Positions 1 to 47,443 of a stretch of 47,443 nt of DNA are shown here, piece after piece. The notes under the pieces are model-generated. The model searched no databases and was not told the origin of the DNA. It was given only the letters and a program-made list of their open reading frames with translations. The position numbers and the translations under genes were made by a program. The first letter of the stretch is position 1. Each line of letters begins with the position of its first letter. Origin of the DNA: Gammaproteobacteria bacterium (GTDB lineage: Bacteria > Pseudomonadota > Gammaproteobacteria > QZLD01); NCBI GenBank assembly GCA_004796365.1, contig QZLE01000106.1:1-47443 (forward strand), in the 5' to 3' direction.

Positions 1-2
1 AA

Positions 3-455
3 AACTATACTGGTATTGCCCCAAACGACCAAACGTATATTACTTTAAACTTTGATCAATTTGGGTCCTTAAGCACCATTGTTGACAATGGTAATGTTTG
101 GAATGAAATAGAGGCAACAGAATTTAGTCCCTTTACATTACCAGGAAAAGCAGATTTAGACATTAAACTTGATCTATCGTCTCTTACTCAATATGCAGCT
201 AACTTTTCTGTAACTTCGCTTGAACAAGATGGATATGAAGCTGGTGAATTTTCAGGGCTATCTATTAATTCACTAGGTCAACTTTCAGCTTCATTTGCAA
301 ATGATCAAACAGCTGTTCTTGGGCTAATAGCTGCTGCAAACTTTGAAAATCCTGATCTATTGGTCGCAGGTGAACTTGGCTTCTTTGACCCAGGAGAAAC
401 AGCAGTAATAACAACCGTTAGCGAAGCTGGGGATCAGGTTATTTCTACCCTATAA
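3..455 (+). CDS. FlgE-like flagellar hook protein, 3' end only
   Basis: The open frame enters from the left edge and stops at TAA 453-455, giving 150 residues. The stretch around residues 50-115 (SSLTQYAANFSVTSLEQDGY, followed by GEFSGLSINSLGQLSASFAN) closely resembles the D2/D1 part of flagellar hook protein FlgE, where a run of this kind precedes the last return through the D1 domain. After the ANFENPDLL motif, a normal FlgE continues for roughly 50-70 residues into the conserved flagellar basal-body C-terminal helix. Here the protein ends after about 30 unrelated acidic and hydrophobic residues. The other forward frames do not restore the missing helix. It may be a hook-like extracellular protein or a degraded copy. 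The next gene is gloA, not flgF, so it is not in the usual hook operon. Confidence 0.6.
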   Translation, partial: NYTGIAPNDQTYITLNFDQFGSLSTIVDNGNVWNEIEATEFSPFTLPGKADLDIKLDLSSLTQYAANFSVTSLEQDGYEAGEFSGLSINSLGQLSASFANDQTAVLGLIAAANFENPDLLVAGELGFFDPGETAVITTVSEAGDQVISTL

Positions 456-489
456 TACGTAGTTAAGAAAAAATACAATGGAGCAATAA

Positions 490-930
490 ATGCGCTATCT
501 ACACACTATGGTTAGAGTTAATAATCTCGATGAGTCCTTAGACTTTTACTGCAATAAGCTTGGATTAATTGAAGTTCGCCGCAAAGAGAGTGAAGCTGGC
601 CGCTTTACTCTGATTTTTCTCGCTGCCCCAGGCGATAAGGATAGAGCAGAAGGTGAATACTCCCCCCTTATTGAATTAACTTATAACTGGGATCCTGAAG
701 AGTACACAGGTGGGCGCAACTTTGGTCACCTTGCCTATGAGGTTGATAATATCTATAGCACCTGCCAAAAGCTTATGGATGCAGGCATTACAATTAACCG
801 CCCACCGCGTGATGGACGCATGGCATTTATCCGCTCTCCAGATGGGATATCTATAGAGTTATTACAAAAAGGTGATGCCCTGCAACCACAAAGCCCGTGG
901 AAAGAAATGGAAAACTGTGGAAGTTGGTAA
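490..930 (+). CDS. gloA: Lactoylglutathione lyase (glyoxalase I)
   Basis: This enzyme converts the hemithioacetal of methylglyoxal and glutathione to S-lactoylglutathione in the cytoplasm, detoxifying methylglyoxal. The 146-residue product is a single VOC-fold chain of about normal length for bacterial GloA. The four expected metal ligands are visible as His5 (LHTMVRV), Glu62 (IELTYNW), His80 (FGHLAYEV) and Glu123 (SIELLQ). The ATG at 490 is preceded by GGAG at 480-483, a good ribosome binding site. The gene is convergent with the following solute-binding protein, with only 14 bases between the stops and no visible terminator. About 20 residues after the fold ([14 protein letters not shown]) form a short tail of no recognised function. 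Confidence 0.93.
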
Positions 931-944
931 ACCCTTGCTTAAAA

Positions 945-1643
945 CTAGTTGCATTTTCCCAATGCCGAATTAAATTTCTGCAAGAAAAGATGGTTTTTCT
1001 TCAAAAACTCTTTTGACCAGTACACTCCAAGAATATTGGATTTTAGAGTGTAAATATTATAGTCACTAAGCTTACCACCCTTAGCCATAATTGCACTTTC
1101 AGCCGCCTTGTCGGTCGATAACACAACATCAATTTTCTTATTATCTAAAAATTGAAAAACTTCCTTAAGGTCTACAGAAGTTGCTCCAATTTTATAGCCA
1201 TTACTTTGCAGCCAAGTTTGGGTATTACTACCTAGCAGGGCTGTAGTTTTGGCAAGGGTTTTGAATTGTGGCTTTTCGGGATTTAGCAGGTTTTCCTTTA
1301 GAAGATACCAATTCCATTTCTGATCAGCCACCTTATCGGATATGGTTGCATATTCAGATCTCTCTTTGTTTGGTGATGCAGAAAAAAACGCATCAGCATA
1401 ACCGGACTTGACCTCTTTTTGCGCACGACGCCATGGATAAACTTTAAATTCAAATGGTTTACCCATCTTTTCTAGTGCACAGCTAACCTTCTCAGCAGCT
1501 ATACCTGAAAGACCACTACCAGTATCTATCTGATAGGGTGGCCAGTTTTGAGTTGCCAGAACAATAGTTTCTTCAGCCTTTGCAGATACTGCGCCGGCAA
1601 TAGACAAAGAAAAGCACAAAAACGTTAATGAGTTTAGTTTCAT
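945..1643 (-). CDS. Periplasmic solute-binding protein, family 3 (SBP_bac_3-like)
   Basis: The 232-residue product has a Sec signal peptide with likely cleavage after Ala23 (SAKA/EE). The mature start ETIVLATQNWPPYQ is typical of family 3 amino-acid-type binding proteins, and the length is usual for the fold. The middle (YPWRRAQKEVKSGYADAFFS) resembles the YP(W)xR motif of a subgroup often encoded alone in Gammaproteobacteria. No permease or ATPase gene lies beside it, so it may serve a distant transporter or have a sensing or orphan role. Its ligand cannot be read from the sequence. The 133 bases upstream (1644-1776) separate it from recD and are AT-rich, so it probably has its own promoter. 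Confidence 0.75.
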   Translation of the reverse strand: MKLNSLTFLCFSLSIAGAVSAKAEETIVLATQNWPPYQIDTGSGLSGIAAEKVSCALEKMGKPFEFKVYPWRRAQKEVKSGYADAFFSASPNKERSEYATISDKVADQKWNWYLLKENLLNPEKPQFKTLAKTTALLGSNTQTWLQSNGYKIGATSVDLKEVFQFLDNKKIDVVLSTDKAAESAIMAKGGKLSDYNIYTLKSNILGVYWSKEFLKKNHLFLQKFNSALGKCN

Positions 1644-1776
1644 ATAGTTTCTATTCGAGTTTTATGAAAATAGTAATATCACAACACACTCTTATTAAAG
1701 CACATTCAAATATATAATCCACTTCTATACAACATATTTGTTATATGCTTGGCATTTCATCCTAAAATAACAATTG

Positions 1777-3651
1777 TTAGATTAACTGCTGCTGAAGTAG
1801 AGAATTTCTAGTTATTTTTGTTTCTATTGTACTCTTAATTACGTCCTTTCCTCCCCAAATTTCCACACTCTTTCTTGCTCTGGTTATCGCGGTATAAAGT
1901 AATTCTTTTGACATGTACTCGGCATATTGTTCGGGCAAGACTACCAATACATTATCAAATTCAGAACCTTGGCTCTTATGAACTGTCATTGCAAACACAG
2001 TTTCAAATGCCGGTAGTTTGGCTAATAAAAAACGTTTTACCCCACCCCCGGCACCTGAAATGGCATCTGAATTAACATCTGGGAAATACGCTTTAAGCTG
2101 TCCAGAGTCGCTCAAAATAATACCTATATCGCCATTATACAGGCCTATTCTGTAATCATTTTCCGTGATCATAATTGGCTGACCATGATAATACCTGGAC
2201 GTTGTATTAATAAGTCCGGAACGCTGTAATCGATCCTGAATCAGGCGATTCAAATTATAAATACCGAAGACACCATCACGTATAGGACTTAATACCTGGA
2301 ATTTTGACAATAACTCCAAGGCCTGCTTAGGTGTTTCTGCCTTAAGATAGGCACGATAATAATCCAGGTTGATACTATCGACCAAAGCTTTAAGATTTGA
2401 TGCTCCTGTGTTCCTCCAGAAGATATCTTTATATCTGTCATTATTAAATGCAGAAATAAAATCATCTGGCCTTTTTTCATTTGTAGCTCGCGCCAAGCAC
2501 CCTATACCGCTGTTTTCAGTGAATCTATAGCTTTTTTTCAAACTAACTACACAGTCGCCAAGAACATGATCTTGTAGCGGCCATGCCTCTTCTAACCCAT
2601 TACCTTCAAAGCCAAAATCTTTAAGGTTGATACCAAATTCATCCGTAAATATTTGCCTGCGTTCCTCAGAAAACCGACTTTGCATTCCAGTAACGCATAT
2701 ATCAGCCAGCACGCTACCTGATTCAACAGAGGCCAACTGATTCATATCCCCTAAAAATATTATCTGCGCTTGCTCAGGCATTGCTTGCATCAATTTGGAC
2801 ATCATTGCCAAATCAATCATTGAGGCCTCGTCGACCACCAGAAGATCCAGATCTATTTTATTTGTAGCATTATATCGACACTCAGACTTATAAGGAGATG
2901 CGCCAAGCAGACGGTGTAACGTAAGTACAATATCGGGAATGCGCTGCTGTATCGACATATCAAGATCAAGCTCGTTCTTTGCATTGTTAATTGATTCAGT
3001 AAGGCGATTGGCCGCCTTACCGGTTGGTGCAGCCAGCACAATCTTCTTTTCAACATTTGAATGCTGCTCAGCAAACAATGCAAGAATCTTAGCCACCGTT
3101 GTGGTTTTACCGGTGCCAGGCCCGCCGGTTATAACCGTGAACCGGTTCATTAATGCAGATACTGCTGCTACCATCTGCCAGTCGGTTTCATCACCGGTTT
3201 TGGGGAAATAATGACCAACACCATGCTTTAACTGTTCTAAGTCAACCTTAGGACGACTACTGGCAAACTTGTTTACATCACTAGCCAGGCGAAGCTCGTA
3301 ATCCCAATATCTGGTCAGGAAAAGATAATTATTATCTACCAACCTCAGCGGCGCTGATCTACCGTTTGTACTGACCAGAGCAGACTCGTTTAATGCTTCC
3401 AACCACTGCTGCAATGGCGGTGTATTTAGTTTTACATCTATGGAATTTTCAACTATCAGTGATTCACTTTGCTCGTTAAGGTCAACACATACATCGCCTT
3501 TTCCCAGATTGTTATTTACCAACAATGCCGCAAGCAATACATCATCCCTTACTTCTGGTTCTATGGTCTTTAAAAATCGTAAAAAATGCAGATCGATATA
3601 GCGTATATCACCGTTATCAGCCAATTTTTCTATTTGATTCAATAAATCCAT
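1777..3651 (-). CDS. recD: Exodeoxyribonuclease V alpha subunit RecD
   Basis: RecD is the 5'-3' helicase of the RecBCD complex, which processes double-strand DNA ends for recombination. The 624-residue protein is of normal length. The superfamily 1 motifs are present: Walker A GGPGTGKT at about 176-183, Walker B LLVVDEASMID at about 270-280, and the C-terminal motif VFAMTVHKSQGSEF followed by LLYTAITRARKSVEIW. The N-terminal domain that contacts RecC is also present. The start is ATG at 3651. recB and recC are not adjacent: truD lies upstream and a solute-binding protein downstream, so recD is separated from its partners or they lie outside the window. RecD2-type helicases are longer and lack this N terminus, so RecD is preferred. 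Confidence 0.92.
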   Translation of the reverse strand: MDLLNQIEKLADNGDIRYIDLHFLRFLKTIEPEVRDDVLLAALLVNNNLGKGDVCVDLNEQSESLIVENSIDVKLNTPPLQQWLEALNESALVSTNGRSAPLRLVDNNYLFLTRYWDYELRLASDVNKFASSRPKVDLEQLKHGVGHYFPKTGDETDWQMVAAVSALMNRFTVITGGPGTGKTTTVAKILALFAEQHSNVEKKIVLAAPTGKAANRLTESINNAKNELDLDMSIQQRIPDIVLTLHRLLGASPYKSECRYNATNKIDLDLLVVDEASMIDLAMMSKLMQAMPEQAQIIFLGDMNQLASVESGSVLADICVTGMQSRFSEERRQIFTDEFGINLKDFGFEGNGLEEAWPLQDHVLGDCVVSLKKSYRFTENSGIGCLARATNEKRPDDFISAFNNDRYKDIFWRNTGASNLKALVDSINLDYYRAYLKAETPKQALELLSKFQVLSPIRDGVFGIYNLNRLIQDRLQRSGLINTTSRYYHGQPIMITENDYRIGLYNGDIGIILSDSGQLKAYFPDVNSDAISGAGGGVKRFLLAKLPAFETVFAMTVHKSQGSEFDNVLVVLPEQYAEYMSKELLYTAITRARKSVEIWGGKDVIKSTIETKITRNSLLQQQLI

Positions 3652-3740
3652 TTATTTCATTCTTCCAAATCAGATTCCGGCCATAAATATATACTCGTGT
3701 TGCTAATCAAGCCAGATTTTCAATCAGCGTGGGAAAATAA

Positions 3741-4784
3741 CTAAATTTTCACTATCTCTCGCAAAACCACAGTAGCATAGGCACCTGTCTTAAGAGCAAA
3801 GGAAAATCTGACAACACCTGCAGAAGCCTGCTCAACAACCAAATCTATAATCCTTAACCGCATTGCCCTGCGTTCCAACTTCATATTGTTGTTTTTGCAT
3901 CCAAGCGCTAATTTGGGATTTTCCTCTACAACAGAAGATTCGACTTGAAATGGCGCGCCCGAGGTCTTAAATTCACCGGAACCAAAAAGCGCAGCAGCAG
4001 GATGGATATCCATCGACTCTAGCCGCAAAAGCGTTAGATCATCCAGATCTTCAACAGCAAAAATCGAATTATTATCATCAAATATTGCAACATCGCCGGA
4101 CAATAATTTGTTCCAGTTTTTTTGCTGCACTCTGCGACTCAGAATCTCATTAAACAGATACGATCTAGCAGAAGATAATACTATGCCACGCTCTGCTTTA
4201 GTTTTAGGTTTATATTCTCCATTGAATATATGCATAGCTTTTTCAATATTGCCGCAATCATTACCAAAACGTTGATCACCAAAATAATTAGGTACACCTC
4301 TTTCAGAAATCAATTGTGCGATATCTTTTATATTTGCAAAATCACCATCAAACTCACGAACAGTTATCTCAAACCGGTTTTGCTTGATTACACCGCGACG
4401 CAGTTTCTTTCTATTGCGACTGATTTCAAGAACACTGATCTGCTCATCGTTCAGTTTCTGCCAATCAAACTCTGTTTTACCCGGCACCCTTATGCTGAAC
4501 CATTGACGGGTAACTGCGTTTTTATCCTTAAGTCCGGCATAACCCACGTCCATAAATTTTACATTGGCAAAACGCGCTAATTGCTTGGCTACTTGCTCGG
4601 TATTCAATCCGCGCTTTTCAATTCGAAGAAACACGTTTTCCCCTTCACCGTCAGGGGTAAAAGACAGTTCTTCATCAACGATAAAATCTTCGGGGATTAC
4701 ACGAAACTTTGCTTTTCCACAAATGGAATCATAAGCGGTCGGCAGGTTTTGCCACCAATTGGTCATGTTGGAGTATTTGGTCAT
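3741..4784 (-). CDS. truD: tRNA pseudouridine(13) synthase TruD
   Basis: TruD isomerises U13 of tRNA(Glu) to pseudouridine. The 347-residue protein has the catalytic motif VGYAGLKDKNAVTRQWFS, with the presumed nucleophile Asp87, and the later family motif PNYFGDQRFG followed by GNIEKA. The TRUD insertion domain follows, with RSYLFNEILSRRV marking the return to the catalytic domain. The ATG at 4784 has no clear ribosome binding site. Met7 (MTNWWQ) is a possible alternative start, because many TruD proteins begin close to the NLP/AYG segment. The stop codon of the amidase gene lies 16 bases upstream, so the two are probably co-transcribed. In E. coli truD sits with surE and ispDF, so this order is different. 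Confidence 0.93.
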   Translation of the reverse strand: MTKYSNMTNWWQNLPTAYDSICGKAKFRVIPEDFIVDEELSFTPDGEGENVFLRIEKRGLNTEQVAKQLARFANVKFMDVGYAGLKDKNAVTRQWFSIRVPGKTEFDWQKLNDEQISVLEISRNRKKLRRGVIKQNRFEITVREFDGDFANIKDIAQLISERGVPNYFGDQRFGNDCGNIEKAMHIFNGEYKPKTKAERGIVLSSARSYLFNEILSRRVQQKNWNKLLSGDVAIFDDNNSIFAVEDLDDLTLLRLESMDIHPAAALFGSGEFKTSGAPFQVESSVVEENPKLALGCKNNNMKLERRAMRLRIIDLVVEQASAGVVRFSFALKTGAYATVVLREIVKI

Positions 4785-4799
4785 ATTGGGAAGTATATT

Positions 4800-6116
4800 T
4801 TAACTTCCGGCAGGAATAAACAACGCATCCCCAACTCTCAGACGATCACCCTTAAGTGAGTTGGCACGCTTTATATCAGACGTACTAACCTTATAGCGCT
4901 TGGCTATGCTGGATATGGTATCACCCCGCGCAACAACATACTGTTCACCATACTGTTTGACACGCGCAATACCGGTCTTCTTATAATATCTTTTTACCCC
5001 GGAAGTAATCGCTTTTGCCAACTTAAACTGATGTTTAGACGAATTCAGCGACCTCTCTTCCCTTGGGTTGGATATATAACCCAATTCAACCAAAATCGAA
5101 GGGATATCTGGTGATTTAAGTACCACAAACCCAGCCTTCTCCACCTTCTTTGTGTGTAATTTGCTAACTTTTTTAATCTCTTTAAATACGTTGCGAGCAA
5201 GATCAGTACTTGCATCCAGTGTTGCTGACTGGGACAAGTCAAGCAATACTGATGCCAGCATATCGTCCTTATCGTCGATACTTACACCGCCAACAAGGTC
5301 AGATGCATTCTCTTTTTTGGCCAGCCATTTTGCTGCCTCGGTAGAAGCACCACGATTCGATAGTGTATACACTGACGCTCCATTGACACGTTTATCTCTG
5401 AATGCATCGGCATGCAGGGATATAAACATATCTGCCTGATATTTACGCGCAATATTCATCCGTTTCCGCAATGGCAAATAATAATCACCTTTGCGAGTAA
5501 GATAGGCCTTCATTCCTGGCTGCTTATTTATCTGCGCAGCAAGCTTTTTACCTACCGCCAGCACAACCTTCTTTTCGTAAACACGTGATGGACCAACAGC
5601 TCCTGGGTCTTCACCGCCATGTCCAGGATCAATAACCACCACAAAGTCACGCTGTTTGGCTACAGCCTTTTTGGCGGTTTTCACCGGCTCGGTCTTCTTT
5701 ACCTTCTGCGATGTCTGCAGGTCTACAACTAACCTGTGACCGTACTTTTCATTTGGTTTTACCAAAAAACTCTTAATCTTGACCTTTTCAGAAAGATCTA
5801 GCACCAGACGATAGTTCTTTTTATTTCGAACCGCACCGCGCACGCCCTTAAGCACGCCTTTTTTCAACATACTGTTTTTAAGAATCTTTTTATTAACAGA
5901 AGTATCTTTTAGGTCTATAACCACCCTATCAGGGCCAGACAGGCGAAAGATCTTATGTTCTACCGGCTTAGAGATATCTAGAACCACACGAGTGTTATCT
6001 GGCGCAGACCATAGTCTAATACCGCTGACACTTTTTTTACTTGCAGAAAATACTGGTGTGGAAACCACCATTGAGAGGATTATTGTTATAAATATGCCTA
6101 GCGTTTTCTTCAACAC
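4800..6116 (-). CDS. amiB: N-acetylmuramoyl-L-alanine amidase with AMIN and LysM domains (AmiB/AmiC type)
   Basis: This periplasmic zinc amidase cleaves the bond between N-acetylmuramic acid and L-alanine during daughter-cell separation. The 438 residues comprise a Sec signal peptide (about 1-25), an AMIN domain (about 28-135) that targets peptidoglycan at the septum, a basic linker, an Amidase_3 domain (about 157-385) starting VVVIDPGHGGEDPGAVG with the zinc ligand at about His166 and later SLHAD and VELGYISN, and one LysM repeat (about 390-436). The LysM tail is typical of AmiB in gammaproteobacteria. The start codon is GTG at 6116 with GGAA nine bases upstream. In E. coli the order is nnr-tsaE-amiB-mutL. 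Here tsaE is the upstream neighbour, mutL is replaced by truD, and nnr is 14 kb away. Confidence 0.93.
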   Translation of the reverse strand: MLKKTLGIFITIILSMVVSTPVFSASKKSVSGIRLWSAPDNTRVVLDISKPVEHKIFRLSGPDRVVIDLKDTSVNKKILKNSMLKKGVLKGVRGAVRNKKNYRLVLDLSEKVKIKSFLVKPNEKYGHRLVVDLQTSQKVKKTEPVKTAKKAVAKQRDFVVVIDPGHGGEDPGAVGPSRVYEKKVVLAVGKKLAAQINKQPGMKAYLTRKGDYYLPLRKRMNIARKYQADMFISLHADAFRDKRVNGASVYTLSNRGASTEAAKWLAKKENASDLVGGVSIDDKDDMLASVLLDLSQSATLDASTDLARNVFKEIKKVSKLHTKKVEKAGFVVLKSPDIPSILVELGYISNPREERSLNSSKHQFKLAKAITSGVKRYYKKTGIARVKQYGEQYVVARGDTISSIAKRYKVSTSDIKRANSLKGDRLRVGDALFIPAGS

Positions 6117-6269
6117 AACTATAATTCCATGTTTTTTTTAGCACTACACACAAACGCGTTATTTATAATATATTAACAAACCATTATCATGGTCTTTCAA
6201 ATTCAAAAACAAGCATATTTTTCTATAAACTCAGTTAGATATAGATTGTTCTTAAACTTACTATGAAGT

Positions 6270-6743
6270 TTATTCTGTAAATAAAGAAAAATCTATCTTT
6301 TCTAACAATGTGGCACCTTTTTTTGTGTTAGGCGTCACATTAAATATCCGTCCAGCACCATTAACAGAGATAAAAAACTGAATATCCGGGTCATAAATTG
6401 CTCCATGCCCCTTCTCCGGCCATTCGATAAAAAAGGTATGCTCTGCTATATCTAAGTCCCTGATTCCTATAAATTCCAGCTCTTCAGGGTCTTCCAGGCG
6501 GTAAAGGTCAAAATGGTAAAACTCGAACCCTTTTAGGTCGTAGTTTTCCATCAAGGTATAGGTTGGGCTGCGAACTGCACCTTCATGCCCCATAGCACGC
6601 AAAAAAGCACGCACAAATGCAGTTTTACCAGCACCTAAATCCCCATCAAGGTGAAATACCAACGCCTCACTGAAGTGCTGAGCAAATTTCTGCGCCAACA
6701 ATTCAGTCATAGATTCATTTTTTATGTGGAGTTTGTAGGTCAT
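6270..6743 (-). CDS. tsaE: tRNA threonylcarbamoyladenosine biosynthesis ATPase TsaE
   Basis: TsaE is the ATPase of the TsaB-TsaD-TsaE complex that makes t6A at position 37 of ANN-decoding tRNAs. The 157-residue length is standard. The P-loop GDLGAGKT is at about 34-41, the switch-like SPTYTLMENY at about 59-68, and the FYHFDLYRLEDPEELEFIG and FIEWPEKG motifs are all conserved. The ATG is at 6743. It lies upstream of the amidase gene with a 153-base gap (6117-6269), the usual partnership, although in many relatives the spacing is shorter. The amidase may therefore have its own promoter. Confidence 0.95.
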   Translation of the reverse strand: MTYKLHIKNESMTELLAQKFAQHFSEALVFHLDGDLGAGKTAFVRAFLRAMGHEGAVRSPTYTLMENYDLKGFEFYHFDLYRLEDPEELEFIGIRDLDIAEHTFFIEWPEKGHGAIYDPDIQFFISVNGAGRIFNVTPNTKKGATLLEKIDFSLFTE

Positions 6744-6767
6744 AAATCAGGCATTTATATAATTATT

Positions 6768-6793
6768 ATCATTCCCGCGAAAGCGGGAATGAT
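6768..6793. repeat. 11-bp stem with GAAA tetraloop, dispersed-repeat type hairpin
   Basis: Bases 6768-6778 pair perfectly with 6783-6793 around a GAAA loop; the core is ATTCCCGC-GAAA-GCGGGAAT. Palindromes with this core are scattered through many proteobacterial genomes as small repeats. It sits in the 102-base gap between iorB and tsaE (both minus). On that strand it is followed by an A/T-rich run without a strong T tract, so it may also act as a weak terminator or 3' stabiliser for iorAB. Confidence 0.7.
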
Positions 6794-6845
6794 GTGCTAT
6801 CTATTCAGAATAACGGCCTTCGCCGATATGAGCGCGTATTCACAA

Positions 6846-7421
6846 CTAAACGTTAGCAGCCTCTCGCGCCGCTGCAAAGATGTCCAGGTTCTTCTGGATT
6901 AAATCCTCTTTCTTTCCCTGAAACTGCGTCTTAATCGCTTCAGTCAAAGTTTCCTCTGAAAGCGGAAGAAACGGTGAAGCCGCACCAAGCATCGCCATAT
7001 TCAATGCTTTTTTCGTTCCACCTTCTGCCGCAATGGTGCTGCCGTCAAAGATAAATGTGTCCGCTGCATTTTCCAGCTGCTGCTTTACCTCTTCAAGATC
7101 TGGGTAGTTAGGAATATTCACCACCGGCTCAACATTGGCGATAACCTTGCCACCTTCCTTAAGGAAAGGAATGTATCTAAGTGCCTCCATTGGTTCCATT
7201 GCAAGAATCATATCTGCCTTTTTTAAAGGGATAACATCTGAGCAAATCTCACCATCAGAAATACGGAAGTGAGAATGAACTGCACCACCACGCTGCGCCA
7301 TGCCGTGAATTTCTGACTGACGTACCTGCAGATCTTCACCGATACATGCCTTACCTAATACCATGGCGATAGCCAGAATCCCCTGGCCACCAACTCCTGA
7401 AATAATAATGTCGTATTTCAT
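6846..7421 (-). CDS. iorB: Indolepyruvate oxidoreductase subunit beta
   Basis: IorB is the smaller subunit of the enzyme that oxidatively decarboxylates aryl-pyruvates (indolepyruvate, phenylpyruvate, hydroxyphenylpyruvate) to the aryl-acetyl-CoA with a low-potential electron acceptor. The 191 residues form a single domain of the pyruvate:ferredoxin oxidoreductase gamma type, starting IISGVGGQGILAIAMVLG, followed by SEIHGMAQRGGAVHSHFRI, both hallmark motifs. The ATG is at 7421. The gene follows iorA by 33 bases on the same strand and is clearly part of the same transcript. It carries no iron-sulfur cysteine motif, as expected for this subunit. Confidence 0.93.
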   Translation of the reverse strand: MKYDIIISGVGGQGILAIAMVLGKACIGEDLQVRQSEIHGMAQRGGAVHSHFRISDGEICSDVIPLKKADMILAMEPMEALRYIPFLKEGGKVIANVEPVVNIPNYPDLEEVKQQLENAADTFIFDGSTIAAEGGTKKALNMAMLGAASPFLPLSEETLTEAIKTQFQGKKEDLIQKNLDIFAAAREAANV

Positions 7422-7454
7422 TTTTTTGCCTTATTCGTGTTTAGTTTCTAGGGA

Positions 7455-9047
7455 TTAGTTGCTGCGTCTAATCTGAATACAAGGTCGACGCGCGATAATA
7501 ACTGAAACTCCGTCCTGATCTATCGCCTTTTTCAGAGTCACAGTGTTCTCTTCATGATTTTTTGGCAATGGATTAAGAACATGTACGTTCTCTGGATTTA
7601 CCCCGCAACCATTAACAAGCTTATCCAGAATACCGTTGGCTACGATAGAGTCCTGGGTTCCAGTCATCGCTGTTGTATCGTTATCAAGGATAAGCACAAC
7701 CATTTTGGTGTTTTCATAGCACGCGTCCAGCAGGCCAGTGATACCTGAGTGACCAAAAGTAGAATCGCCGATTACTGCCAGTGATGGATGTACACCGGCG
7801 TCAGCTGCACCTTTTGCCATGGTTATGGATGCCCCCATATCAACAGTGGTGTGAATCGCGTTGTATGGAGGAAGTGCACCAAGGGTATAGCAACCAATAT
7901 CTGCAAACACACGGGTATTCGCATCTGCTGCTATAATTTCATTGATAAAGTTATAGCTATCGATATGCGGACAGGCTTTACAAAGCTGCGGTGGACGTGG
8001 CTTACATACTTCTGGAAGCTGAGCCACTCCCTCTGTAGCTATGCCCAGTGCTTTAGCAACAGCATCAGGGTTCAATTCACCGGTACGTGGCAAGGTACCA
8101 TCCAGACGTCCGCTGATCTTAAGATCGTTTGGCAGAATGCCACAGGCCATCTCTTCAATAAACGGAGCTCCCTCTTCCACAAATAAAATCTTGTCGCACT
8201 TAGAAAAGATTTCTTGAATCTGCTGTGCAGGTATTGGGTATTGTCTGACAGCCAGATATGGATATGGAATTGCATCTCTGCCACCAAACAGCTCTGCTAC
8301 ATAATTGATAGCGATGCCGGTAGCAATAATTCCCATCTCGCTGTTTTCTGCCCCAAGATTTAGAGTGTTATATTCAGAGCTATTAGACAGGCTGGTTAAT
8401 TCTTTCTGCTTTTCGATAAGCGCATCGTAGTTTCTTCTAGCATTTGCCGGAAGCAGGATAAATTGCCTATCATCTTCAGGGTACTGAATCTCATTTTGCT
8501 GCAGTTTGTCCTTGCGGATAACATTACCACGCGAGTGCGCAAGACGCGTTGTAAGGCGGATAATTACCGGCAGCTTCATTTTTTCGGAAAGTTCGAATCC
8601 GGCAAAAACCATGTCGTAAGCTTCCTGCTGATTTGCAGGCTCAAGTAGGGGGACACCGGCAAACTTGGCATAGAAACGGGTATCCTGCTCATTCTGACTG
8701 GAATGCATCGAAGGGTCATCAGCCACAATAACAATTAGCCCACCATTCGCACCAGTAATAGCAGAGTTTACGAATGCATCAGCCGCAACATTAAGACCAA
8801 CATGTTTCATACATGCGATAGCTCTTTTACCGGCATAGCTCATACCCAAGGCTTCTTCCATAGCAGTTTTTTCGTTACTGCTCCAGTCACAGTGAACACT
8901 ATTTTCTGCGGTTTCTGGCAGACTTTGGATATATTCAAGGATTTCAGTAGATGGGGTACCTGGATAAGCGTAGGCTCCGGATATACCGGCATCAAGCGCA
9001 CCTTGCGCTAAAGCCTCGTCTCCCAGAAAAAGTTCTGATTTATTCAT
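7455..9047 (-). CDS. iorA: Indolepyruvate oxidoreductase subunit alpha, lacking the C-terminal ferredoxin domain
   Basis: IorA is the thiamine-diphosphate subunit of the aryl-pyruvate oxidoreductase. The frame is open back to 9164, but ATG 9047 (MNKSELFLGDEALAQGALDAG) is preferred: it matches the family N terminus and has AGGGA about nine bases upstream. The extra 39 residues have no ribosome binding site. The protein is then 530 residues, with an N-terminal pyrimidine domain, a transketolase-like C-terminal region, LCKACPH before the TPP domain, and the TPP motif GDSTFGHSG followed by DNDTTAMTG. Many archaeal and anaerobe IorA proteins carry a further C-terminal domain with two 4Fe-4S motifs just after the ARRPC segment. 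Here the chain ends nine residues after that segment at IQIRRSN, so electrons must leave by another route. Divergent from the CoA ligase gene. Confidence 0.93.
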   Translation of the reverse strand: MNKSELFLGDEALAQGALDAGISGAYAYPGTPSTEILEYIQSLPETAENSVHCDWSSNEKTAMEEALGMSYAGKRAIACMKHVGLNVAADAFVNSAITGANGGLIVIVADDPSMHSSQNEQDTRFYAKFAGVPLLEPANQQEAYDMVFAGFELSEKMKLPVIIRLTTRLAHSRGNVIRKDKLQQNEIQYPEDDRQFILLPANARRNYDALIEKQKELTSLSNSSEYNTLNLGAENSEMGIIATGIAINYVAELFGGRDAIPYPYLAVRQYPIPAQQIQEIFSKCDKILFVEEGAPFIEEMACGILPNDLKISGRLDGTLPRTGELNPDAVAKALGIATEGVAQLPEVCKPRPPQLCKACPHIDSYNFINEIIAADANTRVFADIGCYTLGALPPYNAIHTTVDMGASITMAKGAADAGVHPSLAVIGDSTFGHSGITGLLDACYENTKMVVLILDNDTTAMTGTQDSIVANGILDKLVNGCGVNPENVHVLNPLPKNHEENTVTLKKAIDQDGVSVIIARRPCIQIRRSN

Positions 9048-9093
9048 TCGTACAGTTCCCTGCAGTTTATGATTAAAAGATGCTGTGTTAACA

Positions 9094-9209
9094 TTCAGCA
9101 ACTTAAATAAACGACGTTCATTAAGTTTAAGACGATCGCATATGCTATATAAAATGGGCTGCATTTTAAAGCGTAAAGTTCATTTTATGTTAAATGTTCA
9201 GCAATTTAA
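9094..9209. promoter_or_regulatory. Divergent iorAB / CoA-ligase control region with a 13-bp direct repeat
   Basis: The 184 bases between the preferred iorA start (9047) and the ligase start (9232) must contain both promoters. Two copies of TTCAGCAAYTTAA, at 9094-9106 and 9197-9209, match at 12 of 13 positions and are 103 bases apart. They could be operator half-sites for a regulator of both transcripts. No TyrR-type palindrome was seen, and no confident -35/-10 pair could be assigned. The upstream IorA extension (to 9164) would overlap this region, another reason to reject it. Confidence 0.35.
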
Positions 9210-9231
9210 TTAGTTCAAAGAAGGAATCAAG

Positions 9232-10563
9232 ATGACAACATTGGCGGGCGACCAGCCGGAATACTTTAACCCAGTCAGTGCTCCAGACTTTCTAATGAAA
9301 GATCAACTTCAGCGCTTACAGCTGCAACGGCTAAAACGGATTGTAAAAAGAGCCTATGACAATGTTGAACTCACAAGAAACAGAATGGATGATGTCGGTA
9401 TTAACCCAGAAGACATCAAGACTCTGGCAGACATTTCCAAACTACCTTTCGTCTATAAATCAGATTTAAGGGACACCTATCCTTACGGCCTTTTTGCTAG
9501 CCCAATGAGCGAGGTTGTCAGGCTGCATGCATCCAGCGGCACCACCGGCAAACCAACTGTTGTTGCCTACACCCAGGATGATATTGATGTGTGGTCCAGT
9601 GTTATGCAGCGCGCTTTTGCATCATGCGGAGTTCATGCGGGAGATATCGTACAAAACTCATATGGCTACGGCCTGTTTACCGGCGGTCTTGGCGCCCACT
9701 ACGGCGCTGAAGCTCTAGGTGCAACTGTAATTCCAGTATCTGGTGGCAATACCGATCGTCAGTTGATGATTATGAAAGACTTTGGTGCCAACGCACTATG
9801 CGCTACACCAAGCTATTTTCTGCATATTATTGACCGCGCGGAACAATTAGGAATAGATTTGAAAGATATGCCGTTAAGGGTTGGTATTTTCGGTGCCGAG
9901 CCTTGGTCAGAGCCAATGCGTACTCACTGTGAGGCTGCAGCAAATATGAAGGCCTACGATATCTACGGCCTTTCTGAAATTATCGGTCCCGGGGTTGGCA
10001 GTGAGTGCCGTTGCCAGAAAGGTCTGCACATATTCGAAGACCACTTTTACCCAGAAATCATCGACCCTGAAACCGGGGAGGTTCTTCCCGAAGGTCAAGA
10101 AGGTGAATTGGTGCTGACCACTCTTAGCAAAGACGCAATGCCAATGATTCGCTACAGAACCAGAGATATCACCTCGTTTATTACTGAACCATGTGAGTGC
10201 GGCAGAACCTTGCGTCGCATCAACCGTATCGGCAGGCGCTCGGACGACATGCTGGTAATTCGAGGTGTTAACCTGTTCCCATCACAGATCGAATCAGCCC
10301 TGCTCAAGGTTGAAAATGCGCAGCCGCACTACCAGATCATCCTGACTAAAGAGAAAGGTCTGGACCAACTAGAGATTGAGGTAGAGCTAACAGCTGAAAT
10401 GTTCAGCGACCAAGTGAGCAAAATCGAACAATTACAAAAGAAGATTACCCACGCAATTGAAACTACAATTGGAATAAGTGCAAAAATCAGACTGGTTGAA
10501 CCAAACACCATTGCCAGAAGCGAAGGCAAGGCCAAACGTGTAATTGATAAACGTGAACAGTAA
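9232..10563 (+). CDS. Phenylacetate-CoA ligase family protein (PaaK-like)
   Basis: AMP-forming acyl-adenylate ligase that joins an aryl-acetate to CoA. Next to IorAB it may instead run in the direction that releases the acid and conserves energy. The 443-residue length is normal for PaaK. The ATP-binding loop SSGTTGKPT lies at about 101-109, followed by YGYGLFTGGLGAHYGAE and by YGLSEIIGPGVGSEC, which is characteristic of the family. The C-terminal AMP-binding segment RIGRRSDDMLVIRGVNLFPSQIE is intact, including the catalytic lysine near the end (EGKAKRV). AAGGAA lies 6-11 bases before the ATG. No paaABCDE ring-oxygenation genes are seen, so the classical aerobic phenylacetate pathway is not encoded here. 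The double-ACT gene follows after 41 bases. Confidence 0.9.
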   Translation: MTTLAGDQPEYFNPVSAPDFLMKDQLQRLQLQRLKRIVKRAYDNVELTRNRMDDVGINPEDIKTLADISKLPFVYKSDLRDTYPYGLFASPMSEVVRLHASSGTTGKPTVVAYTQDDIDVWSSVMQRAFASCGVHAGDIVQNSYGYGLFTGGLGAHYGAEALGATVIPVSGGNTDRQLMIMKDFGANALCATPSYFLHIIDRAEQLGIDLKDMPLRVGIFGAEPWSEPMRTHCEAAANMKAYDIYGLSEIIGPGVGSECRCQKGLHIFEDHFYPEIIDPETGEVLPEGQEGELVLTTLSKDAMPMIRYRTRDITSFITEPCECGRTLRRINRIGRRSDDMLVIRGVNLFPSQIESALLKVENAQPHYQIILTKEKGLDQLEIEVELTAEMFSDQVSKIEQLQKKITHAIETTIGISAKIRLVEPNTIARSEGKAKRVIDKREQ

Positions 10564-10604
10564 GCACGAACCCAATTGCACAAATAACAGATAAGGATAT
10601 TGAT

Positions 10605-11042
10605 ATGAAAATAAAACAGATCTCGGTATTTCTGGAGAACAAACCCGGCCACCTGAGCTCTATCTGCAAACTGCTTGCAGATGCACAAATTAATATAGTC
10701 ACAATTTCGCTTGCCGATACCGAAGATTTCGGCATTGTGCGACTTATCGTTAAAGAGTGGGAAAAAGCACAGCAGCTTCTTACCGACAATGGCGCTACTG
10801 TCAAAGTAACTGAACTTGTTGCCGCTGAGGTTGAAGACAAACCAGGCGGGCTTAACAAAATCCTTGAGATAATCGACTCCAGCCACTTGAATATTGAATA
10901 CATGTACGCCTTTACCTACAGAGCCAAGGAAAGCGCCATCATGGTATTCAGATTTAATAACCCTGAAGAGGCGATAGCGCTGTTATCTTCAAAGGATGTG
11001 AAGGTTATCAGTGAAGCTGATCTGTTTGCGATAACTGAATAA
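10605..11042 (+). CDS. Tandem ACT-domain protein
   Basis: The 145 residues are two ACT domains and nothing else: about 3-68 (ISVFLENKPGHLSSICKLLA) and about 72-143 (ELVAAEVEDKPGGLNKILEI). Both carry the KPG turn that starts the ligand-binding helix. ACT domains usually bind amino acids. Small double-ACT proteins of this kind occur beside iorAB and PaaK-like ligases in many anaerobes, where they are presumed to sense aromatic or branched-chain amino acids. Its target is not visible; it could regulate the ligase, the oxidoreductase or transport. AAGGA precedes the ATG by eight bases. The stop is followed by a 225-base gap before the symporter. Confidence 0.87.
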   Translation: MKIKQISVFLENKPGHLSSICKLLADAQINIVTISLADTEDFGIVRLIVKEWEKAQQLLTDNGATVKVTELVAAEVEDKPGGLNKILEIIDSSHLNIEYMYAFTYRAKESAIMVFRFNNPEEAIALLSSKDVKVISEADLFAITE

Positions 11043-11076
11043 CCACCTACCCTCCACTTACCTATCATTACACAAC

Positions 11077-11147
11077 TTGACCGGTAATCTCTCAATGTTA
11101 TTGCCTTGTGATAAGGCTCTCTGGATTGCCCGGTCAAACCGGGCAAT
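11077..11147 (+). promoter_or_regulatory. Possible alternative-pairing RNA leader before the symporter gene
   Basis: In the gap between the ACT gene and the symporter, ATTGCCCGGT (11125-11134) pairs perfectly with ACCGGGCAAT (11138-11147) around a CAA loop. The loop side also contains CCGGTCAA (11130-11137), which can pair with TTGACCGG at 11077-11084. The two pairings exclude each other, a layout seen in attenuators. There is no T tract after the 3' hairpin, so a terminator function is not supported. It may simply be a dispersed palindrome. Confidence 0.35.
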
Positions 11148-11267
11148 GGCAATCCCTTTAAATAAAATGAACCCCAGTCATAACCATTGACTTTAATAGC
11201 AATATAAGTAACTCTATCCCCCTTAAAATATCAGGCAAATTTCTAGTACGCTATGGAGAAGTGTTAA

Positions 11268-12824
11268 ATGGAAAAAACAAATATAATGCTGCTTTCGGTA
11301 ATCATAATTACCTACCTACTAGCCATCGGTTACCTCGGTTTTCTTGGATTCAAAAAAACAAAAGACGCTAAAGACTACATGGTTGCCGGCGGGGAGATTC
11401 ACCCATTCGTCATGGCAATCTCCTATGGAGCAACTTTTATCAGTACTTCGGCGATCGTAGGTTTTGGGGGGGTTGCCGGAATCTTTGGTATGGGATTGCT
11501 ATGGTTAACACTTTGTAACGTCGTATTTGGGATATTCATAGCCTTTGTAGTCTTTGGCAAGAGAACCAGAAAGCTTGGTCACCAACTAAGCGCTCATACC
11601 TTCCCTGAACTGCTTGGAAAAAGATTTAACAGCAATTTTATTCAGGGCGCATCAGGTTTGATTATCTTTACCGCCATGCCACTCTATGCATCTGTGGTTC
11701 TGATTGGTGCAGCAAGATTTCTGGAAAGCACTTTGCAAATTGATTACAACACTGCTCTTTTAGTGTTCTCTCTCATTATCGCGGCATATGTACTTGCCGG
11801 TGGTCTGCGCGGAGTTATGTACACCGATGCCCTACAAGGCACCATTATGTTTGTGGGTATGATAGTTCTTCTGGTTATCACCTACTCAAAACTTGGGGGT
11901 ATCAGTGCAGCACACGAAAAGTTAACGGCATTAGCACATTTGGTACCTGGAAAACTGCAAAGTATCGGTCACGCAGGCTGGACTGCCATGCCGGAAACCG
12001 GATCCAAATGGTGGTGGACACTGGTATCCACAATTATCCTTGGTGTAGGTATCGGTGTATTGGCGCAACCACAACTTGCTGTACGTTTTATGACTGTAAA
12101 AAGTAACCGCGAACTGAACCGGGCTGTACTAATTGGCGGTATCTTTATCGTGGTCAGCACAGGTGTGGCATTTATCGTTGGATCACTTTCCAATGTATAT
12201 TTCCATGAAACCGCAGGAAAAATTGCGATTGCTGCAGCCAAAGGCAATCACGATCTAATCATCCCACAGTACATCAATGAAGCGATGCCAACATGGTTTG
12301 TTTACCTATTTATGATCGGCCTGCTATCTGCTGGTATGTCTACCCTAAGTTCACAATTCCACGCCATGGGAACATCAGTAGGCCATGACTTCTTTAAAAA
12401 GTTTTTCCCAAACAAAGGCAATACTGTATTAATCACCAAGGTCGGTATTGTTATAGCTATCATCATCAGTATTATCCTTGGCTATCAACTACCAATCGGG
12501 ATTATTGCTCGAGGCACTGCAATTTTCTTTGGTATATGTGCAGCAACATTCCTGCCTGTATATGTTGCAGCTCTTTATTGGAAAGGAGCAACCAAGACCG
12601 GAGCTACAGCAAGTATTATTGCCGGTTTTATTGCCAGCCTGTTTTCACTGCTATTCCTGCATGCCAAAGAGTCAGCTGCGATTGGACTATGCGAGATGAT
12701 ATTTGGCAAAAAGATGTTAATCGAGGCCCATCCATGGCCGGTTGTTGACCCGATACTTATTGCCCTGCCGATATCAGCAATAGTGCTTATTGTAGTTAGT
12801 CTTGCTACCAAAAACGCTGAATAG
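11268..12824 (+). CDS. Sodium:solute symporter family transporter
   Basis: Inner-membrane secondary transporter of the SSS family (LeuT fold), which takes up organic solutes with sodium ions. The 518 residues contain about 13 hydrophobic segments beginning at residue 5. Family motifs include KDYMVAGGEIHPFVMAISYGATFIS near the N terminus, AYVLAGGLRGVMYTDALQG, and IGLLSAGMSTLSSQFHAMGTS in the central region. The substrate cannot be read. Because it follows the PaaK-like and ACT genes and precedes its small partner, an aromatic acid or amino-acid substrate is a reasonable inference. GGAG lies 10 bases before the ATG at 11268. Confidence 0.92.
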   Translation: MEKTNIMLLSVIIITYLLAIGYLGFLGFKKTKDAKDYMVAGGEIHPFVMAISYGATFISTSAIVGFGGVAGIFGMGLLWLTLCNVVFGIFIAFVVFGKRTRKLGHQLSAHTFPELLGKRFNSNFIQGASGLIIFTAMPLYASVVLIGAARFLESTLQIDYNTALLVFSLIIAAYVLAGGLRGVMYTDALQGTIMFVGMIVLLVITYSKLGGISAAHEKLTALAHLVPGKLQSIGHAGWTAMPETGSKWWWTLVSTIILGVGIGVLAQPQLAVRFMTVKSNRELNRAVLIGGIFIVVSTGVAFIVGSLSNVYFHETAGKIAIAAAKGNHDLIIPQYINEAMPTWFVYLFMIGLLSAGMSTLSSQFHAMGTSVGHDFFKKFFPNKGNTVLITKVGIVIAIIISIILGYQLPIGIIARGTAIFFGICAATFLPVYVAALYWKGATKTGATASIIAGFIASLFSLLFLHAKESAAIGLCEMIFGKKMLIEAHPWPVVDPILIALPISAIVLIVVSLATKNAE

Positions 12825-12842
12825 AATAATAAGGAGATTAAA

Positions 12843-13022
12843 ATGTTAGGATTTGAAGATACCAGTATTGCCTTCGTTTACATTGCCAATATTGTAGCTG
12901 TGACAGTCTGTGTGATTTACGGAATAATCAACTGGAATAAGGGTGCTGATACCGAGGCAGAAGAGATCGCTGAAGAGCTACAGTGGGAAAAAGAAGAAGC
13001 TGAACTAGATAAGGATTTGTAG
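12843..13022 (+). CDS. Small one-helix symporter accessory protein
   Basis: A 59-residue protein with one hydrophobic segment (about 8-27, from TSIAFVYIANIVAVTVCVIY) and a strongly acidic C-terminal half (AEEIAEELQWEKEEAE). Small proteins of this shape occur directly after SSS-family symporter genes and are named symporter small accessory proteins. Whether they assemble with the transporter is not known. AAGGAG lies six bases before the ATG, and only 18 bases separate it from the symporter stop, so the two are translated from one message. GIINW at the membrane exit is a compact motif that could contact the transporter. Confidence 0.82.
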   Translation: MLGFEDTSIAFVYIANIVAVTVCVIYGIINWNKGADTEAEEIAEELQWEKEEAELDKDL

Positions 13023-13044
13023 ATTATAATTCTTTGCATTTTAC

Positions 13045-13072
13045 GTAGGGGCAATTCATGAATTGCCCCTAC
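13045..13072. repeat. Perfect 28-bp palindrome, likely two-way terminator
   Basis: The arm GTAGGGGCAATTCA (13045-13058) is followed at once by its exact complement (13059-13072). It lies between the convergent symporter-partner gene and the sortase gene. Palindromes beginning GTAGGGGC are known dispersed repeats in diverse bacteria and often lie between convergent genes, where the transcript folds into a strong hairpin. The T run on the plus strand after it is weak (ACTTATTTAT). Confidence 0.75.
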
Positions 13073-13076
13073 TTAT

Positions 13077-13658
13077 TTATAAACCCAACCCAGCCGTAAC
13101 CACATACCTCTGCGGCCCACCCGGATTCACAGCATCAAACGGATAGCAAGTAACCAGCTTCACCAGCGAATCATCAAAACCATCCACAACCAGCTTATCA
13201 CGAGTAACATCTACGATATCCATGCTGATTATTCTGTAGTTAAATACCTCTCCTGTTTTTGTTTGCATTGAAAACTGCTCGCCTATTTTTACATCCTTTA
13301 AAAAACTAAAGTGGGTATCCCTGTGCCCGCCGATCACCATTGCCCCCGGGTATCCAGGCTGGGAGGATCCGTTCATATACCCGGGACCAAAGGCGAGCGC
13401 ATTGCCCGTAGTACCATTCAGCACATAAAGATCTATGTCGTGTTTGGCCATCTGCATGCGCGCAACAGGCCAGGTATCAGCCCATGACCATGGCTTAACC
13501 TTATCCTCTATTCCCGCTTTAGCTTTCTCCAGTGTCTCTTGCCAGGCGTCTTCGATAAACTCTTGAGCTAATTCAGCCTTGGCATAGATATACCCTGAAT
13601 CCACAATTAAACCACCACCCACAACAGCAAGAAGAACAATTACAATTAGCTTTTTCAT
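13077..13658 (-). CDS. Class GN sortase
   Basis: Sortase-family transpeptidase of gammaproteobacteria, acting at the outer face of the inner membrane on one partner substrate. The frame is open to 13715, but ATG 13658 (MKKLIVIVLLAVVGG) is preferred. It starts at the membrane anchor and has AAGGAGAG before it, and the longer form would overlap the upstream gene. The resulting 193 residues contain a signal-anchor (about 2-20), His112 in IGGHRDTHF, Cys171 in LVTCYPF and Arg184 in PQRYVVTAG, the complete sortase catalytic triad. The protein is near normal length for this class. Its substrate is encoded directly upstream, with two bases between the stop and this start. Confidence 0.93.
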   Translation of the reverse strand: MKKLIVIVLLAVVGGGLIVDSGYIYAKAELAQEFIEDAWQETLEKAKAGIEDKVKPWSWADTWPVARMQMAKHDIDLYVLNGTTGNALAFGPGYMNGSSQPGYPGAMVIGGHRDTHFSFLKDVKIGEQFSMQTKTGEVFNYRIISMDIVDVTRDKLVVDGFDDSLVKLVTCYPFDAVNPGGPQRYVVTAGLGL

Positions 13659-13660
13659 AT

Positions 13661-15922
13661 TCACTCTCCTTTTGCAGATGAATTTGTCTGAGACGGAACA
13701 AAGTCTATCTTCCAAAGTACTAGTGCGAGCATCACTAATAACAACCCAAGTATTAGATTACGCTGCATCGGTGTTGCTGTCTTAGGGTAGGCATAGGTCT
13801 GTGGTGACTGCCCTTTCGGCTGTGCATTCGGAACCAGAGACTTCTTCAATTTCTGATCCTGGGGTCTACTAATTTTCTGTTCTACTGCCACAAAACTGGT
13901 GTATTTGGTTAACAATTTGTGGGTCAGAGCAATATCGACAATCTCGTCCTTAAACTCTTCTGAGTAACCTCTGGCAATCTGCTTATCCATTAAAGACTCA
14001 ATCTTAGAGCGTGCCCAAATGGTTGAAACTCCGCTATGATTTATTCCCTTTGATAGCTTTAGGGTACGCGACCACTCTTTATCTGCGGCCTTGCCTTTCA
14101 CGACCACATCTCCTTCAAAACCTTCTTCAGAAGATCCAACGATCTTAGCACTGATGATTAGCGGTTCACCCAGATAAAGATCAGGAATCCTCTGCGGCCA
14201 TACTTCTGGGTTAATTCCTTCTTGTCTGGTGCCTTCAGGCCAAACAATTTCAAGGTCATGCAACACCGGACTTTCCAGTTTGGCAAATAATTCAGACATC
14301 TTACTGGAAATCTCCTGATAATCTCCGATATAGGTAAAGGTACCACGCCCAAATTGAGCTGCCTTTTTCATAAAATAAGTATTAGGAGCACTACCGATAC
14401 CAACCGTGTACAACCGCGATTTACCTAAGTCTTTTTGAATCAACCTGAATAATTCGCTTTCATTGCCGACACTCCCATCGGTAATAAATACCACTTGACG
14501 CAGATAACCCTGTGTCTCCTTATTGGCAAATGCGCGTTGCAGTGCTGGAGCCATTTCGGTGCCACCATCTGCAACCAGTCTATTAACAAACCTTTTTGCG
14601 GTTTTAAGGTTAGTGTAATCCGCCAGCATTGGCTGTGTAGACAGCGATCTGGTATGAGAATTAAACTCAATGATATTAAATTTATCATTGGCTTTCAGGC
14701 GATCCAGGGCATACAGCAAACTTTTTTTGGCCTGAATAATTGAAGTCCCCCCCATAGAACCCGAGGTATCGATAATATATATCATCTCCTTTGGTAGATT
14801 AACTGTCTGCGATATTTTTTGCGGCGGCATCACCATCAGCATTGCATAATTATCATCTCCCACTTCCTGACTGAAAATTGCCGCCTCAGGGTTGGTTCCA
14901 ACCTTTGGCGTCCACACCAATTCAAAATCTCTATCCATTGATACTTTGCCCTTTGCCAACATTATTTTCTTAATACCAGCTTCGTCAGTTTCCGTTATCT
15001 GATGATAGGTACTGCGCACGAAATCCAATTCTAATCCAACATTCAATACGATGTTTATTGAAACCGGGTTAACTAAAGTAACTGATTCAGATTCACTATG
15101 TTCAACTGCCGGGACGATATATGGTGTAATTCTGGATGCATCAGACACTTTATCGGTATTTAATGCCCAACCATCACCCATATTTAGATTTAAGGTCTTT
15201 TCTGCATGCTCTATTTCAACAATATCTGTTGGAATTATATTTCCAGGAATATATCTTGGGTTAATCGTCATCGGAAAACGCAAACTAAACTTGCCCTGAT
15301 CATACTTAATCTTTTGCAGATAGGTTATCTCAACCGTAATCTCCTCTCCGGGTGCAATATTGGCAACTGAATTGGTAAACATGTTTGGCCTTTCCTGTTC
15401 AACCAGGCTTGCCTTTTTTCCGGCTTTTTTGGCCTCCTTATAGATTTTTTTCGCCTCTGCCTTTTTCTTTATCTCCCCACTAATCACACGATCACCAATT
15501 GTCATCTGCATACTGTTCACAGCCGAATCTTCCGGTAGCGGAAAAACATACACCGCCTCAGTCCATTTATCGCTTGTGTTTTTAAAACTCTGCTTTACAG
15601 ATACCTCAGCAATCATGCCGTTGATTTCCATATCAACATCGGTATCCAGGTTAATCGCCAAAAGGTACTTACCCGGTTCATCAGTTTTCATCAGCAGACT
15701 ACCCGATTCAACCTCATGCATCTGAATTTGCATCGACTCGTCAATTGAATAATCTGCGGCATGGACATTACCGAACAGCGCTAGCGAAAACAACGCCACC
15801 GCAATTATTGTGGTTACTAAACCCAGAAGATAGAGCGCAACTTTCATGATAATTGCGCCAATGGAATCTCTTTTATACTCCTCAATCATCATGTGACGAG
15901 GAATTCTCTTTGAATAACTCAT
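13661..15922 (-). CDS. Sortase target protein with VIT and von Willebrand factor A domains
   Basis: The 753-residue protein is the dedicated substrate of the class GN sortase. It has an unusual N terminus of about 25 polar residues before a hydrophobic signal segment (about 27-54, ending NVHAA). A VIT domain (about 60-195) follows, containing VSVKQSFKNTSDKWTEAVYV and EITYLQKI. A vWA domain (about 378-550) carries an intact MIDAS motif Asp385-x-Ser387-x-Ser389. The C-terminal sorting signal starts YPKTATPMQRN at about 712, then a hydrophobic stretch LILGLLLVMLALVLW, then a polar tail. The tail (about 16 residues, from KIDF) is longer than usual and not strongly basic. The ATG at 15922 has GGGAGG five bases upstream. 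The domain make-up resembles inter-alpha-trypsin-inhibitor heavy chains; the function is unknown. Confidence 0.92.
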   Translation of the reverse strand: MSYSKRIPRHMMIEEYKRDSIGAIIMKVALYLLGLVTTIIAVALFSLALFGNVHAADYSIDESMQIQMHEVESGSLLMKTDEPGKYLLAINLDTDVDMEINGMIAEVSVKQSFKNTSDKWTEAVYVFPLPEDSAVNSMQMTIGDRVISGEIKKKAEAKKIYKEAKKAGKKASLVEQERPNMFTNSVANIAPGEEITVEITYLQKIKYDQGKFSLRFPMTINPRYIPGNIIPTDIVEIEHAEKTLNLNMGDGWALNTDKVSDASRITPYIVPAVEHSESESVTLVNPVSINIVLNVGLELDFVRSTYHQITETDEAGIKKIMLAKGKVSMDRDFELVWTPKVGTNPEAAIFSQEVGDDNYAMLMVMPPQKISQTVNLPKEMIYIIDTSGSMGGTSIIQAKKSLLYALDRLKANDKFNIIEFNSHTRSLSTQPMLADYTNLKTAKRFVNRLVADGGTEMAPALQRAFANKETQGYLRQVVFITDGSVGNESELFRLIQKDLGKSRLYTVGIGSAPNTYFMKKAAQFGRGTFTYIGDYQEISSKMSELFAKLESPVLHDLEIVWPEGTRQEGINPEVWPQRIPDLYLGEPLIISAKIVGSSEEGFEGDVVVKGKAADKEWSRTLKLSKGINHSGVSTIWARSKIESLMDKQIARGYSEEFKDEIVDIALTHKLLTKYTSFVAVEQKISRPQDQKLKKSLVPNAQPKGQSPQTYAYPKTATPMQRNLILGLLLVMLALVLWKIDFVPSQTNSSAKGE

Positions 15923-16240
15923 AACAACCTCCCAGCTGCGTTTCTTGTTTGTCTTAACTCTAATTAGAACAAAACAATGGGGAGGCGCTGGGGTGATATT
16001 ATGGAAATAAGAGGATGAATTGTGGCAAAAATGTGGCAGAAAAGATTTGTGCGATTATATTTATGCATTTAGCGAACTATTTCTAATACAATTTTCTGAT
16101 TGCAGTTTTACTGCCGATAATTAAACATAGAACTATGAAAGGCTTCATATTTCCACCTAAAAAACAGGTTTATATTAACCAAATAAAGTCAATATAAACT
16201 ATATTTATTGTATAGATAATAATCAAAATGCGTAATTATA
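15923..16240. other. Divergent intergenic region, 318 bases
   Basis: This region separates the sortase-target gene (minus) from the hybrid kinase gene (plus) and must hold both promoters. A direct repeat GTGGCARAAA occurs at about 16022 and 16033. A short hairpin GCAG-TTTTA-CTGC lies near 16103-16115. The last 60 bases before the kinase start are very AT-rich, with several TATA-like hexamers but no convincing -35 at the right distance. No RNA gene or small reading frame with a ribosome binding site was seen. Confidence 0.5.
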
Positions 16241-19200
16241 ATGGACCATAAGGAAAATACACCATCCACTTCTTTGCAGCAGCAATTAAGTCCCGAAGAG
16301 TTTGATGCTGTTTTGGAAGAAAATAAATTCCTTCAGGAAAAAATCGAATTAATTAATAAAATCTCTAAATCACCATCATTAGAGGAAGTATTAAATGAAA
16401 TTTTGCTTTTTTTAAATGGGAAGTGGGGATTTAATACGCTATCAAGCCAAATTGTTGATGAAAAAACAAATACCTTAAAATTTTTTACGTTTAATACAGT
16501 CGAAAAATTAGATGGCCCAATAAATGAAGCTATTACTGTAGATGTTCCATTAGAAAAAGAATCATCAATTTCAGCTGCAGTCGCAATATCACAAAAATGG
16601 TTTTATGCGGATTTTGAACGAACAAAGAAAAACCTAGAGCGCTTATCCGAACTTGATCGTAATAGTTTAGACAAAATGGGGCTAATAGAAAACCTTATAG
16701 TCCCTGTTATCGATGAAGGTAAAACAATAAGTGTATTTCACTTAGGATCTACAGATAACAGAACAAATCTTAACAAAGATATATGCAACGAAATATTTGA
16801 TTTTTTAAATAACTTATCATCCCATATTCAGATCATTAAAAACAAAATCGAACAAGAGAACTTAAAGACACAGCAGCAAGAAACACTGGATCTTTTTAGC
16901 AAGCTTGTTAACACCATAAAGCTAGATGAAATTTTAGATATACTGGGCGACGAAATTGATAAGCTAGATAGCGTTGATGGTTATTGCATTAATATTTTCG
17001 ACAAGAATAATAACCAACTAATATGCAACAAAGTTTCCTTATCACAAGAATACAAAATCATGGAGAAGACATATCAAAAATTTGTTTTCCCAGTAAAAAA
17101 GGGAAATGAAAACCATAAAGCAATATATGATAAGCAAGTTATTGATATAGATAACACCAATTTAAGCGGCTTTTCATCAATCACCAGCGCCAGATATATG
17201 GCTTGGAAGATGAAACACTTAATTATCATTCCAATCGCCAAGTTCGAAGATATTGATAGCCAAGCAATCGGCACAATAATGATATTTAATGAGAACAATA
17301 AAGTTGATGGAAAATCTATCCAGACAATTAAAGACAAGCTTTTTTTATTCGTTGATCCAATTGACAATGCCAATAAGTATTCAGACTTTAAAGAAAAAGA
17401 AAGATTAATAGATTCTGCTGTCTCAGAAAGGACAAGATTTTTAAACTTTTTAAATGACGTAAATAACCTCACACTACTAGAAAAAATTTATAAGATGCTC
17501 TCAATGGAGTTTCTTAATCTATATAAATTCGATTTAATTGGAATACTAATTGAAGAAAATGGGTATTTAAAAAGAGTATCAAGCTATTCTAAAGGGGAAA
17601 AATATAAGAATTATCTTTCAGATTGGGACGAGTTTATGGATAAAAACCCATATAAAACTAAGTCCGAAGAAGGTGCATTTTCATTGTGCTATGTAAAAAA
17701 TCAGCATCTATTCTTTCCGTATATTCCCGACCTGCTTCACCTACCAATGTCCAAAAAGGATAGCGGTGCCTTAAATTCAATAAAAAAAACTATATCTACG
17801 CTGCATTTTCCAATCAGAAAAGATGGAAAAGCCATAGGGGTTATAACAGCTAGTAGTCTTGATCAAAAAATAGAGCTTTCTGGCGCAGATATAGAATTCA
17901 TGGAAATACTTGGTTCTTTCTTTGGATCAGCTATTACAAATGCCAAGATGTACACAACTGTAGAGCACCAAAAAGAGGAAATTGAAGCAACCCTGCAAGA
18001 ACTTGAAACAACAAAAGATAAGCTAGTTGAAACCGAAAGAAAACGAGCAGATGCAATGAGAAAAGCTAAAGAAATTGCAGAAGCTTCAGTTGAAGCAAAA
18101 AGTAATTTCTTAGCTAATATGAGCCATGAAATAAGAACACCAATGAACGCAATAACAGGATTAACTTACCTAGCTTTGCGAATGGATCTAACTCCAAAAT
18201 TGGAAGATTATCTGCAAAAAATTAACGCCTCATCAGAAACTCTTCTAGGAATAATCAACGACATTTTAGATTTTTCTAAAATCGAGGCAGGTAAACTTGA
18301 TTTAGAAAAAACTGAGTTTAGCTTGCTTGATATTATTAGTCATATTTCAGATATCTTCGCCACCAAAGTTGCAGAAAAGCAGTTAGAGCTGTTTTTCAAA
18401 CCTGATATAGATATGCCAATTTGTGTTATTGGCGACCCTCTTAGGTTAAGCCAAGTACTAATTAACATTATTAATAATGCTGTTAAATTTACAGAAAGTG
18501 GTGAAATTCAGGTTAATATCTCTACAAAAAAAGCTTCAGAAGAAAAGGTGACTTTAGAATTCAGCGTTATTGATTCAGGAATTGGAATTGATAAGAAAGT
18601 ATTGCCAACCTTATTTGACTCATTTACTCAAGCAAATGGTTCTACATCAAGAAAGTTTGGAGGTACTGGGCTTGGCTTAAGCATCTCAAAACGCTTAGTT
18701 GAGCTAATGGGAGGAAAGCTAATAGCTAAGAGCGCTCTTGGTAATGGAAGTATTTTTTCTTTTACTACTCAATTTGAACCTCCAGAAGGTGGGTTTAATA
18801 ATATTTCAAAAATCGTTGAAAATATTTCGGAAGAAATAAAGGGTAAAAAAATAGTAGTTGCTGCACACAATGATAAGTTCAGTGACTATTTAGCAAATGC
18901 ACTACAAGACCATAATTTTATAGTAGAAACTGTAAGTTCTGGCTCAGAAATATTAGAGATGATGTCCAAATATGCCCGGAACATTCACATGGTAATAGTT
19001 GACACAAGCATTCCTGATGACGGCATTAGTGCTTTGCAGCAGGTTAACAATATTAAAAGCATGAGTGGCGTCAAAACAGCTATCTTAACTGCTTTTGGAA
19101 ATGATGATCACTTATCGTCTCAAATAGTCGAGCAAACAGATTTAATACTACACAAGCCAATAAAAATGACAGAGCTTATCAATAGTATTTGTATCAGCTT

Positions 19201-20113
19201 AGGTTCTGAGCAGGATGGCAATGTTATATATGAGTCATCTGCAAATAAGTGCTCTGCCTACAATGAAATAGAGGTTGAGAAGAATGTTCGTGGAGCAACT
19301 GTTCTTCTCACAGATGACAATAGAATAAACCAACAAGTTGCTTCTGAACTTCTGGAAAGAGTTGGAATCATCGTTGATATTGCAAACAATGGCCTTGAAG
19401 CAGTAAATAAGCTCAAAGTTAATAAATATGATGTAGTTTTTATGGACCTGGAAATGCCTGTTATGGGCGGTATTGAAGCAACGAAAATCATCCGAGATAG
19501 CGAGCATACTAAAGACCAAACCATTATCGCAATGACAGCAAATGCTATGCAAAGTGATCGTACAGAGTCAATTGAAGCAGGCATGAACGATTACATAGCT
19601 AAACCTATTAAAACTGAAGCGCTCTATAAGCTGCTATTACAGTATTTAAAAACAAATAAGAGAAGCAATGTGCTCGACTTTGAATCATCAGGGCATAAAG
19701 ATTTAGAACGTTTAATAAAAACTCATAACATCAAAAACCAAACTATAGAAAACGCTGTTATCCATAATGAAAATCTTCAAATAGTAAATCTGGAAGAAGC
19801 ATTAAGGATGCTAGCCAACAATAAAAAATTGCTAGTTTCTATAGCAAATGACTTTATAGATAGTTACGAAGAAAGTCCTTATATGATTGATAAACATATT
19901 AATAATGATGAATTAACAGATGCCAAAAGGTTGGTGCACTCTATAAAAGGTATTGCCAGCACTTTCGCATGCGATGCTTTTTATAATGCGGCAATAGAAT
20001 TTGAATTAGCCCTAAAGAATAGGCAAAAAAAACTAATAGAGAATACCTTTGATAATTATAAAGAGATTTTCGAAGTCTTTTTAAATGACGTTAGATGGAT
20101 AGCTGGACAATAA
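16241..20113 (+). CDS. Hybrid sensor histidine kinase with GAF-like sensors, two receivers and HPt
   Basis: A 1,290-residue soluble phosphorelay protein without predicted membrane segments. In order: three GAF-like regions (about 45-190, 215-375, 390-570), a coiled coil (about 578-620), HisKA with phospho-acceptor His629 in [15 protein letters not shown], HATPase_c (about 730-855, with the N box [16 protein letters not shown] and G boxes DSGIGID and [10 protein letters not shown]), receiver 1 (about 868-990), receiver 2 (about 1018-1135, Asp1069 in [13 protein letters not shown]) and HPt (about 1175-1290, His1233 in LVHSIKG). Receiver 1 keeps Asp921 and the HKP lysine but lacks the usual acidic pair (AAHNDK). 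The overall plan is of the BarA type but cytoplasmic. No clear ribosome binding site precedes ATG 16241. No cognate regulator is adjacent. Confidence 0.92.
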
Positions 20114-20116
20114 TTA

Positions 20117-21622
20117 TTATGGATTGGATAGTCTTCGGAGAGGCTGAAATAAATCCGCTGCAACCATGCCACGCTCTCCACTCTGTGAAGCAACATCACC
20201 CGCCTTGGCATGCATATAAACCCCAAGATTTGCGGCAATATCTGCCTTAATGTTTTGTGCCATTAGTCCTGCAATCACGCCAGATAGTACATCTCCCATT
20301 CCAGCGGTTGCCATGCCGGGATTACCGTACTGGCAGACATTGAATTGACCCTGGCTGGTTATAATGGTTCCAACACCTTTAAGCACAACAGCAGCACCAT
20401 ATCTCTTTTCCAATTCATCCGCTGCATAGAAGCGGTCTTTTTGGATTTCTAAATTTGTTTTTCCAAGTAGCCTTGCAGCTTCACCTGGGTGCGGAGTTAT
20501 TACTGTCTGATCGTGAAATGGTTGTGGATTATTAACTTCAGCCAGTATATTAAGTGCATCAGCATCGATTATTTTGGGAAGGACTGAATCTACAGCCTCA
20601 GCATACATCACTCGTGACCATTCGCTTTGGCCCAATCCTGGCCCAAGGATAATTACGCTTGCACGCGCCATAAGTTCCTGCAATTCGTCTTTGGTCTCCA
20701 CACCATAGCACATAAGCTCTGGTCTGCCGGAATTAACCATATAAGCATGTTCAGGACGTGTAGCAACAGTTGCCAGGCCAGCTCCAACTCGCAGCGCAGC
20801 CTGCCCTGCCATGCGTACCGCACCGGACATTCCAATGTCTCCACCAATTACCAGAACATGGCCATGATCGCCCTTGTGAGCATTTCTGTTGCGCGGTTTT
20901 AGATTATCGTAGCGCAGATCTTCATTGTGCAGATACGAACTTGGGCTCAAGCAATAAACATCAGCGGGAACAGCAAGATCATCAAAAATAACCTCGCCTG
21001 TGTATTCGGCTCCATCACCGGTATACAAACCCTGTTTTTTGCCTATATATGTTGTGGTGACATCGGCATGCACCGCACAACCCATAATCGCACCGGTATC
21101 CGAATTAATACCGGATGGAATATCAATTGCGATAACCTTGGCATGGCTTTGATTTATTGCAGATACTACCTCGGCAAAATGACCTTCCAGATCGCGTTCT
21201 AAACCAGTACCTAAAAGCGCATCAACAATTAACTCAAATTCATTTATGCCTTCTTCAAGTTCAGAATAGATCTCTCCACCGGCTTCAATGAACTCCTCAG
21301 CGGCACGTTTGGCGTCACCCTTTATCTGCTCAAACTCACCTAAGAGAAGAACGGTTGGATTTACCTTAACGTCTTTAAACAGCTTGGCAACGACAAAACC
21401 ATCACCACCGTTATTGCCAGTACCACAAACTACAAGAACTTTTTTTATACCCGGCCATTTATCACGAGCAGCAACAAAGGCAGCAACACCGGCCCTTTTC
21501 ATAAGAGAAAAGCCGGGTATTCCATGTTTGTTTATTGCCAGTTTATCAAGTTCACGAACCTGGTCTGCACGATACAACCCCAGTTGTTTAGCCTGTTCTG
21601 TGCTCACGCTTTCTGCACTCAT
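20117..21622 (-). CDS. nnr: Bifunctional NAD(P)H-hydrate epimerase / ADP-dependent dehydratase
   Basis: Repairs damaged NADH and NADPH: the N-terminal half interconverts R and S hydrates and the C-terminal half removes water using ADP. The 501-residue length is standard for the fused form. The N-terminal YjeF_N domain (about 10-220) has VCGTGNNGGDGFVVAKLF and DALLGTGLERDL. The ribokinase-like domain (about 235-500) has GDHGHVLVIGGDIGMSGA, TPHPGEAARLLG and the catalytic GMATAGMGDVLSGVIAG. The start ATG at 21622 overlaps the pgi stop in an ATGA, showing translational coupling. In many gammaproteobacteria nnr precedes tsaE; here it has moved to the pgi operon. Its stop lies three bases from the convergent kinase gene. 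Confidence 0.95.
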   Translation of the reverse strand: MSAESVSTEQAKQLGLYRADQVRELDKLAINKHGIPGFSLMKRAGVAAFVAARDKWPGIKKVLVVCGTGNNGGDGFVVAKLFKDVKVNPTVLLLGEFEQIKGDAKRAAEEFIEAGGEIYSELEEGINEFELIVDALLGTGLERDLEGHFAEVVSAINQSHAKVIAIDIPSGINSDTGAIMGCAVHADVTTTYIGKKQGLYTGDGAEYTGEVIFDDLAVPADVYCLSPSSYLHNEDLRYDNLKPRNRNAHKGDHGHVLVIGGDIGMSGAVRMAGQAALRVGAGLATVATRPEHAYMVNSGRPELMCYGVETKDELQELMARASVIILGPGLGQSEWSRVMYAEAVDSVLPKIIDADALNILAEVNNPQPFHDQTVITPHPGEAARLLGKTNLEIQKDRFYAADELEKRYGAAVVLKGVGTIITSQGQFNVCQYGNPGMATAGMGDVLSGVIAGLMAQNIKADIAANLGVYMHAKAGDVASQSGERGMVAADLFQPLRRLSNP

Positions 21623-23268
21623 AACTCTCTACACTTTAAAATGTGCCTTATAAGTCCATTTGTTGAGCCATCATGCTCAAGTTTTTCCTTTGGATTTTGA
21701 ATATCAGGGGCAATATCATCAGCCAATTTTTTACCTAGCTCAACCCCCCACTGATCATATGAGTTTAGCTGCCAAATTACACCTTGTACAAATATCTTGT
21801 GTTCATAAAGTGCTATTAGCAAACCCAGTGATTCCGGTGTCATCTTATCGAACATAAAAGTGGAACTTGGGCGATTACCTTCAAAGATTCTAAATGGCAG
21901 TAGTTGCTCGATTTTTTCAGGTGCGACACCCTTTGCCTGCATTTCTTCACGCACCTCTACTTCGGTTTTACCATTCATTAGTGCGCATGATTGGGCCAGA
22001 CAGTTAGCCAGCAAAAGATCCTGATGATCAGCAACAGGCAAGTTTGCATCTACCGCAGCGATAAAATCTACTGGAGTATAGCCTGTGCCCTGATGCAAAT
22101 GTTGGAAGAATGCATGTTGACTGTTAGCACCAGTACCACCCCAGATTACTGGCGCGGTTTTATAATCAACAGCAGTACCGTTTCTGGCAATGGACTTTCC
22201 ATTGCTTTCCATATCGGCCTGTTGTAGGTAATTAACCAACAAGTTCAGATTCTCGATATATGGAACAATTGCGTAGCTATCAACATCATGAAAATCACGA
22301 TACCATATTCCCAACAAGGCCATGATTACCGGGATATTATGTTCAAATTCAGCGGTAGAAAAGTGATAATCCGCCTTTTGTGCACCAGCTAACATTTTCT
22401 TAAAGTTACTTACCCCTATAGACAGAGCAATACTGATTCCAACAGTTGACCACAAAGAAAATCTGCCGCCTACCCAATCCCACATTTCAAAGATATTTTG
22501 CTTTTTAATACCGAATTCAGTAGCAGCTACAATATTGTTAGATACAGCAATAAAGTGCGATGCAATTGCTGATTCATCTTTTGACTGTGTTAAAAACCAC
22601 TCACGAACCACTTTTGCGTTTTCCAATGTCTCTTGCGTACTGAATGATTTAGAGGCAATGATAAACAGAGTTTGCTCATGAGGTAAATTTTGCAGCTGTT
22701 TAACCAGATAGTCTGCGTCCAGATTAGCAATAAAAAGTGTGGTTATTTCTTCTTTTTGATATGGGGCCAATCCCTTGGTGACCATCTCTGGCCCCAGATG
22801 TGAGCCGCCAATACCAATATTCACGATATGAGTTATCTGCTTTCCTGTATAACCTTTCCACTCACCACTATGCACTCTATCAACAAAACGGTACATCTTC
22901 TCCTGCGATATCATCACAACTGGCGTAACATCAATTCCATCGACACATACCTGCCTAGAATCAGGAGCCCTAAGAGCAGTATGCAATACAGCACGCTCTT
23001 CAGTATTATTTATTTTTTCACCATGAAATTGCTTATAGATCCACTTCTTCAACCCTGATTCCATTGCCAGACAAATCAATAGCTCTTTGATTTCATCATC
23101 AAGTAGGTTTTTAGAATAATCAAATAGCAGACTACCCAAAGAGATGGAATACTTTTCAAAGCGTTCCTGGTCATCAACAAAAAGCTGTTTGAGATTCAAG
23201 TCTCGTTGCTGATGTTTTTGCAACTCTTTCCATGCTGCAAATAGAGTTAGGTTTTTTTGCGATTCCAT
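21619..23268 (-). CDS. pgi: Glucose-6-phosphate isomerase
   Basis: Cytoplasmic enzyme that interconverts glucose 6-phosphate and fructose 6-phosphate. Signatures include IVNIGIGGSHLGPEMV, MWDWVGGRFSLWSTVG, and the C-terminal LNSYDQWGVELGKKL followed by EHDGSTNGLI, covering the active-site Glu, His and Lys. The frame is open to a TTG at 23298, but ATG 23268 (MESQKNLTLFAAW) is preferred. It has AGGG seven bases upstream and yields 549 residues, the same length as E. coli Pgi. It lies between panC and nnr in the same-strand block. The 54-base gap to panC shows no terminator, so co-transcription is likely. Confidence 0.95.
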   Translation of the reverse strand: MESQKNLTLFAAWKELQKHQQRDLNLKQLFVDDQERFEKYSISLGSLLFDYSKNLLDDEIKELLICLAMESGLKKWIYKQFHGEKINNTEERAVLHTALRAPDSRQVCVDGIDVTPVVMISQEKMYRFVDRVHSGEWKGYTGKQITHIVNIGIGGSHLGPEMVTKGLAPYQKEEITTLFIANLDADYLVKQLQNLPHEQTLFIIASKSFSTQETLENAKVVREWFLTQSKDESAIASHFIAVSNNIVAATEFGIKKQNIFEMWDWVGGRFSLWSTVGISIALSIGVSNFKKMLAGAQKADYHFSTAEFEHNIPVIMALLGIWYRDFHDVDSYAIVPYIENLNLLVNYLQQADMESNGKSIARNGTAVDYKTAPVIWGGTGANSQHAFFQHLHQGTGYTPVDFIAAVDANLPVADHQDLLLANCLAQSCALMNGKTEVEVREEMQAKGVAPEKIEQLLPFRIFEGNRPSSTFMFDKMTPESLGLLIALYEHKIFVQGVIWQLNSYDQWGVELGKKLADDIAPDIQNPKEKLEHDGSTNGLIRHILKCREL

Positions 23269-23322
23269 TCTTTGCCCTATGGTCTGAATATGAAACAAGC
23301 TAATTGAGAGGTTTCAAAAAAA

Positions 23323-24177
23323 CTATATCAACTCGCAACACATATTATCAATTAATCTTGGAGTTCCAAGCTTAGCTGCAACCAACACAACAATTTTGTT
23401 ATCTTTAGCAGTTGCATCTTTAAGGGTATCCTGCTGGCGAATAGCAAAATAATCAGGTTCAAACCCATCCTGCTTCAACCTTTCAATAGCCAACTGTTCC
23501 ATATCCTTAAATGCCTTGTCTCCAGATTCAATTCTGGCAATCGTTTCTTTTAGCAGCTGATTTATAAATACCGCCTTAGAACGTTGCTCATCAGTTAAAA
23601 AACCATTGCGCGAACTTTTTGCTAGGCCATCATCTTCACGCACAGTTGGCATGCCAATGATCTCAACCGGCAAACACAAATCATTAGTCATACGACGAAT
23701 CACCGCTAGCTGCTGATAATCCTTCTCACCAAACACAGCCAGATCCGGTTGTACCATTCCAAATAGTTTAGTCACAACCGTAGTAACACCACAGAAATGT
23801 CCAGGCCTTGATGCACCACATAGGGTATCAGTCAGTTCATCCGGAACGGTAACCGTAGTCTGAGCAGCATTTCCATTCGGGTACATTTCTGTAACCGAAG
23901 GTGCAAACAGCAGGTCGGTATCTGCTGCCTCTAGCTTTTGCTGGTCCTCCGGCAAAGTTCTTGGATAAGTATCAAGATCTTCACCAGCGCCAAACTGCAG
24001 GGGATTGACAAAGATACTTGCAATCACAAAATCTGATACTTCATTTGCCTTCTCAACCAGAGAGATGTGGCCTTCGTGCAGGTTGCCCATGGTTGGCACA
24101 AAACCCACCTTATTTCCTGCGGCTTTTTGCTTTCTGACTTCTTCTCTTAATTCTGCGATTGTATGTACTGTTTTCAT
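23323..24177 (-). CDS. panC: Pantothenate synthetase (pantoate-beta-alanine ligase)
   Basis: Joins pantoate and beta-alanine using ATP through a pantoyl-adenylate, the last step of vitamin B5 synthesis. The 284-residue length is standard. The nucleotidyltransferase motifs are TMGNLHEGHISLV at about 29-41 (the HIGH equivalent) and KSSRNGFL (the KMSKS equivalent). FGEKDYQQLAVIRRM and SIFVNPLQFG line the substrate pocket. It is directly downstream of panB with 23 bases between. panD, which makes beta-alanine, is not in the window. Confidence 0.96.
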   Translation of the reverse strand: MKTVHTIAELREEVRKQKAAGNKVGFVPTMGNLHEGHISLVEKANEVSDFVIASIFVNPLQFGAGEDLDTYPRTLPEDQQKLEAADTDLLFAPSVTEMYPNGNAAQTTVTVPDELTDTLCGASRPGHFCGVTTVVTKLFGMVQPDLAVFGEKDYQQLAVIRRMTNDLCLPVEIIGMPTVREDDGLAKSSRNGFLTDEQRSKAVFINQLLKETIARIESGDKAFKDMEQLAIERLKQDGFEPDYFAIRQQDTLKDATAKDNKIVVLVAAKLGTPRLIDNMCCELI

Positions 24178-24200
24178 AACTTGGATACCAAAATATTCGA

Positions 24201-25025
24201 CTACACATTATGCTCCGGCGCGGGAAACTCCCTCCCTTTAACCGCCTGAACGTAATTGGAAATTGCCTCTCCAATTGAAGAAGCATATTCCATAAAGTTT
24301 CTGGAAAACTTGGGGCGTTTACCCGGGGTAATTCCCAACATATCCTGCAATACCAAAACCTGGCCATCACAATCAACACCAGCACCAATACCAACTACAG
24401 GGATTGAAACACTATCGGTAACACTTTTTGCCAGCTCAGCAGGAACGCACTCAATAACTAGGATATCCGCACCGGCATCTTCCAACATCTTTGCCTCATT
24501 GATGATAACCTGCGCCTGAGCATCCTCCCTGCCCTGCACCTTATAACCACCTAACTTGTGAACAGACTGCGGCAATAGGCCAAGATGACCGCAAACCGGC
24601 ACCCCCTGGCTGGTGAGAAATTCTACCTTTTCAATCTGTCCTTCTCCACCTTCCAGCTTCACCATCTGGGCACCGCCCTCTTTCATCAGGCGTGCTGCAG
24701 TCCAAGCTGCATCTTCGGCGGTGTTGTAGCTCATAAACGGCATATCAGCGATAACAAAAGAATCTCCCGCTCTGCTGCACACACATTTGGTGTGATAAAC
24801 CATTTCATCAACAGTTACAGGAATAGTTGAGTCCTGACCCTGCATCACCATTCCCAGTGAATCACCAACCAGGATAATATCAACAGCAGCCATATCACAC
24901 AGTGCTGCAAAGCTCGCATCATATGCTGTAAGCATTGCGATCTTCTCCGCTTCACGCTTCATCTTCGCCATGGTTGCAACCGTTACCGGCTTTCTTGGCT
25001 GACTTTGTTCATTTGATGAGTACAT
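24201..25025 (-). CDS. panB: 3-methyl-2-oxobutanoate hydroxymethyltransferase
   Basis: Transfers a hydroxymethyl group from methylene-tetrahydrofolate to 2-oxoisovalerate, the first committed step of pantothenate synthesis. The 274 residues form a TIM barrel with metal-binding VDIILVGDSLGMVMQG (about 49-64), the segment PVCGHLGLLPQSVHKLGG, and the catalytic region IVIECVPAELA. The ATG is at 25025. It sits between the nucleoside kinase and panC. The folate-linked reaction makes the nearby folK a natural metabolic neighbour. Confidence 0.96.
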   Translation of the reverse strand: MYSSNEQSQPRKPVTVATMAKMKREAEKIAMLTAYDASFAALCDMAAVDIILVGDSLGMVMQGQDSTIPVTVDEMVYHTKCVCSRAGDSFVIADMPFMSYNTAEDAAWTAARLMKEGGAQMVKLEGGEGQIEKVEFLTSQGVPVCGHLGLLPQSVHKLGGYKVQGREDAQAQVIINEAKMLEDAGADILVIECVPAELAKSVTDSVSIPVVGIGAGVDCDGQVLVLQDMLGITPGKRPKFSRNFMEYASSIGEAISNYVQAVKGREFPAPEHNV

Positions 25026-25081
25026 AGTTTCTCCAATGGTTAGTGTTAGCTATGAATGTTGAACACTTTTTCTTAAGTGGA

Positions 25082-25759
25082 CTAAATATGTATCTTTGAT
25101 GGGCTAAAGAAGTGCTTACCTTTTTTTATAGGAGTAATTGCACTTAGAAGCAACTCAAAATCTTTTTGATTGTTAACGAAATCTATACTACTAGCATTTA
25201 TTATCAACAGCGGCGATTTATCGTAATAATGAAATAATTCGGCATACTTTCCATTAAGTTTTTGCAGATAATCATGGGTTATAGATGTTTCAAAAGGATT
25301 GTTACGCAGGTTAATTCTACTGGTTAAAGTATCCTCATCTGCCTGAAGATAAATAACAAGATCAGGAACTGGTTGGTCGATATCCAGCTTGCTTTTTACC
25401 TTGTTGTATATATCCAGTTCATCTGCATCAAGATTGGCTGCAGCAAATAACCCATCTTTTTCGAAAAGAAAATCTGCAACTACCATCTTGGTAGGGTCCT
25501 GACTCATCTTATCATCCAACCCTTCTAGTTGTTCTGCTCGTTGCATTAAAAAGTGCAACTGGGTTGGTAAAGACATATTGGCAACACCTGAGTAAAAGCG
25601 GGAAAGAAAAGGGTTTTCTTCCGCCTTCTCCATAAACAAATCTGCCTCAAAATAATCTGCAAGCTTTCTCGCCAGGCTGGATTTACCAACGCCAATCGGT
25701 CCCTCTACAACAATATATCTTGGCTTGGAGGATATATAACCTTTTTCTGATTCAACCAC
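25082..25759 (-). CDS. Deoxynucleoside kinase family protein
   Basis: Phosphorylates a deoxynucleoside, probably deoxyadenosine or deoxyguanosine, in nucleotide salvage. The 225-residue chain has the P-loop GPIGVGKS at about 20-27, the catalytic-loop equivalent EENPFLSRFY at about 46-55, and LVIYLQADEDTLTSRINLR as the arginine-rich lid region, all typical of the dCK/dGK family. The start codon is GTG at 25759 with AGGA seven bases upstream, only two bases after the folK stop, so it is translationally coupled to folK. A kinase of this family between folK and panB is a recurrent arrangement in gammaproteobacteria. Substrate specificity cannot be told from sequence. Confidence 0.88.
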   Translation of the reverse strand: MVESEKGYISSKPRYIVVEGPIGVGKSSLARKLADYFEADLFMEKAEENPFLSRFYSGVANMSLPTQLHFLMQRAEQLEGLDDKMSQDPTKMVVADFLFEKDGLFAAANLDADELDIYNKVKSKLDIDQPVPDLVIYLQADEDTLTSRINLRNNPFETSITHDYLQKLNGKYAELFHYYDKSPLLIINASSIDFVNNQKDFELLLSAITPIKKGKHFFSPSKIHI

Positions 25760-25761
25760 AC

Positions 25762-26247
25762 TTAATCCTGTATCTTCTTTATCTCATGCGCATATTTTTG
25801 CGCTATAAAACCTATTCGATCCCCTCCGGGAAGCACTAAATCCGGATCAATCTGCGCCAAAGGGGAAAGCACAAAACAGCGTTCAGTTAACCCTTTATGC
25901 GGTACGGTGAGTCTATCACAATCAATCTCAAAATCGTTAAATAACAAGATATCAAGATCAATAATCCGGGCTCCCCAGCGAATAGCATCCCGATCGCGCC
26001 CCATTTCATTCTCTACATTTTGCAGAAAATCAAGCAGTTCAAGCGGCTCCAGGTCTGTATTGGCCTTAAAAACAATATTCACATAATCCGGCTGATCTTG
26101 AGGTCCCATTGGACTAGTAAAGTATTTTGAAGAGATGGATGCTATATCAAGTATTGAAGAAAGACGCAAATACTCCATCACCCTGTCGATTTGTAACGAC
26201 GGGCTATCAAGGTTACTGCCAACACCAATGTAAACGGTATTCTTCAT
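25762..26247 (-). CDS. folK: 2-amino-4-hydroxy-6-hydroxymethyldihydropteridine pyrophosphokinase
   Basis: Transfers pyrophosphate from ATP to the pterin in folate synthesis. The 161-residue length is standard. Motifs are YIGVGSNL at the N terminus, SSKYFTSPMGPQDQPDYVN, and the signature WGARIIDLDILLF with the magnesium-binding Asp-x-Asp, followed by VPHKGLTERCFVL. The ATG is at 26247, 24 bases after the pcnB stop. pcnB-folK adjacency is one of the more conserved gene pairs in Gammaproteobacteria and supports the taxonomic reading. Confidence 0.96.
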   Translation of the reverse strand: MKNTVYIGVGSNLDSPSLQIDRVMEYLRLSSILDIASISSKYFTSPMGPQDQPDYVNIVFKANTDLEPLELLDFLQNVENEMGRDRDAIRWGARIIDLDILLFNDFEIDCDRLTVPHKGLTERCFVLSPLAQIDPDLVLPGGDRIGFIAQKYAHEIKKIQD

Positions 26248-26271
26248 TTATAATAATACCGGAGTCAGCTG

Positions 26272-27546
26272 CTAGGCCTGGGGTGGGAGATGTTTGTTGC
26301 GTCCATGCTTGTTGTGCTTGCCCCTACTATGCTTACGCTTTTTAGGTTGCTTGATCAGCATAGATGATCTTTGTGCGGGATCAACCTCCTGAAACCTGGT
26401 CCACCAATCTGCAATTTCCTTATCGACTTCTCCAGAATCGGCTCGCAGCAATAGAAAGTCATAGGCGGCGCGGAAACGTTGATGCTCCAATAACCTAAAT
26501 GGGCGCTTACCACTACGTGACATAAATCTTGGCTGCATGCGCCAGATTTCCTTCATAGGCATGGAAAATCTTTTCGGGATAGAAACTATCTGCGCCTGCT
26601 CGCGAGCAATCTCTTCTGCCGCCTCATAGTAGATCTCGTTTTCAGACCTTCTTTCATTAGTATTGTTTTCAATAAGCTGGCGTACCGGTTCCCATAAGAA
26701 TGTTGCAAACAAAAATGCCGGAGTAACAGGTTTTTCCTGAGCGATTCTGATATCAGTGTTTTTTAATGCCTGAACAAGCATCGCTTGCGCCCTACCGCTG
26801 TCATCTTTTGCTACTGCTTCTGCAGTCAGAGGAAACATAACCTGAAATAGGCGATATTCACATAACTTTTCATAGGTAGCTAAGGCCTTCCCCCCCATAA
26901 ACAGTTTTAATGACTCATCGAATAAACGCGCCGGGGGAATATTGCTCAATAGATGACTGAGCCTTTTTATTGGTTCTTCGGTAGCACTAGCAATATTAAA
27001 GCCAAGCTTAACCGCAAATCTGATAGCGCGCAGCATCCTGACTGGGTCTTCCCTGTATCTTTGCTCAGGATCCCCTATTAACTTTATTAGTTTCTTTTTA
27101 AGATCAGAAAACCCTTCAGCATAGTCTACCACTTCCATGGCAGAGGCATCGAAATACATGGAATTAATCGTGAAGTCACGCCGCAGAGCATCCTCTTCTA
27201 AAGTCCCGTAGACGTTATCACGCAAAATTCGTCCACAATCTGCTGTCTGAGCATGAGAATCGTGTTCAGCAGATTCATGAGAGCCACGGAAAGTAGCAAC
27301 CTCAATTATCTCACGTCCAAAATAGATATGAGCAAGCCTGAACCTTCTGCCGATTAAACGGCAATTCTTAAAAACAGACTTAATCTGCTCAGGCGTGGCA
27401 TTCGTAGCAACATCAAAGTCTTTAGGATGCAGATCAAGTATAAGGTCGCGAACAGCACCGCCAACAATATAAGCATCATAACCATGCTGTTTAAGGGTGC
27501 GCAGAACCTTCAAAGCCCGATTATTTAGATCCTGCTCAGGTATCAT
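26272..27546 (-). CDS. pcnB: Poly(A) polymerase I
   Basis: Adds 3' poly(A) tails to RNA, marking it for decay. The 424 residues begin with the class II nucleotidyltransferase domain: YIVGGAVRDLILDLHPKDFD holds the catalytic Asp pair, then GRRFRLAHIYFG and RRDFTINSMYFD. The RNA-binding region EDPVRMLRAIRFAVKLGF separates it from CCA-adding enzymes, as does the bacterial PAP C-terminal domain (EIWRMQPRF, then RRPFRLLEHQRFRAAYDFLLLR in near form). A very basic tail rich in Lys, Arg and His (about 400-424) closes the protein. The ATG is at 27546. It heads the probable seven-gene operon running down to nnr. Confidence 0.95.
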   Translation of the reverse strand: MIPEQDLNNRALKVLRTLKQHGYDAYIVGGAVRDLILDLHPKDFDVATNATPEQIKSVFKNCRLIGRRFRLAHIYFGREIIEVATFRGSHESAEHDSHAQTADCGRILRDNVYGTLEEDALRRDFTINSMYFDASAMEVVDYAEGFSDLKKKLIKLIGDPEQRYREDPVRMLRAIRFAVKLGFNIASATEEPIKRLSHLLSNIPPARLFDESLKLFMGGKALATYEKLCEYRLFQVMFPLTAEAVAKDDSGRAQAMLVQALKNTDIRIAQEKPVTPAFLFATFLWEPVRQLIENNTNERRSENEIYYEAAEEIAREQAQIVSIPKRFSMPMKEIWRMQPRFMSRSGKRPFRLLEHQRFRAAYDFLLLRADSGEVDKEIADWWTRFQEVDPAQRSSMLIKQPKKRKHSRGKHNKHGRNKHLPPQA

Positions 27547-27770
27547 TGATTGAGAGTGCGGTATTATCTGCGGTTGAATCTTAATTATCCCTTTAAAAAA
27601 TCTATCCTGAAAAAAGTCAATTCTTGATCTTTTTCATCTTTCGCTTCAAAAACGTTTACGCGAAGGCGAGCGATATTACCATATAATCACTATGAAAACA
27701 GCTATATTATAGGCCATATATGCTGCTCTATCCTTAACCAAAGCCACATAAAAAATAAACCTGTAAAACA
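27547..27770. other. Non-coding stretch upstream of pcnB
   Basis: This is the pcnB-proximal part of a 561-base gap between pcnB (minus) and the first subtilase gene (plus). It should contain the pcnB operon promoter reading left. No confident promoter hexamers, RNA gene or small coding frame with a ribosome binding site was found. The remainder of the gap (27771-28107) holds the two promoter modules listed separately. Confidence 0.45.
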
Positions 27771-27775
27771 CTGAA

Positions 27776-27826
27776 TGTGAACTACATCACATTTTTCTTG
27801 ACCGATAATAAGCTTTTGCTTATAAT
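27776..27826 (+). promoter_or_regulatory. Distal CRP-type promoter of the subtilase cluster (P1)
   Basis: A perfect CRP-like palindrome TGTGA-ACTACA-TCACA lies at 27776-27791, with flanking AA and TT also symmetrical. After six bases comes TTGACC (27798-27803), a 17-base spacer, and TATAAT (27821-27826), the best sigma70 hexamers in the cluster. The predicted transcription start is about 27833, placing the binding-site centre near -49.5. The first subtilase gene starts 275 bases downstream and has a second, nearer copy of the same layout. A six-base inverted repeat ATAAGC-TTTT-GCTTAT lies in the spacer and into the -10. Confidence 0.78.
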
Positions 27827-27942
27827 GGCAGCCGCTTAATTTAAGGACACACTTTATTTGCAATTATGCCAATAAGCATCCGTTTTAGAACGCTTAATTT
27901 CTAATACGCAATCTGCTCGGCACATCTTTTATATTATATTTT

Positions 27943-27993
27943 TGTGACGCACATCACATTTTCCTTGATTTTTGCCGCGATGCAACATAGCAT
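27943..27993 (+). promoter_or_regulatory. Proximal CRP-type promoter of subtilase gene 1 (P2)
   Basis: A second perfect palindrome TGTGA-CGCACA-TCACA lies at 27943-27958, followed after six bases by TTGATT (27965-27970), 17 bases, and TAGCAT (27988-27993). The spacing is identical to P1 but the -10 is poor, so activation by the bound protein would matter more. A better TATACT sits at 27993-27998 but without a well-placed -35. The predicted start is about 28000, giving a 5' leader of about 108 bases. Confidence 0.72.
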
Positions 27994-27999
27994 ATACTC

Positions 28000-28033
28000 A
28001 TTAGTATGCAATAGACACGAATTGAATACTAAT
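28000..28033 (+). promoter_or_regulatory. 5' leader stem-loop of subtilase gene 1
   Basis: ATTAGTATGCAAT (28000-28012) pairs with ATTGAATACTAAT (28021-28033) with one mismatch and an eight-base loop. It begins at the predicted transcription start. At the DNA level it could be an operator; as RNA it would cap the 5' end. Genes 2 and 3 of the cluster have different stem-loops at the equivalent place. Confidence 0.55.
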
Positions 28034-28107
28034 GCTGTTTGATGGAATGCAAATAGCTTTACTAGATAGGACACCTTAAAATTCAACCTAATGGAGACTC
28101 TTCTGCC

Positions 28108-31100
28108 ATGAAGACCAAGAAAAGTTTGTATACTAAAGTGGCTTCACTGTTAGTTGCTGGCACACTTTCGACAGCAACATTCGCACAAGCAACCAAATTA
28201 CTACCAATTGATGAAGCAAATAGCAACCTAGACCAAGTAGTAAGTACCTACGGAAATCATGCACCTAGATCATTCCCAAACCTTGATATCAAGCAACTAT
28301 CTGAGCAGGGTAAGATCAAATCTTCCCAGCTTATCGTCAAGTTCAAAGAAGCTAATTCCCAAACTTTTAGCAATGTACTAAATAAGTTCTCTGTAACAAA
28401 CATTGCGAATTTCTATAATCCAACTAAATTTATTTCAGCTTCAAATGAATTATTCTCAAAAATGAAGCTTGTTTCATTTTCTTCAGGTACTGATCTTACC
28501 CAGGCTTTTACCAACCTAATTCAGGATCCAGCGGTTGAATATGTTGCGCCAAACTATGTTTTCACACTCCATGCGACAACTCCTAATGACCTTGATGCAA
28601 ACCTTTGGGGATTGCATAACACAGGCCAAACCAGAACCTTTACAGATGACTACGAAAACGAATACGAAGAAACAGGCACACCAGATGCAGACATAGATGC
28701 TCCAGAAGCATGGGATATCCGCCATGATGCTTCTAATACGATCGTCGCTGTAATAGACACAGGTATCGACTACAACCACAGCGAACTTGCTTCAAACATG
28801 TGGACCAACCCAGGTGAAATCGCTGGGAATGGTATTGACGATGACGGCAATGGCTATATTGATGACGTTCACGGCTATGACTTCGCCGATAAAGATTCTG
28901 ACCCTATGGATGTGAATGGTCATGGTACTCACTGTTCAGGTACAATCGCAGCTCAAGGTAATAACGGCAACAACATAACAGGTGTTGCCTGGAACACTCA
29001 GCTAATGGCACTGAAAGTCTTTGCTGATGATAGCAACGGTGCTTACACCAGCGATATCGTTAACGCAATATTATACGCAGCTGATAATGGAGCAAAAGTT
29101 TCCAATAACAGTTATGGGTCTATTTTCAGTAACTCTGTAGCAGCTGAGATTATTGAAAAGCCAATGTACGATGCTATCAGTGCTGCAAACGATGCGGGCA
29201 TGCTTTTCGTAGCAGCATCAGGAAATGACTCTACAGACCTTGATGGCCGCTATATGAGCACACCTTCTGATCTTGAACTGCCAAATATCATCTCAGTAGC
29301 TGCTTCAAATCAATTTGACGAGCCTGCAGCATGGTTTACAAACTACGGAAAAAATTCGGTTGACATTGCTGCTCCGGGTGAGTTCATCTATAGCACCTTA
29401 CCTGGCAACGCTTATGCAACTTGGAACGGCACCTCAATGGCAACACCTCACGTAACTGGAGCAGCAGCACTGCTAAGCGAGCATGCTCCAGATCTGACAC
29501 CTGCTGAGATCAAAGCCGTATTAATGAATACAGTTGACAAAAAAGATGCTCTTGCAGATACATCAGCAAGTGGGGGTCGCCTTAACCTTCACAGCGCTTT
29601 ATCTGCACTTGAAGGTGGTGGCTTCAGCGGCGAGTGCCAAAGCTTTTCTGATACAAATGATAATCACGTAGCTGCAAACAGAGCGTATAAAGAAACGTCA
29701 GGCCAAACTTGTTGGGGAACATTCTGCTATGGCGGAACTACGACCTATTATGCTGTTGGTAGTGATGAGTCAATTGGAGCATACGGTTTCACAACTACTA
29801 CATTATATGAAAACCAAATCGGCATTTTCTCTAAAACTGAAGACTGCGATACAGGCGGTGCCATTGACGCCCCGCCAGTGCTAACCTTAAATGCTCCACG
29901 TGAGAAATATATTTTGATTGGCACAGACTACACACTACCACAAAATCCCGTTTCTGCAATGGACAGAGAAGACGGTGATATCACTGCATCTGTTGTAGCT
30001 ACTGGTGAAATTGATGTAACTAAAGCTGGTAGATACTCTGTAACATACAATGTAACTGACTCTGCAGGAAACGCAGCAGCACCAGTAGCTATCTACATCA
30101 ACGTTACTGAAACAGATGATGTTCCTCAGGTTATGCTTCAAGGACCTTTCTGTAACATGATGTGGTGTTCTGCACTATTCATGGAAAAAGATACTCCTTA
30201 TGAAGAGCCAGGATATGTTGCTTTCGACCTTATTGATGGCGACCTTACTGATCAAGTATTCATAATCGATGATCCAATGGCTGAAACATCTACTGTAGGA
30301 ATCAGATTCCTAAACTACGATGTTATCGACAGCGCTGGTAATCACGCACCACAGCACACCAACAGACTGGTTGCAGTTCTTGATGCGGAAATGCCACATA
30401 TCTGGGTAAGACCACCTTCAGGTAACTTCTTCAGCTATGCAAATGAATACTATACCTGGAAAAGACCTGATGGAAATGAATCTTGGTACTACAGCCCAAG
30501 TTATGCAGTATTCGACCTAAAAACCGACTTCTACAGTGAAGAAGTTGTTTGGGAAGAGCACGTAACCGTAACTGGCGAAGATGCAGTTGACTACACCAAA
30601 GCTGGCGACTATACAGTTACCTTTACAGCTACTGACCTTGATGGCAACACTACTGTTGAAACACAGGTTATTCATGTACAAGTAGACACTACTGCTCCGG
30701 TAGTTACTCTATGGGGCGACTCTGAAATAACTGTTGAAATTGGTGACATGTACAATGAACCCGGCGGAATTCTTAAAGATGACCTGGATTACTATCCAAG
30801 AGCATATATGAAGTTCTACGATGCTGAAGGTACAGAAATTGATAATCCTTTCAGAAGTTATCTAACTGAAGAAACAACCTACACCATCGAGTATCTTGGA
30901 GAAGATGGAGCAGGCAATCACGCTGTACCTCAATACAGAACTATTAATGTAGTTCGCAGTCACTGGAACCACGCCCCAGTTATGCCAGAAGGAGCTTACG
31001 ACAATTTCGATAATGCTCGCGTCTATGGAACAGCTCTTGATGTTGACGGTGACTTGAACCGAGTAGAAATCGAATTCAATGAAGACGGAAACTGGATTCT

Positions 31101-31971
31101 GATTGAAGACAAAACAGGAACACCTGAGGAGTGGGAATACATTCCAGACTGGTACGGCCAACGAGATTTCCGTATCCGCCTTGTTGATGATAACAACAAT
31201 ATGTATGTATCACCTGTAAATTCTCTACTATCAAGTGCGCCAATCTTGATCACGCATTCGGTACAAATTAACGGCAACACTGTTGTAGTTTCTGGTACAG
31301 CTACAGACGACGAAAATGATATCGAAAAAATTATCGTTAGAATCGATGATGGCGAGTGGTTAAAATGTGAAGGCACAACAAACTGGAGCTGCACATTTGA
31401 AGGTGTCGAATACGGCCATCACACTTATCAAATCCGCAGCAAAGACCAGTGGACATTCTACTACTATAACGACAACAGACACGGATTCACTGTAAATCCT
31501 GCCATACCTCAAATCGATAGCTATAGCTATGAGTTTGAAGATAACAAGCTAGTTGTAACAGGAACCGCCTCTGATACAGATGGCGATCTTACAGAGGTTC
31601 ATCTATTGATCGGTATTGGTGGCATTAAATGTACTGGCTCCAGTTCATTTACCTGTGAAATGCCTGATCTTGTCGATGGGACAACATATGATGTTGCTCT
31701 ACAGGCACGTGATGCATATGGCAACCAAAGCACACCTTTGGAGTTCTCTTTCACTTATGAAGCTCCAATCATAAGCCAATGTATTACAGATACTAACTAC
31801 AACCACGTAGCTGCAGGACGTGCATACCAAGGCGGTCTATCTAACCTGTATGCTTATGCAGTAGGATCTGATGATGACCTTGGGCTATATGGCTCAGTTT
31901 ATTACAGCACCACCACTTCTCTGGAAGAAACATCTCCGGGAGTATGGACCAAAGTAACCAGCTGTAACTAA
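28108..31971 (+). CDS. Secreted multidomain subtilisin-like serine protease, copy 1
   Basis: A 1,287-residue exported S8 peptidase. Signal peptide about 1-26 (TATFAQA). A propeptide follows (about 62-155, with LSEQGKIKSSQLIVKFK). The catalytic domain (about 165-500) has Asp217 (VIDTGID), His272 (GHGTHCSG), oxyanion Asn373 and Ser443 (GTSMATPHV), plus a calcium-loop-like DDDGNGYIDD. A cysteine-bracketed module spans about 510-580. About seven Ig-like modules follow: four of DUF5011/HYR type (DREDGDIT, DSAGN) and three of VSGTASD-x-DGD type. A second cysteine-bracketed module closes the protein (about 1226-1286, from TDTNYNHVAAGRAY). This module resembles short C-terminal modules of secreted depolymerases and may bind substrate. 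No sortase, PEP-CTERM or type IX signal is present. TGGAGA lies 11-16 bases before ATG 28108. Confidence 0.93.
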   Translation: MKTKKSLYTKVASLLVAGTLSTATFAQATKLLPIDEANSNLDQVVSTYGNHAPRSFPNLDIKQLSEQGKIKSSQLIVKFKEANSQTFSNVLNKFSVTNIANFYNPTKFISASNELFSKMKLVSFSSGTDLTQAFTNLIQDPAVEYVAPNYVFTLHATTPNDLDANLWGLHNTGQTRTFTDDYENEYEETGTPDADIDAPEAWDIRHDASNTIVAVIDTGIDYNHSELASNMWTNPGEIAGNGIDDDGNGYIDDVHGYDFADKDSDPMDVNGHGTHCSGTIAAQGNNGNNITGVAWNTQLMALKVFADDSNGAYTSDIVNAILYAADNGAKVSNNSYGSIFSNSVAAEIIEKPMYDAISAANDAGMLFVAASGNDSTDLDGRYMSTPSDLELPNIISVAASNQFDEPAAWFTNYGKNSVDIAAPGEFIYSTLPGNAYATWNGTSMATPHVTGAAALLSEHAPDLTPAEIKAVLMNTVDKKDALADTSASGGRLNLHSALSALEGGGFSGECQSFSDTNDNHVAANRAYKETSGQTCWGTFCYGGTTTYYAVGSDESIGAYGFTTTTLYENQIGIFSKTEDCDTGGAIDAPPVLTLNAPREKYILIGTDYTLPQNPVSAMDREDGDITASVVATGEIDVTKAGRYSVTYNVTDSAGNAAAPVAIYINVTETDDVPQVMLQGPFCNMMWCSALFMEKDTPYEEPGYVAFDLIDGDLTDQVFIIDDPMAETSTVGIRFLNYDVIDSAGNHAPQHTNRLVAVLDAEMPHIWVRPPSGNFFSYANEYYTWKRPDGNESWYYSPSYAVFDLKTDFYSEEVVWEEHVTVTGEDAVDYTKAGDYTVTFTATDLDGNTTVETQVIHVQVDTTAPVVTLWGDSEITVEIGDMYNEPGGILKDDLDYYPRAYMKFYDAEGTEIDNPFRSYLTEETTYTIEYLGEDGAGNHAVPQYRTINVVRSHWNHAPVMPEGAYDNFDNARVYGTALDVDGDLNRVEIEFNEDGNWILIEDKTGTPEEWEYIPDWYGQRDFRIRLVDDNNNMYVSPVNSLLSSAPILITHSVQINGNTVVVSGTATDDENDIEKIIVRIDDGEWLKCEGTTNWSCTFEGVEYGHHTYQIRSKDQWTFYYYNDNRHGFTVNPAIPQIDSYSYEFEDNKLVVTGTASDTDGDLTEVHLLIGIGGIKCTGSSSFTCEMPDLVDGTTYDVALQARDAYGNQSTPLEFSFTYEAPIISQCITDTNYNHVAAGRAYQGGLSNLYAYAVGSDDDLGLYGSVYYSTTTSLEETSPGVWTKVTSCN

Positions 31972-31997
31972 GCACTAATAAAGCAGGAACTATATTT

Positions 31998-32026
31998 AAA
32001 AGGCCTCAATAATGAGGCCTTTTTTT
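31998..32026 (+). terminator. Rho-independent terminator of subtilase gene 1
   Basis: AGGCCTCA (32001-32008) pairs with TGAGGCCT (32013-32020) around a four-base loop and is followed by a T run to 32026. It begins 27 bases after the stop, so each subtilase gene is probably its own transcript. Confidence 0.9.
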
Positions 32027-32052
32027 ATATTCGAAAAAAATTGAGATATTTT

Positions 32053-32103
32053 TGTTAATCAGCTCACAATTTGGTTGATTTGTGCTGCGCCGCAACATAA
32101 ACT
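32053..32103 (+). promoter_or_regulatory. CRP-type promoter of subtilase gene 2
   Basis: TGTTA-ATCAGC-TCACA at 32053-32068 has one mismatch to the palindrome. After six bases comes TTGATT (32075-32080), then 17 bases and TAAACT (32098-32103). The layout matches P2 of gene 1 exactly, and the stretch from TTGATT to GCAACATA is visibly related to the P2 sequence. The predicted start is about 32110. The weaker site suggests lower or differently tuned binding. Confidence 0.68.
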
Positions 32104-32114
32104 TAGCTATAAAG

Positions 32115-32136
32115 AGTATGTAAATCTTTACATACT
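32115..32136 (+). promoter_or_regulatory. 5' leader stem-loop of subtilase gene 2
   Basis: AGTATGTAAA (32115-32124) pairs perfectly with TTTACATACT (32127-32136); only TC separates the arms. It lies at about +6 of the predicted message. In double-stranded DNA this is a 22-bp near-perfect palindrome that could equally be a repressor operator. Confidence 0.6.
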
Positions 32137-32233
32137 AAGGCACTTGATGGACGCAAGTTGCACTTCAGTTATGAAATGGATTATTTGGCTAAATAATTAG
32201 CTTAGAAGTACAAAACTAAATGGAGACGCGACT

Positions 32234-35200
32234 ATGAATATTGGAAATAAGATCAAAGGCTATGCCACCACTATAGCAATAATTGCTATATCAATTTCCT
32301 CAATAGCTTTTGGGGAAACACCTAAAGAAACAAACTACTTCAATCAGGATAGCAAGAATTTTTTGCAAAGTCTGACGTCAGCTAACAGAAAAAACACAAC
32401 CACGCCACCACGTAACCAAATAAATTTACTTGAAATGAGCGAACAGGGACTAATTAAATCTTCCCAGCTTATCGTGAAATTCAAAAGCTCAGCAGTAGCA
32501 GCCATGCCGCAAATTAATTCTGTTTTGCAAAAATACAGCATTAAGGAGATATCTGACTTCTACTCCCCTGGTAAATTGCTATCTGCCTATAAAAAGGCAT
32601 TCAGCAAATTAAAGGTTATATCCTTCGCAAAAGGAACAAACCTTAATATGGCCTTTAGGGAATTGCAGAAAGATCCTGAGATTGAATATGTTACACCAAA
32701 TTTCACCTTCACAAACCAGGCCACACCAAATGACCTAAACTCACGTCAGTGGGGACTAAATAATACGGGCCAGAATATTATTTCCTATGACTACGAAGGA
32801 ACCGAACTAACCAGAACAGGTACAACTGATGCTGATATTGATGCAACTGAAGCCTGGGATATTAGGCAAGATGCTGAACGCACTGTTATTGCAGTTATTG
32901 ATACCGGCGTAGATTACCTGCACGAAGATCTTGCTGGTAATATCTGGACCAACCCTGGTGAAATTGCCGGCAATGGTTTAGATGATGATGGCAACGGCTA
33001 CATCGATGATGTTCATGGCTATGACTTTGCTGACAACGACTCTGACCCTATGGACGTAGTTGTAAATTACGACTTTGAAAACCAGCATAAATGGATACCT
33101 GGTGATTTTACTACCGGAGGTCATGGAACTCACTGCGCAGGAATTATTGCCGCTATCGGCAACAACGGTAAAGGAATAACAGGTATAACCTGGAATACTA
33201 AAATAATGGTTCTAAAGATATTTGGAAACGGAGAGCCATTTGCCTTCACTTCGGATATCGTTAGTGCAATTATTTATGCAGCAGATAATGGCGCCAAGAT
33301 CTCTAATAACAGCTATGGTTCAACAGTATCTAACTCAGAATGGGCAAACGCTGGCAATAAACCCTTGTTTGATGCTATTTCAGCTGCAAATGATGCGGGA
33401 ATGTTATTTGTTGCAGCAGCAGGAAATAGCGGCGTAGACCTTAACACTGAGGCCTATTCAAGCCCGGCTGGACTTGAACTGCCAAACATTATTTCAGTTG
33501 CAGCATCTGATGAAAATGACGAGCTTGCAAGGTTTTCAAATTTTGGCTCAAGCATGGTTGACTTAGCGGCACCTGGTGTTGATATATTCAGCACATTCCC
33601 AGGAAATTCCTACCATACAATGAGCGGCACATCTATGGCCGCACCACTTGTAGCCGGTGCTGCTGCACTAATGCTGGAAGAGAATAGCGACCTAACACCA
33701 GCTGAAATAAAAGCTATTCTAATGAATACAGCCGATGCGCCCAGCACTTTGGCAGAATCATCTGCGAGTAATGGCCGACTAAATGTTCATAGCGCTTTGG
33801 AGTATTTGCAGCAAACTGTTGATGGTAGTTGCGAAAGCTATTCTGCTACTAACGACTCTCATGTATCAGCAGGCAGGGCATACAAAGAAACCAGCGGGCA
33901 AACCTGCTGGGGCGCCTTCTGCCTAGGCGGAACTACGACCTATTATGCTGTTGGCAGTGATGAGTCAATTGGACCATACGGTTTCACGACTACTGTATTA
34001 TATAAAAATGAGCCAGGTATATTTTCTAAAGCCGAAAATTGCCAAATGGGTGGGTCTAATGATGCCCCTCCGGTAATCACACTACAAGGTGATGCAGAAA
34101 AACACATTATAGCCGGCACCCAGTATGTTCTTCCGACTTTGGAGGCAACCGCTATAGATAGGGAAGATGGTGATATCACTGCCGCTATCATCAAAACCGG
34201 AAGTTTTGATAAAAATATACCAGGCAGATATTTAATCACCTACACCGCAAAAGACTCTGCTGGCAACAAGGCAGCTCCAGTAACCAGGGCTATCAATGTT
34301 CTAGAAAAAGCTTATGCACCAGGAGTTGTTGTAAATGGACCTACCTGTAATGGTTGGTTCTGCATACCTCAAAAGATGGTTAAAGGTACTGAATATCACG
34401 AATATGGATATATAGCTTTTGACCTTATTGATGGAGACCTAACCGATGACGTATACATCGTTGATAACAAAATGGACGATACAACTACTGAAGGCTTCAG
34501 ATTCCTTGATTACCGCGTAACAAACTCAAATGGTATTGAGGGTGGTAGCGTTAATGGTGCAATACGTCTGGTTGCAGTTCTTGATGCTGAGCTTCCGCAT
34601 ATCTGGATTAGAAATTCTGAAGGTGGCAACTATTTCCAGTATGCCAATGAGTTTTACACATGGAAAAGACCAGAAGGTGAATACTGGTATTACAGCCCAA
34701 ATTTCACCGTAATTGATATGAAAACAGAGCGCTTCTACGATCCAGAAAATGCTGATGAAGGCAGGGACTACACTGGCTGGGGTACATATTCAATCTCTGG
34801 GCAAGATGAAGTTAACTATGCAACAACTGGTGACTACACAGTAACGATTACTGCTACTGATACTGAGGGCAATACCACTTTTGCGCAGCAGATAATTCAT
34901 GTAGTTGAAGATACTACTGCACCTGAAATCACCTTGTTGGGTGAATCTGAAATAGATATGGAGATCGGCGAGTATTTTCAAGACCCATGGTTCGAAACAT
35001 CTGATGACCTTGACTTCTACCCAAGCATTTCCAGAAAGTACTTTGATGAGACAGGAACAGAGATTGAAAACCCATTCTCAGGCAGAGTTACTACTGAAGG
35101 AACATTCACTATAGAATACCTTGCGCAAGACGGGGCTGGAAATCAGGCTGAGCCAAAATATCGCACAGTAAATGTTATCCGCAGTCATTGGGATCATGCA

Positions 35201-36169
35201 CCGATCTTTGAAAGCTGGAGAATTAATAACTATGCTGAGGCTAAAATCACAGGCACAACCTTTGATATCGACTCTGACCTTAATCGTGTAGAGATTGAAT
35301 TTAATGGTGACGGCAACTGGATCCTGGCCAATGGTATTGAGAACTTCGAATATATACCGGATTTCTACGGCAAGCGAATAGTTAGATTACGCGTTGTTGA
35401 TAATAACGGAAATATGACTGTTACCAATTCATATGAATTCTATCCAACAGCACCGGTAATCATCGAAACCCGCAATCTGCAAATCAACGGTAGCAGCATT
35501 ATTGTTACAGGAACAGCTTCTGATGCTGAAAATGACATCACTAAAATTCAGATCAGAATAGACAGCGCTGAATGGGTAACCTGCAACGGCACCACCAACT
35601 ATACCTGTGCTATTGATGATCTAGATTTTGGTGAGCATTATTATAGCATCAGGGGTATCGACTCACATGAAGTTATATATAGTTCAACACCAAAGAAGTA
35701 TTTTGATATAACTCCTGCAATGCCAGAGATTGACAGATATGAATACACATTTGATGGCAATAAACTGGTAGTAACTGGTAACGCATCAGATGCTGACGGA
35801 GACCTTGCATCTATTCTTCTGATGGTTGTTCAGGGTGATAGCTATCAGTGTACAGGCACAACCTCATTTATCTGTGAGATGCCTGGACTCATTGATGATG
35901 AAACCTATGATCTTGTATTAGAGGCTCGAGATGCATTAGATAATCGTAGCGCGCCAGAGATCTTCTCATTTACCTATGAAGAGCAAATTCAAACATCATG
36001 CTTTACAGCAACCAACAACGAGCATATTGACGCAGGAAGAGCTGAATTAAGATACGGCATCCTGGTTTATGCTAACGGTTCTGGAAGCTACCTTGGAATG
36101 GGTACCAATGAAACATCCCTTGAAGAAACTTCTCCAGGAATATGGAGCAAAGTTAACACCTGTCAATAG
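32234..36169 (+). CDS. Secreted multidomain subtilisin-like serine protease, copy 2
   Basis: The most divergent paralogue, 1,311 residues with the same plan: signal peptide about 1-27 (SSIAFGE), propeptide with MSEQGLIKSSQLIVKFK, catalytic Asp223, His297, Asn398 and Ser467, a cysteine-bracketed module (about 535-605), Ig-like modules, and a terminal cysteine-bracketed module. About 20 extra residues (including NYDFENQHKWIPGDFTTG) are inserted directly before the catalytic GHGTHC, next to the active site, and are absent from copies 1 and 3. The C-terminal module is shorter: the VYANGSGSYLGMGTNETSLEE segment replaces the longer YAVGSDDDLGLYG form. TGGAGA lies 9-14 bases before ATG 32234. The likely role is digestion of external protein, with a substrate preference different from copies 1 and 3. 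Confidence 0.92.
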   Translation: MNIGNKIKGYATTIAIIAISISSIAFGETPKETNYFNQDSKNFLQSLTSANRKNTTTPPRNQINLLEMSEQGLIKSSQLIVKFKSSAVAAMPQINSVLQKYSIKEISDFYSPGKLLSAYKKAFSKLKVISFAKGTNLNMAFRELQKDPEIEYVTPNFTFTNQATPNDLNSRQWGLNNTGQNIISYDYEGTELTRTGTTDADIDATEAWDIRQDAERTVIAVIDTGVDYLHEDLAGNIWTNPGEIAGNGLDDDGNGYIDDVHGYDFADNDSDPMDVVVNYDFENQHKWIPGDFTTGGHGTHCAGIIAAIGNNGKGITGITWNTKIMVLKIFGNGEPFAFTSDIVSAIIYAADNGAKISNNSYGSTVSNSEWANAGNKPLFDAISAANDAGMLFVAAAGNSGVDLNTEAYSSPAGLELPNIISVAASDENDELARFSNFGSSMVDLAAPGVDIFSTFPGNSYHTMSGTSMAAPLVAGAAALMLEENSDLTPAEIKAILMNTADAPSTLAESSASNGRLNVHSALEYLQQTVDGSCESYSATNDSHVSAGRAYKETSGQTCWGAFCLGGTTTYYAVGSDESIGPYGFTTTVLYKNEPGIFSKAENCQMGGSNDAPPVITLQGDAEKHIIAGTQYVLPTLEATAIDREDGDITAAIIKTGSFDKNIPGRYLITYTAKDSAGNKAAPVTRAINVLEKAYAPGVVVNGPTCNGWFCIPQKMVKGTEYHEYGYIAFDLIDGDLTDDVYIVDNKMDDTTTEGFRFLDYRVTNSNGIEGGSVNGAIRLVAVLDAELPHIWIRNSEGGNYFQYANEFYTWKRPEGEYWYYSPNFTVIDMKTERFYDPENADEGRDYTGWGTYSISGQDEVNYATTGDYTVTITATDTEGNTTFAQQIIHVVEDTTAPEITLLGESEIDMEIGEYFQDPWFETSDDLDFYPSISRKYFDETGTEIENPFSGRVTTEGTFTIEYLAQDGAGNQAEPKYRTVNVIRSHWDHAPIFESWRINNYAEAKITGTTFDIDSDLNRVEIEFNGDGNWILANGIENFEYIPDFYGKRIVRLRVVDNNGNMTVTNSYEFYPTAPVIIETRNLQINGSSIIVTGTASDAENDITKIQIRIDSAEWVTCNGTTNYTCAIDDLDFGEHYYSIRGIDSHEVIYSSTPKKYFDITPAMPEIDRYEYTFDGNKLVVTGNASDADGDLASILLMVVQGDSYQCTGTTSFICEMPGLIDDETYDLVLEARDALDNRSAPEIFSFTYEEQIQTSCFTATNNEHIDAGRAELRYGILVYANGSGSYLGMGTNETSLEETSPGIWSKVNTCQ

Positions 36170-36196
36170 CACATAATAATCATTAATAAATTTGTT

Positions 36197-36223
36197 AAGC
36201 CCCTTTTTTTAGGGGCTTTTTTT
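36197..36223 (+). terminator. Rho-independent terminator of subtilase gene 2
   Basis: AAGCCCC (36197-36203) pairs with GGGGCTT (36212-36218) around an eight-base T-rich loop and runs into a T tract. It begins 28 bases after the stop codon. Confidence 0.88.
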
Positions 36224-36246
36224 CAGCTTCAACAATATGAATTTTT

Positions 36247-36295
36247 TGTGAACCACGTCACATAAATTGACGCCCCAGTCTAAATACCTTATAGT
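36247..36295 (+). promoter_or_regulatory. CRP-type promoter of subtilase gene 3
   Basis: A perfect palindrome TGTGA-ACCACG-TCACA at 36247-36262 is followed after four bases by TTGACG (36267-36272), a 17-base spacer and TATAGT (36290-36295). The predicted start is about 36302, with the site centre near -47.5. The hexamers are better than those of gene 2 and of P2 of gene 1. Confidence 0.75.
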
Positions 36296-36360
36296 ATGCT
36301 ACGTATACCAACCAGTACGTATGCATGGCATTTGTCCTGCAAAACCCGTAGTAGGACAAA
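36296..36360 (+). promoter_or_regulatory. Two 5' leader stem-loops of subtilase gene 3
   Basis: The first pairs ATGCTACGTA (36296-36305) with TACGTATGCAT (36316-36326) with one bulged base. The second pairs TTTGTCCT (36331-36338) perfectly with AGGACAAA (36353-36360) around a 14-base loop. Both lie in the roughly 130-base untranslated leader. Confidence 0.55.
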
Positions 36361-36431
36361 CTCTACTAAATGGATTTAAGTAGAATCTTATTATCTATGG
36401 ACACAATTATTTATTCTTATGGAGATTCTTC

Positions 36432-39400
36432 ATGAAGATCAAAAAATGTATTTATAATAGTATTGCTTCAGTAATGCTTGTCGGTGCAATTACAGCATCT
36501 GCAAATGCTCAAACTGATACTTCTATATCCAACCAAACTTTACCTAATGCTTTTATTCAAGAATTCAGTGGCTCAAATAATAATGACCTACTGACATCTT
36601 CAGCTGTTGAAATTAGCAAACTAAGTGAACAAGGAAAGATTAAATCATCTCAACTTATTGTTAAATTTAAAAACAATACCGCACCATCTTATTCTTTTGG
36701 AGCTCTTGCTAATTTTAGTGTTGAAAACATTAAAGACTTCTATACTCCAAAAAACGTACTTGCTGCCAGTAAAGAACTATTTAGTAAATTAAAAGTAATC
36801 TCATTTTCGCAAGGAACAAATCTAGGTAAGGTATTTAAAGATCTTATGAAAGACCCTGAAGTTGAATATGTTGCACCAAACTATATATTCGAACTTCAAG
36901 CAACAACTCCGAATGATTTAGATTCTGCTCTTTGGGGACTAAATAACACTGGGCAAACTAGAAGTCATACCGACCCTGATGGAAACCAATTTAACGAAAC
37001 CGGTACTGTAGACGCTGACATAGATGCTCCAGAAGCATGGGATATCCGCCATGATGCAAACAATACAATTATCGCTATAATCGATACAGGTATCGATTAC
37101 AACCACAGCGAGCTAGCTTCTAACATGTGGACAAATCCTGGCGAAATAGCGGGAAACGGCATTGATGATGATGGAAATGGATACATAGATGATGTTCACG
37201 GTTATGACTTTGCAGACAACGACAATGACCCTATGGATGTAAGTGGTCATGGAACACACTGCTCTGGAACTATCGCAGCTCAAGGTGACAATGGAAACAA
37301 TATCACAGGTATTGCTTGGAATACTAAGCTAATGGCACTTAAAATATTTGGCGATGAAAGTAGCGGTGCTTTTACTTCTGATATTGTTGATGCAATTTTA
37401 TATGCTGCTGATAATGGTGCAAAAGTTTCTAATAACAGCTATGGCGCAAATTTTCCAAATAGTGTTCTAGCTGGCATTGTAGAAAAGCCTATTTATGATG
37501 CAATCAACGCAGCAAATGATGCTGGAATGTTATTTGTTGCTGCCGCTGGCAACGAATCTAGAAATCTTGATGACCATTGGATGAGCACTCCATCTGACCT
37601 TGAGCTTCCAAATATCATTTCAGTTGCTGGTTCAAACCAGTTTGATGAGCCTGCATCTTGGTTTACAAACTATGGTAAAACATCTGTTGATATAGCAGCT
37701 CCGGGTGAATTTATCTATAGTACCTATCCGGGTAATACATTTACCACCATACATGGAACATCTATGGCTGCACCACATGTAACAGGAGCAGCAGCTCTAC
37801 TAAGAGAAGAAAACCCTAATCTTAACCCTGCTGAAATCAAAGCTATTCTGATGAATACAGTTGATAGAATTGATGCTCTATCTGAAGTTTCAGCTAGTGG
37901 TGGAAGATTAAATCTATTCAATGCTCTTTCTGCTGTTAAGGGCCAAGGTGGAGAATGCGAAAGTTATACTTCAACAAATGACAGCCATGTATCAGCCAGT
38001 AGAGCAACAAAAGAAGTTACAGGGCAAACTTGTATAGGCACTTTCTGCTTTGGTGGAACAACTACGTATAAGGCTGTTGGAACTGAAGAATCGCTTGGAC
38101 CTTATGGGTTCACTACTACTACCCTATACGAAAATCAAGCAGGGGTATTTTCAAAAAATGATAATTGCCAAATGAGTGGCGATATTGATGCTCCTCCAGT
38201 TCTTACCCTAAACGGCGACCGTGAAAAATTCATTATGGTTGGTTCGGATTACTCTCTTCCTGCTATTCCTGTTACTGCATATGATAGAGAAGATGGAGAT
38301 ATTTCCGAATCAATCACAACTGCGGGTAGCTTTGATGCACAAACACCAGGTAGATATATAATTACTCACAGCGTAACCGATTCTGCTGGAAACAAAGCTG
38401 CAAGCGTATCAAGATATATACACGTAACAGACAAAGATGATCCACCATATATTGGTTTGTTAGGGCCTCAATGTAACATGTCATTCTGTTTACCTATCAA
38501 AATGGAAACTGGAACTCAATATCAAGAGCCGGGGTACATTGCTTATGATATTGTAGATGGAGATCTATCAGACCAAGTATTCACTGCTGGGGATTCGATG
38601 GAAAACACATCAGAAGAAGGCATTAGATTCCTTTATTACAGCGTATTAGACAGCACTGGAAATCAAGGATACACCAGTAGTTATAGAACAATAGCCGTTC
38701 TTGATCCTGAAATGCCACATATTTGGGTAAGACCACTAGAAAAAAGAAGCCTATATGAATTTAATAGCTATTCTTATGATCACTATACATGGAGAAGATC
38801 AGAAGGCGATTCAACCTATGTTAATCCTCAATTCGCAGTTTTCGATCTAAAAACCGAATTCACAGATAGCGAGCAAGTTAACTGGGATGAAGCTGTTACT
38901 GTTACAGGAAGCGATGAGGTTGATCTAACTGTAGTTGGTGATTATGTAATCACTTTCAGTGCAACGGACCCAGATGGCAATACAACAACTGCTCAACAAA
39001 CAATTCATGTGGTTGAAGATACCGAACCACCTGTTATTACCCTTTTTGGTGATTCAGAAATAACAGTTGAAATTGGTGATAAGTTTGTTGAGCCAAATGG
39101 TTCTCTTTACGATGAGCTGGATAGATATCCAACAGCAACCAAGAAAATCTATAATGAAGCTGGTGAAGAGATATCAAATCCATTTTATACATACTTAACT
39201 GAAGAAGCTGTTTACACTGTAGAGTATCTTGGTGAAGACTCCGCAGGTAACCAAGCAACACCTCAATATAGAACTGTAAATGTTGTACGTAGCCACTCGA
39301 ATCATCCACCTCGTTTCATTTACCCTTATGGCTATAAACAGCCTATCGATACTGAAATATTTGGATCCACTATTGATGTAGATGGAGACTTTGAACGCAT

Positions 39401-40301
39401 CGAGATTGAGTTTAATGAAGATGGCAACTGGATTACTATCGCAGAAACTCTTGAATGGAGTTATAAACCAGACTGGTATGGTGAAAGAACATTTAGAATC
39501 AGAGCTGTGGATGCCAATGGCAATATGACTTACTTATACAATGATGCAAGGGCACTTAAATCTGTTGCTAAAGTCATAATTGAAAGCAGATCATTCCAAG
39601 TAGATGGCTCAAGCATTACTATATCTGGTACTGCATCTGACCTGGAAAATGACATTCAAGAAATCAGTATTTCGATTGATGATGGGGAATGGATTTCTTG
39701 TACAGGCACAACAACTTGGACCTGCCCAACTATTGAAGGCCTGAGTATTGGGCAACACTACTTTAAAGTACGTGGAAAAGATAAGTGGTACTACTATGTT
39801 GATGGTTCAGCATCCCAATTTACTATTGAACCAGCTATTCCACAGATTGATAGCTATGACTATTCATTCGATGGGGACTCACTAGTAGTAACAGGTACTG
39901 CATCTGATGCTGACGGAGACCTTTCTGAAGTTCACCTCCTTGTTGGTCTTGGAGGCTTCCAATGTACTGGTACAACTTCATTTTCATGTGTAATGCCTGA
40001 TCTTGTTGACGGTACAACGTATGATGTTGCTCTTCAAGCTAGAGATTCATATGGAAATGAGAGCACTCCTCTAGAATTTTCATTCACATTTGAAAATCCT
40101 GTCGGCGAATGTATTACTGATACTAACTACAATCACGTAGCTGCCGGTCGAGCATACCAGGGTGGTCTTTCAAACCTATATGCTTATGCAGTTGGTTCTG
40201 ACGATGACCTAGGATTATATGGTTCACAGTACTACAGCACAACAACATCACTAGAAGAAACTTCAAATGGTGTTTGGACAAAAGTAGCTAGCTGTAACTA
40301 G
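36432..40301 (+). CDS. Secreted multidomain subtilisin-like serine protease, copy 3
   Basis: A 1,289-residue paralogue, closest to copy 1 in protein sequence. Signal peptide about 1-26 (SANAQ), propeptide with LSEQGKIKSSQLIVKFK, catalytic Asp218, His273, Asn374 and Ser444, a first cysteine-bracketed module (about 513-583), Ig-like modules and a second cysteine-bracketed module almost identical in protein to that of copy 1. At the DNA level it is clearly richer in A/T at third codon positions than copies 1 and 2 (for example ATT, AAA and CTT where copy 1 has ATC, AAG and CTC). This suggests a different history or different selection on codon use. The first module has KAVGTEESLGPYG instead of YAVGSDESIG. 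TGGAGA lies 8-13 bases before ATG 36432. Confidence 0.92.
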   Translation: MKIKKCIYNSIASVMLVGAITASANAQTDTSISNQTLPNAFIQEFSGSNNNDLLTSSAVEISKLSEQGKIKSSQLIVKFKNNTAPSYSFGALANFSVENIKDFYTPKNVLAASKELFSKLKVISFSQGTNLGKVFKDLMKDPEVEYVAPNYIFELQATTPNDLDSALWGLNNTGQTRSHTDPDGNQFNETGTVDADIDAPEAWDIRHDANNTIIAIIDTGIDYNHSELASNMWTNPGEIAGNGIDDDGNGYIDDVHGYDFADNDNDPMDVSGHGTHCSGTIAAQGDNGNNITGIAWNTKLMALKIFGDESSGAFTSDIVDAILYAADNGAKVSNNSYGANFPNSVLAGIVEKPIYDAINAANDAGMLFVAAAGNESRNLDDHWMSTPSDLELPNIISVAGSNQFDEPASWFTNYGKTSVDIAAPGEFIYSTYPGNTFTTIHGTSMAAPHVTGAAALLREENPNLNPAEIKAILMNTVDRIDALSEVSASGGRLNLFNALSAVKGQGGECESYTSTNDSHVSASRATKEVTGQTCIGTFCFGGTTTYKAVGTEESLGPYGFTTTTLYENQAGVFSKNDNCQMSGDIDAPPVLTLNGDREKFIMVGSDYSLPAIPVTAYDREDGDISESITTAGSFDAQTPGRYIITHSVTDSAGNKAASVSRYIHVTDKDDPPYIGLLGPQCNMSFCLPIKMETGTQYQEPGYIAYDIVDGDLSDQVFTAGDSMENTSEEGIRFLYYSVLDSTGNQGYTSSYRTIAVLDPEMPHIWVRPLEKRSLYEFNSYSYDHYTWRRSEGDSTYVNPQFAVFDLKTEFTDSEQVNWDEAVTVTGSDEVDLTVVGDYVITFSATDPDGNTTTAQQTIHVVEDTEPPVITLFGDSEITVEIGDKFVEPNGSLYDELDRYPTATKKIYNEAGEEISNPFYTYLTEEAVYTVEYLGEDSAGNQATPQYRTVNVVRSHSNHPPRFIYPYGYKQPIDTEIFGSTIDVDGDFERIEIEFNEDGNWITIAETLEWSYKPDWYGERTFRIRAVDANGNMTYLYNDARALKSVAKVIIESRSFQVDGSSITISGTASDLENDIQEISISIDDGEWISCTGTTTWTCPTIEGLSIGQHYFKVRGKDKWYYYVDGSASQFTIEPAIPQIDSYDYSFDGDSLVVTGTASDADGDLSEVHLLVGLGGFQCTGTTSFSCVMPDLVDGTTYDVALQARDSYGNESTPLEFSFTFENPVGECITDTNYNHVAAGRAYQGGLSNLYAYAVGSDDDLGLYGSQYYSTTTSLEETSNGVWTKVASCN

Positions 40302-40331
40302 TCAACTATATAATTAGTTAACTATGAAAAC

Positions 40332-40358
40332 GCAAAGCCCCTAAATGAGGGGCTTTGC
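40332..40358. terminator. Terminator shared by subtilase gene 3 and the lipoprotein gene
   Basis: GCAAAGCCCC (40332-40341) pairs perfectly with GGGGCTTTGC (40349-40358) around a seven-base loop. The T tract after it is short (TTATATA). The genes on either side converge, so the hairpin can serve both. Confidence 0.8.
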
Positions 40359-40379
40359 TTATATATATCAAATTGAATA

Positions 40380-40604
40380 TCAATACTGATTATCTTCTGC
40401 TTTTTCAAGCTGCTCCTGTCTTTGCTGCATTATCTTATCCATTTGCTGCTGCACTTGCTGCGGTTTTTTCATTACGTTCTTATTGTAATCCATATAGGTA
40501 TCAACCGGATTCTCATTTTTTTCAGGCTTATTGTCTGAATTACTATCTGAGCTGCAACCAACGCTAGCAAATAATGCAACCGCCAATATAAGTATTCTTG
40601 TCAT
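40380..40604 (-). CDS. Small lipoprotein with glutamine-rich helix
   Basis: A 74-residue protein with a lipoprotein signal: hydrophobic stretch ILILAVALFAS, then VGC with the lipidated Cys17. The mature part is a short acidic linker followed by a charged, Gln-rich helix (PQQVQQQMDKIMQQRQEQLEKAE). Serine follows the cysteine, so outer-membrane sorting is expected. It lies nine bases downstream of the ABC ATPase gene on the same strand and is probably co-transcribed. No family was recognised. A role as a partner of the transporter is possible but not shown. Confidence 0.78.
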   Translation of the reverse strand: MTRILILAVALFASVGCSSDSNSDNKPEKNENPVDTYMDYNKNVMKKPQQVQQQMDKIMQQRQEQLEKAEDNQY

Positions 40605-40613
40605 GGTGTTCCC

Positions 40614-41351
40614 CTAATTTGAAATACAGTTTAAATACGCCTGTTCAAGATCATCAGAGCCAAACTTTTCCCGACACTCGTCGGTAGTACCAACAAATTT
40701 TATTACCCCTTGATCCAGAATAGCCATTCGATCACAGATAACATCTACATCTGCAAGCATGTGTGTACTAAAAAACAATGTGGTCTGAGTTTCTTTAAGG
40801 CTTTTTATCTGCTTTTTCAAGTAGGCACGCGCTTTTGGGTCAAGACCACTCATTGGCTCATCCAAAATTACAACAGGCTTTTCAGCAAGAAAGCACCCCA
40901 TAAGACCGAGCTTTTGCGCCATTCCTTTGGAATAACTCCTAACCGGTTTGTTTAGTGCTTCTTTTGCCAGATCAAGATTTTCGCAAAGGATGATAACTCT
41001 CGAATCATCAAATTCAACTCCATGAATCTGAGACGTAAATTTTAGAAAATCATTACCCTTGAAAAAATATGGGGGGTTGAATCTTTCCGGCAAGAATGCC
41101 AAATGCTCTCTGGCTTGCGGGTTTTGGTTATCATTTTCGGCAATTAGAATCGTTCCCGAATCAGGTTCAATAAAATCTAGAAGAGACTTTATCATTGTTG
41201 TCTTTCCAGCGCCGTTAGCTCCAACCAACCCCAGAAATTCCCCTTTCTTAACCTCTAATGAGATTCCTTGAAGAACCTTTTGTTTTCCATAGCTTTTAGT
41301 AACTTGCTGATAGCTGATCGCAATATCGTTATCAGCCTGCTGCGGTTCCAT
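40614..41351 (-). CDS. ABC transporter ATP-binding protein (ABC-2 / CcmA type)
   Basis: The 245-residue ATPase has Walker A GANGAGKT at about 44-51, the Q-loop in FLPERFNP, signature YSKGMAQKLGL, Walker B PVVILDEPMSGLDP and the switch His in FFSTHMLADVD. The replacement of LSGG by YSKGM is typical of CcmA/NatA-like ATPases that pair with ABC-2 permeases. No permease gene lies next to it in this window: a lipoprotein follows and an HD-GYP gene precedes. The substrate is therefore unknown, and it must work with a distant membrane protein or in another role. The ATG is at 41351. Confidence 0.9.
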   Translation of the reverse strand: MEPQQADNDIAISYQQVTKSYGKQKVLQGISLEVKKGEFLGLVGANGAGKTTMIKSLLDFIEPDSGTILIAENDNQNPQAREHLAFLPERFNPPYFFKGNDFLKFTSQIHGVEFDDSRVIILCENLDLAKEALNKPVRSYSKGMAQKLGLMGCFLAEKPVVILDEPMSGLDPKARAYLKKQIKSLKETQTTLFFSTHMLADVDVICDRMAILDQGVIKFVGTTDECREKFGSDDLEQAYLNCISN

Positions 41352-41388
41352 TTGAAAAAATTCCTTTAGACTATTTCAGCCTATCCAG

Positions 41389-42618
41389 CTATTCGCCTTT
41401 TTCCAGGTCTTTAAAGGCGCCAGCCATCAGCTGAATCTTGACTACTTTATTAAATTGTTCAACCCAAAATGGACAAAACTGACTTCCTGCAGATGCATTA
41501 ATTTCAGCTACTGCACGCATAATTGACTTTCTGTTAACTCGATCCGGGCGCGAGTGTGTCATCGCAAAAAATGCATCACAAATCAGCATAATTCTTGCCC
41601 CGTCACATATCTCTTCCCCCACGAGCTGTTTGGGGTAGCCAGATCCATTAAATTGTTCATGATGCTGCTCAACAATCTCAGCAGCAGGTTCCCACCCCAT
41701 CATACGCTTTAATAACCCAGATCCAACATATACATGATCCTGAACCTCTTTTAGTTCTTCATTGGTATACTTGCCTTTTTTATTAAAAATTTCATCTGGA
41801 AGAAAACCCATACCAATATCATGCATATAACACGCAGCTTCCAGCTGGAAATAATCAACTGGAGTGCCTGCTACACCATTTGTGCCAAGCGCAATTGAAG
41901 CGATGAATGCAGTTCGATTCGCCCACCTGTGATTTGAATCATCAACTGCCTCACCCAAAGAGCGAAAAAGCTGAAGATCTGGGTCAAGAGTCTCAGTAAG
42001 TACAAATATTTTCTTATGAGTTTTTTGAACTAACTCAATATCTATGTCCTGCTTTTTCTGAACAACCTGTTGCTCTGGTGCCGGTGTTTCTTCAGGTTCA
42101 TCTACCTCAATCGCACCACCATTTTCGGCAATCCTGATCTTATCAGGATCGCCAGAAAGATATGCCTGAACAAGGGGGGCATATTCTTTTATTTTATCTT
42201 CCCCACTTTGTACAAGAAGATTAATAGATTCGATAACCTTAGGAACCTCTCCCAGATCAACCTTACCATTTTTAGCAACTTCTCTGGTAATGAACAGCAA
42301 TCTGTCCATCGACAAAAGAATAATCTCACTAATCTGTTTGCAATACTTAATCTCACCTTCTCGCAACCCTTCAACCAGGTTTTCTACAGAATGAGCAAAA
42401 TCAACCATTGGGTCAATATGGAAGATATTTGCATCGCCCTTTATGGTATGCAGAGCTCTAAACACCTGGTTTAGCAATTCGGTGCTATCAGGGGCATCTT
42501 CCAGGCGCAAAAGGGCAGACTCAACCTCGACGTGTTTCTCTTCCACCTCATCGAGAAAGTCTTTAATATCGTCATATTCGTCAACTAATACAAAAATATC
42601 GCTATTATTTTCTGTCAT
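41389..42618 (-). CDS. HPt domain fused to HD-GYP cyclic-di-GMP phosphodiesterase domain
   Basis: A soluble protein of 409 residues if ATG 42618 is used; a TTG at 42627 is in frame but no better supported, and neither has a good ribosome binding site. An N-terminal HPt domain (about 10-110) has the phospho-acceptor His57 in FRALHTIKGDANIFH. A Pro/Glu/Gln-rich linker (about 170-195) follows. The HD-GYP domain (about 200-395) keeps the metal-binding HD at about 266-267 (CYMHDIGMGF), EQHHEQFNGSGYP and DAFFAMTHSRPDR, so it is probably active against cyclic di-GMP. HD-GYP domains usually follow a receiver domain; the link to HPt is less common. It could take phosphate from a receiver such as those of the hybrid kinase at 16.2-20.1 kb, but that is only inference. 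Confidence 0.88.
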   Translation of the reverse strand: MTENNSDIFVLVDEYDDIKDFLDEVEEKHVEVESALLRLEDAPDSTELLNQVFRALHTIKGDANIFHIDPMVDFAHSVENLVEGLREGEIKYCKQISEIILLSMDRLLFITREVAKNGKVDLGEVPKVIESINLLVQSGEDKIKEYAPLVQAYLSGDPDKIRIAENGGAIEVDEPEETPAPEQQVVQKKQDIDIELVQKTHKKIFVLTETLDPDLQLFRSLGEAVDDSNHRWANRTAFIASIALGTNGVAGTPVDYFQLEAACYMHDIGMGFLPDEIFNKKGKYTNEELKEVQDHVYVGSGLLKRMMGWEPAAEIVEQHHEQFNGSGYPKQLVGEEICDGARIMLICDAFFAMTHSRPDRVNRKSIMRAVAEINASAGSQFCPFWVEQFNKVVKIQLMAGAFKDLEKGE

Positions 42619-42809
42619 TTTAACCAATTTTTATTCACAACATCACTAAGCAAAGGATAGACCATAATCCTATATATTGCAGTCCATGCAGATAATATAT
42701 TCTATATATAAAGGCTAATGTTATCTATTTATCATTATTTTCACAGAATGGCAGAAAACTTGTTAAAATCATAATCTATTTAGTATTTTAGTTTTCAATT
42801 ACTACACAC

Positions 42810-44267
42810 ATGCCAGATATTATACTTGCCACAATCAATGCCAAATATATCCATTCAGCGTTCGGGCTTCGCTCATTATGGAGCAATATGGGAATTCTGC
42901 AGGATAAAACTACGATTATGGAATTCAACATTAATCAGCAGGTTGCTCAAATAACCGAAGAACTGTTAGATATATCCCCAAAAATCATCTGCTTTAGCGC
43001 TTATATTTGGAATATTGAACCTTTAACAAGTCTTATCTTCAATATTAAACAATTAGCACCACAGATTACAATCATCATTGGCGGCCCAGAGGCTAGTTAT
43101 GAATATAAGGAAGCCAAATGGTTTTCGTTTGTGGACTACATAATTTGTGGTGAAGGAGAAATTGAGCTTCCTAAACTCGTCAACTGCATATTATCTGATG
43201 CAGCAACAGACAAAGTTGTAAAGGCACCGCCAATTAATGACCTAACAACGATTAAAATGCCCTACTCTGCCTATTCTGATGAGGACATTGCCAACAGAGT
43301 GGTATACGTTGAAAGCTCGCGCGGATGTCCATTTAAGTGCGAATTCTGCATCTCCTCGCTGGATAACAAGGTTAGATTTTTTGATACAGATGAGTTCCTA
43401 AAGCAGATGCTAATTCTAATAGACAAAGGCGTCCTACATTTTAAATTTATTGATAGAACGTTTAATGTGGGAACCTCGCGCGCAATAAAAATCCTTGATT
43501 TCTTTTTAAAAAATTGGCGTGATGGTATGCAACTTCATTTTGAAATAGTGCCTGATAAGCTTAAGTCAGAATTATTAACTAAAATGAAGCTATTCCCCCT
43601 GCATGGACTTCATCTTGAAATTGGGATCCAAAGCTATAACACTAAAACTCAAGAACTAATCTCGCGTAGCCAGGACTTTGAACTTACCAAGATCAACCTT
43701 AGATCCCTTATGTCTGACACAGGGGCATTAGTACACACAGATTTAGTGATCGGCCTTCCGGCAGAAACCTGGGATTCATTTGCCTACGGTTTTAACCAGT
43801 TAATCGCACTACGCCCTCAAGAAATCCAGATTGGCTTCCTAAAGCGCCTCAAAGGCACACCGATTATTAGGCATACAGATAATTACCAGCTTATCTTTGA
43901 AAATGAAGCGCCTTTTGAGATCCTGCAAACCCGCGATATCTCATTCCAACAGATGCGCCAACTTAAAAAATTCTCGCGCTATTTTGATCTGTACTACAAT
44001 TCGGAAAATTTCCCGGAATCCATGGAGTTATTGTGGAGCATTGATAGTGACTATTTCAGATCATTCTTACAGCTCACCGAATTCACATGGATAAAAACCG
44101 GTCAAACCCATAAGATTTCACTAAAGAATCTGGTGAAGATATTTTATGACTTTATTTCTACACTGAACGTTGTCAACCATGAACAACTTTTCTCTGCACT
44201 TTCTAACGATTTTTATCGCATCCCTGGGCGCAAAGAAAGACTGGAAAACATCATTAAGTGCTGTTAA
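42810..44267 (+). CDS. B12-binding domain radical SAM protein
   Basis: A 485-residue cobalamin-dependent radical SAM protein. The N-terminal domain (about 1-140) has the B12-binding Rossmann fold, with ICFSAYIWNIEP and IIIGGPEASYEY. The radical SAM core starts ESSRGCPFKCEFCISS, with Cys173, Cys177 and Cys180 binding the 4Fe-4S cluster, and is followed by LHLEIGIQSYN and HTDLVIGLPAETWDSF. The C-terminal third matches the helical region of B12-radical SAM proteins often annotated DUF4080. Such proteins may methylate or rearrange unactivated carbon; the substrate is unknown. It is divergent from the HPt/HD-GYP gene across 191 bases of AT-rich DNA without clear promoters. Confidence 0.88.
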   Translation: MPDIILATINAKYIHSAFGLRSLWSNMGILQDKTTIMEFNINQQVAQITEELLDISPKIICFSAYIWNIEPLTSLIFNIKQLAPQITIIIGGPEASYEYKEAKWFSFVDYIICGEGEIELPKLVNCILSDAATDKVVKAPPINDLTTIKMPYSAYSDEDIANRVVYVESSRGCPFKCEFCISSLDNKVRFFDTDEFLKQMLILIDKGVLHFKFIDRTFNVGTSRAIKILDFFLKNWRDGMQLHFEIVPDKLKSELLTKMKLFPLHGLHLEIGIQSYNTKTQELISRSQDFELTKINLRSLMSDTGALVHTDLVIGLPAETWDSFAYGFNQLIALRPQEIQIGFLKRLKGTPIIRHTDNYQLIFENEAPFEILQTRDISFQQMRQLKKFSRYFDLYYNSENFPESMELLWSIDSDYFRSFLQLTEFTWIKTGQTHKISLKNLVKIFYDFISTLNVVNHEQLFSALSNDFYRIPGRKERLENIIKCC

Positions 44268-44368
44268 ATTTAGGATAAATTATTCTACCTATGGGGCCGC
44301 ATTGAAAAAATCAACACGACCTGAGAATAATTAGAATGGATATGATAATGACCAACAGGTAAGTATTA

Positions 44369-45823
44369 ATGGCAAAAATATATTGTAAATACCACCCGAA
44401 AGATCCGGCACGCAAATATTGCCCTCACTGCAATAGTAATCTATGTTCAAAGTGTATAAAACCTGAGACAGCTGGTTCTAATAGATACCTCTGCCCGGTT
44501 TGCAAAAATGAAGTAAACGATCTGGGAATGGAAAATGTAATAACGCCATTTTGGGAGCGAATACCACAGTTTTTCAAATATCCATTTAACTTTGATTCAA
44601 TGGTATATGTCATTGGCCTTTCATTGATATCTTTTTTAACTTATCTGCCAATAGTTGGCTTTGCAGTCTATATAGCCATTGTTTTTGCCATGTATCGTTA
44701 TGGTTTTGCCCTGCTTCAATTTACTGCAAGGGGTTATGTAACCCCGGAAGAAACCGCCGGTGGAGCAAGACTTAATACCAGTTCAAATATGCATATAATT
44801 TTCTTTGGAATCACCTTGCTTTTTGGCTTGCTTGTTGGTGTTGTTCCTGCATGGCTTCAATCCCCAAGTTTAGCTATGCTTTCTATAATAGCCATTGTGA
44901 TATTTGTTTTACTCATACCAGCAATCATTATGACTATAGGTGTCACTGAAAGCTTCTCACAATCAATTAACCCCTTAGCTTGGTTTGTTATTGTTAAAAG
45001 CATTGGGATCCACTATTTAACACTACTTTTCTTCCTTATGATTCTAAATGGTGGATCCAGTGCTGCAATTTTCCTTATTTCGCCATTCATCAACCCGATG
45101 GTAATTTTGCCTCTTTTTGTATTATTTAATACTTATTTCTTGATGGTCATGTTCCTAATGATGGGTTATGTAATCTACCAATACCATGAAAGGCTAGGAG
45201 TAACAGTCGATAAAGATGCTGATGAAGATTCATTTTCGCAACCGCAAACTGCAGAGAATATTACAGACTCAATTTTGCATGAAGTGAGCATACTGATTCA
45301 GGAAGGTATGTTTGATGACGCCAAAGCTAAATTAAAGCAGGCTTTAATTCGGCACTCGATGGAATTAAAGCTTCATGACCAGTACCATAAGCTTCTGGTT
45401 AAAACCAATGACAAGGCCGAACTGGTAGCCCACGCCAAAGGCTACATTCCTGCCTTGATTGCCAATAACCAATTTAATCAACTGATCGAGTCTGCTGAGC
45501 AGGCTTTGCAAAAGGATAAAAACTTCCGTCCGGAAAAGTCTATTCACGCAATTACCATTGCTGAGCACGCCTTTACCTCTGGCAAACACAAATTTGCACT
45601 GCAGATTTTAGATAAATTTGACCAGTTCTACCCAATGGACGCAAATATTCCCAAGGCAGGCCTACTTATGTGCAAAGCGCTTTGTGATGGCTTGGGAGAA
45701 GATGCCAAAGCGAAAAAGATCCTTCAGGCAATGCTGGGCAAATATCCTGACGGAGAGGTTGCCGACCAGATGCGTGAATATATGAAGTTTATTGATTCGT
45801 TGCTCGAAACAGTTCCAGAATAA
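44369..45823 (+). CDS. Zinc-ribbon membrane protein with helical-repeat C-terminal domain
   Basis: A 484-residue protein in three parts. Residues 1-50 hold a B-box-like zinc module, Cys6-x2-His9, Cys18-x2-Cys21, Cys26-x2-Cys29 and Cys42-x2-Cys45. Residues about 75-300 form five to seven membrane segments of the DUF4013/YIP1-like kind (LISFLTYLPIVGFAVYIAIVF onwards). Residues about 315-480 are soluble and look like tetratricopeptide repeats (EGMFDDAKAKLKQALIRH, then QFNQLIESAEQALQKD, then GKHKFALQILDKF). No exact family is recognised. The convergent rhomboid gene also ends in a similar repeat region. Cytoplasmic location of both ends is the simplest model. Confidence 0.75.
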   Translation: MAKIYCKYHPKDPARKYCPHCNSNLCSKCIKPETAGSNRYLCPVCKNEVNDLGMENVITPFWERIPQFFKYPFNFDSMVYVIGLSLISFLTYLPIVGFAVYIAIVFAMYRYGFALLQFTARGYVTPEETAGGARLNTSSNMHIIFFGITLLFGLLVGVVPAWLQSPSLAMLSIIAIVIFVLLIPAIIMTIGVTESFSQSINPLAWFVIVKSIGIHYLTLLFFLMILNGGSSAAIFLISPFINPMVILPLFVLFNTYFLMVMFLMMGYVIYQYHERLGVTVDKDADEDSFSQPQTAENITDSILHEVSILIQEGMFDDAKAKLKQALIRHSMELKLHDQYHKLLVKTNDKAELVAHAKGYIPALIANNQFNQLIESAEQALQKDKNFRPEKSIHAITIAEHAFTSGKHKFALQILDKFDQFYPMDANIPKAGLLMCKALCDGLGEDAKAKKILQAMLGKYPDGEVADQMREYMKFIDSLLETVPE

Positions 45824-45831
45824 ATAGAGGT

Positions 45832-45871
45832 TGAGAGTGGGAATTGCCCACCCTGCCTAGTTTTTTTGGAT
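45832..45871. terminator. Weak hairpin between convergent genes
   Basis: GTGGG (about 45838-45842) pairs with CCCAC (about 45848-45852), extended by imperfect flanking pairs, and a run of seven T follows on the plus strand after an eight-base gap. It could end the zinc-ribbon gene transcript, but the stem is short. Confidence 0.4.
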
Positions 45872-45900
45872 ACAGGTTTACGCCAGTATGGCGCATTATA

Positions 45901-47358
45901 TTATTCTGCAGTTAACATCTTTTTATAGTATAGGCTTCTCGAACTATCTATATCCTCAAGTTTTCTGGCAATAACCTTTATCGCTAAATCAAGATTATTA
46001 ACGTTATGACCGCAATTAATAAGCGCAGTTAATATCATCTCAGCATCTTCAATGAATCCATGATTACTAAACCGAATAGAAAGATCTACCATGTGCGGTG
46101 TATCAAGTTGCGCATTATGATTAGTAAGCTTCAGGTACTCTTTAAATATCTGGTTGATATCCGCAACTATACCTGGAGCATTGCTATTTAGCTTAAAAAG
46201 CTTGTTGCACACAGACATAAAATCTAGTGAGTCCGGCTTGTGTTTTTCAATAGTGAATAACTTCTTGAGTGCATCAAGATTATCAGGGTGATCTCGTAAA
46301 ATCTGATTGTAGATCTTTTTGGCCTGATCAAACTCTAGCTGCCCCATAAGCGTATTAGCTTCAGCCATAAGCTCGGCAAGGTTATCCTGTTTGACATTTT
46401 CATCCATATACTCACGATCAACACCTTTTTTAAACAAGGACATAAACCCAGCAATAGCACCTCCAGCCAATAGCCCACCAGCATGGGCCATATACGCTAC
46501 ATTACTTCCCTCAACAAAGAAGTATTGCAAAAACTCATTGCCCAGCCACAGAGGGAACATAATCAGAGCCGGCGCTTTAACATAGTTGAAGTAAAATAGA
46601 ATGTTGTAAAAGAACCTAATCCTACGCAACCCGTAACTAATGGCATACATCCCCATAAGCCCGGCAATAGCACCAGAAGCACCAACCAAAGGGGTTCTGC
46701 TGGTCATATCGAACAACATATAAAAGGCAGTAGCACAAGCACCAGAAAATAAATAAAAGGGTAAATAACGTAATGATCCGAATATATTTTCAACTGCTAT
46801 CCCCAAAAAAAGAAGAAACACCATGTTACCAACAAGGTGCATTATTCCACCATGCAAAAATTGAGTGGTTAAATATGTAATTGGGCGTTTCTCTTTGGGT
46901 ATAAACCCGTAGCTATAAATAAGGGATTTATTAAATATATTCTGCAACTCTTCCCTATTCTCATTCCACTGCTGGTACTCTTTCATATCACTGGTGATGA
47001 TGCTTTTTTTGTCCAGCAACTCATCTAAAAATAGATCATCAGATGAAATCATCATCAAGCCCATCATCGCTGGCGGTTCTTTACTAAATTTCTGGGTGTC
47101 TTTCAAAAATGATATTCTTTCCTTATCATCCCCACTCTCACCACGCCCTGGAGTATTTTCCAGATATTTAATATAGGCGGGAATTTCGATTTTAGCTAAA
47201 CCAGAATCAGAGTAATGCTTTGCTGCTTTATCATAGGCATCGTTATCACCACTCTGACCGATAAAAAACACCAGAGTGTTAATCAGAATCAGTAAAAACG
47301 TGATTATCGGAAAGCGTTTAAGTTCTAGCTTTTTTTCAAGAGGTATTAATAGCAGCAT
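45901..47358 (-). CDS. Rhomboid family intramembrane serine protease with long insertion and TPR-like tail
   Basis: A 485-residue membrane protease. The first membrane helix (about 16-34) is followed by a charged, largely hydrophilic insertion of about 125 residues (35-158) before the second helix, much longer than in GlpG-type rhomboids. The catalytic parts are intact: HxxxN at 174-178 (HLVGN), Ser228 in LVGASGAIAGLMG, and His292 in YMAHAGGLLAGG. After the last helix (about 310), residues 330-485 look like helical repeats (LMGQLEFDQAKKIYNQILRDHPDNLDALKKL). The start is ATG 47358. The remaining 85 bases to the window edge show no gene. It should cleave within or near membrane segments; its substrate is unknown. 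Confidence 0.9.
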   Translation of the reverse strand: MLLLIPLEKKLELKRFPIITFLLILINTLVFFIGQSGDNDAYDKAAKHYSDSGLAKIEIPAYIKYLENTPGRGESGDDKERISFLKDTQKFSKEPPAMMGLMMISSDDLFLDELLDKKSIITSDMKEYQQWNENREELQNIFNKSLIYSYGFIPKEKRPITYLTTQFLHGGIMHLVGNMVFLLFLGIAVENIFGSLRYLPFYLFSGACATAFYMLFDMTSRTPLVGASGAIAGLMGMYAISYGLRRIRFFYNILFYFNYVKAPALIMFPLWLGNEFLQYFFVEGSNVAYMAHAGGLLAGGAIAGFMSLFKKGVDREYMDENVKQDNLAELMAEANTLMGQLEFDQAKKIYNQILRDHPDNLDALKKLFTIEKHKPDSLDFMSVCNKLFKLNSNAPGIVADINQIFKEYLKLTNHNAQLDTPHMVDLSIRFSNHGFIEDAEMILTALINCGHNVNNLDLAIKVIARKLEDIDSSRSLYYKKMLTAE

Positions 47359-47443
47359 ATCTTATCCCATATTTGTTTGATCAATGTAGCTTAGTTGAAA
47401 AGCCTGATTTTTTCTATTGATATTGTATGTGTTCCCCTCAATA

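Follow-up and report, generated by a model that had tools for sequence, protein, structure and literature searches.

The window, that is, the whole stretch of DNA analysed (47,443 nucleotides), carries three protease genes, named here P1, P2 and P3, and a terminator-like hairpin lies downstream of each of them:

28108–31971, plus strand: protease P1, 1287 aa, with a signal-like N-terminus, an S8 subtilase domain and Ig-like repeats
31998–32023, plus strand: intrinsic-terminator-like hairpin 3′ of P1, 11 pairs, T-rich tail
32234–36169, plus strand: protease P2, 1311 aa, S8 subtilase with Ig-like repeats (PF00082, E = 3.8e-60)
36197–36218, plus strand: intrinsic-terminator-like hairpin 3′ of P2, 8 pairs, T tract
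36432–40301, plus strand: protease P3, 1289 aa, S8 subtilase with Ig-like repeats (PF00082, E = 9.9e-59)
40332–40358, plus strand: bidirectional terminator-like hairpin 3′ of P3, 11 pairs

The Pfam matches of P1 are PF00082 (E = 2.2e-61) and PF16403. The three proteins belong to the S8 subtilases, as PF00082 matches each with an E-value of 1e-58 or better and the Asp, His and Ser catalytic motifs are present in all; signal-like N-termini also occur in all three. P1, P2 and P3 are paralogues, with identities to P3 of 55–66%. Since a terminator-like hairpin follows each protease gene, each is regarded as its own transcription unit, and P1, P2 and P3 are most likely transcribed alone, as monocistronic messages.

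A C-terminal segment, approximately C-x-TATN-x2-H-x3-GRA ... TSLEE-T-x-G-x-W-x-KV-x-x-C, is common to P1, P2 and P3, where no Pfam match covers it. It is also present on contigs C88, C100, C111, C112 and C82 of the host genome and on contigs C68, C72 and C188 of G001, the sole genome of the same family; in both genomes it ends many secreted proteins, and it is possibly a secretion or anchoring domain. Two other genes of the window encode a hybrid sensor kinase with GAF, HisKA and HATPase domains, two receiver stretches and Hpt (16241–20113, plus strand), and a Rhomboid-family protein whose similarity to rhombosortase (TIGR03902) stays below the threshold (45901–47358, minus strand). The S8 protease of contig C7 ends in a GlyGly-CTERM-like tail, which would fit it as a substrate of this Rhomboid-family protein.

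Upstream of the three protease genes there are four composite sites, S1 to S4, each combining a putative CRP/Vfr palindrome with a putative sigma70 core promoter:

27776–27791, plus strand: S1 palindrome, putative CRP/Vfr site, perfect TGTGA-N6-TCACA, distal promoter of P1
27798–27826, plus strand: S1 putative sigma70 core promoter, TTGACC-17-TATAAT, 11/12 consensus, the top pair of the region
27943–27958, plus strand: S2 palindrome, putative CRP/Vfr site, perfect, proximal promoter of P1
27965–27993, plus strand: S2 putative core promoter, TTGATT-17-TAGCAT, weak, 8/12
32053–32068, plus strand: S3 palindrome, putative CRP/Vfr site, one mismatch (TGTTA), 5′ of P2
32075–32103, plus strand: S3 putative core promoter, TTGATT-17-TAAACT, weak, 8/12
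36247–36262, plus strand: S4 palindrome, putative CRP/Vfr site, perfect, 5′ of P3
36267–36295, plus strand: S4 putative core promoter, TTGACG-17-TATAGT, 10/12 consensus

The full layouts are TGTGAACTACATCACA-N6-TTGACC-N17-TATAAT at 27776 (S1), TGTGACGCACATCACA-N6-TTGATT-N17-TAGCAT at 27943 (S2), TGTTAATCAGCTCACA-N6-TTGATT-N17-TAAACT at 32053 (S3) and TGTGAACCACGTCACA-N4-TTGACG-N17-TATAGT at 36247 (S4). Three of the four palindromes (S1, S2 and S4) are perfect, and S3 has a single mismatch. Two tandem candidate promoters precede P1, S1 and then S2; P2 and P3 have one each. The first-pass annotation had described these four sites, and all of them were found exactly in place, with the same coordinates, spacings and hexamers; the centres that it gave for the CRP sites, −49.5 for S1–S3 and −47.5 for S4, follow on the assumption that the −10 hexamer begins at −12. 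For S2 there is an alternative, better −10, TATACT at 27993–27998, which would put the CRP centre at −54.5. In addition, S2 and S3 share the sequence TTGATT..TG..GC....GCAACATA outside the motifs; because of this common sequence they are probably not independent and should count as about one event.

The palindrome was searched for in the genome of the host, an uncultured gammaproteobacterium; this genome is a draft of 2.77 Mb in 201 contigs and is 83% complete. Perfect TGTGA-N6-TCACA occurs 20 times, compared with 0 for a reversed-pattern control and about 3 per genome expected from base composition. When up to one mismatch is allowed, the signal fades to 73 palindromes versus 48 in the reversed control. 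As this excess is only modest, S3 taken alone is weak evidence, and its weight comes from its place. The occurrence of three perfect sites inside 8.5 kb has a P of about 0.03 under random placement. Perfect palindromes were also found upstream of an nrdA-like gene (contig C50, L004 1501) and an nrdD-like gene (contig C55, L006 165), which are ribonucleotide reductase genes, and further ones precede other secreted-looking proteins.

Twelve S8 loci are present in the genome. Of the 20 perfect sites, six are in the 300 bp preceding one of these loci (P of about 2e-13; P = 5e-8 with sites confined to an assumed intergenic share of 12%): P1 has two, and P3, the C25 and C111 genes and one of the C100 genes have one each, so that three of the six are outside the window. 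Upstream of P2 the site has one mismatch, and before the remaining C100 gene it has two. No CRP site was found in the upstream DNA of the S8 genes of C7, C82, C112 and C184; the paralogue on contig C88 is cut off upstream by the end of its contig. Contig C100 (L128 959–10271) encodes two giant S8 subtilases in tandem, of 1443 and 1563 aa. In the S8 tree, which has weak support elsewhere and three rows with long branches, the C25 gene is a distant paralogue placed with C7 on a separate long branch.

A CRP/Vfr orthologue is encoded on contig C105, beside trpD and trpC. Pseudomonas vfr has the same neighbours. The protein matches the NCBIfam equivalog NF008732 with 355 bits (cut-off 266), has P. 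aeruginosa Vfr as its top PDB match and shares 63% identity with E. coli CRP (reference sequence checked against PDB 1g6n). The recognition helix (RExVGR) and the cAMP-pocket residues are conserved, and AR1 is identical to that of E. coli CRP. The sole other PF00325 match in the genome (L017) has an ExxSR recognition helix and is FNR-like by inspection; on account of this different helix, an FNR-type regulator was rejected. Contig C38 encodes a receiver fused to a single class III nucleotide-cyclase domain, which may supply the cAMP. A single CRP-family regulator for the cluster had been proposed earlier; the orthologue is indeed present, and the sites also precede S8 genes on other contigs. 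From the palindromes and the regulator gene we infer that cAMP-bound CRP/Vfr would bind one palindrome before each member S8 gene and two before P1. Direct control of S8 subtilase genes by CRP/Vfr is thus proposed as very probable.

The position of the palindromes relative to the promoters was examined by scoring sigma70 hexamer pairs on both flanks (40) of all 20 perfect sites, at offsets from 0 to 47. Four pairs scored 9.5 or more, and all of them were at offset 3–6 (S1 6, S4 4, C25 3 and C2 4), with none at the other offsets. Their hexamers match 10–11 of the 12 consensus positions, the promoters outside the window being TTGACT-17-TATAGT (C25) and TTGACA-16-TATAGT (C2). The chance of a strong pair at offset 3–6 is 0.2% per flank, which gives a P of about 2e-6 for four cases. 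The layout was defined after the sites of the window had been seen, and the fair test is therefore confined to the remaining 17 sites with their 34 flanks, which yielded two matches (C25 and C2; P of about 0.0025). TTGA with at least 4/6 of the −10, spacer 17 and offset 3–7 occurs at 0.33% of intergenic positions, and, taken singly, the sites had P values for their pair score at offset 3–7 of 0.0007 (S1), 0.0013 (S4), 0.021 (S2) and 0.036 (S3). These results support, as a layout beyond chance, a CRP site that directly abuts a TTGA(C) −35, with an offset of 3–6, and two promoters outside the window confirm it. The C2 gene is a non-protease: on contig C2 (L181 6808) the abutting CRP promoter, with the consensus TTGACA, is followed by a signal-peptide-like frame of about 30 aa, and the next downstream frame encodes a 510-aa protein with no Pfam match. 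These frames are possibly a gene remnant.

Relative to the best predicted promoter, the CRP centres are at −49.5, −47.5, −46.5, −46.5, +1.5 (C111) and +17.5 (first C100 gene), and none of the sites scored has CRP at −41.5 or −61.5. No convincing promoter was found for the second C100 gene. Of the shared blueprint noted earlier, the abutment to the −35 at offset 3–6 stands; the exact spacing of 6 and 17 holds at three sites only, and the S8 genes of C100 and C111 deviate.

The pattern palindrome-N0-30-TTGAC-17-TANNNT was found five times across 369 genomes of the class; three of these occurrences are in the host genome, and the count is not normalised for CRP sites per genome. With a looser pattern, offset 3–6 was observed in 5 of 18 matches in other genomes (P = 0.07), and there is no clear class-wide offset trend. 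No orthologous clusters for phylogenetic footprinting were found. In G001, subtilase-domain matches have at most 44% identity; its C72 gene, which has the C-terminal domain of the host proteases, presents a perfect CRP site upstream with the centre at −55.5. The relatives L030 and L126 have perfect CRP sites 5′ of S8 genes, from which the layout is absent. The nearest named full-length relative (39%), from a Microbulbifer MAG, has no CRP-like site upstream at up to two mismatches.

According to the mechanism that we consider the best explanation, CRP/Vfr would dock in the window right beside the −35 of a sigma70 promoter, the 22-bp site ending 1–3 bp before the hexamer, and, bound against the promoter, would occlude it and so repress transcription. 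The sequence allows either sign of control, and direct CRP/Vfr control leaning slightly to occlusion is put forward tentatively, at somewhat less than an even chance. The lean is due to the heterogeneous position of the sites and to hexamers near the consensus. Strict spacing is needed by activators and not by blockers. Occlusion would explain, with known physics, the near-consensus hexamers, the variable position and the sites that overlap the predicted starts. In E. coli sigma70 promoters, optimal activation by CRP occurs at −41.5 and −61.5, and the alpha C-terminal domain is argued to fit poorly between CRP and sigma at −49.5 (PMC2859248). The repression rule R1 of PMC5772556 spans most of the observed positions; the activation rule A2 spans −70.5 to −28.5 too, and most E. 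coli CRP sites in that set are activating (133 of 169). Against repression, CRP abutting the −35 and not overlapping it is a poor steric block, and the weak hexamers of S2 and S3 (8/12) look as if they belonged to activator-dependent promoters. The earlier suggestion of either an unusual contact with RNA polymerase or repression holds as to the position, which is off the classical sigma70 sites (PMC2859248), and the wider family leans slightly to repression.

A somewhat less probable reading, although a real possibility, is activation of these sigma70 promoters by CRP/Vfr bound at −46.5 to −49.5, immediately next to the −35; the alpha C-terminal domains would then lie on the DNA upstream of the CRP site and contact AR1 from there, an arrangement intermediate between Class II promoters and E. 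coli aer. This reading would explain why the hexamers of S2 and S3, which share the −49.5 position, are weak, and it would match what CRP/Vfr usually does at exoprotease genes: in P. aeruginosa, Vfr activates mep72, which encodes a secreted protease (PMC4222646). The AR1 identical to that of E. coli CRP agrees with it, and −49.5 is optimal for CRP at the sigma28 promoter of aer (PMC2859248); at sigma70 promoters, however, CRP near −50 activates very weakly (PMC2859248, citing Gaston 1990). The centre also varies by 3 bp among the promoters, which would place CRP on another helical face; near-consensus hexamers are present in four of the six pairs, and the C111 and first C100 sites are at or past the best predicted start. 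That such activation of sigma70 promoters from −46.5 to −49.5 forms a recurrent class of the lineage beside Classes I and II, serving a family of secreted proteases as well as one or more unrelated genes, appears rather unlikely. It is improbable that the listed hexamers are not true core promoters and that CRP acts from a Class I or II position on other −10s. Class I and II promoters do not need a good −35, and candidates are TATACT of S2, TATAAA of S3 at N39 and TATACC of S4 at N41, the exact spacing for −61.5. On the other hand, no good −10-like hexamer was found in the S8 sites at the Class II position, N20–23, where the mean −10 score is −1.9 to −4.2 versus +0.9 at N29; at the Class I position, N40–43, there are only 4/6 matches (S4 at N41 and S2 at N43), and S1 has none. 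With no consistent −10, and with pairs at offset 3–6 above chance, the Class I or Class II re-reading was rejected. Most improbable is that the upstream regions resemble each other only because the genes were duplicated, the layout having no function. P1–P3 are indeed paralogous and the similarity of S2 and S3 extends past the motifs, but S4 aligns to them mainly within the palindrome, and the untranslated leaders have diverged with the sites still near perfect. Duplication does not explain the recurrence of the layout, since the C25 gene is a distant paralogue and the C2 frame has no Pfam match.

A CRP/Vfr regulon containing exoproteases is ordinary, and it is plausible that cAMP and CRP/Vfr govern the breakdown of environmental protein in the host. 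Less ordinary is the consistent abutting geometry, found at two independent promoters outside the window. CRP spacing rules derive mostly from E. coli, in which sigma70 promoters with CRP near −50 show almost no activity. Since every strong promoter flanking a palindrome is 3–6 bases away, in four cases, the host genome tests whether these rules hold elsewhere or the promoters are repressed; sigma70 activation by CRP placed at about −49.5 would be a novelty.

The sigma28 consensus of the aer type is TAAA-N15-GCCGATAA. Inspection by eye with this consensus showed no sigma28 −10 at the aer spacing (N28) in S1–S4, where the letters are TTATAATG, ATAGCATA, ATAAACTT and ATAGTATG, and aer-type sigma28 promoters were rejected. 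E. coli aer resembles the present sites in its lone CRP site, centred 49.5 bp before the start (PMC2859248), but its promoter elements are of sigma28 and the hexamers of S1–S4 are sigma70-like. Class I (−61.5) and Class II (−41.5) promoters likewise have a palindrome upstream of a sigma70 promoter, and AR1 is conserved; here, in contrast, CRP abuts the −35 (−46.5 to −49.5), without overlap and not one alpha-CTD width upstream. The mep72 system (PMC4222646) differs in its M72 protease, compared with the S8 subtilases described here, and in its degenerate Vfr site overlapping the −35, compared with the near-perfect palindromes of the host. The Vfr regulon of P. aeruginosa resembles the present case in the Vfr orthologue beside trpD-trpC and in the direct control of secreted protease genes, which is predicted here, and the Vfr palindrome consensus, ANWWTGNGAWNYAGWTCACAT (PMC8160232), is the same as the host palindrome.
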